Shown here piece after piece: positions 1-64,000 of a stretch of DNA of 64,000 bases. Source of the DNA: Candidatus Blochmannia sp. SNP (GTDB lineage: Bacteria; Pseudomonadota; Gammaproteobacteria; Enterobacterales; Enterobacteriaceae); assembly GCF_036549215.1 (NCBI RefSeq), contig NZ_CP144371.1, forward strand, positions 682,001 through 746,000, written 5' to 3'. Under the pieces are notes generated by a model that was not told where the DNA came from, did no database searches, and saw nothing but the letters and a program-made list of their open reading frames with translations. The position numbers and the translations under genes are program-made. Numbering within the stretch: the first letter of the stretch is position 1; the number at the start of each line of letters is the position of its first letter.

Positions 1-69
1 CTTTTTATTTTGAAATTAAATATTTTTATCTATTTTGTGTATACAAAAAACTATATATAATATATTATT

Positions 70-714
<645 letters not shown>

Positions 715-1185
715 TTATTGGTTCAATTGGGATTGTATGTAATTATGTATACCAATTTTTTTCATGAGATTTAATTCTGTTTCTAAAAAATCAATATGTT
801 TTTCTTCATCATTGAGAATTTGTATCATTATATCTTTAGAGATGTAATCTTGTACTGAATCAGCATATTTGATACTCTTACGCAAATTGTCAACATTGTG
901 ATATTCCATGCTAAGATCAGCATGTAAAATATCTTCAACATTTTTATTAATATTTAAGGAGTCAAATTTTCTTAAGGTAGGCGTGTTTTCTAAGAATAAG
1001 ATACGTTTTGTATAGAGGTCTGCATGATCTAATTCATCCATACATTCCTGATATTCTATATCATTAAGACGTTTCAATCCCCAATTCTTAAAGATTTTAG
1101 CATGCAGAAAATATTGGTTTACAGCCATTAATTCATCGCTTAGTAAGTTATTAAGATGAATAATAAGATGATTATCTCCTTTCAT
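715..1185 (-). CDS. bfr: Bacterioferritin, heme-ligand Met52 replaced by Leu
   Basis: Iron-storage ferritin of 24 subunits. The 156-residue product aligns over its whole length with E. coli Bfr (158 aa). Ferroxidase di-iron ligands are all present: E18, E51, H54, E94, E127 and H130. The residue that coordinates the inter-subunit heme in E. coli, Met52, is a leucine here (codon TTA, context DEL-DHAD). A good AGGAG ribosome binding site precedes the ATG. In E. coli bfr lies between tufA and the S10 operon, as it does here relative to rpsJ; bfd (bacterioferritin-associated ferredoxin) is not seen next to it. Function as an iron store is likely; heme binding is doubtful. Confidence 0.95.
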   Translation of the reverse strand: MKGDNHLIIHLNNLLSDELMAVNQYFLHAKIFKNWGLKRLNDIEYQECMDELDHADLYTKRILFLENTPTLRKFDSLNINKNVEDILHADLSMEYHNVDNLRKSIKYADSVQDYISKDIMIQILNDEEKHIDFLETELNLMKKIGIHNYIQSQLNQ

Positions 1186-1312
1186 AAATTCTCCTAAATG
1201 TTATTTTTAGTTTTGTATGTATATATTTTATAATTAAAATTATTTATTATGTTTAGATCATCTTTTTATTATAAAATTGTTAATATCTTCATAAGAAGAA
1301 TGCATGTGTAAA

Positions 1313-1385
1313 TGCTGATAAGCAGATTCGAACTGCTGACCTCACCCTTACCAAGGGTGTGCTCTACCTTCTGAGCTATATCAGC
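1313..1385 (-). tRNA. thrT: tRNA-Thr (anticodon GGT)
   Basis: A 73-nt cloverleaf on the minus strand. The acceptor stem pairs GCTGATA with TATCAGC, the discriminator is A, and the anticodon loop TTGGTAA sits on a five-pair stem CACCC/GGGTG. The T-arm GTTCGAATC is intact. No CCA is encoded. It is last of the thrU-tyrU-glyT-thrT cluster, in E. coli order. Confidence 0.96.
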
Positions 1386-1407
1386 ATAATTCAGTTATAT
1401 TATATAA

Positions 1408-1479
1408 AGTGGACAGTGGGAATTGAACCCACATCATCAACTTGGAAGGTTGAGGTAATAACCATTATACAATGCCCAC
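1408..1479 (-). tRNA. glyT: tRNA-Gly (anticodon TCC)
   Basis: A 72-nt cloverleaf with acceptor GTGGGCA/TGTCCAC (one G-U pair), discriminator U as in E. coli glyT, and anticodon loop CTTCCAA. The T-loop GTTCAATTC is intact. No CCA is encoded. It lies between tRNA-Tyr and tRNA-Thr(GGT). Confidence 0.96.
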
Positions 1480-1523
1480 TATATAATAATAACAATAATA
1501 AAAAATCAACGCATGTGATTAAA

Positions 1524-1605
1524 TGATGGGGGAAGGATTTGAACCTTCGAAGTCTACGACGACAGATTTACAGTCTGCTCCCTTTAGCCACTCGGGAACC
1601 CCATC
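1524..1605 (-). tRNA. tyrU: tRNA-Tyr (anticodon GTA)
   Basis: An 82-nt class II tRNA with a long variable arm, acceptor GATGGGG/CCCCATC, discriminator A and anticodon GTA in the stem context CAGACTGTAAATCTG. Length equals E. coli tyrU without CCA. No CCA is encoded. Confidence 0.96.
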
Positions 1606-1618
1606 ATAATTTTGAAGA

Positions 1619-1691
1619 TGCCGGCAAAAGGATTCGAACCTTTGATCTACTGATTACAAATCAGTTGCTCTTCCTATTGAGCTATACCGGC
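1619..1691 (-). tRNA. thrU: tRNA-Thr (anticodon TGT)
   Basis: A 73-nt cloverleaf with acceptor GCCGGTA/TGCCGGC, discriminator A and anticodon loop TTTGTAA on the stem ACTGA/TCAGT. It is the first gene of the four-tRNA operon. No CCA is encoded. Confidence 0.96.
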
Positions 1692-1871
1692 ATCATATTA
1701 ATTATTATTTAAAAAACGAGCATTATTTTGTTCTGATGCACACATATTTAAAAACTTCTATTATACTATTGTATTTAAGATAATTAAAATATTCAAAACA
1801 TTTTTTAAAAAATAGGTTTTTATTTTAAAGACATAAATTATAATTATAATATTCTAACTATAATATATGAT

Positions 1872-1924
1872 TATAATTAAATCTTCTATTTTGATCAAGG
1901 ATTAAAATAGAAGATTTAATTATA
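1872..1924. repeat. Perfect 21-bp inverted repeat upstream of coaA
   Basis: Arms 1872-1892 and 1904-1924 are perfect reverse complements around an 11-nt loop (1893-1903). The end of the second arm is 36 nt before the coaA ATG, and the tRNA operon starts 180 nt away on the other strand. It could act as an mRNA leader hairpin or a terminator; neither is proved. There is no T-run after it. Confidence 0.6.
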
Positions 1925-1960
1925 TAAAATATATAGATATTTTATAATGATAGAAACAAT

Positions 1961-2905
1961 ATGTTACATGTTTCGTCTGCATCATTTTTAACTTTTAATC
2001 GTAAAGAATGGGCATCTTTTCGAGATAATATGCCATTGATATTATCTCGAAAAGAAATTCTAAATTTAAGAGGTATAAATGATAATCTTTCTATAAATGA
2101 AGTAGTAGAAATCTATTTACCATTATCTAGATTAATTAATTTATATATTCATTCAAATATAAGACGACAAAATGTTTTGGAGCAGTTTTTAAATACTCAA
2201 AATCAACGTATACCATACGTTATTGGTATTGCTGGTAGTGTTTCAGTAGGGAAAAGTACTACAGCCAGAGTATTACAAGCGCTGCTTAGTAGATGGCCCG
2301 AACACCGTGTGGTAGAATTAGTAACGACTGATGGATTTTTATATTCTAATAAAATATTAAAAAAACGGCATTTAATGAAAAAAAAAGGTTTTCCACAATC
2401 TTATGATATTGCTAGTTTGGTAAATTTTATTTCAAAAATAAAATCTGGAAAGGTACGATCAATGACAATTCCTGTATATTCTCATATAAAATATGACATT
2501 ATTCCTCATGTTCAACAGATAATTTATAAACCGGATATTCTTATTTTAGAAGGATTAAATGTCTTACAAACTAACTACGATTATAATTATAATTTACCTT
2601 GTGTTTTTGTATCTGATTTTGTTGATTTTTCTATTTATGTTGATGCCCCCGAACATTTACTACAAGAATGGTATATTGATAGATTTTTAAAATTTTGTTG
2701 CAGTACTTTTTCTCATCCTGATTCTTATTTTTATCGTTATACTCAATTATCTAAAAAAAAAATAATTTCTATAGCTTCAAAATTATGGACTAAAATAAAT
2801 GGGCTTAATTTACAAAAAAACATTTTACCTACTCGCGAACGAGCAAATTTAATTTTGAACAAAGGTATTAACCATACAGTAGATAATGTTCAGTTAAGAA
2901 AATAA
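1961..2905 (+). CDS. coaA: Pantothenate kinase (type I)
   Basis: ATP-dependent phosphorylation of pantothenate, the first and rate-controlling step of coenzyme A synthesis. The 314-residue product matches E. coli CoaA (316 aa) end to end. The P-loop GSVSVGKST is at residues 92-100, followed by the family blocks [17 protein letters not shown] and TTDGFL. The last CoA-pathway step, coaE, is also in this window. As in E. coli, it is divergent from the thrU tRNA operon and convergent with birA. A strong hairpin lies in the leader. Identification is secure. Confidence 0.97.
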
Positions 2906-3044
2906 TAATGATTAAAGAAATAATAATTTTATTTTTTTAATTATTGTTAATAAAAATAGTTTTTATTATGAAAAATTCAGATATATCACCATATATTATA
3001 ATATGGTCCTATCCTGGCAGGAAACTTTTAATAGAATTTAGATT

Positions 3045-3893
3045 TTAGGGTAAACAAACAGAAATATTATCTCCTGTATAATATCCTATTAAATCTGATT
3101 GATCTACTATTAATGCTCCATGCATGTTGATTCCAAGAGCCGTGCCGTATATTATACGGTTGCCAATTAACAGTGTTACTGGTTTATTATATAAATAATC
3201 AAAAATTTTCCAGTAAGACATAAATGGATCAAATCCAAAACGTATAAAATCTTTTAATTTCTTATGTAATGTATTAATAAGCGTTGCTACTAAAATATTT
3301 CGATCAATCATAATTCCAATATCTTTTAGAGTAGTCCAATTTTTACCAATTTGTTTATTTAATGTTGTACTCGTGCGTATAGATAAGTTAATACCAATAC
3401 CTATTATTATATGGGCGATGTTATCAGTTCGTGTTATAATCTCAATTAAAATTCCTGCTAATTTTTTCCCATAAATATATAAATCATTAGGCCATTTAAT
3501 TTTAATTTGAGATACGCCCAAATTTTTTAATATTCTTGCTACAATAATACTTATCATTATACTAAGTTCAGTGACTATCGGTGGGGTCTTATTTAATGTC
3601 CAATAAATGGATAAGCAAATACTTTCTCTAAAAGGTGCAACCCAAATTTTTCCTTGCCTTCCCCTCCCTTGTGTTTGATGTTCTGTAACACAAGCATCAC
3701 CAGATCTTATATATGGAATATTATCTATTATATATTGGTTTGTTGAATGTACTTCATTTAGAACAATTACTTTACCCTCAAGTAATTGTTCTAAAATCCT
3801 AAATTCATTTAAGAAAGGAGAATATGTGATAAATTTATTATTGTCGTTAAATTTTAACAAAATTTTTAAACTTCCAAAAAATAAAATTGGCAC
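3045..3893 (-). CDS. birA: Biotin-protein ligase lacking the DNA-binding domain
   Basis: Joins biotin via biotinyl-AMP to the biotin carboxyl carrier protein of acetyl-CoA carboxylase. The 282-residue product aligns with E. coli BirA (321 aa) from about its residue 69: DSTNQY-like STNQY, the adenylate-binding loop GRGRQG (GRGRRG in E. coli), KWPNDLY and the catalytic KLAGILIE. The N-terminal winged helix, about 60 residues that bind the bio operator, is absent, and only 126 nt separate it from murB, too few to hold it in another frame. The start is uncertain: the first codon is GTG, no ATG is available at the N-terminus, and an in-frame TTG at codon 12 has a better-placed GGAAG. It follows murB as in E. 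coli. Confidence 0.93.
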   Translation of the reverse strand: MPILFFGSLKILLKFNDNNKFITYSPFLNEFRILEQLLEGKVIVLNEVHSTNQYIIDNIPYIRSGDACVTEHQTQGRGRQGKIWVAPFRESICLSIYWTLNKTPPIVTELSIMISIIVARILKNLGVSQIKIKWPNDLYIYGKKLAGILIEIITRTDNIAHIIIGIGINLSIRTSTTLNKQIGKNWTTLKDIGIMIDRNILVATLINTLHKKLKDFIRFGFDPFMSYWKIFDYLYNKPVTLLIGNRIIYGTALGINMHGALIVDQSDLIGYYTGDNISVCLP

Positions 3894-4019
3894 TTATATT
3901 TTGATATTTATTTAATTTTTTATAACTGAAGATTAATTGATAAATTATATATATGATAAAAATTATAAAAACATATATAATCTTAAGTTTTTAACTAATA
4001 TAAATACGTTAATCGTTTA

Positions 4020-5054
4020 TTATATAAACAATTTTTTGGGGCTTATTTCTCCATAATTACCAATTAATCTAACTTCAGGTTGTAGATAAACATTAAATTT
4101 ATCTGCAACCTGATTATATATAAAAAGAGCTAATGCTGCAATTTCGGTTCCAGTAGCTATTTTCCTACGATTAATTAACACTAATGATTGTTTAGAATAT
4201 ATCGCTGCTTCTCCAAACACACAACCTTTTAAGTGGCAACGTTCTATTAGCCATCCTGCTAATAATTTTATTTTTCCATCTTTTTGAGAATAATAAGGCA
4301 TATTTGGATAAATTTGAAATAAACAACGTGCTATGTTAATATCTACTACTGGATTTTTAAAAAAACTACCAGCATTCCCTACTGACATAGGATCTGGTAA
4401 TTTTTTACGTCTAATTATATTAATAAAATTAAAAACTTGACGAGGTGTGACGCGATTTTTATTTAAATGAATTAATTCGTGATAATCTAGTACAGGTTTC
4501 CATTTTTTATTTAATTTTAATCCTACGGACACAATAGCATATTTTTTTAAACAATTTCTAAAAATACTATCTCTGTATTGAAAATTACATTCGGCATGAA
4601 AGAAACGAATTTTTTTTTCGTTATATAAATCTATAACATCTACATACTCACATATTTGAGATAGCTCAACTCCATAAGCGCCAATATTTTGAATGGGGGC
4701 AGCTCCTACATATCCTGGAATATATGCTAAATTTTCTAAACCTGGTATATTTTTATTTATGGTATAAGTTACTAATTCATGCCATTTTTCTCCAGCTCCA
4801 ACATGAATCCTCCATGTCATTTTATTTTCAGTAATGAAAATACCTTTTATCCTGTTTAATAATATTGTTCCAATATAGTTTTCTAAAAATAAGATATTAC
4901 TACCATCTCCTAAAATGAGAACAGGTTGTCCTTTATTATCAGCTTTTTTCCAAAACTTCAATAAAGCACATTCATTATGCACAGTTACTACATGTTTAGC
5001 GCATACGTCAATTGAAAAAGTATTTAATGATTTTAATTGAATATAATTCTTCAT
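4020..5054 (-). CDS. murB: UDP-N-acetylenolpyruvoylglucosamine reductase
   Basis: FAD-dependent, NADPH-using enzyme that makes UDP-MurNAc, the second committed step of peptidoglycan synthesis. The 344-residue product matches E. coli MurB (342 aa). The FAD-binding LILGDGSNILF is near residues 47-56, YRDSIFR holds the active-site Arg near 161, NAGSFFKNP places the proton-donating Ser at 230, and PEVR near 327 gives the catalytic Glu. It begins the murB-birA pair. On its other side comes clpB, which is not its neighbour in E. coli, so the 287-nt gap at 5055-5341 is a rearrangement boundary. Confidence 0.97.
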   Translation of the reverse strand: MKNYIQLKSLNTFSIDVCAKHVVTVHNECALLKFWKKADNKGQPVLILGDGSNILFLENYIGTILLNRIKGIFITENKMTWRIHVGAGEKWHELVTYTINKNIPGLENLAYIPGYVGAAPIQNIGAYGVELSQICEYVDVIDLYNEKKIRFFHAECNFQYRDSIFRNCLKKYAIVSVGLKLNKKWKPVLDYHELIHLNKNRVTPRQVFNFINIIRRKKLPDPMSVGNAGSFFKNPVVDINIARCLFQIYPNMPYYSQKDGKIKLLAGWLIERCHLKGCVFGEAAIYSKQSLVLINRRKIATGTEIAALALFIYNQVADKFNVYLQPEVRLIGNYGEISPKKLFI

Positions 5055-5341
5055 ATACTTATTTGTATCGAACGTTGTAACATATTAATTCTAATCTTTT
5101 TACCATTATAAAAAATGATTTAATATATTTTGATATAAAATGTGATAACACTTCATACTATAAGATATATATATATAAATTAATATGATAATTTCCAAAT
5201 ATGTAATTGATTAGCTATATACAAATAATAACCAAATACTAATAATTAAAGAATAAACTTAAATTTACACTAAGATAATTCATTTTTAATAATTTTATTC
5301 GATGATACTTGAGTAGTTGTATATTTTAAATTAATTATAAA

Positions 5342-7918
5342 TTATTGAATAAAAACAATCGCATTGTTTACAACATCTAAGGTAATATTTTTACCCGGTA
5401 GTAATTCTCCAGATAAAATTTTTTGAGATAATTCATTTTCAATATGTTGTTGTATAGCGCGCTTTAATGGACGGGCACCATATATTGGATTAAATCCGAC
5501 TTTCGATAAAAATAACAAGACTTTATTAGTAATATTAGTATTAGGATACCCCTTTTCTTCTAAACGATCACATAAATGTTGTAACTGAATTTTAGCAATT
5601 TTGATCAGATGTTCAGCGCTCAGGGGATGAAAGACTACAATTTCGTCTATCCTATTTACAAATTCTGGTCTAAAATTTCGATTAACTATATCTAATATTG
5701 TAATTTTCACTTCTTGATAATTTATGGTTCCAAATTGTTTTTGAATTAAATCTGATCCTAAATTAGATGTCATGATGACGACAGTATTACTGAAATTCAC
5801 TGTTCGTCCATGTCCATCTGTTAATCGTCCGTCATCTAATACTTGTAATAATACATTGAAAATTTCTACATGTGCTTTTTCTATTTCGTCTAATAAAATA
5901 ATAGAATATGGTCGACGACGTATTGCTTCAGTCAAATATCCCCCTGATTCATACCCAACATAACCAGGAGGAGCGCCTAACAATCTTGATACAGAATGTT
6001 TTTCCATAAATTCAGACATATCAATACGAACTATTGCGTTATTAGTATCGAAAAGAAATATAGATAATGCTTTACATAATTCAGTTTTTCCTACTCCAGT
6101 AGGTCCTAAAAACATAAATGAACCGATTGGACGTTTAAGATCAGATAATCCAGAACGACTCCGACGAATGGCGTTAGATACTGCTTGTACTGCTTCATGT
6201 TGTCCAATAACTAATTGATGTAAAGTATCTTCCATATTTAATAATTTATCTTTTTCACTAGCTAACATCCTAGAAACAGGAATACCAGTCCAGCGGGATA
6301 ATACTTCAGCAATTTCTATATCAGTAACACAATTTCGTAGAAGACGTATTTTTTTATTATTATATTGTAATATTGTTGATAGTTTGTTTTCTAATTCAGG
6401 AATTTTACCATACTGCAGTTCAGACATACGAGCTAAATCACCAATACGACGTGCTTGATCAATGGCAATTTTTGCCTGTTCTAAATCAGATTTAATATTT
6501 TGAGCACTAGATAAGTAAATTTTTTCATTTTTCCAGTTTTTTTCAAGAGCAATACAATCTTGTTCTTTTTGCATTAACTCAGTAGTTAATACTTCTAATC
6601 GTTTCATACTAGCATTATCTGATTCTTTTTTTAATGCTTGTTGCTCTAATTTTAGCTGTATAATACGTCGTTCTAATCTATCTAATTCTTCTGGTTTAGA
6701 ATCTATTTGTATACGAATACTAGAAGCCGCTTCGTCAATTAGATCAATGGCTTTATCCGGTAACTGACGATCAGAAATATATCGATATGATAAGTTTGCG
6801 GCAGCGACTATTGCTGGATCAGTAATATGAACATTATGATGTAATTCATAACGTTCTTTTAATCCACGAAGAATAGCTATAGTATCTTCAACACTAGGCT
6901 CAGCAACAAATATTTTTTGGAAACGCCTTTCCAAAGCCGAATCTTGTTCAATATACTTGTTATACTCATCAAGTGTGGTTGCTCCTACACAATGTAATTC
7001 CCCTCTAGCCAATCTTGGTTTAAGCATATTACTTGCATCCATTGCTCCATCAGTTTTACCGGCTCCAACCATAATATGGAGTTCATCAATGAATAAAATA
7101 ATATTGTCCTTTTCTTTAGATATATCATTTAATACGTTTTTTAAGCGTTCTTCAAATTCTCCTCTATATTTTGATCCTGCTAATAATGCCCCCATATCTA
7201 AAGCTAATATACGACTATTTTTTAATCCTTCTGGAACTTCACCATTAATAATACGTTGTGCTAATCCTTCTACAATAGCAGTTTTTCCTACTCCAGGTTT
7301 TCCAATCAGAACAGGATTATTTTTAGTACGTCTCTGTAATACTTGAATAGTACGACGAATTTCTTCGTCTCGACCAATAACAGGATCAAGATTACTTTTT
7401 TCTGCAAATTTAGTTATATCTACAGTAAATTTTTGTAATGCTTGACGTTGAGATTCTGCTTTTTGATCATTAACTAATCGATCATTACGTATGCAATTTA
7501 TTGCTTTTTTTATGTTTTCTATAATCACTCCAGATTTTTTTAACAAATCATTTAATATTTCATCAGATTCAATAACTGCTAAAATAAACATTTCTGATGC
7601 AATGAAAGTATCATTGTATTTCTGTGCTAATTTATCACATACATTTAATATTTTAATTAAACCACGTGAACATTGAATATCTCCTCCAGTACCTTTTACT
7701 TTCGGTAGGTAATTACATGCCTGTTCAACTGATTTAGTTAATTGATAAAGATTAGATCCAGCACGTATCAATAGCTGATATACTGATCCACTTTCTTCTT
7801 TTAAAAAAGCAAGCATCACATGAATAGATTCAACAAATTGATTATCTTTTTTAAGCGCTATAGATTGAGCATCAGAAAGCGCTAATTGAAAATGATGAGT
7901 AAAATGATCTAACCGCAT
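5342..7918 (-). CDS. clpB: ATP-dependent disaggregase ClpB
   Basis: Hexameric AAA+ chaperone that, with DnaK, pulls proteins out of aggregates. About 858 residues, E. coli size (857). Order: N-terminal repeat domain, first ATPase domain with Walker A GKPGVGKT and Walker B ILFIDELH, the long coiled-coil middle domain (about 400-525), and second ATPase domain with GPTGVGKTE and [11 protein letters not shown] chose the start at the MRLD methionine, as in E. coli; an in-frame ATG three codons earlier (7927) lies too close to the GAGGG site. A sigma-32-like promoter lies upstream. The rluD-pgeF-clpB order of E. coli is kept except that pgeF (yfiH) is lost. Confidence 0.97.
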
Positions 7919-7989
7919 AACATCCATCGCCCTCTTATAATAAAATACAACACCAAATCATATTCATTTAATTAACATAAACTATGAAA

Positions 7990-8018
7990 ATATGGAGATT
8001 AAATACTCAAAATTCAAG
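7990..8018 (-). promoter_or_regulatory. Heat-shock (sigma-32 type) promoter of clpB
   Basis: On the minus strand, a CTTGAA -35 element (8013-8018) is followed after 15 nt by CTCCATAT (7990-7997). The sigma-32 consensus is CTTGAA, 13-17 nt, CCCCATNT, so only one position differs. It lies about 70 nt before the clpB start, in the otherwise gene-free DNA 7919-8224. E. coli clpB is transcribed from a sigma-32 promoter, so position and function agree. The rest of this 306-nt gap shows nothing I recognise and is where pgeF has been lost. Confidence 0.65.
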
Positions 8019-8224
8019 CATATAAATTATTAAAAATATGAAATGTGTGTGGCTGTACTCGAGTATATGTATGCAATTTATTATATGTATGACATGTAAT
8101 TATAATTAATCTAACATAATGATTTTATATGATATAATTTAAATACTTAGATTGTCGTTTGTAATAAAACAAAGTATTTACACAAAGTCTCTTTTGTAAA
8201 TAAATAGTATTGTTTAACATATTT

Positions 8225-9183
8225 TTAGTTTTTTCGTAATATATTTATTAATTTTATTATATCTTGGGGTAAAGGTATAACCCATTTCATTTGCATTTTA
8301 GTAATAGGATGATACAGTTGAAGCGTAGTTGCATGTAATGCTTGTCGATTAAAAATACGCAGATAATCATTGAGTTCATTAGACGCACCTTTAATAGAAT
8401 AAGTTAATTTTCCATACTTCTGATCTCCTAATAATGGGTGATTAATATGAGCCATATGTACACGAATTTGGTGAGTCCTTCCAGTTCCAAGGCGTACTCG
8501 AATTCTGGTATACATACTAAACGCTTCTATAGTATAGTAATACGTAATAGCTGACTTCCCCATAGGGTTTACCGCCATGCGAGTACGATGAACAGCATGT
8601 CTTTTAATTGGTTCATCTATGATTCCTTCATTATGGATAAATCTTCCAAGAACTATAGCTTCATATTCTCTAATAATTTTTTTTTTTTAAATAATTGTAA
8701 TAAGCGATGATACGCAATAACATTTTTAGCCACAACCATTAAACCAGTAGTATCTTTATCCAAACGTTGAACAATACCTGTTCTAAATACTTTGGTAATA
8801 GATGGGTATTTATATAATAAAGCATTCGATATAGTACCTGAATAGTTACCAGCTCCTGGGTGGACTACCATATTCTTCGCTTTATTTATTACTACAATAT
8901 CATTGTCTTCGTATACAATCTCAAGAGGGATATTTTGAGGAACTATACTGCTATTCTTAATATTAATAATATTTTTTATTTCAATAAATTCACCGCCCAT
9001 CATTTTTTTTTTAGGAATAATAATTGTTTGATTATTAACATTCACTTTTTTAGAAAGAATCCAACATTTTATTTGAGAACGTGAATGATTTGGTAGTAAT
9101 TCAGATAGAACACAATCTAATCGTTTTCCAGATTGAGATATCTGTACAACTATAGGTTTTATAGTATAGTATTCAGATGTCAT
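8225..9183 (-). CDS. rluD: 23S rRNA pseudouridine synthase D, frameshifted in a 12-A run (possible pseudogene)
   Basis: RluD makes pseudouridines 1911, 1915 and 1917 in 23S rRNA helix 69. The gene is split into two frames. Residues from the ATG at 9183 give the S4 domain and catalytic motif RLDKDTTG, then run out of frame at a run of 12 A on the minus strand (8677-8688) and stop at 8653. The second frame resumes at once after the run with IIREYEAIVLGRF and continues through RTHQIRVHMAH to the stop at 8225. Thirteen A would restore a protein of the family length with no gap against E. coli RluD (326 aa). The downstream half, including the 74 nt not covered by an ATG-initiated frame, is fully conserved, so the gene may still work through polymerase or ribosome slippage. 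Confidence 0.88.
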
Positions 9184-9308
9184 TATATTAATATATGGTT
9201 GAATTATTAAATTTAATTAAATTATTGTATGATATTCCGTTAAAAATGAATTCATTATATATGATCTATTAATATTTATATGCAACATGGAGTGTTAATA
9301 AAATTTTT

Positions 9309-10052
9309 ATGAAACGTGTTCAGCTTCATATAATAATTATGATCATTATTAGTACTATTATAACTTCCTATACCATTGCTTCTGATCGAACTATGAATTG
9401 CTCTGCCTGTAATCTTTATAAACTTGCTCAAGATAAATTATATAACGCTGATTATAAAGGAGCAGTTCAAGATTTAGTAAATTTACAAAATTTAAGATTG
9501 TTTGATCCTTGTCCACAACAAATTTATTTGGATTTAATTTATGCTTATTATAAATTGAATGATTTCAAATTAGCAAATGATTATATAAAACGTTTTTTTA
9601 AATTGTATCCTAATCATAAACATTTCGATTATGTATTATATATGCATGGCGTAGTCAATATGTGTTTAGATGAAGATAACAAGGCATTAATAAAATATCT
9701 AAATATGAATTGGTTTGACCGTAATCCGATGTATGCGTGTACAGCATTCCATAGTTTTATAAAACTTATTCATAAATATCCGAATAGTCAATATTTTGAA
9801 GATACCTACAGACGCTTAATTTTTCTAAAAAATAGAATAGCTGAGTATGAACTTGCTATTGTAAAGTTTTATGCTAAAAGAAATGCTTATATATCAGTGA
9901 TAGCTCGCGTAGAAAAAATGTTATATCGTTTCCCAGATACTCAAGCAACCCGTAAAGCATTGTATTATATGCAACAAGCTTATCAAAATATATACTTGCC
10001 AGATCAAGCTGACAAAGTAGCTAAAATTATTGCTGCTAATCCAATACATTGA
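9309..10052 (+). CDS. bamD: Outer-membrane assembly factor BamD without a lipobox
   Basis: Essential part of the BAM complex that inserts beta-barrel proteins in the outer membrane. The 247-residue product aligns with E. coli BamD (245 aa) through five TPR-like repeats, with LDLIYAYYK, FIKLIHKYPNSQY and the C-terminal QADKVAKIIAANP all clear. The N-terminus has Lys-Arg and a hydrophobic core (residues 8-24), but no lipobox: E. coli LAGC is replaced by TIA-SDRTMNC, and neither Cys31 nor Cys34 fits a signal peptidase II site. TIA-S looks more like a signal peptidase I site. It is divergent from rluD, as in E. coli. A GGAG lies far upstream (16 nt), so the start is only moderately sure. Confidence 0.93.
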   Translation: MKRVQLHIIIMIIISTIITSYTIASDRTMNCSACNLYKLAQDKLYNADYKGAVQDLVNLQNLRLFDPCPQQIYLDLIYAYYKLNDFKLANDYIKRFFKLYPNHKHFDYVLYMHGVVNMCLDEDNKALIKYLNMNWFDRNPMYACTAFHSFIKLIHKYPNSQYFEDTYRRLIFLKNRIAEYELAIVKFYAKRNAYISVIARVEKMLYRFPDTQATRKALYYMQQAYQNIYLPDQADKVAKIIAANPIH

Positions 10053-10071
10053 TTCAATATGATTTACGAAC

Positions 10072-10111
10072 AATATTCATTGCATTCTATATATAGAATG
10101 CAATGAATATT
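10072..10111. terminator. Perfect 40-nt palindrome after bamD
   Basis: A perfect palindrome (two 20-nt arms, no spacer) begins 19 nt after the bamD stop and lies before pheA. It contains TGCATTC, more GC than its surroundings. A terminator for bamD is the simplest reading, although the T-run after it is poor. In E. coli raiA and the pheL attenuator lie here; both are gone, and I see no Phe-rich leader peptide before pheA. Confidence 0.5.
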
Positions 10112-10237
10112 TAAAATATATATTAATAAAAAGTACTGTATAATATTTATAAATTGGATTTTAATTGTAGAAATATCGTTACAGTGATTGCAATTATTAT
10201 ACAGATATTATCTGTAAACATTAAAATATTACAGTAA

Positions 10238-11116
10238 ATGAGTATTATGATTTATAAATCTATAGTGCATATAGCATTTTTAGGTCCTAAGGGTTCTTAT
10301 TCGCATATTGCTGCTATGCAATATGCGAATTGTCGTTTTGATCAAGTAATAGAATGTAGTTGTCAAAGATTTAATGATATTTTTACTTTAGTAGAATGTC
10401 GTCATGCAGAATATGGCGTAGTTCCTATCGAGAATTCTAATTCTGGATTAATTAATGAAGTATGTGATTTATTACTTCACACTCGATTATTATTAGTAGA
10501 TGAAATTACTATTCCTATAAACCATTGTATATTAGTTAATAATAAAACTGATATAAATCAAATTCAGATTATATATAGTCATCCTCAACCTGTTCAACAA
10601 TGCAGTAAATTTTTGAAATATTTTTCGGCATGGAAAATCGTATTCTGTGAAAGCAGCGCAGCTGCTATGGAAACAGTAGCTAAATTAAATCAATCTAATT
10701 TAGCAGCTTTAGGAAGTATGCAAGGAGGCGCGTTTTATGGATTACATTCATTATTGGCATATAACTTGTCTAATTATCAGAAAAATACAACTAGATTTAT
10801 TATTTTAAAAAATAAAAATATTGAAGTTATCAATAATTCTATAGCCATAAAAACTACAATCATTATCTCTATTAATCAGAAATCAGAAAAATTATGTGAA
10901 ATTTTAAAAATATTACAATTTTATAGTATTAAAACAACTTATTTAAAACCACGGTTTTTATCATATAATAGATCAAACAACATAATTATTATTGAAATTA
11001 TGGCACATATAAATGATATATATACACAACAAGTTTTGATTGAATTACGAAAAATTTCATCTTCATTAAAAATATTAGGTTGTTATCAATGTACATCAAC
11101 TACTAATAAAAATTAA
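10238..11116 (+). CDS. pheA: Prephenate dehydratase, chorismate mutase domain lost
   Basis: Converts prephenate to phenylpyruvate for phenylalanine. E. coli PheA (386 aa) is a fusion of chorismate mutase, dehydratase and an ACT regulatory domain. This 292-residue product starts just before HIAFLGPKGSYSH, so the first ~100 residues (the mutase) are absent. Dehydratase motifs are intact, including PIENSNSG and the catalytic TTRF at 184-187. In the ACT domain the Phe-binding motifs GALV and ESRP of E. coli are EKLC (217-220) and KPRF (237-240), so feedback inhibition is probably lost. Chorismate mutase activity would come from TyrA. The gene is convergent with aroF-tyrA as in E. coli. No clear ribosome binding site. 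Confidence 0.95.
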   Translation: MSIMIYKSIVHIAFLGPKGSYSHIAAMQYANCRFDQVIECSCQRFNDIFTLVECRHAEYGVVPIENSNSGLINEVCDLLLHTRLLLVDEITIPINHCILVNNKTDINQIQIIYSHPQPVQQCSKFLKYFSAWKIVFCESSAAAMETVAKLNQSNLAALGSMQGGAFYGLHSLLAYNLSNYQKNTTRFIILKNKNIEVINNSIAIKTTIIISINQKSEKLCEILKILQFYSIKTTYLKPRFLSYNRSNNIIIIEIMAHINDIYTQQVLIELRKISSSLKILGCYQCTSTTNKN

Positions 11117-11438
11117 AAACAGCAATAAAAAATAAATTTATATACTATTTTATATAGTAAATTCATATATAAATATTTTTTTGAATAACGATAATATACG
11201 TGTTATTTTTACGTGAGACTGTATGCAGTTGTAAATGATAGGCAATTATGTGTTATTGTTAACAAACATGGATGTCGAATATAAGAATGTACATATTATT
11301 ATTATACATATAAAACAATATCTTAAATTTTAAACAATTGATTTTTATATAGTAGATTATTAATCTAGATAAATATAATTTTTAATAAAAATAATTATAA
11401 AAATTAGTCAATGTCATTTAGATTATTAACTTTGTGTA
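11117..11438. other. Gene-free gap between convergent pheA and tyrA
   Basis: 322 nt of AT-rich DNA between two gene ends. There is only a weak six-pair hairpin near 11143-11159 that might end transcription. I see no coding potential and no other structure. Confidence 0.5.
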
Positions 11439-12560
11439 TTATTTTTGCATGTGATTAATTTGACGTAATATTTTACGACTTTCTATAAAAAAAAGATCAG
11501 TATATATACCAAGCCAATTTTGAATTTTTTTAAATTGATCAATGAATTCTTGTTTTTTATTTTGTTCTAGTAATGTTAGAATTCTGCCTAGTCTCCTGTA
11601 ATAACGTTTGATTAATATTAAATTATTTTCTGAAGTCATTATGATATCTGCATATAATTGTGGATCTTGAGCAAATAACCGTCCTATTGTTATTAATTTT
11701 AATCGAAATATTGGAGAAGAAAGAGATAGTATTTTTTTTAAATCAATGTTTTCTTTTAATAAATAATATCCTGCTATAAAAGTAATAAAATGACATAATC
11801 CTTGTGTTAGACTCATATATCGGTCATGTTCTATTATATTGCAAAAATATAATTTTGCCCCCCATAATCGTATTTGTTCCAATAACCATTGATATGCTTC
11901 TGGATAACGTCCTTCACAGCAAATTACTACTTGTTTCACCATGCTACCGTGATCTGGATTAAACATAGGATGTAATCCCAAAACTGGCCCGCTATGCGCA
12001 GCTAATATAGCATTTAAGGATATTTTTTTTATAGATGATAAATCTACTATAATACAGTTATGAGGTAAATATGGTAATTTACAAACAACATTAGCAACCA
12101 AATGAATGGGAACACTGATTACCACCATTCCAGCATTTGTTAGCATTGATTCTGCATTAGTCCAATCATTTTTATCTAAAATTTGTACTTTATACCCTGA
12201 TAAAGTTAGCATTTTATAAAAAAATTGCCCCATTTTGCCATTTCCTCCAATTATAACAATTGGGCCTAAATTCGGACATAATGTTTTAAATCCTTTTTCA
12301 TTTTCATTGCAATAAGATTCACTTATGACACGACGTAATATATCTTCTATTAAGTCTGGGGAAATACCTAATTTTATTGCTTCTTTCCTTCGACAAGCTA
12401 CTATTATTTCCTCTCTATCTTGAGCATAAATAAATAATCCATAACGACTTTTTATCTCTCCTACTTTGGAGACTAAAGAAAGTCGTTTAGATAAAAGTTT
12501 TAATAAATCTTGATCTACTTTATCAATTTTTTTTCGTAAAATATTCAGTTCCTCTATCAT
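11439..12560 (-). CDS. tyrA: Chorismate mutase / prephenate dehydrogenase
   Basis: Bifunctional enzyme for tyrosine: chorismate to prephenate, then NAD-dependent oxidation to hydroxyphenylpyruvate. Exactly E. coli length (373 aa). Residues 1-90 are the AroQ-type mutase ([19 protein letters not shown]). The NAD-binding GGNGKMG is near residue 105, the catalytic His is in LGLHPMF (197) and the prephenate-binding Arg in GRLFAQDP (294). Because PheA has lost its mutase domain, this is the only chorismate mutase visible in the window and would serve both branches. It overlaps aroF by 4 nt (ATGA), so the two are translationally coupled. Confidence 0.97.
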
Positions 12561-13654
12561 GCCATTTCGGCTCCTGATATACGCTTTATAAGAAATGGTT
12601 TTAATTCCTTATATAAATTATATAGTAAGTGTTGAGTTGTTTCCCAGTCTATACAAGCGTCGGTGACTGATACCCCATACTGCACTGTAGAAGATGAAGA
12701 TGATAAATTTATAGATTGATTCCCAGAGTGAATATAACTTTCAATCATTAAACCGATAATAGAACGGTTTCCATATTTAATTTGATCTGAAATAGATTGT
12801 GCTACATTAGTCTGACGACGATAATCTTTATTAGAATTGCCATGGCTGCAATCTATCATTAATGCCAATGGTAATAATCCTTCTGATTCTCTTATTTTTT
12901 TTTCACAGCAGATAACATCTGCTGGATGGTAATTAGGATGTTTGCCTCCGCGCAAAATTATATGAGCATTAGGATTGCCTTTTGTATGTAGTAAACATAC
13001 TTGACCCAATTGATTAATACTAATATAGCAATGAGGCATCATTGCAGCACGTATTGCGTTAATTGCATTAGAAAAATTACCGTTAGTACTATTTTTAAAT
13101 CCTATAGGAGTGTTCAATCCAGAAGCTATTTCTCGATGTATTTGCGATTCTGTAGTACGTGCTCCGATAGATGACCAACTGAAGAGTTCTCCAATATATT
13201 GGGGAATATTTGGATTCAATACTTCAGTAGCAAGTGGTAATCCAATTTTTATTAATTGCACCAGCAGATTTCGAGCGGTTTTTAATCCTAATTCAATATC
13301 GTTAGAACCATTCATATACGGATCGTTAATTAGACCTTTCCAGCCGATATTAGTACGAGGTTTTTCTAAATATACTCGCATAACTATATATAGTTGATCC
13401 TGTAAATCTATTGATAAAGTTTTTAATTTATTGGCATACTCGAAAGTAGCATTAACATCGTGGATAGAGCAAGGACCACATATTACTAAAAAACGTGGAT
13501 CACGTCTATGAATAATATTCACAATTATATTTTGAGAATCAACAATGGTCTGTTGCTCTATATGCGTTATAGGAAATTGATTTTTTAATTGTTCAGGAGT
13601 AATTATTGGGTACATATTGCAAGTATAGATACTATTACGTTCATTGTTCTGCAT
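12557..13654 (-). CDS. aroF: DAHP synthase, AroF (tyrosine-type) isozyme
   Basis: First step of the shikimate pathway: phosphoenolpyruvate plus erythrose 4-phosphate to DAHP. The 365-residue product matches E. coli AroF (356 aa), with GPCSIHD, the metal Cys in it, [22 protein letters not shown] and DCSHGNS. I start at the second ATG (13654): it aligns with the E. coli start and has AAGG 8 nt before it, while the ATG at 13684 has none. With this numbering residue 147 is Asn where E. coli AroF has Asp (Asp146 in AroG, whose D146N mutant is feedback resistant), and Asn8 is Ser. P148 and Q152 are kept. It is operonic with tyrA as in E. coli; no TyrR box was recognised. Confidence 0.96.
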
Positions 13655-14044
13655 ATTATTAACCTTAATATAATAAGATGTCATAGTTTACGAATCTATA
13701 ATACTAAATAATCAATTAAAAGTGATGATATGTAGCTATATTATGATACACATATAAAACTAATGTAAATATAGTTTTATATCATAATCGTTAATAAATT
13801 ATTATAAATTGATTAATTGAATTTATTTAATTTTTTAATTTATTCGAGGTTCTATTAATAATAAGTTGTTGTTCTATATGATAGATTATTGATGTAATTT
13901 AATTAAAATTAAGATTTATATATATAGTACACATTATATTATGTTATTTTTAGTACTGTGTTATATATAATGGGTGATTATTATAATTTAAAGCCTGATC
14001 GATAATTAAAGTAAATAATAATTATAAGATATTCAATTTAGTGG
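13655..14044. other. Gene-free gap upstream of aroF
   Basis: About 390 nt between aroF and the end of the rplS operon. It contains an interrupted hairpin at 13740-13788 (outer 8-bp stem ATTATGAT/ATCATAAT, inner 9-bp stem, 6-nt bulge), 86 nt before the aroF start, which could be a leader element. No TyrR-type box (TGTAAA-N6-TTTACA) is visible. Nothing else is recognised. Confidence 0.4.
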
Positions 14045-14080
14045 TAAATATTAATATATTATGAAATATATTAATATTTA
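14045..14080 (-). terminator. Terminator hairpin after rplS
   Basis: Perfect 16-bp stem (14045-14060 with 14065-14080) and a 4-nt loop, starting 17 nt after the rplS stop codon on the minus strand. It has no strong T-run, but its position at the end of the rpsP-rimM-trmD-rplS operon makes a transcript-end role likely. Confidence 0.5.
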
Positions 14081-14097
14081 ATAAGATGAAAAGTATT

Positions 14098-14454
14098 TTA
14101 TGGATTTGTACGTACTTTTACTTTAATACGTGCAGATTTTCCGCTAAGATTACGTAAATAATATAATTTAGCACGGCGAACAAAACCAAATCGGTTAATT
14201 TTAATTTCTTTAATAATAGGAGAATGTGTTTGAAAAACGCGTTCTACACCTTCTCCGCTAGAAATTTTTCTTACAGTAAATGAAGAATGTAATCCACGAT
14301 TTTTAATCGCGATAACGACACCTTCAAAAGTTTGTAAACGTTTTTTATTGTTTTCTATGACCCAGGTCTTAACCTCTATCGTATCACCTGAATGTAAGTG
14401 AGGTATATTTTTTTTTATTTGTTTTTGTTCGAAATTATTTATTAATTTATACAT
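14098..14454 (-). CDS. rplS: 50S ribosomal protein L19
   Basis: L19, at the 30S-50S interface. 118 residues against 115 in E. coli, with [22 protein letters not shown] and [14 protein letters not shown] as in the family. The ATG is 4 nt after the trmD stop; last gene of the rpsP-rimM-trmD-rplS operon, followed by a hairpin. Confidence 0.98.
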
Positions 14455-14458
14455 TATG

Positions 14459-15229
14459 TTATTTCCCTAATTCTTTTTCTTTCAATGATAAAAAGTACTC
14501 ATTTTTAAATTCAGCAAGCAACTCTTTTTCTTTATTAGTTAATTGTATATCATTAAGCAAATCTGGTCTTTTAATCCAAGTACGACCTAAAGCTTGTTTT
14601 TGTCTCCAACGAACAATATTGTTATGATTTCCTGATAATAATACTGATGGCACTTTCATTCCTTCAAAAACTTTTGGTCGTGTATAATGTGGACAATCTA
14701 ATTTTCCTTTAGAAAAAGAATCCGATTCTTTTGAATCTTGATTGCCTAGCACACCAGGAATAACTCTAGACATAGTATCTATTAATACCATTGCGGCTAA
14801 TTCTCCCCCACTAAGGATATAATCTCCTATAGACCATTCTTCATCAATTTCTGTTTGAATTAATCTTTCATCAATACCTTGATATCTACCACAAACTAAA
14901 ATTAGTTTTTGATACTCAGATGCGAATTTACGCACGTACTGCTGATTTAGTCTTTTTCCTTGAGGAGAAAGATAAATTATTTTAATATTATTTCCTAATT
15001 CATTTTTAGCTTGATTAATTGCATTTTTTAAAGGTTCAATCATCATTAACATACCCGGTCCTCCTCCATAAGGACGGTCATCTACATTGTAGTGTTGATT
15101 ATGTGTGAATGCGCGCGGGTTCCATAGTGTTATCGAAATAATACCATTTTGAATTGATCGACCTATTATTCCATGGTTAATAATAGGACTAAACATTTCT
15201 GGAAATAAAGTAATTATACCAAACCACAT
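14459..15229 (-). CDS. trmD: tRNA (guanine37-N1)-methyltransferase
   Basis: Methylates G37 next to the anticodon in tRNAs reading CNN/GGG codons, using S-adenosylmethionine; this prevents +1 frameshifting. The 256-residue product keeps the trefoil-knot SAM site ([24 protein letters not shown] near 133-145) and the [19 protein letters not shown] segment. Its length matches E. coli (255 aa). It lies in the standard operon between rimM and rplS. Secure. Confidence 0.98.
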
Positions 15230-15258
15230 ATTTTATAAAATTTCAATTTCATGAGTCA

Positions 15259-15810
15259 TTAAAAATTAGGATCCCAATCTACAGTTACAGTGCGTATAAC
15301 AAGATCAACATTTTTGATAACTTTCTTTATAAGAAAAGGAATAAGACAATTTTTTATTCCAGTAAATTTATTTTGATACATTTTTACCACTAAAACATCA
15401 TTTGCTGTAGTTTCTATTATACTAATAATATTCCCTAAAAAAATTCCTTTTACTGTAATTACTGTGCAACCTATTAAATCTTTCCAATAATATTCATCAG
15501 CATTTAGATGAGGGAATTGTGTTTCATCTATAATCATTTCACAATGATTTAATAATTGAGCAGATTCCCTATTTGATATTTCTCGTATTTTGGCGATATA
15601 ACGTTTTCCAAGTAATCTCCATTCATCTAAATAAATTGATTTCCATGTAGATTGGATTATGACGTAATACGGATTATAAAAAAATATATTGTCACTTTTT
15701 TCAGTAAAAGATTGGATTCGTATCCACCCTAACACACCATATGCGCCTACAATTTTTCCTATTACTATGGGATTAGTAATAGGTGATGTTCCCGTAATTT
15801 TTTTTTTCAT
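15259..15810 (-). CDS. rimM: 16S rRNA processing / 30S maturation protein RimM
   Basis: Late 30S assembly factor that binds S19 and helps form the 30S head. 183 residues, close to E. coli RimM (182). The N-terminal barrel begins VIGKIVGAYGVLGWIRIQSFT, and the PRC-barrel half has YYWKDLIGCTV. The start codon is followed by a run of ten A (MKKK), an intact slippery tract. It lies 17 nt after rpsP. Confidence 0.97.
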   Translation of the reverse strand: MKKKITGTSPITNPIVIGKIVGAYGVLGWIRIQSFTEKSDNIFFYNPYYVIIQSTWKSIYLDEWRLLGKRYIAKIREISNRESAQLLNHCEMIIDETQFPHLNADEYYWKDLIGCTVITVKGIFLGNIISIIETTANDVLVVKMYQNKFTGIKNCLIPFLIKKVIKNVDLVIRTVTVDWDPNF

Positions 15811-15826
15811 ATTTCACATTGAATGA

Positions 15827-16066
15827 TTATTCATAAATTTTTATTAATTTTAAAACACGTTTAGATGGAGCTGCTCCTTTATGTAACCAATATTTTACTC
15901 GTTCTATATTTATATGTAAGTTTTTATTGTTTCCAAATTTAATTGGATTAAAGAATCCGATACGCTCAATAAAGCGACCATCACGTGCGTTTCTACTATC
16001 AGTAACAACTACGTGATAAAAAGGAGCTTTCTTATAGCCTCCTCGTGCTAATCTAATTCTTACCAT
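15827..16066 (-). CDS. rpsP: 30S ribosomal protein S16
   Basis: S16 of the 30S body. 79 residues (E. coli 82): [20 protein letters not shown], then [19 protein letters not shown], typical of the family. I start at the ATG at 16066, the conserved family start; an upstream in-frame ATG (16075) sits inside the AGG ribosome-binding region. First gene of the rpsP-rimM-trmD-rplS operon. The C-terminus is slightly short. Confidence 0.97.
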
Positions 16067-16131
16067 AGATAACATACCTGAATTGAAAATTAAAAGTAAT
16101 CAGACTTGTGATACATGCATGATATATAATC

Positions 16132-16152
16132 TATATACTAAGTTAGTATATA
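16132..16152 (-). terminator. Small hairpin after ffh
   Basis: A 9-bp perfect stem with a 3-nt loop, 8 nt after the ffh stop and before rpsP. Its position suggests a terminator or attenuator. AT-only stems of this size also occur by chance here. Confidence 0.3.
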
Positions 16153-16160
16153 AATCATGT

Positions 16161-17522
16161 TTAACCAATTGTAAATTTAGATGATATTTTGTTTTTTAAC
16201 GTACGTATTACTCGAAATACTTCATTTTTATTTATTTTTTGTATTGTAATACGTATATAATTAAATTTATTGAGTAATTTATTAACATCTTGTATGTGTA
16301 CTCCAGATCCATTGGCGATACGTTTTTTTCTAGATCCTTTAATTATATCTGGATTGAAACGTTCTTCAATGGTCATAGAGTTAATTATAGCTTCTATATG
16401 TGTAAATGTATTATCATGAGTATATGATTGAATATCATTCAATTTAATTCCTAAATTAGAAGGTAACTTGCTTATTATTTTATTGATTCCTCCCATATTA
16501 CGTATTTGTTTTATATAACCTAAAAAGTCATATAAATTAAAATCTGTATTATTTTTATCAATATATTTTTTTTCCTTAACCCATTCTACTTTATTTTCAA
16601 TATCTTCGATTAATGAAAGTATGTCACCCATTCCAAGTATACGACCAGCTATTCTGTATGAATTAAAAGGTTCTAATTCGTCAATTTTTTCTCCTGTTCC
16701 TATAAATTTTATAGGTTTTCCAGTAAGATATTTAATAGATAGAGCTACACCTCCACGTGAATCTCCATCTAATTTAGTTAAGATAATTCCAGTTAATGGT
16801 AAAGTTTTATTAAATATATTTATGCTATTAATAGCTACTTGTCCAATCATAGAATCTATAACAAATAAAGTTTCTACTGGATTAATAGTATTATGAATCT
16901 CAGATAGTTCTGAAAGTAAAGTACAATCTGTATCTAAACAACCAGCAGTATCTATTAGCAGAACATCATAAGATAATGACTTCGACGCGATAATTGCGGT
17001 TTTAGCGATATCAATTGGTTTATTGTTAGCATTATAATTTGAAAAAAAATTAATATCTTCAGAAGATACTAATGTTTTTAGTTGTTGTAGACCCGCTGGT
17101 CTATATATATCAGTTGATACCACTAATATTTTTTTATTTTTTTTATCTTTTAAATATTTCGCAAGTTTTCCAACAGTAGTAGTTTTACCAGAACCTTGTA
17201 AGCCCACTATTAATATTAGTGAGGGTACTTGGGTATGTAAATTTAAATCATGTAGTCCTTCACCCATAATTTTTACTAAAGAGGCGTGCATGATTTTAAT
17301 TAATTCTTGACCTGGAGTTAAATGTTTATTTATATTCTTTCCAATTATTCCTTCTTTGACTTTATTAATAAAACTGTGTACGACAGATAACGCAACATCG
17401 CCTTCTAATAAAGAAACTTTAACTGTATTCAAAGTGTCTTGAATATTTTTTTCTGTTAAGCGTCCAGAACCAACAATATTACGTACTGATTGTGATATTT
17501 TTTTGGATAAGTTTTCAAACAT
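16161..17522 (-). CDS. ffh: Signal recognition particle protein Ffh with methionine-poor M domain
   Basis: GTPase that binds signal sequences on the ribosome and docks with FtsY; partner of 4.5S RNA. 453 residues, the E. coli length. N and G domains are normal: GLQGSGKTT near 107, DTAGCLD, TKLDGDSRGG. The RNA-binding KGSRKKRIANGSG of the M domain is kept. The methionine 'bristles' that line the signal-peptide groove are almost gone: after NMGG and NSMT there is not one Met to the end, where E. coli has more than a dozen; they are Ile, Val, Phe or Lys. It precedes rpsP as in E. coli. Confidence 0.97.
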   Translation of the reverse strand: MFENLSKKISQSVRNIVGSGRLTEKNIQDTLNTVKVSLLEGDVALSVVHSFINKVKEGIIGKNINKHLTPGQELIKIMHASLVKIMGEGLHDLNLHTQVPSLILIVGLQGSGKTTTVGKLAKYLKDKKNKKILVVSTDIYRPAGLQQLKTLVSSEDINFFSNYNANNKPIDIAKTAIIASKSLSYDVLLIDTAGCLDTDCTLLSELSEIHNTINPVETLFVIDSMIGQVAINSINIFNKTLPLTGIILTKLDGDSRGGVALSIKYLTGKPIKFIGTGEKIDELEPFNSYRIAGRILGMGDILSLIEDIENKVEWVKEKKYIDKNNTDFNLYDFLGYIKQIRNMGGINKIISKLPSNLGIKLNDIQSYTHDNTFTHIEAIINSMTIEERFNPDIIKGSRKKRIANGSGVHIQDVNKLLNKFNYIRITIQKINKNEVFRVIRTLKNKISSKFTIG

Positions 17523-17708
17523 TTTTGTTACTCAAATTAAAGTAAATATTATAATAAATTCAACTATAAAATTATAATAAGTAATTATTAAACACAATTA
17601 TTAATATTTCTATGTTATTTAATAACAACCAAAATCAATAGTATTATTTATTCAATTAGCATTGAACTGTTATTTTTTGATGTGCGCAAAACCAAAGTAC
17701 TACATAAA

Positions 17709-17782
17709 TACACCCGAGAGGATTCGAACCTCCGATCTCTCGGTTCGTAGCCGAGTGCTCTATCCAATTGAGCTACGGGTGC
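17709..17782 (-). tRNA. argQ: tRNA-Arg (anticodon ACG)
   Basis: A 74-nt cloverleaf with anticodon loop CTACGAA on stem CTCGG/CCGAG. Acceptor stem GCACCCG pairs with CGGGTGT, so the first pair is G1-U72 rather than G-C. Discriminator A, no encoded CCA. It would read CGU/CGC/CGA after A34-to-inosine editing. The single survivor of the argVYZQ array beside serV. Confidence 0.95.
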
Positions 17783-17798
17783 ACACTATTTCCGTTAA

Positions 17799-17889
17799 CA
17801 GTGAGGGAGGGATTCGAACCCTCGATACAGCGCTAAAACTATATACTCCCTTAGCAGGGGAGTGCCTTCAGCCTCTCGGCCACCTCACC
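17799..17889 (-). tRNA. serV: tRNA-Ser (anticodon GCT)
   Basis: A 91-nt class II tRNA with a long variable arm. The anticodon loop CTGCTAA lies on stem CTCCC/GGGAG. Acceptor GGTGAGG pairs with CCTCACT, giving a G1-U72 first pair; discriminator G as in serine tRNAs. No CCA encoded. The serV-argQ-csrA-alaS neighbourhood is as in E. coli. Confidence 0.95.
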
Positions 17890-18038
17890 GAATATCTTTA
17901 TTTATTTTCTTCATTAATTTTTTATTTTTATAATCAAAAAATTTTCTGTTACATTACGTTGTTTTTACATAATTTACAACTAAATTTTTAATTACAAAAT
18001 TATTATTTGTACAGAAAATTTATTTGAAAATAATAAAT

Positions 18039-18224
18039 TTAGCATAAAGTTTGTTGTGATTTTTCAGCTTTAATACGTTGATAAATTTCTTCTCGGTGTA
18101 TAGATATTTCTTTAGGAGCATTTACACCAATACGGACCTGGTTCCCTTTAATACCTAATACAGTTACTGTAATCTCATCTCCGATGATAAGAGTTTCACC
18201 AACTCGTCGAGTTAGAATAAGCAT
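18039..18224 (-). CDS. csrA: Carbon storage regulator CsrA
   Basis: RNA-binding dimer that represses or activates translation by binding GGA motifs in mRNA leaders. The 61 residues match E. coli Csr[41 protein letters not shown], split here by family blocks, with the RNA-contacting L4/R6 region and R44-type VHREE intact. An AAGGAG site lies 6-7 nt before the ATG. It sits downstream of alaS, as in E. coli. Keeping a global regulator in so reduced a genome is notable; its antagonist RNAs were not looked for outside the window. Confidence 0.97.
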
Positions 18225-18395
18225 CCTTTACTCCTTGAAAAATTCAAATAGCCGTAATTTTGAACGTTTTTACTGTTTTTACAATATTTAACAACATGAA
18301 ATAAGTATCTTTATGTGATACTTTAATTATGTTATATATTCTTAATACCTTGTTTTAATAATATATAAATAGTTTTGTTTAAAATAATTTAAATA

Positions 18396-18429
18396 TATTA
18401 CATAATTATTTATAGTATATTATGTAATA
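18396..18429 (-). terminator. Hairpin at the alaS 3' end
   Basis: An 11-bp perfect stem (18396-18406 with 18419-18429) and 12-nt loop overlapping the last codons and stop of alaS (stop at 18410-18412). Possible terminator, low certainty. Confidence 0.3.
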
Positions 18430-21049
18430 AGAAATCTATTTTAGTAGAAATTTTGGATGTATTTATAATATTATTAATGCCGACTTGAGCAAAATGAGGC
18501 TTGCCTCCGCCTTTCCCACCAAGGGTATTTATAATTAAATGTACTAAATTTAGAGCATTTATGCGATTATTTTCTATTAAATCTTTAGTTACAGCTATTA
18601 CTATGTTAATTTTATTATTCTTACTAATATTAATAATAACAATAACTCCTGATTTTAGTTGACGTTTAAGACAATCTATTAAATTAGTCAATGGTTTTAG
18701 CATCATATTTTCAACTTGTTTTATTAAAATTTGTACATCTTTAATATAATAAATTTCCTTAATGAAAGATAAACTTTTGTGCATAATTTGTTTGTTTCTT
18801 AAATGTTCTATTTCTTTTTCCAATTTTTGACAACGGGACTTGAATTCATGTATTTTACTTAAAATATTTTTGTTATCACTTTGTGTCAATTTAAAAATAT
18901 TTTGAAGTAATTTTTTATATTGATGTATTACAGATAATGCTGTATTACTAGTTACCGCTTCAATCCGTCTAATACCAGAAGCAATGCTAGATTCTTTAGT
19001 AATGACAAATACACCAATTTCTCCAGTATTTTTAGCGTGAGTCCCTCCACACAATTCGGCAGAAAAATTTCCCATTCTTATAACACGCACTATTTTTTCA
19101 TATTGCTTATTGATCAGCATCACAACTCCGCTATTTTTAGCTATTTCTATTGGTATCATGTCAGCCGCGATAGGAAAATTACTCCAAATTTGTTTATTTA
19201 CAAGATTTTCTACTGTATTAATTTGTTCCGCTGTCATTGTTTCATGATGACAAAAGTCAAAACGTAAATATTGATCGTTTACTAATGATCCTTTTTGTAT
19301 TATGTGAGATCCGAGAACTTGATATAATGCGGCGCGTAGTAAATGAGTAGCGGAATGATTGAAAGAAATATATTTCCTTTTATATTGATCTACCTGAGCA
19401 ATTACTTCTTCTCCTACACTAATAGCGCCACTGTTTACTGTTCCAAAATGGCCTATTGTTTGTCCATATTTTTTAGTATTAGTAACTTGAAATAAACTAG
19501 ATATAGTTTTCAATTGACCAGAATCTCCAATTTGGCCTCCAGATTCTCCATAAAAAGGAGTATTTTTTAAAATTACTATTCCTTCTTCTTCTGCATAAAT
19601 TTTATTTACTGGATTATTTACGCGAAATAATGCTATTATTTGACTTCTACAAGTAAGTTCACGATATCCAACAAACGTATTTGATATATTACAGAGTGAT
19701 ATATTTTTGCTAGTTATATAAAATTTATTTGATTCTTTCGCATATTTTTTTTGAATTAACATAGACTGATCAAATTTTACTTGATCTACGTGTATACCGT
19801 GTCTTAAACAAATATTTTTTGTTAATTCTAAAGGAAATCCATAAGTATCATGTAAATGGAATGCTATTTCACCATTCAAAATATTGCCTCTTAATAAGGA
19901 TAATTTTTTTTCCAATAATTTTAAACCTTTTTTTAAAGTATCTTCAAACAATTTTTCTTCACTAAGTAAGATTTTTTCTATAAAGTCTTGTTTTTCACAT
20001 AATTTATCAGATAAATGTTGCATATATTTAATAAGAGGAGGCACTAATTTATAAAAAAAAATATTCTTTGTACCTAATTTTTTTCCATGAAGCACAGCTC
20101 TACGGATAATACGGCGTAATACATAACCACGTCCTTCATTTGAAGGAAGAACTCCGTCTTGAATTAAAAATGAGCATGTACGAATATGATCAGCTATTAC
20201 ATATAAAGATCTGTTAGTATTATCATCACTAACTTTAATAATTTGAGATATAGAAGATATCAATTTTTTAAATACATCAACGGAATAACTACTATGTACT
20301 CCCTGTAATATCGCGGCAATACGCTCCAAACCCATTCCGGTATCTACTGATAACATAGGAAGTGATAAAAGATGACTATCCAATTGACGATTAAATTGTA
20401 TGAATACTAAATTCCAAATTTCAACATATCTTTCTCCAAATTCTTTTAAACTACCAGGGGGGTATCCTTGGAATCGATCTCCATGATCATAAAATATTTC
20501 GGAACAAGGCCCACATGGACCAATATTGCCCATTTGCCAAAAATTATCAGAATCGTAAAAATTATCCGTATTATTACCAATTCTAACAACATGTTCGTTG
20601 GGTATATCTACTTGTTTTATCCAAATATCATAAGATTCAGAGTCACTAATATGTACTGTTACCCATAATTTATTTTTAGATAAATTAAACCAGTTACTAT
20701 CAGTTAATAACTCCCAAGCAAATTGGATAGCTTCATATTTAAAATAATCTCCAAAACTGAAATTACCTAACATCTCAAAAAATGTTAAATGTCGTTCAGT
20801 ATATCCAACATTGTCTAAATCGTTATGTTTTCCTCCAGCACGTACACAACGTTGTGCAGTTGTAACACGTTTAAATAACGGTTTATCAATGCCTAAAAAT
20901 ATATTTTTAAACTGATTCATACCAGAGTTAGTAAATAATAATGTTGGGTCATTATTAGGAATTAAAGTACTACTAGCAACAATTTCATGTCCCTTTTTTT
21001 TAAAAAAATTAAGAAATTCCTGACGAATATCATCAATATTTTTATGCAT
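18410..21049 (-). CDS. alaS: Alanyl-tRNA synthetase
   Basis: Class II synthetase that charges tRNA-Ala and edits mischarged Ser/Gly. The 879-residue product matches E. coli AlaS (876). The catalytic domain has [27 protein letters not shown] and [20 protein letters not shown]. The editing domain keeps its zinc-site motifs HSATHLL and CGGTHA, and the C-terminal domain ends near [15 protein letters not shown] start at the ATG at 21049, which aligns with the family start and follows GGA by 6 nt; the upstream in-frame start at 21079 has no ribosome site. recA/recX, upstream in E. coli, are missing. Confidence 0.97.
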
Positions 21050-22037
21050 ATAGATTCCATCACGAAATGAAAATTCCATATATTTGATTTATATAATTAA
21101 ATATTATAAACAATTTTAAAAAAGATAGAAATCAAAATTGCAGAATATTATTTATTTTTGAATATATATAAATACAGTTAAATATTATTCATAGAAAAAT
21201 TTATTAAGTATTTTTAATGAGCGATAATGTATTATTTACAGATATATCTTGAAAATAAAAAATATGAAATACAGATATATATATTATATTCCATTTCCAA
21301 TAGAGCAGCTATTTAAGTAGCTCATAAAATTTTATTTAAAAATAATTTATAAGATATATTTAAAATGCGCTAATTGATATAATCTCTTATTTATGTTCAG
21401 TATATAAATACATTATTGTTTAACATATATTTACTGATAAATATAAAGAATTTAATAAATTTAGAATCGTATATTTATTAGACACAATCTGTGACTTCCA
21501 ATATCAATAATCAAATAATTAAATCCTTAATTATTTCTACAACCTAGTAGAATTAAAAAATTAAATTTTTTACAACAATACTGTATCATACATTGAAATG
21601 TGTATATAGCATCATTTATACTATGTAATGAATGCAATTATATTGAAACTAATTATTTATTTTTATTAAAATAAAAGTTAATATAATTGTAATTTTCAAT
21701 TCATTATAATGCATTTTTTATTTAAAAAATATAAGGAATCTAATATTCAAATCAGAATATGCGATTAATATTTTATTAAAATAATATATATGTATATATA
21801 ATGCTATATTTTATATTTAATGTATTAAATAGTTATATTTGATTAATATTATTTTAAGTTTAATTTAAATATTAGGTATATATATTCGTGCAATTAATAA
21901 TTTTAATCAATTATTAAAATTAAAACATTAGAATATAATTAAACTAATTCAAAAGATAAAATAATTATTATTTTTATAAATATACGTTTTTATATATTTG
22001 TTGTTAAAATGTTCATATTTAATTAGAATTAGATTAT
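21050..22037. other. 988-nt gene-free region where recA and mutS-rpoS once lay
   Basis: Very AT-rich DNA between alaS and nlpD with stop codons throughout and no open frame I would accept. In E. coli recX, recA and many other genes, up to mutS and rpoS, lie between alaS and nlpD. I recognise no remnant of any of them by eye. Probably decayed DNA. Confidence 0.5.
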
Positions 22038-22991
22038 CTATTGTTTCAGATAATACAAAGGATCTACTGATTTTCCTTTATATCTGATTTCAAAATGCAA
22101 TTTTACTTCGTTAGTGCCACTATAGCCCATAGTAGCTATCTTATCTCCCATTTTAACTTTTTGTTGTTCTGTTACTAATATTGTATCATTATGTGCATAA
22201 GCGCTAAGATAATTATTATCATGTTTAATAATAATTAAATTACCATATCCTTTCAATGTATTACCAACGTATATTACCTTTCCATTAGCAGTAGCTAATA
22301 TAGGTTGACCTAAAATTCCAGATATATCAATTCCTTTATTACCTCCTTCAGAATTAGAAAAAGTGTTGATTACGATTCCATTTGTCGGCCAATACCAATT
22401 TTTAACTACTACTAATTCTGATTTTTTTAAGCAAGAGGTCATATTATGAGATATATCCTCTATGTTAGAAGAATTATATTTGTTCGTCCGTAAAAATAAT
22501 AATTGGGTTTTGATAAAAAATAATATTTTTTTTAAAGTATTGTCACTATGATTAAAATCTCCAAAAAATTTTTTTGATGATTTTTTAAAAGATGATAACG
22601 CTGTGTTATGGGATAATCTTATTACTTGACCTACTCTTAATTGATTTATATCTTTAATATTATTTATTTTTGATAGATTTGAGCAATTGATTCCTGTAAT
22701 CCAAGCAATATAAAATAAAGTATCGCCAGATTTTACCGTATATGTAGACTTATGATAAGAACCATAATTTATATTATTATATTTACGAGCCTTAGTAATA
22801 GATATTTTCTGTTGATGCCATAAATTTTTTTCTTTACCTTGGGATGAAAAAATATTATCATTAAGGTTCGTAGAGCGTAACGTGCATTCACTATGGTATC
22901 TACTGTAGAGATTGTTGTTATTCGAGCATCCTCCCAGAAACATGAAAATTATTATTATTATATAAATTATTAATATATTGTTGTCTAGCAT
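22038..22991 (-). CDS. nlpD: Divisome-associated LysM/LytM lipoprotein NlpD
   Basis: Outer-membrane lipoprotein that activates the amidase AmiC at the septum. 317 residues. A signal peptide ends in a good lipobox, FLGGC (lipid Cys at 22); a LysM domain follows (YTVKSGDTLFYIAWITGIN, about 84-128); a C-terminal LytM/M23 domain covers about 200-315. The first zinc motif is degenerate (GIDIS without the His of HxxxD) while LHFEIR remains, as in NlpD activators that lack hydrolase activity. A GGAG lies 14 nt before the ATG. In E. coli it sits between pcm and rpoS; both are gone here. Confidence 0.92.
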   Translation of the reverse strand: MLDNNILIIYIIIIIFMFLGGCSNNNNLYSRYHSECTLRSTNLNDNIFSSQGKEKNLWHQQKISITKARKYNNINYGSYHKSTYTVKSGDTLFYIAWITGINCSNLSKINNIKDINQLRVGQVIRLSHNTALSSFKKSSKKFFGDFNHSDNTLKKILFFIKTQLLFLRTNKYNSSNIEDISHNMTSCLKKSELVVVKNWYWPTNGIVINTFSNSEGGNKGIDISGILGQPILATANGKVIYVGNTLKGYGNLIIIKHDNNYLSAYAHNDTILVTEQQKVKMGDKIATMGYSGTNEVKLHFEIRYKGKSVDPLYYLKQ

Positions 22992-23385
22992 AGTAACTAT
23001 ACTGAACTCCTTCGGTGTCTGCTTATTTTCTGTTGATAATTTACTGATTTAAATAGATTATAAGTGGAATATATATATTTAATATTAATATTAAATTTTA
23101 AATAATACATATTTTTTAATATCAAAAATAATTTATAGACTTAGCACAAATATGTGTATTTATTATGTATCAAATATAAAATTATTGATTCTCTAATAAA
23201 TTGATGAATTGACAGATACTATTATTGTTATTTTATAAATTTATGTTATTAATTTGATTTAAATTAATAGTAACTATTAATTATATTAACGTATTTATTT
23301 ATATAAAATATATAGCTCATATAAATATACATTTTAACCATGTATAAAAATATATCTATTATCATAATAATAATAATAATAGATA
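22992..23385. other. Gene-free gap where truD-surE-pcm are missing
   Basis: 394 nt between ispF and nlpD. E. coli has truD, surE and pcm here. I see no coding remnant; the only structure is the hairpin at its left end (23352-23386). Confidence 0.45.
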
Positions 23386-23386
23386 T
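23352..23386 (-). terminator. Hairpin at the ispF stop
   Basis: An 11-bp perfect stem (23352-23362 with 23376-23386) touching the ispF stop codon. The loop is an ATA-type microsatellite. Probable end of the ftsB-ispD-ispF transcript; no strong T-run. Confidence 0.35.
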
Positions 23387-23859
23387 TAACGTGTCAATAA
23401 TGTTACTGCTACACACGCGATGCCTTTAGAGCACCCAATATAACCCAATGTATCAGTAGTAGTAGCTTTTATGTTAATGTTAGTGACTGGACAATTTAGA
23501 TCTTTAGAAACATGATAACGCATTTGATAAATATACGTATTTATCCTTGGAATTTGCAAGATTACAGTGATATCTACATTTTCCAATAAATACCCTTGTG
23601 TGATAATTTTTTTCCAAGAGATTCGTAACAATTTTCGGCTATCTATATTATTATATTCAGAATCAGTATCTGGAAACATTGATCCAATATCTCCATAACA
23701 AGCAGCTCCTAACAAAGAATCGATTAATGCATGTATTAATACATCACCATCAGAATGTGCTGCTATTTTTTGTGTGCAAGGAATATTTACCCCTCCAATA
23801 ATGAGCGGACGACATCCTCCAAATCGATGTACATCAAACCCATAACCAATACGCAACAT
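23386..23859 (-). CDS. ispF: 2-C-methyl-D-erythritol 2,4-cyclodiphosphate synthase
   Basis: Fifth step of the MEP route to isoprenoids. 157 residues (E. coli 159). Metal ligands in GFDVHRF (Asp8, His10) and the [18 protein letters not shown] block (His42) are present, as are [11 protein letters not shown] and [12 protein letters not shown]. It follows ispD by 15 nt in the E. coli order ftsB-ispD-ispF. Confidence 0.97.
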
Positions 23860-23874
23860 ATTTTATAAATCCTG

Positions 23875-24600
23875 TTAAATTTTCTTATTTAATTCAGATA
23901 GATAAAACCTAGCTAATTTTAAATCATTTTGATAAGTAACTTTGATATTGTCTGAACGACCTTGTATCAAAATAGATGTGTATCCGCAATATTCTACAGC
24001 TGATGCTTCATCAGTAATGGTAACTCTATTTTTTAAAGCTTCTTTAAGGCAACTTTTTAAAAGATTACAATTAAATAACTGTGGAGTTAAAGCATGCCAC
24101 AGATTATTGCGATCTAGAGTATATTTTACAAAATTAGTGCCACAATAGGTTTGTTTAATAGTATTACAGATTGGTATTGCTAAAATTCCACCTACTTGAG
24201 AAAATTTTGTAATTTCAAATAACCGGAACAGATCTTCAGGATGTAAGCAAGGCCGTACTGCATCATGTACGATCACCCAAATTGACTTTTTTACATGTTG
24301 CAAGCCAGCCATTACTGAATCGGCTCTAGTTTTTCCTCCAATAACTACACTGATCCTAGGATCACAGGCAATAGATAATTTTTTAAACCAACGATCTTGA
24401 GCGTTAATTACTACTATGCAACGACGAATACACGATTGACATAATAAGGCGCTAATTGAATGCTCAAGTAAAGTTTTGTCGCCTATTGTACAATATTGTT
24501 TCGGCAGTATACTATTCATACGTTCCCCAGTACCTGCCGCTGGAAGAATAGCTGTAATATCCGGAAAACTCTTTTTAACACGTTCAATAAAGCATGTCAT
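23875..24600 (-). CDS. ispD: 2-C-methyl-D-erythritol 4-phosphate cytidylyltransferase
   Basis: Third step of the MEP isoprenoid route: CTP plus MEP to CDP-ME. The 241-residue product (E. coli 236) has the nucleotide-binding AILPAAGTGERM, PKQY, the block VIVHDAVRPC and TDEASAVEYCG. I start at the ATG (24600); a TTG three codons upstream is a less likely start. Neighbours ftsB and ispF are the E. coli ones. Confidence 0.96.
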   Translation of the reverse strand: MTCFIERVKKSFPDITAILPAAGTGERMNSILPKQYCTIGDKTLLEHSISALLCQSCIRRCIVVINAQDRWFKKLSIACDPRISVVIGGKTRADSVMAGLQHVKKSIWVIVHDAVRPCLHPEDLFRLFEITKFSQVGGILAIPICNTIKQTYCGTNFVKYTLDRNNLWHALTPQLFNCNLLKSCLKEALKNRVTITDEASAVEYCGYTSILIQGRSDNIKVTYQNDLKLARFYLSELNKKI

Positions 24601-24641
24601 ATACACCAATTTCGTTAAACTATTATCAATGTTTATTGAAA

Positions 24642-24932
24642 TTAATATTGTTGTGATTCAAATTTTATTTGATAAAAAGTTTCGTCAATTTTAATCATAC
24701 CAAGATTATATCTTGATCGCTCTTCAACAGCTTCATATCCATGAAGTAAGTCATAAATTTCATATAATAATTGATTATTTCGAAGTTTCATTTGGGCAAT
24801 ATCATTAATGTTTTCATATAGTTTAGTTGTATTATGAATATTGACTAAATCATAGATGCCATTTTTACCTAACCAAAGCGAATATTGTAGCCAAGCGAGC
24901 AATGTTAATAATAGACAACTCAATTTATTCAT
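24642..24932 (-). CDS. ftsB: Cell division protein FtsB
   Basis: Small bitopic protein of the FtsQ-FtsL-FtsB complex that signals to the septal wall synthase. The 96 residues begin MNKLSCLLLTLLAWLQYSLW, a membrane segment (about 4-20), then GKNGIYDLV, a coiled-coil stretch (about 25-65) and the conserved EERSRYNLGMIK. I start at the ATG (24932), the family start. E. coli FtsB has 103 residues; the C-terminal tail is shorter. First gene of ftsB-ispD-ispF. Its partner FtsQ is at 60797-61612. Confidence 0.94.
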   Translation of the reverse strand: MNKLSCLLLTLLAWLQYSLWLGKNGIYDLVNIHNTTKLYENINDIAQMKLRNNQLLYEIYDLLHGYEAVEERSRYNLGMIKIDETFYQIKFESQQY

Positions 24933-25294
24933 GTTTATGCTACCTACCAATTGATTATATTTCAGTATCAGTATCGATTGGATTTATCATATAAGTAATT
25001 TGTTATCTTTGATAACAAATAAAAACTTCTAAAGTAAGTAGGTAATTATAATTTTTGTTAAATGCGTAATATACAGTCGTTCACACCACACATGATACAC
25101 ATTAAAATAAACTAATTCAAAAATTATTGTAAATTATTTGTATTTATTATAAAAATATTTTTGGAAAAATTATTTTTATTTAATTAGGAAAATAATTCTT
25201 ATTAAAACAAATAATATTCTTTGATATACATCATTTTATTTATTATAGAAATTTAATTATTATAAAATTATTAAGTATATGAATTTGTTCTGTA
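24933..25294. other. Gene-free gap between cysC and ftsB
   Basis: 362 nt, AT-rich. It holds a compact hairpin at 24998-25020 (10-bp stem ATTTGTTATC/GATAACAAAT, 3-nt loop), 66 nt before the ftsB start, that may end the cys operon transcript or lead ftsB. Nothing else is recognised. Confidence 0.4.
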
Positions 25295-25933
25295 TCATTT
25301 AAGATAATGATTTATTTTGAATAAAGATTCAAGGAACGATGATTGCAATATTTGGCTAACTAATTCTATTATCGATTTTTGTCCATTTAAATATATATGT
25401 GGTTTTTTTGGTTTTTCATACGGAGAGTTTACGCCAGTGAAATTTTCTATTTCACCAGATCTAGCTTTTTTATATAAACCTTTTGAATCACGTTTTTCGC
25501 AAATATGCAGAGGAGTATCAACAAATATCTCAACAAAATGATTAATAGGGAACATATTACGTATCATTTGACGATCATAATGATAAGGAGAAATAAAACT
25601 GGCTAATACTACTATTCCAGCATCAACCATTAATCGCGCCGTTTCTCCTACTCGACGTATATTTTCATGTCGGTCACGATCACTGAATCCTAAATCACGA
25701 CACAGTCCGTGTCGTGTATTATCCCCATCTAATATATATGTACTAATATTTCTATTATGTAATTCTTTTTCTAAAACATTAGCTAAAATTGATTTACCAG
25801 ATCCTGATAATCCTGTAAACCATAATAATATAGCACGATGTTTATGTAAAAATTCACGATCTTGTTGTTTTATACAAAACGTGTTCCAAAAAATATTTCT
25901 ATTAGAAAAATAATCGATATTTTTATTAGTCAT
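25295..25933 (-). CDS. cysC: Adenylyl-sulfate kinase
   Basis: Phosphorylates adenosine 5'-phosphosulfate to PAPS, step two of sulfate assimilation. The 212-residue product matches E. coli CysC (201 aa). Walker A GLSGSGKS is at 41-48, the active-site Ser is in FISPY (115), and DGDNTRHGLC and GLYKKARSGEIENFTG are family blocks. I start at the ATG at 25933, 14 nt after the cysN stop; the frame stays open upstream inside cysN without a credible start. Last gene of cysG-cysD-cysN-cysC. Confidence 0.97.
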   Translation of the reverse strand: MTNKNIDYFSNRNIFWNTFCIKQQDREFLHKHRAILLWFTGLSGSGKSILANVLEKELHNRNISTYILDGDNTRHGLCRDLGFSDRDRHENIRRVGETARLMVDAGIVVLASFISPYHYDRQMIRNMFPINHFVEIFVDTPLHICEKRDSKGLYKKARSGEIENFTGVNSPYEKPKKPHIYLNGQKSIIELVSQILQSSFLESLFKINHYLK

Positions 25934-25946
25934 AATATAAGTATAT

Positions 25947-27374
25947 TCATGGTAAATCTTTAATATTCCAATGAGGAAAATGCAGACGAATAAATGCATG
26001 TAATGCTAATTCAAATTCGCTATAATTATTTTTATCTTCAGACTTATTATATTTTATAGGGACTCGGACCATGCCGGCTCCTACGGTTTCATTGGTCAAT
26101 AAATCAATAAATATCATGCTTCCAGTTGTTGGATAATAAGAATACTGATCTAATAATAATGGTTCATCAAATGATAATTTGACCAATCCAATACCATTGA
26201 GTGGTATTGATTTCGTTTCTTGGAATTGTAAAGTATCTATATCTACTTGATATTCTATATTACTTATTTGTGCTTTTACAATTTTAGTAGCAGTTTTGAT
26301 ATTGAAATATTGGTTTTCTTGTAATTCTTCCTTTTTCATCCATACTACATCTACTAATGCATACCATACAGGGGTAATGGTTGTATGAGCATCTATTATT
26401 ATATCTCCTCTGCTAATATCAAGATCATCTTCTAAAGTTATTGTAACCGCTTCTCCAGTTTGAGCATATTTTTGATCTTTATTAAAAGTAATAATGCGTT
26501 TAATACTAGAAGTAGTATTTGATGGAAAAATATTAACATGTTGTCCAGTATGGACATTACCAGAAGCAATAGTGCCAGAGTAACCCCTAAAATCTGAATT
26601 ATGACGATTTACATATTGTATTGGGAAACGTAATTCTTGGTTTTCAAAGCAGGAGGAACGATTAATATTAATATCTTCTAATATCTCCAATAAAGTAGAG
26701 CCTTTATACCACTTCATGTTTGTTGATAATGTTGTAATATTATCTCCATCTAAAGCAGATATTGGAATAAATTTGGTAGTTATATCAGTAGATAATTGTT
26801 TAGAAAATTCTAAATATTCTTTACTAATTTTTTGAAATATCTCTTGATTGTAATCTATTAAATCCATTTTATTAATTGCTACTATTATATATCGGATACC
26901 TAAAAGTACAGTTATAAACCAATGCCTTTTAGTTTGTCCTTGTATTCCTTTACGTGCATCAACTAATAAAATAGCCAATTCACTAGTAGAAGCTCCAGTA
27001 ACCATATTTTTTGTATATTCTGCATGTCCTGGAGTGTCAGCGATTATAAATTTACGTTTTTTAGTAAAAAAATAACGATAAGCAACATCTATAGTGATAC
27101 CTTGTGCACGTTCTGATTGTAATCCATCTATTAACAACGCTAAATCCAATTTATTTTTCTGAGTACCAATTTTTTTGCTATCCATATGCAGAATAGATAG
27201 TTGATCATCATAAATTTGATATGAGTCATATAACAATCGTCCTATCAAAGTACTTTTCCCATCATCTACGTTGCCGCATGTGAGAAAGCGCAACAACATT
27301 TTATATTGTTGCGCATATAAATAATTTTCAATTCCTCCATAATTAATAATTTCTTGTTCTATGGTGTTAATCAT
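25947..27374 (-). CDS. cysN: Sulfate adenylyltransferase subunit 1 (GTPase)
   Basis: GTP-hydrolysing subunit that drives ATP sulfurylase. 475 residues, the E. coli length. EF-Tu-like GTPase motifs are in order: GNVDDGKST (34-42), DTPGH, NKMD, and SALDGDN. The C-terminal beta-barrel domains are complete, and no APS kinase fusion is present (cysC is separate). It forms the heterodimer with CysD, 9 nt upstream. Confidence 0.98.
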   Translation of the reverse strand: MINTIEQEIINYGGIENYLYAQQYKMLLRFLTCGNVDDGKSTLIGRLLYDSYQIYDDQLSILHMDSKKIGTQKNKLDLALLIDGLQSERAQGITIDVAYRYFFTKKRKFIIADTPGHAEYTKNMVTGASTSELAILLVDARKGIQGQTKRHWFITVLLGIRYIIVAINKMDLIDYNQEIFQKISKEYLEFSKQLSTDITTKFIPISALDGDNITTLSTNMKWYKGSTLLEILEDININRSSCFENQELRFPIQYVNRHNSDFRGYSGTIASGNVHTGQHVNIFPSNTTSSIKRIITFNKDQKYAQTGEAVTITLEDDLDISRGDIIIDAHTTITPVWYALVDVVWMKKEELQENQYFNIKTATKIVKAQISNIEYQVDIDTLQFQETKSIPLNGIGLVKLSFDEPLLLDQYSYYPTTGSMIFIDLLTNETVGAGMVRVPIKYNKSEDKNNYSEFELALHAFIRLHFPHWNIKDLP

Positions 27375-27383
27375 AATGGTTCC

Positions 27384-28298
27384 TTAGAAATAACCTTGAC
27401 GTTTTTTAATTTCCATAGATCCAGATTGATCAAAATCAATGATTCGTCCTTGCCGCTCACTGTTTTTAGATATTAACATTTCTTCAATTATCTTAGGTAA
27501 CGTTTCTGCTTTAGATTCTATTGCTCCAGTTAATGGCCAACACCCCAATGTACGAAATCGTACCATGCGTTCTTCTATAATTTCTCCAGGCTTAAGATTA
27601 ATACGTTCGTCATTTACCATAATTAAATTTCCATCTCTACATATTACAGGACGATTTTTAGCGAAATATAATGGTACGATTTCAATCTTTTCTAAAAAAA
27701 TATATTGCCAAATATCTAATTCTGTCCAATTAGACAAAGGAAACGCACGAATACTTTCTCCTTTATTAATTTTCCCATTATAGTTATACCATAGTTCTGG
27801 ACGTTGATTTCTAGGATTCCAGCAATGAAATTTATCCCGAAACGAATAAATCCGTTCTTTAGATCTAATCCTTTCTTCATCACGACGTGCACCGCCAAAA
27901 GCTGCGTCAAATCCATATTTATTTAATGCTTGTTTAAGTCCTTCTGTTTTCATAATATCTGTATATTTAGCACTGCCATGAATAAATGGATTTATCCCCA
28001 TAGATATACCTTTTAAATTTTTATGAACTAACAATTCAAATCCATAAGATTTAACAGTATTATCGCGAAATATATACATTTCATGAAATTTCCAACCAGT
28101 GTCTATATGTAATAAGGGAAAAGGTAACATACCAGGATAGAATGCTTTTCTTGCTAAATGTAACATTACTGAAGAATCTTTTCCGATGGAATACAACATG
28201 ACTGGTTTATGGAATTCAGCTACTACCTCACGAATAATATAGATACTTTCTGACTCTAATTTATTTAAATAAGTAATATATTTTCTGTTTTGTATCAT
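27384..28298 (-). CDS. cysD: Sulfate adenylyltransferase subunit 2
   Basis: Catalytic subunit of ATP sulfurylase: ATP plus sulfate to adenosine 5'-phosphosulfate. 304 residues (E. coli 302). The pyrophosphatase-type PP-loop [10 protein letters not shown] is at 36-45, followed by [15 protein letters not shown] and [13 protein letters not shown]. Operonic with cysG upstream (15 nt) and cysN downstream (9 nt). Confidence 0.98.
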
Positions 28299-28313
28299 AA
28301 TTACTCTTTTAAT

Positions 28314-29741
28314 TTACATCAAGTTAATAATTGAATTAATCGGATAGAAATGCAGTGTATTTTTTCCAAACCAATCTATTTTACTATGCAATGATACAAC
28401 ATTTCCAATAACCAACAAAGCAGGCTGATCAGCCATTTTTGCTAATTTTTCTAATTCAATCAAGGTACCAATTAAAATTTTTTGATCTCTATATGTTCCT
28501 CGACTAATTATAGCTACTGGAGTATATATATTTCGTCCATGAATGATTAAATTACTGCTAATATTTATAGCATTCAATTTACCCATATAAATGACTAATG
28601 TCTGTTTATTATTTGATAAAGTATTCCAATTAAATTGATTATTGTCATTTATATTATGACCTGTAATAAAAATGACACTATGAGCATATTTTCTATGAGT
28701 TAACGGAATTCCAGCATAAGCTGGAACACCAATACCTGCTGTGATGCCAGGGACTATTTGAAAAGGAATACCCGCTTTTGATACTGTTTGTAATTCTTCT
28801 CCTCCCCGACCAAAAATAAATGGATCCCCTCCTTTCAGCCTAACAACTTTATTTCCTTGTTGTGCTAATTGCACCATAAATCGATTAAGTTTATTTTGAG
28901 AAATTGAATGATCTCCAGCACGTTTCCCAACATAAATCTTATCAGCATCTCGACGAATTAAATCTAATACATCTGAGCTTACTAAGTGATCATATAGTAC
29001 TACATCCGCCTGCTGCATTACTTGCAACCCTCTAATAGTTAACAATCCTACATCTCCAGGCCCTGCGCCTACTAATGTTACACTACCTTTATTATTATTA
29101 TTATTACCAGTATTTTTAAGAGCAAATTTAAAAGCTTTATTAGCTTCTTCGAAATGATTTTTTTCAACTAAATCAGCAATGTGACCATTATAAAATATTT
29201 TTTCCCAGAATCGGCGCCTACATACTGTATCGACAATATGTTGTTTTACTTGATTACGCCATGCTCCAGCTAATTTTGCTATAAATCCAAGAGATTTTGG
29301 TAATAATGCTTCAAGTTTTTCACGTAAAATACGTACTAATATGGGCGCTTTTCCACAAGAAGAAATTCCTATTAAAATAGGATCTCGATCGATAATAGCA
29401 GGGAAAATGCATGAACATTTATTCTTATCGTCCACAGTATTTATTAATATATGTCGTTCCTCAGCATTTTGGTATATTAGAGTATTTAATTTAGCGTCAT
29501 TGGTTGCCACAATTATTAAAATTACTTTATTTAACATTGTAGGATTAAAATTTTTGCTGATCCAATTGATATTTTGTGTAAATAAAATTTTTTTTAACTC
29601 CGGACAAAGAGTTGGTGCTATTATTGTAATAATAGCACCAACTCTTTGTAGTATTTGTATTTTTCGTGCAGCAACACTACCCCCTCCAACAACTAAAACT
29701 GGCCTATTTTTGAGATTAATAAATAATGGTAAATATTCCAC
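28314..29741 (-). CDS. cysG: Siroheme synthase (CysG)
   Basis: Makes siroheme, the sulfite reductase cofactor, from uroporphyrinogen III. 475 residues (E. coli 457). The N-terminal dehydrogenase/ferrochelatase half has the NAD motif GGGSVAARK (19-27) and the catalytic Asp in NTVD; the C-terminal SAM methyltransferase half starts near 219 with LVGAGPGDVGLLT and keeps VRLKGGDPFIFGRGGEE and VPGITA. The start codon is GTG. It leads the cysG-cysD-cysN-cysC operon, a sensible place because its only clear client here is CysI. A perfect 22-bp palindrome lies inside the reading frame at 29604-29649. Confidence 0.97.
   Translation of the reverse strand: MEYLPLFINLKNRPVLVVGGGSVAARKIQILQRVGAIITIIAPTLCPELKKILFTQNINWISKNFNPTMLNKVILIIVATNDAKLNTLIYQNAEERHILINTVDDKNKCSCIFPAIIDRDPILIGISSCGKAPILVRILREKLEALLPKSLGFIAKLAGAWRNQVKQHIVDTVCRRRFWEKIFYNGHIADLVEKNHFEEANKAFKFALKNTGNNNNNKGSVTLVGAGPGDVGLLTIRGLQVMQQADVVLYDHLVSSDVLDLIRRDADKIYVGKRAGDHSISQNKLNRFMVQLAQQGNKVVRLKGGDPFIFGRGGEELQTVSKAGIPFQIVPGITAGIGVPAYAGIPLTHRKYAHSVIFITGHNINDNNQFNWNTLSNNKQTLVIYMGKLNAINISSNLIIHGRNIYTPVAIISRGTYRDQKILIGTLIELEKLAKMADQPALLVIGNVVSLHSKIDWFGKNTLHFYPINSIINLM
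29604..29649. repeat. Perfect 22-bp inverted repeat inside cysG
   Basis: Arms 29604-29625 and 29628-29649 are perfect reverse complements with a 2-nt centre, lying fully in the CysG N-terminal domain. Because of the symmetry both strands encode nearly the same peptide, QRVGAII-x-IIAPTLC. The arms contain GTTGGTGC, so this is not a simple AT repeat. Confidence 0.85.
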
Positions 29742-30059
29742 AGAATTATACTTATACTCAGATATAACAAATTATTAATAAATTCTTAATATTACGTATT
29801 TTATTATATTAAAAAATTAATAGAAATTATAAGTATTTGTATATAAAAACATTTTTTATATATAATGTTCTCCATTTTTAGAGTTAATCTTTGATATTTA
29901 TAAATAATACGTACCTAATATAGTTTAATAGGTAATAAAATATATGTATTCATTATTTTATAAATAACTATTGTTAGTAACAATATATTTTTATTAAAAT
30001 GCTTACTATACGATTACAATTGAAGTATATCATATAAATTATTTATATAAAAAGAAATT
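29742..30059. other. Gene-free gap between cysH and cysG
   Basis: 318 nt between the two cys operons. It must hold the cysG operon promoter and possibly the cysJIH transcript end. No CysB site or clear hairpin was recognised. Confidence 0.4.
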
Positions 30060-30821
30060 TCAATCAATAATATGTAAACCACATTCACGCTGTAATCCAA
30101 AAAATCGTGTCTCTTCTTCTTTCATACCAGGTTTCCATTTTATGCTAGTGTGCACATCTCCTATTGATACATATCCTTGTTTCCATAATGGATGATATTC
30201 CAAAGAATGGGTTTTCATATATCTATAAATCTGAGAAGTATCCCAGTCAATGATGGGTAAAAATTTAAAAATTCCATTTTGAACAGTGATGATTGGCAAT
30301 TTTTTACGACTATTTGATTGATTACGTCGTAAACCTGCAAACCATGTTTTTACTTTAAGTGTTTTTAAGGCACGATGCATCGGTTCAACTTTATTAATAT
30401 TATTATATTGTTTAATCCCATTTATACCTTGTTCCCATAATTTACCATATCGTGCTTCTTGCCATGCTGCAGATTGATTTGGAGAAAATACATGTAAATT
30501 TAATTGCATTTTTTCTGTTAGTTGATCTACAAATCGATATGTTTCTGGAAATAAATAACCAGTATCAATCAAAATAATTGGGATATTAGGATAATAATAA
30601 GTAGTTAAATGCAAGCTGACTGGCGACTGAATACCAAAACTTGAAGATAATATTGCCTGATTAGGTAAATGTTCTAGAGCCCATTTAAACCTGTCTTCTG
30701 TTGTTAAAGATTCTAAATGTTGATTTATTTTACTTAATATCAATTTTTGCTCATTTATATTGAATGAGTTAAATTTTGTAAAAGTCCAACAATAGTTAAC
30801 AATATTCAATAATTTATTCAT
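30060..30821 (-). CDS. cysH: Phosphoadenosine phosphosulfate reductase
   Basis: Reduces PAPS to sulfite with thioredoxin. 253 residues (E. coli 244). The PP-loop family motif [14 protein letters not shown] is near 58-71, [11 protein letters not shown] follows, and the C-terminal redox motif ECGLHI has the catalytic Cys at 247. Extra iron-sulfur cysteines of the APS-reductase type are absent, so PAPS is the expected substrate, consistent with the presence of cysC. It overlaps the end of cysI by 8 nt. Confidence 0.97.
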
Positions 30822-32541
30822 AAAAATCTTTTTCAGAATTTAAAACGGCATTGACTATCCCGGATCTTACTACATAATCTCCATAGGATTCTTGATTAAT
30901 CCTTTCTTTTGACCAACGGTTAATAGTCATATCAAGTATATTTAAAATATCTGTTTCTGTGATATTTTCTTTATACAATCGAGGAATGCGTGTACCAATA
31001 TTATTACCTCCCAAATAAAGATTATAACGTCCGATTGATCTTCCTGTTAATCCAATCTCTGATAACATTGCACGAGCGCAACTGTTTGGGCAACCCGTCA
31101 CTCTCAAAATAATAGCATCTTTTTCTAATTTATACTTTGACATAATATTTTCTATTTTAGTAATGAATTTAGGTAAAAATCGTTCCGCCTCTGCCATCGC
31201 TAAAGGACAAGTAGGAAGTGCTACACATGCCATAGATGCTTGTCGTTGAGGCGTAATATCATCATTTGTTATGCTATATTTTTTTAATATACTTTTAATC
31301 AGTAATTTATTGTCTTTAGATATTCCAGAAATAATTAAATTTTGATTTGCAGTTAGTCTAAAAGAACCGGAATGTACTCGTGCAACTTCTGATATTCCGT
31401 GTTTTAATAACTTTTTAGGGCCATTATCTAATATTCTTCCATTTTCTATAAATAAAGTAAGATGCCAATCGCCATCAATACCTTGAACCCATCCAAATCG
31501 GTCTCCTCTATTTGTAAAGATATAAGGATGAATTGGGTGAAATTTTATTCCAGAACGGCGTTCAACTTCTGATTTAAATACAGATATTCCAACTCGAGCT
31601 AAAGTATATTTTGTTTTAGCATGTCTACGATCAGATCTGTCCCCCCAATCTCTTTGTGTTGTAACTACTGCTTCCGTAATCTTTAAAATATCCTTTGTAA
31701 CAATGTACCCAAATTCACTAGCTTTACGAGGATATGTAGTCATATCTCCGTAAGTCATCGCTAATCCTCCGCCAACCAATACATTAAACCCAATTATTTT
31801 CTCAGTGTTATTACTTTTTATAGCAATAAAACTAAGATCATTAGCATGAACATCCACATCATTCATTGGTGGTATCGCAATTGCTATTTTAAATTTACGA
31901 GGTAAATAAGTAGCACTCAAAATTGGTTCAGAATCTGTAGATTCTGTTTTTTTTCCATCTAACCAAATTTCTGCATACGCCCGAGATTTTGGTAATAAAT
32001 GTTCAGAAATATTTTTTGCTAACTCCCATACTTGATAGTGCAATGTTGATTCCATTGGATTGGCTGTACATATTACATTACGATTCACATCCCCTGCAGT
32101 AGCTATAGAATCTAATCCTAATTTATTTAATAAATGATGTAAACTTTTTAAATTTGGTTTCAACAAACCATGCAGTTGAAAAGTTTGTCTAGTGGTAAGA
32201 CGGATTGTTTCATATAAAGTGTATTTTTTTGAAAAATCATCAATAGCTAGCCATTGTTTTGGGGTAATTACACCACCCGGTAAACGACAACGTAACATTA
32301 TATTAATTAGTGGTTCTAATTTTTGATTTTCTCGCTCTATACGCACATCGCGATCGTCTTGTTGATACATTCCATGAAATTTAATTAATTGCACATTTTC
32401 TGCATTAAAACCTCCGGTCAAGCTGTTATCTAAATTTTGAGTAATAGTACCCCTTAAGAAGTTACTTGCTTGTTTTATTCTCTCATTATCGGATAATAAC
32501 GTTGTATTATTACTATTAGTATGTTTTGTTTTTGTATTCAT
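30814..32541 (-). CDS. cysI: Sulfite reductase hemoprotein, beta subunit
   Basis: Reduces sulfite to sulfide with siroheme and a 4Fe-4S cluster. 575 residues (E. coli 570). The four cluster/siroheme cysteines are intact in [10 protein letters not shown] with its upstream Cys and in [22 protein letters not shown] and [10 protein letters not shown] are typical. The start ATG overlaps the cysJ stop by one base (TAATG), and the end overlaps cysH, so the three genes are translationally coupled. Confidence 0.98.
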
Positions 32542-34361
32542 TAGTAAATATCTCTTTGATAACGCTGTTGTACTCGCATTTCATCCCAAAATTCATTTGC
32601 TTTATCTACATTCATACCTCCATGTTGAGATGTTAACATAATTAAAGCTTTATCTACATCTTTAGCCATATATTTAGCATCACCGCATACATATATATGA
32701 GCTCCTTCTTGGATCCATGACCAAACTTCAGCGCTATTTTTTAATAATTTATTTTGCACATAAATTTTATAATTTTGATCTCTAGACCAAGCTGTATCAA
32801 TTTTAGTCAATACACCATTTTTGAAATAACGTTGCCACTCAATTTGGTAAATAAAATCATCAATAAATCTCAAGTTTCCAAAAAACAACCAATTTTTGCC
32901 TAATGCTCCATCTGCAGCGCGTTGTTGCATAAAAGCACGAAACGGAGCAATTCCTGTCCCAGCTCCAATCATAATTATTGGAACATTAGAATCTTTTGGT
33001 AATCTAAAATTATCATTAGGCTCAATAAAAATACGAATTTTATCATTTTCTTGTATACGATCTACTAAATAACTACTGGCACCACCTGTTCTAAATCGTT
33101 CATTTATTTTATAGCGTACTACGCTTACTGTAATATGTACTTCTTCTCCCACTTCTGATTGAGCAGAAGCAATAGAATAGAATCGAGGTTGCATGGGTCG
33201 TAATATTTGTAATAATTCTTGAGCATTTATTTTCATTGATACATGATGCATCATTTCAATAATAGGCGTAGTTAAAATAAATGTATTTAATTTTCCTTGA
33301 TCGCTAAATAAATCCAACAATATTTTATTTTGAGTAATAGTAGCTATGTTTTTTACAACAATTGTGGAATTATGTGTTAATTCATAGTGATTTTTTAACG
33401 CCTCATTAAGAGATATTAATTTCCCTTTAATTTCTATTTCTTCAGTCCCCTTTAAATCTAATAATTCTAATAACTCATCAATAAGATTAGGGTCATTTTC
33501 ATACCATACTCCTAATGCATCTCCTGGTTGATAACATACATTAGAATCAGTAATATCTATTTCCAAATGGTGAACATCTTTAAGTGAATTACGACTAGTA
33601 ACTTTTTGTCGTGTTGATAAATAAGCAATTAATGGATATTTTTTGTTATAAATAGTATGATTTACTTGTGTAATGCTATGAACTTTATTATTTTTATCAA
33701 ATATAGAAGTATTTGTTATCTTTTTTTTTAATAAAGAGACTATTTTTTTTCTCCATATATTAGCTTCTTCTTTGAAATCGATATCGACGTCGACCCGATC
33801 ACATAATCGATGTGCTCCAAGTTCTTCTAAGCGACAATCAAAATCTTTTCCAGCTTTAGCAAAATATTCATACGATCGATCTCCAAAACTAAACACAGCA
33901 AAATAAGTATTTTCCATTTTGCCTGCTTTATTAGAGAACAAATATTTGTGTAACGCAATTGCTTCTTCTGGAGGTTCTCCCTCTCCATATGTAGAAGTAA
34001 TAATAATTAATAATGTTTCTTTAGCAATTTTTTTGAATTTATAGTCTCTAGCATTAAATAATACAACATCTAAATTAATCGCATGAATATCATCACGTAA
34101 TTGTTCAGCTAATTGACGTGCATTACCAGTTTGAGAGGCAGATATAAGAGTAATTTTTTTATTAGGAACAGAATCTGTAATTTTAGTTTTTTCAGAAACG
34201 TTGGTTATCTTATCAGATTGTATAGAATTTATTAATCCCCACAAGTATCCAGATATCCAAATCAATTGAGAACTAGACAGAGTGACAAAAATTGATTGAA
34301 TATCATTTAATTGTTCTGAAGTTAATGGTGTTATTTGGTTATATGCATTTTTTTTCATCAT
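32541..34361 (-). CDS. cysJ: Sulfite reductase flavoprotein, alpha subunit
   Basis: Passes electrons from NADPH through FAD and FMN to CysI. 606 residues (E. coli 599). The flavodoxin domain (about 70-210) has SASQTGNAR and [11 protein letters not shown]; the FAD domain has RFYSIASAQ; the NADPH domain has [16 protein letters not shown] and ends RDIY. The first two codons are both ATG; I keep the first. First gene of cysJ-cysI-cysH, with a 534-nt upstream gap. Confidence 0.98.
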
Positions 34362-34479
34362 TAAATCAAAAACTTAATTTTATGCTTATAAAAGCAAAGA
34401 TTATTTATTATTATCAATATATCTATCTAAATAGTTCAGTATTATTATATTTAGATAAGACAGATCTGTTAAATGCAAA

Positions 34480-34500
34480 TGGATGAATGCAATTCATCCA
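34480..34500 (+). terminator. Terminator-like hairpin in the cysJ upstream region
   Basis: A 9-bp stem TGGATGAAT/ATTCATCCA with a 3-nt loop GCA, followed on the plus strand by GATTTTTAAT. It has the form of an intrinsic terminator on the plus strand, but there is no plus-strand gene before it. Read on the minus strand it lies about 120-140 nt upstream of cysJ, so it may be a leader element instead. Confidence 0.35.
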
Positions 34501-34663
34501 GATTTTTAATCTAATCAATAAATACTAATTTAAAAAAAATTATTTGTTATGATTTTTGAAAACACTATAAGCTTAAGATAATATAAATCATATATTATAT
34601 TCTTGTTATTACTACAATAGTATAATAAGTAGTACTCTAAAATAGTTTATATATTTATTTATT

Positions 34664-34712
34664 ATATATACATATTAAATGGTAATAATATTACCATTTA
34701 ATATGTATATAT
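34664..34712. repeat. Perfect 24-bp inverted repeat between eno and cysJ
   Basis: Arms 34664-34687 and 34689-34712 are perfect reverse complements with a single-base centre. It is 184 nt beyond the eno stop. A transcript-end or mRNA-stabilising hairpin for eno is plausible; no T-run is present on the minus strand. Confidence 0.7.
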
Positions 34713-34895
34713 TTATCTGTACGTTTCGTACATATCATTTATCTAATATGATCAGTATCATTAAAATTAGCTATTTTATACTTAATGTTCTATTATTAAG
34801 TAATATGAAATTATATTCTTGTTATTTAATTTTTATACAATAAAATATAACTTGATTAAGTATTACATATTTTCAGATATATTTAATTACACATA

Positions 34896-36209
34896 TCAAA
34901 AATATGTATGTATGTATTTAATGTTATTAAACCCACTCAGTGCTCCTTTTTTACTTAAAATTTCTTCTATACGAATCAGTTGATTATATTTAGCTACACG
35001 TTCAGAACAGCGGATAGGTCCAGTTTTTATCTGACCTGCATCAGTACCCACTGCTATATCAGCAATACTAGTATCTTCAGTTTCTCCAGAACGATGTGAA
35101 ATAATTGTAGCGTACCCTGCTTTTTTAGCCATTCTAATAGTATATAGTGTTTCGGTTAATGATCCTATTTGATTACATTTAATTAAAATAGAATTTGCAA
35201 TTTTTTGGTCAATGCCTATTTGTAATAGATTTACATTAGTTGCAAATAAGTCATCTCCAACTAATTGAATTTTATCTCCAAGAACTTTAGTTTGATAAGC
35301 AAATCCATCCCAATCATGTTCACTTTGTCCATCTTCAATAGAAACTATTGAATATTTTTGCGCTAATAATGATAAATAATGAGTAAATTCTTTGGAGGTA
35401 AAGAATTTTTTTTCACTTTTTATATTATATTTAGCAGTTATTTTATCAAATAATTCAGATGCAGCACAATCTATTGCTAATACAATGTCTTTTCCTAAGA
35501 TATAATTGGATTGTTCAATAGATTCTTTTATTAATTCTAGAGTGGTAGTATGAGAATTTATATTAGGAGGAGCGTATCCACCTTCATCGCCTAATTGCGT
35601 AGATATCCCTTTACTCTTTAGTATTGTCCCTAAAACATATGATATTTTAGACCCCATTTGAATTGCTTCTTTAATCGTTTTCGCTCCGATTGGAATTATC
35701 ATAAATTCTTGAATATCTAAATTATTCTCAGCGTGCTTACCGCCATTAATAATATTCATCATAGGAAGTGGTATAGAAAATTTATTTGTTGGCATGTCAT
35801 ATAAATCAGCAATATGTTGGTATAACGGAACATTTTTAAATACTGAAGCCGTTTTTGCAATTGCTAAAGAAACACTCAAGATAGCATTAGCACCAAATTT
35901 TGATTTATTACTAGTGCCATCTAAATCAATCATGGTGTTATCAATAATATGTTGTTGTGTTACATCTATACCTTTTAATATTTTATTAATAGGTCCATTT
36001 ATAGCATTAACTGCTTTTGTTACTCCTTTTCCGAAAAAACGATTTTTATCATTATCTCTCAGCTCTACAGCTTCTTGGGAACCAACAGATGCTCCAGATG
36101 GTACTGATGCTAATCTAGAACCACCTTTAATATATACTTCAGCTTCTACTGTTGGATTACCACGTGAATCGATAACTTCACGTCCAACAATATTTAAAAT
36201 TTTGGGCAT
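34896..36209 (-). CDS. eno: Enolase
   Basis: Glycolytic 2-phosphoglycerate dehydratase, also part of the RNA degradosome in enterics. 437 residues (E. coli 432). [40 protein letters not shown], the metal/catalytic [11 protein letters not shown], and [10 protein letters not shown] are intact. I start at the ATG at 36209 with AAGGAA 5 nt before it; an upstream TTG frame extension overlaps that site. pyrG-eno order as in E. coli. Confidence 0.98.
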
Positions 36210-36288
36210 GTACGTTTCCTTTATCAATTAACTTATATTTTTAATTATAAACTAGAAATATAGTACCATAAACATTGACTCATATACA

Positions 36289-38366
<2,078 letters not shown>

Positions 38367-38717
38367 TCATATACTAAACGATGAACCACAACTGCAAGTA
38401 GTCTTAGCATTTGGATTAATTACAACAAATCGAGACCCTTCTAGTCCTTCATAATAATCTATAATACCTCCAAATAAATACTGCAAACTTACAGGATCGA
38501 TCACTAAAGTAACACCATTGTTTTCTATAATATAATCATCATTAGATCTTTTTTCATCTAAAGTAAATCCGTATTGAAATCCACTACAACCTCCTCCTAT
38601 AATATACACGCGTAATTTTAAATTTGAATTGTTTGTTGTTTTATTTTTAATTAAAAGTCTTACCTTGTTAGCTGCAAAATCAGTTAATTGTACAGGAAAC
38701 GTTACATTACTGTTCAT
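38367..38717 (-). CDS. erpA: Iron-sulfur cluster insertion protein ErpA
   Basis: A-type carrier that delivers Fe-S clusters, in E. coli notably to the isoprenoid enzymes IspG/IspH. 116 residues (E. coli 114). The three cluster-binding cysteines are C44 ([11 protein letters not shown]), C108 and C110 (CSCGSSF). Likely clients in this window's pathways include the MEP route whose ispD/ispF are at 23386-24600. Confidence 0.97.
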
Positions 38718-38960
38718 AATTATCAGCCTTTTACATCATATATAGTGCTATAATTAACTTTTTAGTAATAAGTTAGTCAAATGTATAAAATTTTTGTTTT
38801 ATTTTTATTAAAAATGTTTAAGTTAACAGTATATATTTTCAATATAGTTTAAAAAATTATATAAACTAAAATTAATATAATTAAATCGTTATTTTTACGA
38901 TAATATTATAATATAATAAAGGATAAATAACGTTTTTTAATGAATAAAAAATTGTTTAAT

Positions 38961-41261
38961 TTATTCGCTTATATCATGAATAACTTGATTTTCTATAATA
39001 TTATTTGTCGATTTCTGATTATATGAAATTATATTTGTTTGATTGGATGATTGATATAATAATTGTTGATCAGTTGTCCATATTGGTAATACTTGATAAC
39101 AAGTGTTTTTGCTATCAGGCAAGATAAAGTTACCACGATTATCTACAGGTATATGTTTAATACCATTAGGTGGTATTAAACATAAAGGAGTAGGTTTTTG
39201 ATGTTCTAAATAAAGACTATATAAAGTTAACGCCCCATTCGTACCTGTTAATTTGGTCTCTCCGTTGTTGTCGCGTCCTATCCAAATCACAGTTACTTCC
39301 TTTCCATCAATTCCAACAAACCAACTATCGCGAAGATCATTAGTAGTGCCAGTTTTAGCAGCCAACTGTGAATAAGGAAATTTTACAGATAAAATATAAG
39401 AAGTTCCTTGTGCTACTACTTGTTGCATTGCATATAATATTAAATAAGCTGCTTGAGGAAAAATAACACGTTCTGTTTTAGGAAAATATTGATATAACAT
39501 CATATTTTCTTCATTCATAACATAACGAACAGACGATAAAGAAGAATGTTGACCACCATTAGCAATAGTTTGAAATTCTTGTGCAACTTCTATAGGTGTC
39601 AGACTGATAGATCCTAAAAGGATTGATGGAAAAGAAGAAATAAAATCAGGTGAAATACCCAATTTTATTAAAATGTCAGAAACAGCGTCTAACCCTATTG
39701 TCATTCCTAAATTAACGGTAGGTATATTGAGAGATTTAATAAATGCATCAATAAGTGTAACTTTGCCTCTAAATTTTCGATCATAATTTTTAGGGGACCA
39801 AATCACTCCATTAGGTTGTTTTAAAGTCATTGGTTCATCAGCAATCCATGTGTTAAGGTGATATTTATTAGGATTACTCAAGGCTGCTAAATAAGTTGCT
39901 GGTTTTGCTAATGAACCAATGGAACGACGAGCATACATAGCACGATTAAATCCATAAAAATGTGGTTCAGATCCGCCCACCATAGCACGTATCTCCCCGC
40001 TAAATCGATCTACTACAACTATAGCTCCTTCCAAATCTTTTATCTTATAAAAACGTCTTAGATTATGAATACCTAATTCCATTGCTTTTTCTGCTGATTT
40101 TTGAGAATTAGGATCTAATGTCGTAAATATCTTTATTCCAGAAAAATCGTTAATTTGATCAATATTTTGTATTTCTTCGTTTACCATTTGTGCAAAAGCA
40201 GGACTTAATATTAATACTTCATCTTTTGATTGTATTCCTAAAGGACGCGCGCTAAGAATAGTATATAACTTTTTGTCAATAATATTTCTATGTACTAATA
40301 ATTTTAGTATTAAATTTCGACGTTCCAATGTTATCTGTGGATTTTTCCAGGGATTGTATAAAGATGCTCCTTTTATCATTCCAACTAACATTGCTTGTTG
40401 ATCCAAACTTAATTCATTTACCGGTCTACCAAAATAATAAAAACTGGCTAAAGGGAACCCGCGAATCTGATCATTTCTATTTTGACCAAAATATATTTCA
40501 TTTAAATATAACTCAAGAATGTGATCTTTACTATATCGATGATCAACAATTAAAGCCATATAGGCTTCATTAAATTTACGCCACAATGATCGGGTATTGT
40601 TCAAAAATAAATTTTTTACTAGTTGCTGCGTTAGAGTACTACCTCCTTGTACAGCGCGTCCAGAAATAACATTAGCTAAAAAAGCACGGCCAATAGAAGA
40701 TATTTTAATGCCATCATGTCGATAAAAATAACGATCCTCAATGGCCAATAACATATCTATTAATATATCTGGAAATTCAGATCTTGGTAAAAGTAACCTT
40801 TGTTGTCCATTAGGGGCATATATAATAGAGATGATTTTGGGATCAAACCGAAATAATCCAAAATTATTTTTTGTATCTTGATTATAAATGCGTAATAATC
40901 TCTCTTGATTAAAAAAAAAGGATGCATGTATTTCTCCTTCTTCTCCGCTTGGAAAGTTAAAAGATCTACGAAATAACTCAATTTCATTATTATGTACGAT
41001 AAATTCCCCTGAATGAGTAATTTTAGATACTTGACGGTACTGTAATGATTCCAATAAATGAATTATATCATTTCTATTGCATGACATATTAGGTTCTACA
41101 TTAATCATACGACCGTAAACAACAGTAGGTAATTGCCAGACTTTTCCGTTAATCCGACTTTGAATTGTTTTATCTAAAAACATTCCATATGATATAATTA
41201 GGATAATAATAAATGCAAAAATGCATATTATAATGTATAAAAAATGTAAAGTTCGTTGCAC
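38961..41261 (-). CDS. mrcB: Penicillin-binding protein 1B
   Basis: Class A bifunctional peptidoglycan synthase. 766 residues, shorter than E. coli PBP1B (844) mainly at both ends. A membrane anchor lies at about 5-27, then the UB2H-like region, the GT51 glycosyltransferase domain with catalytic Glu175 in [12 protein letters not shown] and [12 protein letters not shown], and the transpeptidase domain with S450-x-x-K453 (GSLAKP) and KTGT. The start codon is GTG, with no clear ribosome site. Lipid II precursors come from MurB/MurC/MurG encoded in this window. Confidence 0.95.
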
Positions 41262-43186
41262 AATAATTAAATGACACTTATATAGTAATCAATCCAATAA
41301 AAATTGGAGTTTTTAATACGCATTATAATACTTAGGTAAGTATAATCATCAATTGATCATTTTGATACTGTTTTGTTATTATTATTATTATATGATAATC
41401 GTTATGTAATATATATATATATTTACTATATTTAAGTAATAGTATTGGAAATACTATGATTAATTTACAGTAATTTATATATTTTTTAAATAAGAATTTG
41501 TGTATTTGATTATTAATTTTTAGTAATTAATGAACAGAAATAGAGATATGGAATAAAACATAATAACTATAAACAAGTTATCTTAAATAATAATTAATGC
41601 CTGAATATTTTAAATTTAACCATAATAATATTATTAGTATTAAAACTTTAATTTATGTTTATATAATAATTTTCAAACTTATATTTTTGTACATAGATAC
41701 ATCCCTGATAATTATAAATAATTTTTATTCAATTAGTTTCAATAAGATTGAAAATATAACAAACATTATATCATGATGATAATTTACATTAATACAGAAA
41801 TAAATTGAAACTATATAATAATATTTATGTTTTAGTATAAAAATCAATCAAATTTTTAAATATAAATATATTCTATGCATATTTTATATGATTAACAATT
41901 TTTTATAAGAATATTAAATAATTTTTTTCATAATGTATTGTTTTATATCTCTATGTAATAGAGTAAATAAATAAATATTTCGAATAATGATAAAATAGCT
42001 CTAATACATATTTTAAGGACATATAAAAAATTATATATTAATCCAAATATTATCATTAAATTTAACATTATATTATATTTTTTGTGTTTAAAATAACTAA
42101 ATAACATTTTTATTAAAAACTTTTGTAAAGTAAATTATTGTGCAAATAGAAAAGTTGTGTTTATAAATATTTATTTTGTGGAAAAGTATTTAAATATTTT
42201 GATTATAATCATATTTTAAGTTACTATTTTAATTTATAATTTATTTAAATAATTAAATTTTATGTAGATTTATACAATTAATTAATATTAATCATCAATC
42301 AGATTTAATGTCTAAAATTGTAAATTTTTATAATTATAAACTTGATAAATTTTATATACACATACATGTATTAATTTATATACAATGAAATATACTAATA
42401 TAAAAATATATTTTTATACTGTTTTATATGCATGAAAAACTTATGATTTTATACATCTATATTTCGATTAATATTAAAAATAATTTCAATTCATATTATT
42501 TCTGTATATAAATACTTAGTTTTATATGTACAATCTGAAGTATTTGTATTTATATTCTAATCTATTTTTATATTATTAAGTATATTCTGGCCTATAACAA
42601 TATTTAAGTTTAGTTAAATATTGAATAAAAATATATTATATGTAGTAATCATATAGTTTTAATCAATACAAATGCATAATATGAAAGTACATTCATTTTA
42701 TTATTATTATTAATAATAATAATAATAATATTTTAATGCTGTGTAAAAATGACACAACAATATAAATATAATAATTCTGTAAAGATCTAACTTAACATTA
42801 GAAAATATTCAAGTATTGAATAAATTTTTTGTTATATATAAATTTATAAACAACAAATTGATTTAATATGTAAATTATATTACGATTAAGAAATAATAAA
42901 ATAACAACTAATATGTACTTTTAGTTTATTATTATAAAAATATGCAATGTAATTTAATTTTATGATGAAATAGTCATAAAACTATTTAACAAAAACAACA
43001 TTATTGTTTTGCATATAAAATATATACATAATACTGAAAAAATTAGAATAAAAATAAATCTATTATATATCTTATTACGATTATTAAATACATGATATAT
43101 TATAAGAATTAATATGAAAAAATTAATAAATAATATTTGCATATATTATGTTTACTTATTTGATTTGTTATTTGTTGCTCTTAAAG
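41262..43186. other. 1.9-kb gene-free AT-rich region between mrcB and aceE
   Basis: Extremely AT-rich, dense with stops in all frames. The longest frame (60 codons near 42960-43142, minus) is a low-complexity Ile/Phe-rich string I do not believe. A simple-repeat palindrome of ATT/AAT triplets is at 42698-42725. In E. coli many genes, including hemL, panD and pdhR, lie between mrcB and aceE. No remnant is recognisable by eye. Confidence 0.5.
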
Positions 43187-43227
43187 AGGTGAATATAGAA
43201 TATTTTAACAATATTCTATATTCACCT
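43187..43227. repeat. Perfect 18-bp hairpin upstream of aceE
   Basis: Arms 43187-43204 and 43210-43227 form a perfect stem with a 5-nt loop; the foot AGGTGA/TCACCT is GC-richer than the surroundings. It is 192 nt before aceE. It may be a 5' leader hairpin of the aceEF-lpdA mRNA or the terminator of a vanished gene. No PdhR-type operator is visible. Confidence 0.6.
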
Positions 43228-43419
43228 GAATTACCGAATTATCGTTTTGTACCAAAATTTTTTATTTTTACAGCGGTGAATTAATATATTTTAAAAATAA
43301 TTTTTTATTCGTTATGAACATAATCGTATATAAATAAATTTATATTTATATCATATATATAAATATAATATAAATATAAACAGTATACATATATTCAAAC
43401 ACATTAAGGAAACGCTACA

Positions 43420-46089
43420 ATGTTAGAATGCTTATCTAATGATGTGGATCCAATAGAAACACAAGATTGGTTACAATCTATTTCTTCAGTTATTCAAAAA
43501 GAAGGTGTTAAACGGGCTCAGTTTTTAATAGATCAAATTGTACATGAAGCCCGTAGCAATGGTGTTATTACTTCTAGTAATGAAATAATAACAAATAATT
43601 ATATAAATACTATTCCAGTTCAAGATGAACCAGAATATCCTGGAAATCTAGAAATAGAGCAACATATATGCGCTGTTATTCGTTGGAATGCTATTATGAT
43701 GGTATTGCATGCATCAAAAAAAAATTTAGATTTAGGAGGGCATATCGCTTCTTTTCAATCTTCAGCTACGTTATACGAGGTATGTTTTAATCATTTTTTT
43801 CGTGGACGTAATAAACACGATGGAGGTGATTTAGTGTATTTTCAAGGTCATATATCACCTGGAATATATGCTCGGGCTTTTCTTGAAGGACGATTGCGTG
43901 AGGATCAAATAAATAATTTTCGTCAAGAAATAAAAAACCTAGGACTTCCTTCGTATCCTCATCCAAAATTAATGCCAGAATTTTGGCAATTTCCTACAGT
44001 TTCTATGGGTCTTACTCCAATTAGCGCAATCTATCAAGCAAAATTTTTAAAATACTTAAAAAATAGAAATTTAAAAGATACTACTTTACAGACAGTATAT
44101 GCTTTTTTAGGAGATGGAGAAATGGACGAACCTGAATCTAAAGGAGTTCTTAATATTGCCGCTAGAGAAAAATTGGATAATTTAATTTTTATTATTAATT
44201 GCAATTTACAGCGATTAGATGGTCCAGTAGTAGGCAACGGAAAAATTATCAATGATTTAGAAAATATATTTAAAGGATCAGGTTGGGAAGTAATTAAAGT
44301 TATTTGGGGAAGTAAATGGGATTCTTTGTTACGTAAGGATACTAGCGGTAAGCTTATTAAACTTATGAATGAAACTGTTGATGGAGACTATCAAACATTT
44401 AAATCTAAAAATGGCGCATATGTACGTAAACATTTTTTTGGAAAATATCCAGAAACTAACGCATTAGTGAATGATATGAGTGATTCTGAAATTTGGGCGT
44501 TAGATCGCGGTGGACATGATCCTAAAAAAGTATTTGCTGCTTTAAAAAAAGCTAAGAATAGCTCTGGAAAACCTGTCGTAATATTAGCACATACTATTAA
44601 AGGTTATGGAATGGGTTCTAGTGCTGAAGGAATGAATATTGCGCATCAAATTAAAAAAATTAATATAAACGGAATACGTCATTTTAGAGACAGATTTAAC
44701 CTTAGTCTTATTAAAGATGACCAAATTGAATCTTTGCCTTATTTAACATTTAAAGAAGGTTCTAAGGAATACATATACTTACATGAACAACGCAAAAAAT
44801 TATTTGGATACATTCCAAACAGATTGCAACATTCTACTTATTCATTAAAACTGCCAACATTAAAACATTTCTATTCTTTGTTAACACAACAAAATAAAGA
44901 TATTTCTACTACTCTTGCATTTGTGCGTGCCTTCAATATACTATTGAAGTATGAGTCAATTAAGCATAGATTAGTACCCATTATTGCTGATGAGGCTCGA
45001 ACCTTTGGGATGGAGGGATTATTTCGTCAAATCGGCATTTATAGTTCTATGGGACAACAATATACCCCTCAAGATCATGATGTACTTGCATATTATCGTG
45101 AAGATAAACAAGGGCAGATTTTACAAGAGGGGATTAACGAATTGGGGGCAGCAGCCTCTTGGTTGGCTGCTGCTACTTCATATAGTACTAATGATTTTCC
45201 TATGATCCCATTTTATATTTATTATTCAATGTTTGGTTTCCAAAGAATTGGAGATTTTTTTTGGGCTGCCGCTGATCAACAAGCTCGAGGATTTTTAATT
45301 GGAGGCACATCTGGTCGCACTACCTTAAACGGCGAAGGACTACAACACGCTGACGGCCATAGTCATATTCAGTCATTAACAATTCCTAATTGTATTTCTT
45401 ATGATCCAGCATATGCATACGAAATCGCTGTGATTATACAAGATGGGTTGGTGCGTATGTATGGAAATAAACCAGAAAATATATATTATTATATCACTAC
45501 ATTAAATGAAAAATATCATATGCCAGCAATGCCAGCAGGAGTTGAAGAAGGCATTAGAAAAGGAATTTATAAATTAGAATCTTTATCTGGAGAAAATGGA
45601 AAAATCCAGTTAATGGGATCTGGTGCTATCTTACGTCTCGTTCGTGACGCAGCTCAAATTTTATCTGAAGAATATAATGTAAGTTCTGATGTATACAGCG
45701 TTACTTCTTTTACTGAATTAGCAAGAGATGGGCAAGACTGTGAACGCTGGAACATGTTGCATCCTATGGATATACCCAAAATACCATATATTACTACCGT
45801 GTTAAATAATTTTCCTACTATAGCAGCTACTGATTATATGAAGTTATTTGCAGAACAAATTAGATGTTTTATTCCAAGTAATCATTTTTTTGTTTTAGGT
45901 ACAGATGGATTCGGTCGTTCTGACAGTCGAGAAAATTTAAGACATCATTTTGAAGTAGATACAGGTTATGTAGTTACAGCTGCATTAGCTCAATTAATGA
46001 AAAATGGCCATATTCATGCCAACGTTGTTCTAAATGCTATCAAAATATATGATATTGATCCTGATAAAATTAATCCACGTCTAATATAG
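43420..46089 (+). CDS. aceE: Pyruvate dehydrogenase E1 component
   Basis: Thiamine-diphosphate-dependent decarboxylation of pyruvate, first part of the pyruvate dehydrogenase complex. 889 residues (E. coli 887). The homodimeric E1 form is clear: HIASFQSSATLYEVCFNHFF, the ThDP motif GDGEMDEPES, DEARTFGMEGLFRQIGIY, and HADGHSHI. An AAGGAA site precedes the ATG. It heads aceE-aceF-lpdA; the pdhR repressor gene is absent. Confidence 0.98.
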   Translation: MLECLSNDVDPIETQDWLQSISSVIQKEGVKRAQFLIDQIVHEARSNGVITSSNEIITNNYINTIPVQDEPEYPGNLEIEQHICAVIRWNAIMMVLHASKKNLDLGGHIASFQSSATLYEVCFNHFFRGRNKHDGGDLVYFQGHISPGIYARAFLEGRLREDQINNFRQEIKNLGLPSYPHPKLMPEFWQFPTVSMGLTPISAIYQAKFLKYLKNRNLKDTTLQTVYAFLGDGEMDEPESKGVLNIAAREKLDNLIFIINCNLQRLDGPVVGNGKIINDLENIFKGSGWEVIKVIWGSKWDSLLRKDTSGKLIKLMNETVDGDYQTFKSKNGAYVRKHFFGKYPETNALVNDMSDSEIWALDRGGHDPKKVFAALKKAKNSSGKPVVILAHTIKGYGMGSSAEGMNIAHQIKKININGIRHFRDRFNLSLIKDDQIESLPYLTFKEGSKEYIYLHEQRKKLFGYIPNRLQHSTYSLKLPTLKHFYSLLTQQNKDISTTLAFVRAFNILLKYESIKHRLVPIIADEARTFGMEGLFRQIGIYSSMGQQYTPQDHDVLAYYREDKQGQILQEGINELGAAASWLAAATSYSTNDFPMIPFYIYYSMFGFQRIGDFFWAAADQQARGFLIGGTSGRTTLNGEGLQHADGHSHIQSLTIPNCISYDPAYAYEIAVIIQDGLVRMYGNKPENIYYYITTLNEKYHMPAMPAGVEEGIRKGIYKLESLSGENGKIQLMGSGAILRLVRDAAQILSEEYNVSSDVYSVTSFTELARDGQDCERWNMLHPMDIPKIPYITTVLNNFPTIAATDYMKLFAEQIRCFIPSNHFFVLGTDGFGRSDSRENLRHHFEVDTGYVVTAALAQLMKNGHIHANVVLNAIKIYDIDPDKINPRLI

Positions 46090-46097
46090 GAGGTAGC

Positions 46098-47393
46098 ATG
46101 ACAGCAATCGAAGTTAATGTGCCAAATATTGGTGATGATGAATTAGAAGTTACAGAAGTTATGGTCAAAATTGGAGACAAAATTAATATTAACCAATCAC
46201 TTGTTATGATAGAAGGTGACAAGTCTTCTATGGAAATACCAGCTCTCTATTCTGGTATTGTTACGGCAATTCATGTTCATGTTGGAGATAAAGTACATAC
46301 AGGATCTTTAATTTTATTACTTGATACACAAAATGGTACTAATACATCGTCTTTCAGTGATCAAAATAACATTAGCCCCTCTTCTTCTTTTTCAGAAACC
46401 AATAATATAAAAAAAAGAGTTATATATAGTAATGCGATAAATCGCAGTATCTATTCTAAATTCAATATCACAATACATGCTACTCCATTAGTACGTCACA
46501 TAGCTCGTATGTGCGGAATAGATTTATCAAAAGTAAAGGGTAGTGGCCGTAAAGGACGTATCTTAAAAGAAGATATTCAAGATTACATGAATAATATATC
46601 AATGCATCATACAAATTGTATACCATCTATTCAATCTAATCGATTATTACCTATACCATCTTGGCCAAAAATAGATTTCAGTAAATTTGGCAATACTACA
46701 ACTGTAACATTAAGTAAAATACAGAAAATTTCTGGTTCAAATTTACAAAGAAATTGGATAATGCTTCCTCATGTAACACAATTCGATGAAGTTGATATTA
46801 CTGATTTAGAGCATTTTAGAAAACAACAAAATCTTGAAATTGAAAAGAAAAAAATAAATTGTAAAATTACACTGCTAGTTTTTGTTATGAAAGCAGTTTC
46901 AAAAGCATTAGAAGAATTACCACAATTTAATAGTTCTTTATCTCAAGACAGTCAGACGTTAATTTTAAAAAAATATATTAATATTGGTATAGCAGTAGAT
47001 ACTTCCAAAGGATTATTAGTACCTGTTTTGCGTGATGTAAATAAAAAAGGTATCATTTCATTATCACAAGAATTAACAGCGCTTTCTTTGAAAGCGCGTT
47101 CTGGAAATCAATTGAGTCCTTCTGATATGCAGGGAGGAAGTTTTACTATATCTAATCTAGGAAGTATAGGGGGGACAATCTTTACTCCTATTATTAATGT
47201 TCCAGAGGTAGCTATTTTAGGTATGTCTAAGTCTTTTACAAAACCAGTTTGGACTGGAAAAAAATTCGTTCCACGTTTAATATTGCCTTTATCATTATCA
47301 TATGATCATCGTGTTATTAATGGTGCAGATGGTGCTCGATTTATAACACTTATTAATAAAATAATTTCTGATATGCGATTATTGTTTATGTAA
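46098..47393 (+). CDS. aceF: Dihydrolipoamide acetyltransferase (E2), single lipoyl domain
   Basis: Core of the pyruvate dehydrogenase complex. 431 residues against 630 in E. coli, because only one lipoyl domain is present (lipoylated Lys42 in EGDKSSM) instead of three. A peripheral-subunit-binding domain (about 130-165, TPLVRHIARMCGIDLSKVKGSGRKGRI) and the acetyltransferase domain with catalytic His near 404 in SYDHRVINGADG follow. A strong AGGAGG lies 4 nt before the ATG, 8 nt after aceE. Confidence 0.97.
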   Translation: MTAIEVNVPNIGDDELEVTEVMVKIGDKININQSLVMIEGDKSSMEIPALYSGIVTAIHVHVGDKVHTGSLILLLDTQNGTNTSSFSDQNNISPSSSFSETNNIKKRVIYSNAINRSIYSKFNITIHATPLVRHIARMCGIDLSKVKGSGRKGRILKEDIQDYMNNISMHHTNCIPSIQSNRLLPIPSWPKIDFSKFGNTTTVTLSKIQKISGSNLQRNWIMLPHVTQFDEVDITDLEHFRKQQNLEIEKKKINCKITLLVFVMKAVSKALEELPQFNSSLSQDSQTLILKKYINIGIAVDTSKGLLVPVLRDVNKKGIISLSQELTALSLKARSGNQLSPSDMQGGSFTISNLGSIGGTIFTPIINVPEVAILGMSKSFTKPVWTGKKFVPRLILPLSLSYDHRVINGADGARFITLINKIISDMRLLFM

Positions 47394-47553
47394 ATTGATT
47401 ATTATATAAATTATGATAATTTTATCACATAAAATGCAAGAGTATATGTCATTATCAGATATAAATTAACATAATAAAGAAATACATGTCTAATCAAATT
47501 AGATATACTAGTTTATAGTTTTAATTAAAATCTGAGGGGTAAAAGAGAGAGCT

Positions 47554-48981
47554 ATGCATATGCAACTAAAAACTCAAATTCTTGTTTTAGGCGCAGGACC
47601 AGGAGGTTATTCTGCGGCTTTTCGCTGTGCTGATTTAGGAATGGATACCACTATAGTAGAACGTTACCCCATTTTAGGTGGAGTATGTCTTAATGTTGGT
47701 TGTATTCCTTCTAAAACATTATTACATATTGCTAAATTAATTGAAACAAGAAAAAATTTAGATAAATATGGTATTCTTGCATCAGCAGAAACAGATATTG
47801 ATATTGATAAAACACGTTCTTGGAAAGATAAAATTATTACTCAGCTATCAAATAGTTTAAGTACCATGGCAAAAACACGTAATGTTAAAGTAATTAATGG
47901 AATTGGTAAATTTCTTGATAAGAATACTATTCAAGTTGAAAATAATCAAATGACTTTAGAAATAACATTTAATTACGCTATTATAGCAGCAGGATCTCAT
48001 TCTGTTTCCTTACCATTTGTTCCTAATGATAATCGTATTTGGAATTCAACTGATGCTCTATCTTTACAATCAATACCTAAGCGTTTACTGATTGTAGGTT
48101 CTGGAGCTGTAGGATTAGAAATGGCAACAATATATCATGCATTTGGATCAGAAATTGATATAGTAGAAGTATATAATCAAATTATACCAATTTTAGATGA
48201 AGATGTTATTAATCCTTTTTCTAAAATAATAAGTAAGAATATTAATTTAATTTTAAATACCACAGTAAATATAGTAGAGGCTAAAAAAGATGGTGTTTAT
48301 GTTACTATGGAAAATAATCAAACTTCATTAAAAAATATTAAACGTTATGATGTATTATTAGTGGCAATTGGACGTGTTCCGAATGGCAATATGTTGAACA
48401 TTGAAAACACAGGGGTCAATGTAGATAAATACGGTTTTATTCCTGTAGATCAACAAATGCGTACTAATATAAAACACATTTTTGCTATTGGTGATATTAT
48501 TGGACATCCAATGTTAGCGCATAAAAGTATTCATGAAGGACATGTAGCAGCAGAAGTTATTGCTGGTAAAAAACGTTATTTTAATCCAATAATAATTCCA
48601 TCTATTATATATACTAATCCAGAGATAGCATGGGTTGGCTATACTGAAAAAGATGCACAAGCAAAAAATATAGATTATAAAGTTACTATTTTCCCTTGGA
48701 TGGCTTCAGGCCGAGCAATTACTGAAGATTGCAAAGAAGGTATGACTAAATTGATTTTCGATAAAAAAACAAACAGAATTATTGGAGGATCTATTTTAGG
48801 CACGCATGCTAGTGAAATATTAGGAGAGGTTGCATTAGCTATTGAAATGGGGTGTGATGCAGAAGATATTATTCTAACTATTCATGCTCATCCAACTTTA
48901 TATGAATCAATAGCATCAGCAGCATCTATTTATAATGGATCGATTACTGATCTGCCTAATATAAAAACACAAAACCAATAA
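47554..48981 (+). CDS. lpdA: Dihydrolipoamide dehydrogenase (E3)
   Basis: FAD enzyme that reoxidises lipoyl groups of pyruvate and 2-oxoglutarate dehydrogenases. 475 residues (E. coli 474). FAD motif LGAGPGGYSAAF (12-23), redox disulfide C45/C50 in GGVCLNVGCIPSK, NAD motif VGSGAVGLEMA, and the active-site HAHPTLYES. The second in-frame ATG (47560) is better spaced from GAGAG and aligns with the E. coli start, so two residues may be surplus. Third gene of the operon after a 160-nt spacer. Confidence 0.97.
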   Translation: MHMQLKTQILVLGAGPGGYSAAFRCADLGMDTTIVERYPILGGVCLNVGCIPSKTLLHIAKLIETRKNLDKYGILASAETDIDIDKTRSWKDKIITQLSNSLSTMAKTRNVKVINGIGKFLDKNTIQVENNQMTLEITFNYAIIAAGSHSVSLPFVPNDNRIWNSTDALSLQSIPKRLLIVGSGAVGLEMATIYHAFGSEIDIVEVYNQIIPILDEDVINPFSKIISKNINLILNTTVNIVEAKKDGVYVTMENNQTSLKNIKRYDVLLVAIGRVPNGNMLNIENTGVNVDKYGFIPVDQQMRTNIKHIFAIGDIIGHPMLAHKSIHEGHVAAEVIAGKKRYFNPIIIPSIIYTNPEIAWVGYTEKDAQAKNIDYKVTIFPWMASGRAITEDCKEGMTKLIFDKKTNRIIGGSILGTHASEILGEVALAIEMGCDAEDIILTIHAHPTLYESIASAASIYNGSITDLPNIKTQNQ

Positions 48982-50930
48982 ATTTTATATGATTATAAAT
49001 AAAGTTCTAAATTGATTAATTTAAAAATAATACTACATTGGTATATAGTTTATTCCAACTTATAAAGTATATAAGTGTTAATATTTAACATATTATACAA
49101 TTTATAAAAATCAAATATAATAATTACATTTATTTATATTTTTAAATATGTAGCGATATATATCGCTACATATTTATGTTATTGATGTGATATAGTTTAT
49201 TAGATGAAAATAAAATGTTTAAAATAATAATATCGTCACTCAAATAGCGTTCATTCATTAAACATCATAAATTATATACAATCACATAACTTATGGTTGT
49301 GAGGTGTATTCACATTATACTTATTAAGTATTTAGGACATAATTGATTTGTAACTATTAATTAATTATAATTATAAATTTAATATTTTATTATTTGAAAT
49401 ATTTAATCTGTTATAAAAACAGAAATTTATTCTAATACTAAAACTAGTTATATTATCATAAGTGTGTAATTTACAAATTAGTCTAAAAATATTTTTTATA
49501 TATTTTAATAATAACAAAATACTAACCATATTGCCAATATCTTACAATATTAGAAACAAATTAAAAAATTTGGTATATCTAAATTTCATATATGTTTTAA
49601 TCATTCAATTTAATTTAGAATAATTAGATATATTTTAATTCAATCTAAATATAGATATTAATTATATTTAAAATCTATTAATAACAATAAAATGTATCAT
49701 AATAATTTTAAAATATGATATCTATTTTATAGTTTTAAATAAATATTTAAGAAAAATACTTACTGTATAAATTAATAATAACTCTTATTTTATTTATATT
49801 GAGAATTATTATTATATCCGTATAATTCTTGTTGTCTATAACAACCTAAAAATAACTATTAAATCAATAGTTTTTTGTGTTATTAGTATTATGTTATCTA
49901 ATAACACAGACCGATTTATATTTAATAATAGTATGACAACATATAGTGATAATTATTTACCATTTATTGTTTAATCTAAAGTACGTTTTACAATACAATT
50001 ATAATATCAACTATATTCTATATATATCTAAAAAATAAATATGTTAATAAGTATTTTAAAAGCATAAAAGTTATCAAACTTAACAATAAAAAATAATTTA
50101 AATTATTAAACATATATATAGGCATAATTTTTTGATTACTATCACTATAATATTCTTTAATTAAAATCACTAAATAATTTTATTTTTAATTAATAAAATG
50201 AAGGTTCATTATGAAAATATTTTCCAAATGATTGCTAATATTAATATGTTTTATAGCAATTATTTTTGTTATAAATATAATTAATTACTTATATAGTATA
50301 TATCATCAATAAACTAATATATCTGCATATATTTAAAAAGATAAATATTAATTTGTTTTAAATTAAATTAAAAATTATTCACATATCAAATATTTTTATA
50401 AGTATAGAACATAACATATAATACTTATTTCATAATAATTAATTCATTTATCACTAAAAAGTATATTACTATAATAAAAATAAGTATATTAAGCAATAAA
50501 AATATATTTGCATGTTTATGCATTTTTATATAAACATGACAATATAGTAATTTGTGATTTTAATAATATAAAGTTATTATTTTTATCTCAATTATAAATT
50601 TTTTATTATTTTCTGAGAATACTAGTATCTGAAATTTATTCATCTATAGAAATCGCTACAAATTATAATAATTATTAAATATTTATTAATAAATATAGCT
50701 AAATAATTTTGGTATATAATTTTAATTAAGATAATAAAAATAAAATAATAGAGAATTTGTTATGAATTAAATTTTCGATAGTTAGATCAATATATTCACA
50801 ATACTAAATAGATATATCAATATCTTTAATTTCACTATAAACAATTGGTTATAGATGAACAATTTATTTTTTGGAACAAATAATAACCCCTCCATATTAC
50901 AGTTGTTATAGATAATAATATTTAAAGATT
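48982..50930. other. 1.9-kb gene-free AT-rich region between lpdA and folK
   Basis: No credible open frame in either strand. E. coli has acnB, speDE, panBCD and others in this interval. It contains the palindrome 49143-49176 and, at 49802-49909, a run of neighbouring stem-loops: an 8-bp stem (49802-49829), a 7-bp stem followed by six T (about 49853-49872) and an 11-bp stem (49877-49909). These could mark a small RNA or a decayed gene; hairpins of this size are also expected by chance here. Confidence 0.45.
49143..49176. terminator. 34-nt perfect palindrome downstream of lpdA
   Basis: A perfect palindrome with 17-nt arms and a GC-richer core (AGCGATAT/ATATCGCT), 162 nt after the lpdA stop. 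Probable end of the aceE-aceF-lpdA transcript; no clear T-run. Confidence 0.45.
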
Positions 50931-51422
50931 TTATTTTTTCCAAAAATCTAAACCATTTTTAGGAACAGTTTTAGCAATATCTGTTATAATTTTTCCATTA
51001 GGAAAAACTAAATGATTATCTAATTCAATTAATGGATAAATTATAAATTCTCGATTACATATGTCATAATGCGGTATTATCAATTCAGAAGTATATATAT
51101 TATGTTTTCCAAATAATAAAATATCTAAATCTAGTGTGCGTGACTGCCATAACAGAGAATTATGTAACCGAACACGTCCTTGTTTTTTTTCAATATATTG
51201 GATATGACTTAATAATGATTTTGGAGAGAGATTAGTATCTAATATTATTATTGCATTTAGAAAATCAGGCTGATTTTTCTGCCCCAATGGCCGGCTACAA
51301 TAATAGGATGAAAAAGCAATAAGTTTGGTCATTGGGAGCTTAGAAAGAGACCACACAGCTTTATCAGCTTGTTTTTTAGGATTTAACATATTACTGCCTA
51401 GTCCTATCCAAACACGTTCCAT
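50931..51422 (-). CDS. folK: 6-hydroxymethyl-7,8-dihydropterin pyrophosphokinase
   Basis: Folate synthesis step that activates the pterin before joining to p-aminobenzoate. 163 residues (E. coli 159). WIGLGSNM, YYCSRPLGQKNQPDFLNAI, and the magnesium-binding SRTLDLDILLFG are typical. The E. coli neighbour pcnB (poly(A) polymerase) and gluQ, between folK and dksA, are missing; only 265 nt without coding remain at 51423-51687. Confidence 0.97.
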   Translation of the reverse strand: MERVWIGLGSNMLNPKKQADKAVWSLSKLPMTKLIAFSSYYCSRPLGQKNQPDFLNAIIILDTNLSPKSLLSHIQYIEKKQGRVRLHNSLLWQSRTLDLDILLFGKHNIYTSELIIPHYDICNREFIIYPLIELDNHLVFPNGKIITDIAKTVPKNGLDFWKK

Positions 51423-51687
51423 TTGATTATGTATCCTAACTAATTAACTACAAAATCATCAGTCTTTTGATTTTTATAAAAATTTACATATAATTAAAAT
51501 TAAAATATTTTATAAATTTTTATATAAATACATGCTTATACACAAAACAATCAACAAATCTTAATCAAACTAATTATCATAACAAAAATTATATATAAAT
51601 CATTAAAAAATTGATTTTTAATTATATCTTCATGTCATAATATCATTATATCATCTAATAAAAAATTGATTGCTATACTATGATAAT

Positions 51688-52155
51688 TTATCCGGTCATT
51701 TGTTTTTCTTTAATTTCTTCTAAAGTTTTGCAATCAATACATAAATCAGCCGTTGGTCGAGCTTCCAATCTTCGGATTCCGATCTCTACATCACATGAAG
51801 CACAAAATCCAAATTCATTTGTACCTATTTTTTTTAAAGTTTTTTCAATTTTTTCAATAAGTTTACGTTCTCTATCTCGATTGCGTAATTTAATATTAAA
51901 TTCTTCTTCTTGTGCGGCTCTATCTACTGGATCTGGAAAATTGACAGATTCTTGATTTTGTACACATAATGTAGAAGACCCTAAATCATGTTTAAGTTGG
52001 TTTTTCCACGTTTCGAGAATGCGTTTAAAATGTAATAGTTGATCAGAACTCATATATTCTTCATTAGGTTTGCGTTGATATGGCGTAACTCCGGCAATTA
52101 TTAATACATTTAAAGAAGAACACTTGTTACTATGGGTTGATGACTTTGTCGGCAT
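51688..52155 (-). CDS. dksA: RNA polymerase-binding transcription factor DksA
   Basis: Works with ppGpp in the secondary channel of RNA polymerase to control rRNA and amino acid promoters. 155 residues (E. coli 151). The coiled-coil tip acidic residues are in [14 protein letters not shown], and the zinc site has four cysteines, CASC and CIDC. AGGAG lies 7 nt before the ATG. One of few global regulators retained, with csrA. A weak 8-bp hairpin near 51604-51624 follows it. Confidence 0.97.
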
Positions 52156-52678
52156 ATAATTGCTCCTAATTTTATATATATATTAAAACAAACTCATATC
52201 AATATGATATAAAATTTAATTTTTAAATAAAATTCACTAATATTACAAATATATAATGAATAAAAAATTAAATAAAATAAGTATTATTATTTAATAAAAT
52301 ATAACAGGCCTTATTTAAGCAACCTTTTCATTTTATTATGATACTTGATTATTTTTAAAACGTACACTTAATTATAGAATCATATCAATATATATACAAA
52401 CCAATTATAATATTTTAGAAAAATATTATAATTGGTTTGTATATATATTTTTTATTGCTTATAATGGGAATAATAAGTATTGATAATTGTTTAAAAATTA
52501 TGCATTATGTTACAATATCATTGAGGTGTTTATAACAATATTATAATATTTATTATCAATAATAATAGTATTGTATTTAATTTATTAAATATTTATACGG
52601 AAATCATAATATTCATTTTATGATTTTAAAAAATTATATTTTTATAGAAACAAAACTTTTATTCAATAAAAATACATT
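52156..52678. promoter_or_regulatory. Divergent dksA/coaE intergenic region
   Basis: 523 nt between divergent genes, so it must hold both promoters. It contains the 30-bp inverted repeat at 52387-52449 in its centre. sfsA, the E. coli neighbour upstream of dksA, is gone. No promoter can be assigned reliably in such AT-rich DNA. Confidence 0.4.
52387..52449. repeat. Perfect 30-bp inverted repeat between dksA and coaE
   Basis: Arms 52387-52416 and 52420-52449 are perfect reverse complements with a 3-nt loop (AGA), the longest perfect hairpin I found. On the plus strand it is followed by a T-rich stretch starting at 52450. It lies between divergent genes, where no terminator is needed unless it isolates the two promoters or belonged to a lost gene. 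Confidence 0.85.
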
Positions 52679-53296
52679 ATGTCTTATATTGTTGCGCTAA
52701 CCGGAGGTATTTGTTCTGGGAAAAGTGTTATTGCTAAAAAATTTTCTGATTTATCAAAAAAAGTATCTGTAGTAGATTCCGATTTGATTTCTAGAAAAGT
52801 AACACAACCTGGAAGCATTGCTTTACATATGGTAGCTAAACATTTTGGATCAGATATATTATTTTCCAATGGTTCATTAAATCGATCCATGTTAAAAAAA
52901 ATCATTTTTTTTAATCTTAAAGATAAAGAATGGCTTGAAAAATTGTTACATCCGATAATCAGAAAAGAAACTCAAAAAACTATAAATCTATTATTTAATA
53001 GATCATATTATATATTATGGGTAATTCCATTGTTAATAGAAAATAATTTACAAAAATTTGCAGATCGTATATTAGTAGTAGATGTTCGCACCGATATTCA
53101 ATTGAATCGGATTATTAACAGAGACAAAATTAGCCAACGATATGCTAAAAATATTCTATTATCACAAGTATCTCGTCAACATAGACTCGACTTTGCCGAT
53201 GATATTATTAACAACAACAAAAATCTGAATGACATCGACACAGACATTTCCATTTTACATAAATATTATATGAATGTAAAAAAAAATAATCACTAA
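52679..53296 (+). CDS. coaE: Dephospho-CoA kinase
   Basis: Last step of coenzyme A synthesis. 205 residues (E. coli 206). P-loop GGICSGKS at 9-16, then DSDLISRKV and PLLIENNL with the substrate-binding residues. It is convergent with secA across 377 nt, and complements coaA in this window. E. coli neighbours zapD/yacG and mutT are missing. Confidence 0.96.
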   Translation: MSYIVALTGGICSGKSVIAKKFSDLSKKVSVVDSDLISRKVTQPGSIALHMVAKHFGSDILFSNGSLNRSMLKKIIFFNLKDKEWLEKLLHPIIRKETQKTINLLFNRSYYILWVIPLLIENNLQKFADRILVVDVRTDIQLNRIINRDKISQRYAKNILLSQVSRQHRLDFADDIINNNKNLNDIDTDISILHKYYMNVKKNNH

Positions 53297-53673
53297 AACT
53301 ACTGTTTTTATTAAGAAAAATTTCAAAATTATGTCATATTCATCGTATGAAATACATATTTCATCATCATAATAACAAATTATGTATTCATTATTTTTGT
53401 AATCAAATCATTATAATTATTTTCATATTTGCACTTTACACACACAATACAACCCATTATTAAAATTACAAATAGCTAATCTCAGATTAGTTAACATTGT
53501 GGCGCGATAATAAAGATTATGAATATATAAAAATACTATGTATATGTTGTAAACGTTCTTTATTTATAATGTACAAACATTATTTTTTATTTTAAATAAA
53601 AGTATAATTTCATTGTCAATCGCATAATAATTACATTAAAACAATTTCAAATAGTTTATATGTATATTAGTGA
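53297..53673. other. Gene-free gap between convergent coaE and secA
   Basis: 377 nt between two gene ends, where mutT and others lie in E. coli. Short hairpins are present (for example a 7-bp stem CTAATCT/AGATTAG near 53474-53488) that may end transcription. No coding. Confidence 0.4.
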
Positions 53674-56406
53674 TTAATGATATTTATATGTAATTTTACC
53701 ATGACATTCCTTAAATTTCTTATTAGATCCGCAGGGACAAGAATCATTACGTCCTACTACTTTATTTTTAATTAGTGTATTTGCATGTAGAAAATAATCT
53801 ATAGACAATAATTTACTATTAATTATTTGTGGATTAATAGATTGTATCTCATTACACTTGTTACTTTCTGATAAAATGGATTCTTTTTTATTAAACAATT
53901 CCATCATTAGTTTACTAATTTCACTTATTACTTCATATTTCAAATGATCTAGCATTTTAGTAAACATAGCAAATGATTCTCTTTTATATTCTTGTTTAGG
54001 ATCTTTTTGTGCATACCCTCTTAAATGAATTCCTTGACGTAAATAATCCATTGATGATAAGTGTTCTTTCCATAAGATATCAAATGTTCTTAACATAATT
54101 CCTTTTTCAAAAGAACGCACAATATTCACTCCTATTATTTGTCTGGCATGTTCATATTGTTGGGTCATACTATCTAATATACGCTGACGTAATCTTTCTT
54201 TTTCTTCATATAATTTGGGATCTAAATCTATCCATCCTGCAAGAGGTAATGTTAAATAAAAATCAGTTTTCAAACATTCTTCTAATTTTATTAAATCATT
54301 TTTATCCTCTATGATTTGTAAAGGAATATAAATATTAAATAATTTGTCAATAACATCGCGACGAATATTACTGATAATATCATCAATATCTGACATGTTT
54401 AATAATTTATCGCGTTGTTCATAAATAACTCGACGTTGATCGTTGGCTACATCATCATATTCTAATAATTGTTTTCTAATATCAAAATTACGATTTTCTA
54501 CTTTTTTTTGAGCATGGGCAATAGCTTTAGTGATCCATGGATGTTCTATTGCTTCTCCAGATTTCATACCTAATTTTTTCATCATATTTACTAATCTATC
54601 AGAAGCAAAAATTCGTATTAAAGAATCTTCCATTGATAAATAAAATCTAGAGGAACCTATATCTCCTTGTCGTCCGGATCTCCCGCGCAGTTGATTATCA
54701 ATACGACGAGATTCATGCCGTTCAGTACCAATTACATGTAGCCCTCCAGATTTTAATACTGTATCGTGACGTTTTTTCCAATCAGATCTAATTTTTGAAA
54801 TTTTACATGTACTCACTGTATTCAATTCAGCAATTTCTGCGCGATAATTTCCTCCTAACATAATATCAGTTCCACGGCCAGCCATATTTGTAGCAATAGT
54901 TACTGCACCAGGATACCCCGCTTGAGCTATAATATCCGCTTCTACAGAATGAAATTTAGCATTTAAAACTTTATGAACAACTCCAGCTTGCTTTAAAGCA
55001 CGAGAAATAATTTCAGATTTATCAATTGATATAGTTCCTACTAAAACTGGCTGATTACGTTTAACACAGTTTTTAACATCACTAACAATAGCATCAATTT
55101 TTTCGCGTTCCGTCATATAAATTACATCTGGTAAATCGTTACGAATCATAGGGCGATTAGTCGGTATAATAATAGTATCTAATTTGTAGATAGATTGAAA
55201 CTCAAATGCTTCGGTATGAGCAGTTCCTGTCATGCCAGATAACTTTTCATATAAACGAAAATAATTTTGAAATGTAATTGAAGCTAATGTTTGATTCTCA
55301 TTTTGCACTGTTACTCGTTCCTTAGCTTCTATCGCTTGATGTAATCCATCTGACCATCGACGACCAGGCATAACACGTCCTGTATGTTCATCGATAATCA
55401 GTATTTCACCATTTTTAACAAGATAATCTACTTCGCATGAAAATAAAATATGTGCACGAAACGCTGCATTAACATGGTGCATCAAGATGATATTATCTGA
55501 TGAATATAATGATTCGCCTTGATTCATGATTTCAGATTTAATTAACAATTGTTCTATTAATACTAATCCTTGCTCAGTTAATATAACTTGTCTAGATTTT
55601 TCATCAACTGTGAAATATTCTTCTTTTTGTAAATCTTTTATATTTTTTGTATTTTTTTGAATTATACTAAAGACTAATTCGTTTATTTTTAAATATAATA
55701 AAGAAGTATCATCTGATGGGCCAGAAATGACCAATGGAGTACGAGCTTCATCGATCAAAATAGAATCTACTTCATCTATTAATGCATAATATAATCCTCG
55801 TTGTACCCGTTCTTCTGGAACAAAAACCATATTGTCACGCAAATAATCAAAGCCATATTCATTATTTGTTCCATAGGTAATATCTGCTGCATACGCAGCG
55901 CGTTTTATAGATGTTGATTGTTCCGGTAAATTGATCCCAACGGTCAATCCTAAAAATTCAAATAATGGTCTATTATTTACTGCATCTCTATGTGCTAAGT
56001 AATTATTAACTGTAACGATATGCACTCCTTTACCACTTAACGCATTCAAGTAAGCGGGTAACGTAGCGGTTAGAGTTTTTCCTTCCCCAGTTTTCATTTC
56101 CGCGATACAACGATTATTTAAAACTATTCCACCCAATAATTGGGCATCAAAAAGACGTATATTGAATATCCTCTTGATAGCCTCGCGCACTACAGCAAAC
56201 GTTTGTGGTAATAATTCTTCAAATTTTACACCTGACTTAATAGATGCACGAAACTCATTAGTTTTAGATGCAAGTTGATTATCATTTAATTTTTCTATAT
56301 CTTTTTCCATACAATTTATAATATCCACCACTTTTTTCATACGATATAGTGCACGCTCATTTCTATTTTTAAAAATTTTAGTAAGTAATTTAAATGGTGT
56401 TATCAT
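53674..56406 (-). CDS. secA: Preprotein translocase ATPase SecA
   Basis: Motor that pushes proteins through SecYEG. 910 residues (E. coli 901). Walker A in [19 protein letters not shown], Walker B in [41 protein letters not shown], and the C-terminal zinc finger [14 protein letters not shown] are intact. The regulatory gene secM, which precedes secA in E. coli, is absent, so secretion-responsive control of secA is expected to be lost. Confidence 0.98.
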
Positions 56407-57258
56407 AATAATTTATATCTCATTACAATGACGGTGAATTATACAAATAACAATGTGACAATATACTCTTATTGACGATATATACTATATGCACATATGT
56501 ATTTGATTGTTTTAATAACAGTAATTAATTTATATTATTTTACAATCCATTAAAATAAATGTGAATAAATTGAACAAAATATATGTGTAATGCTATAAAT
56601 AATATTGATTAACATAAATATTTATATAAAAATATTTAAACAGTAAAATCGCATGGATAAGTATATAAGCTTTTATTTACATAAACTTACGCATTAAGTA
56701 TATGTTTTAAACATATTATATAATGCGATATATGATTAATGGTTGATTAGCATATTTGATATTCTGAATGTAAAACTATTTAAATAAACTTTAAAAATCG
56801 TTCAAGTATAGTTATTAATAATTATTAAATTTATTATATACGAATATAAAAATATATTTTATATATGGAAATGTATATATTCACTTGATAGCATAGATGG
56901 TTTCTACACATACAAATAAGAAGAAATAAAATATCAAAAAATATTCGTTTATCTCTGATTTTCATAATGATATAAACTTATAAATTAGACATGCTATACT
57001 CAGATTTATATATACATATCGTCTATTTTACAAGATAAAAATGTTTATTACAGACAAATTTAAATAATTTTTTAGAGCTTTTAATTTAATAAATTAGAAG
57101 TATATAGTATGTAATATAACTACATATGTATTAATAAATGAAATTTTTTAAATAATTAAATAATAATAATGGAATTATCTTAAATAAATTAGATAAATTT
57201 ACGTGTTAAAATTTATAATGATATTATCATTTTTACATTTAAAAATATGAATGGATAT
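56407..57258. other. 852-nt gene-free region between lpxC and secA (secM lost)
   Basis: In E. coli secM occupies this place and its arrest peptide controls secA. I see no open frame and no arrest motif (GIRAGP-like) on the minus strand. A 15-nt palindrome at 57217-57231, 28 nt after the lpxC stop, may end the cell-division operon; a 17-nt near-palindrome around 56700-56716 is the only other structure. Confidence 0.5.
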
Positions 57259-58152
57259 CTAAAATACTAAAGGTAGATCAGATGCCTTAGAAAAAGTAGC
57301 GATTTCCCATGACTCTTGGCATGATAAAACAGTTTTTAATAATTTATTATTTAGGGTATGTCCGGATTTGAAAGCAATAAAAGAACCGATAAGATTGTGT
57401 CCACACATAAATAGATCACCAATGGCATCAAGCATTTTATGTCGCACAAATTCATCGTCAAAACGTAATCCATCTTCATTAAGCACACGATCATCATCAA
57501 TTATTATAGCCGAACTGAAGCTTCCTCCTAAAGCAAATCCACGAGATTGTAAATCTTTAATATCACGCATAAAGCCAAAAGTACGCGCTCGACTAATATT
57601 ATGAACAAAAGATTCTGAAGAAAAATTAAAAAAACAATGCTGCGTATTAACATTAATCGCTGGGTGATCAAAATCAATAGTAAAATCAAGTGTAAACCCA
57701 TCAAATGGTCTTAGTTCAGCCCATTTATCACCATCCTCAACACGTACGGTTTGTTTTAATCGGATAAATTTTTTAGCGCTATTAAGTTCTTCTATGCCAG
57801 CATCTAATAATAAGCATACAAAAGGATTAGCGCTTCCATCCATTATTGGCACTTCAGGGGCATTCAGTTCTATAATAATATTATCAATACCCAATCCTGC
57901 TTGAGCAGCACTTAAATGTTCTACAGTAAAAATTTGAGCACCATATTCATTAATCAAACATGTACACAATGCAGTGCTCCCTACTGATTTAATATTAACT
58001 TGAAAATCTACAGGAGGATATAAATCAGTACGACGATAAATAATACCAGTATTTGCTGCAGTAGGACGTAAAGTTAATGTAACTTTTTTACCAGTATGTA
58101 ATCCTACACCAGTAACTTGTACAACGCGCTTTAATGTTCGTTGTTTTATCAT
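57259..58152 (-). CDS. lpxC: UDP-3-O-acyl-GlcNAc deacetylase LpxC, C-terminal degron missing
   Basis: Zinc deacetylase, committed step of lipid A synthesis. 297 residues against 305 in E. coli. E78/H79 in [11 protein letters not shown], the metal site [15 protein letters not shown] and the catalytic His in [11 protein letters not shown] are intact. The protein stops at DLPLVF, at the point where E. coli continues with the last eight residues of LAFKAPSAVLA, the tail recognised by FtsH. Lipid A synthesis itself, and so an outer membrane with LPS, is implied. Last gene of the dcw cluster, as in E. coli. Confidence 0.97.
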
Positions 58153-58253
58153 GATATTATTTCATACAATTATTATACTATTACTATACCAATAAATTAT
58201 ATAGACATATATTTTCATTTTTGTGATAATTGCTCATTAATATTATCTTTAAT

Positions 58254-59432
58254 TTAGTCTTCTTGTTTTCTTAGAAAAGCGGGAATATCTAAATAATCTG
58301 TATCTTTATCAAGGGTTGTACTCTGCTGGTTAACTGTATCAGATGATGTATGTCTAGATTCCTTGAAAAATGTAGATACTCTTTGAGAAGAATGATTATG
58401 ATAATGATTATCTCGTGTTATTTTTTTTTCTTCTTTAATATTTGATCGGGATCGGGATCGGATAATATCCGAACGCTTATCAATACCAATTCCTGTTGCA
58501 ACCACAGTAACACGTAATTCATTATTTATATCTGGGTCTAAAGCAGTACCTATTACTACTGTTGCGTTATCAGAAGCGAAAGAACGTATAGTATTACCCA
58601 CAGTTTCAAATTCATCTAACCGTAGATCTAAACCAGAAGTAATATTTACTAAAACACCGCGAGCTCCAGATAAATCAATATCTTCTAATAAAGGACTAGC
58701 AATAGCTAATTCAGATGCTTCTTCTGCTCTATCGTCTCCACATCCTACTCCAGCTCCCATCATAGCGTATCCCATTTCTGACATTACTGTACGTACATCT
58801 GCAAAATCTACATTCATTAAGCCTGGTCGAGTGATTAATTCTGCAATACCTTGCACTGCCCCTTTTAATACATCATTGGCAGCACTAAATGCATCTAATA
58901 ATGATATGCCGCGTCCTAAAACCTTCAATAATTTGTCGTTTGGAATTGTTATTAGTGAATCTACATATCTAGATAATTCAGAAATTCCTTGTTCAGCGAA
59001 CATCATACGTTTTTTCCCTTCAAAATTAAAAGGTTTAGTAACTACGGCTACAGTTAAAATTCCTAAATCTTTAGCTACTTCGGCTACTATCGGAGCAGCA
59101 CCTGTTCCAGTTCCTCCGCCCATGCCTGCGGCAATAAAAACCATATCTGCACCTTCTATAGTGGCTTTCAATACATCGCGATCTTCTTCTGCAGAGTTAC
59201 GACCAATTTCTGGATTAGCGCCTGCCCCTAACCCTTTAGTAATGGAACTACCAATTTGGATGGTTTGGCCTATTGTCATTTTTCTTAAAGCTTGAGCATC
59301 AGTATTAACAGCAAAAAAATCCACACCTTCAATATGTTCACGTAACATGTGCTCAACCGCATTACTGCCACCTCCGCCAATACCAACAACTTTAATTACT
59401 GCGTCACTAGTTAATTCCATTGGTTCAAACAT
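58254..59432 (-). CDS. ftsZ: Cell division GTPase FtsZ
   Basis: Tubulin homologue forming the Z ring. 392 residues (E. coli 383). GTP-binding GGGTGTG motif in [23 protein letters not shown]7-loop region and the C-terminal peptide [12 protein letters not shown] that binds FtsA/ZipA are all present. I start at the ATG at 59432 (MFEPMELT, family start) with GGAG 6 nt before; the ATG at 59444 overlaps that site. It follows ftsA by 78 nt. Confidence 0.98.
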
Positions 59433-59510
59433 AGTTTTCTCCATATTACTTCAGTTATTTTGAGATAAATTTTTTAACGGATTTAGCATATTTTAAATTT
59501 ATAAAAATTT

Positions 59511-60767
59511 TTAAAATTCTTTTTTTAACCAATTATTCATTTTTTTTATCCAACTTTTAATTGTTATTCCTTTTTCTATATTTATCTCATTATTCAAATG
59601 AGATTCTTTTCCATAATGTAATAATCCAATAACAGTAGAGTACTGTGGATTTTTTATATCATCTATTATTCCGCTCGTATTTATAGAAGACGCAATGCGA
59701 ACTTGTGTATGAAATACTTTTTGCGCACAAGCTGACAATCCATCTATAAGAGATGCTCCACCAGTTAATACAATACCTGCTGCAAGATGATGTTTAATAT
59801 TAATTTGGCGTAGTTGTGATTGTAATTGCAGTATTTCTTGATTAATTAACATCATTAACTCAATATATCTAGGCTCAATTATTTCCGCTAACATATGACG
59901 TTGTAAAACACGAGGGGGTCTACCTCCAACACTTGGAACTTCTATATTTTCTCCTTTACTAATTAGAGATTCTAAAGCACAACCATAACGTATCTTAATT
60001 ATTTCTGCATCAGACAATGGTGTTCCAAAAGCATAGGCAATATCACTAGTAACTACATTTCCAGCATATGGAATAACTTTAGTATGGCGTAAAGCTCCAG
60101 CAGTATATATTGCCACATCCATCGTGCCACCACCAAGATCTACAACACAGACGCCCAATTCACGCTCATCTTCTGTTAACACAGCATAACTAGATGCCAA
60201 TCCAGAAAATATCAGTTGATCTACCTGTAATCCACATCGTTCTACTGCTTTGACAATATTTTTAGCCATATCATTATGGCAAGTAATCAAATGGACTTTA
60301 GCTTGCATTCTAACCCCAGATAATCCAACTGGATTTTTTATCCCTTCTTGATAATCAATAGCATAATTCTGTGGAATAACGTGCAATATTCGATGCTCAT
60401 CACGTATTTTAACTGATTTAGCTATATGTACTACATTATCCACATCTGATTGCGTTACCTCTTCTTCTGAAATAGGTACCATACCTATTTCATTTTTACA
60501 GCTAATATGTTTTCCAGATAAAGAAAGATAAACAGATGAAATTTGACAACCTGCCATTAATTCTGCTTGATTAATTGAATATTGTACACATTTTATTACT
60601 GATTCCAAATTATTTACTCCTCCTTTATCCATGCCACGCGATGAACAATATCCTAATCCAATAATATTTATTATTCCATCAGGCAAAACTTCACCTACCA
60701 TCGTAGCAACTTTAGCTGTGCCAATTTCTAATCCTACTAGTAATTTTTTATCTGAAGTTTTGATCAT
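59511..60767 (-). CDS. ftsA: Cell division protein FtsA
   Basis: Actin-like ATPase tethering FtsZ to the membrane. 418 residues (E. coli 420). VGLEIGTAKVATMVGEVLPDG at the phosphate-1 site, VVDLGGGTMDVAIY, VLTGGASLIDGL and the C-terminal amphipathic segment (IKSWIKKMNNWLKKEF) are present. Order ftsQ-ftsA-ftsZ as in E. coli. Confidence 0.97.
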   Translation of the reverse strand: MIKTSDKKLLVGLEIGTAKVATMVGEVLPDGIINIIGLGYCSSRGMDKGGVNNLESVIKCVQYSINQAELMAGCQISSVYLSLSGKHISCKNEIGMVPISEEEVTQSDVDNVVHIAKSVKIRDEHRILHVIPQNYAIDYQEGIKNPVGLSGVRMQAKVHLITCHNDMAKNIVKAVERCGLQVDQLIFSGLASSYAVLTEDERELGVCVVDLGGGTMDVAIYTAGALRHTKVIPYAGNVVTSDIAYAFGTPLSDAEIIKIRYGCALESLISKGENIEVPSVGGRPPRVLQRHMLAEIIEPRYIELMMLINQEILQLQSQLRQINIKHHLAAGIVLTGGASLIDGLSACAQKVFHTQVRIASSINTSGIIDDIKNPQYSTVIGLLHYGKESHLNNEINIEKGITIKSWIKKMNNWLKKEF

Positions 60768-60796
60768 GTTTGTATTTGCCTTTATTTATTTTTTCT

Positions 60797-61612
60797 TTAT
60801 TTATTATAAAGTACAGGAGTAATCGAGCTAGAAATCCATCTTACAGCAAATCCTGATCGGTAACGTAAATCTATATAATCAATATATTTATTATTTTCGT
60901 TAATTTCTTGAAGAAGAATAGGATAAATTTTAATGAAATAATATAATCGTTCGATTATATTATTTCTACCTAATTTTAGATGAATATTATCTTGTAAAAT
61001 CAATTGCCATGAATAACGTGTATCCATTTTTATGGATTTTATTTGAAATTTATTAGACTTTAATATTTCATTAAATATGTGGTAATTAGTTAGTACAGTT
61101 TTTTCGCTGCCTTTTGGCCCATATAAATACGGAATTTTTGTGTCATTATTTTTATATTTTTTAGGTATACTAAAAATAGTACCTGTTATACTGATGTTTT
61201 GTAAATTATTCCAATAAGCTAATGGAATATGCTCTACTATGTGAATCTTTAATGTATCTGGCCATTGTTTCCTTATACTCACTTGCTGAATCCATGGTAA
61301 ACATTCAATTTTTTTTTGAATAATATTAATATCCTGCGTGATAAATGTGCCTAATACACCTAATTTTATTATTATCTGATTAATATCTGTGTTAGTAGTA
61401 TAATAACGATTCCCAGTCACTATCATACAAGACACAGGACAACAACAAGAATTATAAATCCATGTTTTTACATAATAAAAAATCCAAACAACACCAATTA
61501 TAGCGATAAATAATAATATCCAATCTAATAATGGATGATGAAATTTATAATATCTATTTGGACTTAGTTTTAAACTATATTTAACTTTTGTGCTTTTACG
61601 TGCGTTCAACAC
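60797..61612 (-). CDS. ftsQ: Cell division protein FtsQ
   Basis: Bitopic protein bridging early and late divisome proteins and binding FtsB/FtsL. 271 residues (E. coli 276). One membrane segment at about 29-47, then a POTRA domain (YYTTNTDINQIIIKLG..., WIQQVSIRKQWPDTLKIHIVEHIPLAYWN) and a beta domain. The start codon is GTG. Between murC and ftsQ only 128 nt remain, so ddlB, which lies there in E. coli, is lost. Divergence is higher than in its neighbours, as usual for FtsQ. Confidence 0.93.
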   Translation of the reverse strand: MLNARKSTKVKYSLKLSPNRYYKFHHPLLDWILLFIAIIGVVWIFYYVKTWIYNSCCCPVSCMIVTGNRYYTTNTDINQIIIKLGVLGTFITQDINIIQKKIECLPWIQQVSIRKQWPDTLKIHIVEHIPLAYWNNLQNISITGTIFSIPKKYKNNDTKIPYLYGPKGSEKTVLTNYHIFNEILKSNKFQIKSIKMDTRYSWQLILQDNIHLKLGRNNIIERLYYFIKIYPILLQEINENNKYIDYIDLRYRSGFAVRWISSSITPVLYNK

Positions 61613-61740
61613 TGTTCGAAGTGTTTTAGTAATTTATTTCTTTTCATAATTTTATTGCCATAAAATTCATTATTATTCTATGCATACTTATATTTTTTAC
61701 TTTATACTGTTTGTCATGATAGTTTTATATATATATATCA

Positions 61741-63186
61741 TTATTTTTTAATAATTAATTTACGCACAATTTCACTTATTGTACCTGCTCCTTGAATTAA
61801 GAGCAAATCGTTATTTTTTAAGAACTGAGCTAGTATATCTGATAACATCTGTGTATTTGATATAAATATTGGATTGATTTTACCATATTTACGAATTGTA
61901 TGACACAGAGATTGACTGTCTGCTCCTAAAATAGGAGTTTCGCCAGCAGAATAAACATCTAATATTAAAAGAATATCTACATTAGAAAGTACATTAACAA
62001 AATCATCATATAATTCTTTTATACGTGTGTACCTGTGAGGTTGAAATACCATAATTAATCGTCTATTAGGCCATCCGATTCGAGCTGTTACAATAGTAGC
62101 ATATAGTTCAGCAGGATGGTGTCCATAATCATCAATTAATATAAATTCTCCTGTTTGACTATTTATTGTATTTAAAGAATAATGACCTAAATTTTCAAAA
62201 CGTCGTTGTGTTCCTTGGAAATATAACATAGTTTTAAGAATATGTTCATCACTAATTCCTTCTTCAGTTGCTACTGCAATAGCAGCCGTAGCGTTAAGTG
62301 CATTATGACAACCAGGGGCATTTAAAGTTACTTTTAGTTTTGATTTATTTGGACGCAATACAGTAAAACTACTTTTTTCTATATTTTGATGATAATCAAA
62401 AACATGTAAATCAGCATTTTTATTAAAACCATAAGTAATAATTTTTCTATTAATCTTAGGTAAGATCTCACAAATTATGGGATCATCAATACACACCACA
62501 GCATGTCCATAAAATGGTAGATTATGTAAAAAACTAATAAATGCTTTTTTAAGACATTCAAGATTTCCTTGATATGCATTTATATGATCAGTATCAATAT
62601 TAGTAATCACCTCTACTATGGGATGTAAATGTAAAAATGAACCATCACTTTCGTCTGCTTCTACGATTAAATAACGACCATATCCAAGACGAGCATGCAC
62701 ACCTTCGGATTTTACTAGACCGCCGTTTATAAAAGTTGGATTTAACCCTGACTCAGTATAAATATTAGCTATCATTGCTGTAGTAGTAGTTTTCCCATGT
62801 GTTCCAGAAACAGCTATCCCATATCTAAACCTCATGAGTTCAGATAACATTTCTGTGCGTGTAATAACAGGAATCCGAGCTTGTTTAGCAGCTAAAATTT
62901 CTGGATTATTTGGGGTAATGGCGCCAGATATGACGACAACATTAGCATTATTTATATTACTATATTTATGGCCGAAATAAATTTTTACCCCTATTTCAAG
63001 TAAATGACGTGTTATATTATTGTGTACAATATCAGAACCAGTAACATCATAACCTTCATACATTAATACTTCTGCAATGCCACACATACCAGTTCCACCT
63101 ATGCCAACAAAATGTATTTTTTTGACATAACTCATCATTAACATAATATCTCTTGATTTAAATAACGGTATATTAAGCAGATTCAT
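61741..63186 (-). CDS. murC: UDP-N-acetylmuramate-L-alanine ligase
   Basis: Adds L-Ala to UDP-MurNAc, first amino acid of the peptidoglycan stem. 481 residues (E. coli 491). [22 protein letters not shown] loop [23 protein letters not shown] and DDYGHHPAE are intact. The ATG at 63186 has no clear ribosome site; the ATG 14 codons on (MLMMSYVKK) follows AAGAGA and may be used. 52 nt after murG. Confidence 0.97.
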
Positions 63187-63238
63187 GCAATATATTTCAA
63201 AATTTTACATATATAAAAAATTTAAATTATTAGTATAT

Positions 63239-64000
63239 TTATTTTTTTAGATATTCAATTATTATTTGAGAAACTTGTTGAGTTGCATTAGGTATGGCCA
63301 CATTTCTAGCACGTTGAGCCATACTGCATAATGTTTTTCTATCCCAAGATTCTAACACTGTACTAACATAATCACTTGTAAAGTTTTGTTGTTCAATAAT
63401 TTTTGCTGCTCCTACTTGTACTAAAGGCATAGCATTCCAATATTGTTGACGATCTTTATGATGTATAAAAGGTACAAATATTGCCGGCAATCCTACGATC
63501 GATACTTCGCTGACTGTTAATGCGCCAGCACGAGAAATTAATATATCTGCCCAAGAATATGCTTGAGCTATATCATCAATAAACTTTACAATTTTATGAT
63601 AATTTTGTTTTATTTTTTGATAAGCCCATTTTACTTTTTTAAAATCTTGTTCTCCAACTTGATGCCATATGATCAGTTTATTAGATAATTTTTCTGCCAT
63701 GTTTGGAATAATTTTATTTAATATATGAGCCCCTTGACTTCCTCCAATAACTAAAACACGAATAGGACCAACACGGCCTTCCCATCGTTTAACTGGATTT
63801 GGAATAGCTAATATTGTTCGTCGTATTGGGTTTCCTACTATTTTCGCATTAGGAAAGGTATTAGGAAATCCTTGTAATACTTTTGCAGCAAACATCGATA
63901 AATACCGATTAGTTAAACCAATAATTCTATTTTGTTCGTGTATGATTAACGGAATACCACATGTCCATGCTGCTAATCCACTAGGTCCAGAGACATATCC
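63239..64000 (-). CDS. murG: MurG glycosyltransferase, partial (5' end outside window)
   Basis: Adds GlcNAc to lipid I to form lipid II at the inner face of the membrane. The frame is open to the window edge (254 codons including stop); the first visible residues [12 protein letters not shown] correspond to about residue 100 of the 355-residue E. coli protein. [33 protein letters not shown] and [16 protein letters not shown] are the donor-site motifs. The internal ATG at 63895 is not the start. Confidence 0.97.

What the first reader, a model, noticed from the sequence alone, without database searches (positions are those of the whole stretch)
8677..8688. rluD is interrupted by a 12-A tract where 13 A would restore the frame
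Seen: the two rluD frames meet exactly at a run of 12 A on the coding strand; adding one A gives a protein that aligns with E. coli RluD without a gap, and the second half is fully conserved in the shifted frame with no other lesion. Known: in Buchnera and Blochmannia, genes split at poly(A) tracts have been reported to be rescued by RNA polymerase slippage. Inference: rluD is probably still expressed as a mixed population of transcripts rather than being dead.
Basis: partly seen in the sequence, partly recalled or inferred. Interest (0 to 1): 0.75.

Follow-up and report, generated by a model that had tools for sequence, protein, structure and literature searches.

The report
Split rluD kept alive by slippage
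In an ant's bacterial partner a ribosome-modifying gene is broken by a missing letter in a run of A's, yet its closest relatives share the break and evolution still protects both halves, so the gene is probably still used rather than dead as recently published.

Summary
Confirmed. A run of 12 A (coding strand, 8677-8688) separates two rluD frames. The N half reads 7 codons past the run to a stop; the C frame opens at the run and has no other lesion. The genome is very probably Blochmanniella vicinus BSEQ, whose 2025 paper calls rluD a non-functional remnant. My evidence opposes that. The two closest held genomes are also off-frame at this run (A12, A11), a database protein from a fourth lineage ends the same way, and the other 11 of 14 Blochmannia genomes are open here. 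On the clade's branches the C half evolves at omega 0.14, far from neutral (p=1.7e-13; 0 of 100 neutral simulations as low), not significantly above background (p=0.058). The same genome carries hisH split at A11; a histidine gene of Blochmannia is the reported case of slippage-corrected transcripts. A12 and A11 need corrections of different size or sign, which fits RNA slippage better than one ribosomal shift. No RNA or protein data exist here, so slippage is inferred. Side result: five other reduced genera show rluD split at another lysine run, possibly partly assembly error. New member of a known kind that contradicts a published call.

The parts
8677..8688 (-). A12 run on the coding strand where the two rluD frames meet
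8653..9183 (-). N half of RluD (S4 domain + first half of PseudoU_synth_2), 176 aa; TAG 21 nt after the run
8225..8686 (-). C half of RluD in the other frame (second half of PseudoU_synth_2), open 153 codons, stop at 8225-8227
8687..8689 (-). TAA in the C frame at the 5' edge of the run, bounds the frame change upstream
8653..8655 (-). TAG of the N frame, bounds the frame change downstream
8749..8766 (-). RLDKDT motif (catalytic aspartate motif; role recalled), in the N half
   Evidence: sequence; coordinates counted by hand from it
9003..9012 (-). second long run of rluD, A10 in frame (PKKKM); the place where rluD is split in five other genera

Best explanation
rluD is still a working gene whose A run is one A short. 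SHOWN: the other bases that break up this stretch in the 11 open relatives (e.g. A7-G-A5, 13 nt) are absent in this clade, leaving a pure A run, 12 long in two genomes and 11 in a third, all out of frame; both halves keep evolving as protein. INFERRED: a pure in-frame run formed first on the clade's stem and then contracted; RNA polymerase slips on it, giving mRNAs of mixed length, a minority in frame, and these make enough full-length RluD to modify helix 69 of 23S rRNA. It is slippage-dependent expression of an rRNA modification enzyme, the same class as Blochmannia hisH.
For: Off-frame in 3 of 3 held genomes of a clade with support 1.0 (G000,(G007,G010)). A fourth lineage, protein P0121, ends in the same LFKKKKLLENMKP-type tail and falls in the clade with support 0.997; its C half was not found. 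P0122 and P0240, on one 40,559-base contig, equal G010's N and C pieces, so G010's split is in a second record. No full-length RluD closer than 82.5% to this N half among the 239 fetched proteins of two searches. C-half omega on clade branches 0.142 vs background 0.080 (difference p=0.058), vs 1 p=1.7e-13; N half 0.095 vs 0.126; controls clpB 0.119 vs 0.079 (p=0.062) and bamD 0.143 vs 0.173. 0 of 100 datasets simulated at omega 1 gave an estimate <=0.142, lowest 0.518. A neutral simulation predicts about 3-6 stops per lineage in the C half; 0 of 400 replicates at each of two base compositions left all three stop-free, observed 0 stops. Of the first 32 codons after the run 28 give the same residue in all three genomes, as expected if reading arrives from upstream. 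hisH is split at exactly A11 in 10 of 14 genomes including this one, clade omega downstream 0.071; a review states that slippage corrects 12-50% of transcripts across aphid-symbiont cell-wall genes and a histidine gene of an ant endosymbiont (passages of PMC5009743). Poly-A cassettes in E. coli gave net frameshifting of 63% (A11), 40% (A9), 10% (A7) (PMC3711429 section 24). The RluD target sequence in 23S rRNA is intact in 14 of 14 genomes.
Against: No RNA or peptide data. G010 (A11) needs loss of one or gain of two A; [quoted passage not shown] The C-half omega is 1.8-fold above background at p=0.058, so mild relaxation is possible; on single terminal branches the test against 1 is weaker (G000 0.068 p=0.006; G007 0.227 p=0.027; G010 0.189 p=0.017). 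The selection argument assumes the shift is as old as the clade, not several recent events. rluD deletions are viable in E. coli with the B-type RF2 (PMC5373646 passages), so loss could be survivable.
Confidence: 0.7

Rival explanations
1. Rescue is by -1 ribosomal frameshifting on the A run rather than by RNA polymerase.
For: A_AAA_AAA is a known slippery heptamer, and the cassette data for A7-A11 do not separate the two mechanisms. It needs no RNA heterogeneity.
Against: A12 needs -1 but G010's A11 needs +1 or -2, so one ribosomal mechanism does not serve both. 80-nt stretches downstream fold no better than shuffles (z 0.37, 0.40, -0.75; G007's stretch starts 15 nt after the run, G010's includes its last two A). 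No Shine-Dalgarno-like stimulator seen by eye just upstream.
Confidence: 0.15
2. rluD is a pseudogene, as the BSEQ paper says (non-functional remnant, rescued by host or other genes).
For: PMC12779916 lists rluD among putatively inactivated genes and assumes rescue (section 14). rluD deletion is viable in some E. coli backgrounds. The clade's C-half omega is slightly raised (p=0.058).
Against: Off-frame in 3 genomes plus P0121, with both halves of the 3 genomes under strong purifying selection and no further stop. The other three genes on that paper's list (hisH, lptG, ybiS) are also split at A11, A10 and A9 runs with both pieces stop-free, i.e. one class of lesion.
Confidence: 0.08
3. The run is hypermutable: in-frame alleles exist in the symbiont population and the assemblies record off-frame majorities or recent hits.
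For: The length differs between lineages (12, 12, 11). Long pure A runs slip in replication.
Against: All 3 held genomes of the clade and P0121 are off-frame. The comparable hisH run is exactly 11 in 10 of 10 genomes with the split and the in-frame A10 of rluD is exactly 10 in the same 10 genomes, so such runs change slowly in this genus. No reads were examined.
Confidence: 0.1
4. Sequencing or assembly error: the true run is in frame.
For: Homopolymers are a classic error source; the record is one base longer than the published length (783,877 vs 783,876).
Against: BSEQ was assembled from Illumina reads at over 5000x. Separate records agree on an off-frame run in the clade. In the same assembly the A11 in tamA, the A11 in recB and the A13 in ubiH are in frame: 3 of the 5 coding runs of 11 or more; the 2 off-frame are hisH and rluD.
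Confidence: 0.04
5. Two-chain enzyme: the C half is started internally and pairs with the N half.
For: The C frame has an ATG at 8578.
Against: That ATG is an ordinary RluD residue (MAVNPMG; E. coli MAVHPMG), and starting there would leave the conserved stretch after the run (28 of 32 residues identical, the last of them this Met) untranslated. The split cuts one catalytic domain in the middle (PF00849 1-73 and 72-152).
Confidence: 0.03

Closest known systems
hisH of Blochmannia (poly-A frameshift with slippage-corrected transcripts; Tamas et al. [quoted passage not shown] that it is hisH is recalled)
   Same: Run of 11 A, one position shorter than the G+A11 of the open G011 hisH; both halves conserved; split shared by many species
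   Different: hisH split spans 10 of 14 genomes, rluD 3 of 14; rluD has no transcript data; rluD run length varies (12/11)
Homopolymer-frameshifted Blochmannia genes such as erfK (ybiS), ytfM (tamA), dnaX, dnaG, dxs, pth, ribF (PMC3017870, section 10 and passages read)
   Same: Single indel in a poly-A/T run, otherwise in frame, treated there as possibly slippage-corrected
   Different: rluD does not occur in that paper's main text (0 occurrences); rRNA modification enzyme
Programmed transcriptional slippage in Thermus thermophilus dnaX (passages of PMC3711429)
   Same: Poly-A run, transcription realignment gives two frames
   Different: There two subunits are made in a used ratio; here the truncated product should be useless (inference)
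-1 ribosomal frameshifting on A_AAA_AAA/A_AAA_AAG
   Same: Same slippery letters, same net shift for A12
   Different: No stimulators found, direction not conserved in G010

Membership tests
RluD (23S rRNA pseudouridine synthase) | S4 domain plus PseudoU_synth_2, best match to the RluD equivalog | tested here: met
   only across two frames, each piece alone is below the equivalog cut-off (203.7 and 167.4 vs 351 bits)
RluD (23S rRNA pseudouridine synthase) | Catalytic motif RLDKDT present and H69 target sequence conserved | tested here: met
   meaning of motif and target recalled
Slippage-rescued homopolymer-frameshifted symbiont genes | Single frame change inside a long A/T run, no other lesion | tested here: met
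Slippage-rescued homopolymer-frameshifted symbiont genes | Frameshift conserved across lineages | tested here: met
   3 of 3 held clade genomes plus P0121 (N half only)
Slippage-rescued homopolymer-frameshifted symbiont genes | Purifying selection downstream of the shift | tested here: met
   omega 0.142, p vs 1 = 1.7e-13; assumes the shift predates the clade's split
Slippage-rescued homopolymer-frameshifted symbiont genes | Transcripts of mixed run length including in-frame ones | not testable with these tools
   needs cDNA
Slippage-rescued homopolymer-frameshifted symbiont genes | Full-length protein or enzyme product present | not testable with these tools
   needs proteomics or pseudouridine mapping
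Programmed -1 ribosomal frameshifting | Slippery heptamer in phase | tested here: met
   four AAA codons in the N frame
Programmed -1 ribosomal frameshifting | Stimulatory structure downstream | tested here: not met
   z 0.37, 0.40, -0.75 on 80-nt stretches not placed identically
Programmed -1 ribosomal frameshifting | Same shift direction conserved in relatives | tested here: not met
   G010 has A11

The most novel reading that the evidence does not exclude
rluD is a recurrently slippage-dependent gene in reduced, mostly symbiont-like genomes: lysine-coding A runs at two places in RluD (PKKK after the S4 domain, LFKKKK inside the catalytic domain) go out of frame again and again in unrelated genera while the reading frames stay whole, because low-level slippage supplies enough of this enzyme and selection hardly sees the lost A.
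Probability: 0.25. Interest if true: 0.65.

Novelty: new member of a known kind. Interest (0 to 1): 0.48.

Why it matters
If true, a published gene-loss call (rluD in BSEQ, with an assumed host rescue of rRNA modification) is wrong, and by the same sign hisH, lptG and ybiS of that list may be too. Sister lineages with A12 and A11 at one site offer a natural test of whether slippage, rather than a directional ribosomal shift, does the rescue, and pseudouridines in 23S rRNA would give a direct read-out of whether enough enzyme is made.

Tried and rejected
Tried with little result: a genome-contig scan for named relatives returned 63 loci, none titled Blochmannia (the tool warns that very near records may be left out). 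The search for the C half of P0121's lineage found only G010's (P0240) near this clade among 52 hits. In the genus checks of three of the five split genera, G084 and G087 had no congener held and G047's congener G177 is open and lacks the run, so those splits are uncorroborated; G021 and G117 were not checked this way. G057 has several breaks without A runs at 49% completeness and was left out. G088 and G106 show no N-terminal part and were not counted as splits.

Considered and rejected: that the A12 is improbable in itself (39 of 100 shuffles have one); that RNA structure drives a shift.

Rows dropped: ML tests used 10 of 14 genomes (G011, G003, G009, G012 left out as too distant) and alignment columns with at most 2 gaps; ybiS used 9. 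The PKKK survey covered 53 non-Blochmannia genomes of the 149 (those up to 2.4 Mb with an RluD match, plus G098 and G175) and 14 Blochmannia; 3 of 67 did not cover the site, of which G117 was read by eye. My codon-model code is home-made, checked only by simulation. Tests that did not reject omega 1: ybiS on the G000 branch, up p=0.26 and down p=0.15; hisH up on the G000 branch p=0.066.

Full report
WHAT IS THERE. On the minus strand of the window, rluD lies between clpB (5342-7927, same strand) and the divergent bamD (9309-10052). It is in two frames. The N half (8653-9183) matches RluD profile positions 11-167; the C half matches positions 199-314 from its first ATG and, from its open-frame start, E. 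coli RluD residues 164-313. They meet at exactly 12 A (8677-8688). The C frame has a TAA at the 5' edge of the run and the N frame a TAG 21 nt after it, so the frame change is confined to the run and the next few codons. The cut falls in the middle of the single catalytic domain (PF00849 1-73 | 72-152), so neither half should work alone (inference).

WHOSE GENOME. The window's genome is 783,877 bases. The complete genome of Blochmanniella vicinus 'Sequoia' (BSEQ, CP144371) is given as 783,876 bases and its paper lists rluD, hisH, lptG and ybiS as putatively inactivated (PMC12779916; sections 6, 7, 14, 16 and passages read). The match rests on length and these genes, not on a name. That paper assumes rluD loss is rescued by the host or other genes. 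Other genomes matched by length to printed sizes: G006 B. pennsylvanicus, G011 B. floridanus, G009 B. turneri, G012 B. obliquus, G003 B. vafra and G001 B. ocreatus.

RELATIVES. Of 14 Blochmannia genomes, 3 are off-frame here: G000 A12, G007 A12, G010 A11; 11 are open through the site. In those 11 the stretch between the flanking codons is 18 nt and holds other bases among the A's (for instance A7-G-A5); it is 17, 17 and 16 in the three. The three form one clade (support 1.0). P0121, a 176-aa protein on a 1587-base contig of source 'lgn', is a further lineage with the same ending; its C half was not found. P0122 and P0240, on one contig, equal G010's two pieces. Two protein searches listed no full-length RluD near this clade (120 hits listed of 7999 scored, and 120 of 1782). 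The simplest history is: the interruptions were lost on the stem, giving a pure run, the run lost one A, and in G010 a second. That order is inferred.

SELECTION. A home-made branch codon model on 10 genomes gives, for the branches within the clade, omega 0.142 in the C half (148 codons; background 0.080; p 0.058 for a difference; p 1.7e-13 against 1) and 0.095 in the N half (176 codons; background 0.126). Neighbouring intact genes behave alike: clpB 0.119 vs 0.079 (p 0.062), bamD 0.143 vs 0.173. In 100 data sets simulated with omega 1 the estimate never fell below 0.518. Neutral decay would have put about 3-6 stops into each lineage's C half; there are none. Single branches: G000 0.068, G007 0.227, G010 0.189, p against 1 of 0.006, 0.027 and 0.017. 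Constraint right after the run (28 of 32 residues identical in all three) argues that reading comes from upstream through the run. All this assumes the shift is as old as the clade.

COMPANION GENES. Runs of at least 11 A/T in this genome: 6, of which 5 are coding and one lies between ubiE and ubiB; tamA A11, recB A11 and ubiH A13 are in frame, hisH A11 and rluD A12 are not. hisH is split at exactly A11 in 10 of 14 genomes; G011 keeps a G before the A11 and is open. lptG is split at A10 in this genome; no other of the 14 is split there, though G009's match breaks near the 3' end. ybiS is split at A9 here; of 12 genomes with its domain 10 have frames of at most 194 aa, against 238 in G005 and 349 in G003. 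tamA seems split at A9 near its start; the small upstream piece has no family hit. So all four genes that the BSEQ paper's text names as inactivated are frame changes at A9-A12 runs with both pieces stop-free. Downstream omegas: hisH 0.071, ybiS 0.153 (clade branches), lptG 0.170 (G000 branch, p 0.004 against 1); ybiS on the G000 branch alone does not reject 1 (p 0.15).

MECHANISM. Known for this class: a review passage states that slippage on poly-A runs corrects 12-50% of transcripts, across aphid-symbiont cell-wall genes and a histidine gene of an ant endosymbiont (PMC5009743); A11/A9/A7 cassettes in E. coli gave 63/40/10% net shift (PMC3711429 section 24); in Buchnera 151 of 157 transcript insertions were in homopolymers (PMC5574713 passages). 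A12 needs one added A, the favoured direction; G010's A11 needs one removed or two added. Slippage can give both; one ribosomal shift cannot. Against: the same Buchnera study saw no frame restored, and nothing was measured in this organism. RluD may be needed only weakly: its deletion is viable in E. coli with B-type RF2, though severe in K-12 (PMC5373646 passages). Its 23S target is unchanged in 14 of 14 genomes.

WIDER PATTERN. In 149 family genomes, five (G021, G084, G087, G047, G117; 0.5-2.0 Mb, five genera) have rluD in two frames that meet at A9 in the other lysine run, PKKK, just after the S4 domain. Of 53 non-Blochmannia genomes examined, 51 could be read at that site; 14 have at least 9 A there: 6 at A10 in frame, 3 at A9 in frame, 5 at A9 off-frame (G117 by eye). 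The five are scattered on an RluD tree with open neighbours. G047's congener is open. The sequencing platform of these genomes is unknown, so A10 read as A9 is a live alternative.

IN PRINT. Searches for rluD with Blochmannia (4 papers) and rluD with frameshift and endosymbiont (2 papers) showed no paper treating rluD as slippage-rescued; of these I read only PMC12779916 (the sections named above), the others as listings. The main texts of PMC3017870, PMC4389277 and PMC9251289 do not contain 'rluD'. Supplements (Figure S5 of the BSEQ paper), Tamas 2008 and Wernegreen 2010 were not read. Manthey 2022 assembled its Blochmannia from Illumina shotgun reads (passages); that G007 and G010 come from it is inferred from size only.

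VERDICT. Real, shared by its clade, and very probably not a dead gene; slippage is the likeliest rescue; a new member of a known kind that contradicts a 2025 gene-loss call.

Noticed in passing
L184, L186, L187, L188, L189 (G021, G084, G087, G047, G117): rluD in two frames meeting at A9 in the PKKK run in five other reduced genera, downstream frames whole (259-268 aa); run length could partly be sequencing error.
   Followed up: partly
L170 (G000:C1 around 91.6-92.7 kb): lptG is split at an A10 run, at that place only in this genome among 14; the youngest of the set, a good test of early decay against rescue.
   Followed up: partly
L108 (G000:C1:31900-36000): tamA seems split at A9 near its start and carries an in-frame A11 further on.
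   Followed up: partly
L112 (G000:C1 623435-623447): A13 run in ubiH kept in frame (424-codon frame), the longest A/T run found in the genome.
   Followed up: no
whole record: The held genome is 783,877 bases, the paper prints 783,876; a one-base difference not explained.
   Followed up: no
window 40000-44000 and 48000-52000: Local G+C of 0.22 against 0.24-0.31 elsewhere, with few long ORFs; possible eroded genes or long spacers.
   Followed up: no
L190, L191 (G088, G106): RluD seems to lack the N-terminal S4 part in two very small genomes.
   Followed up: no
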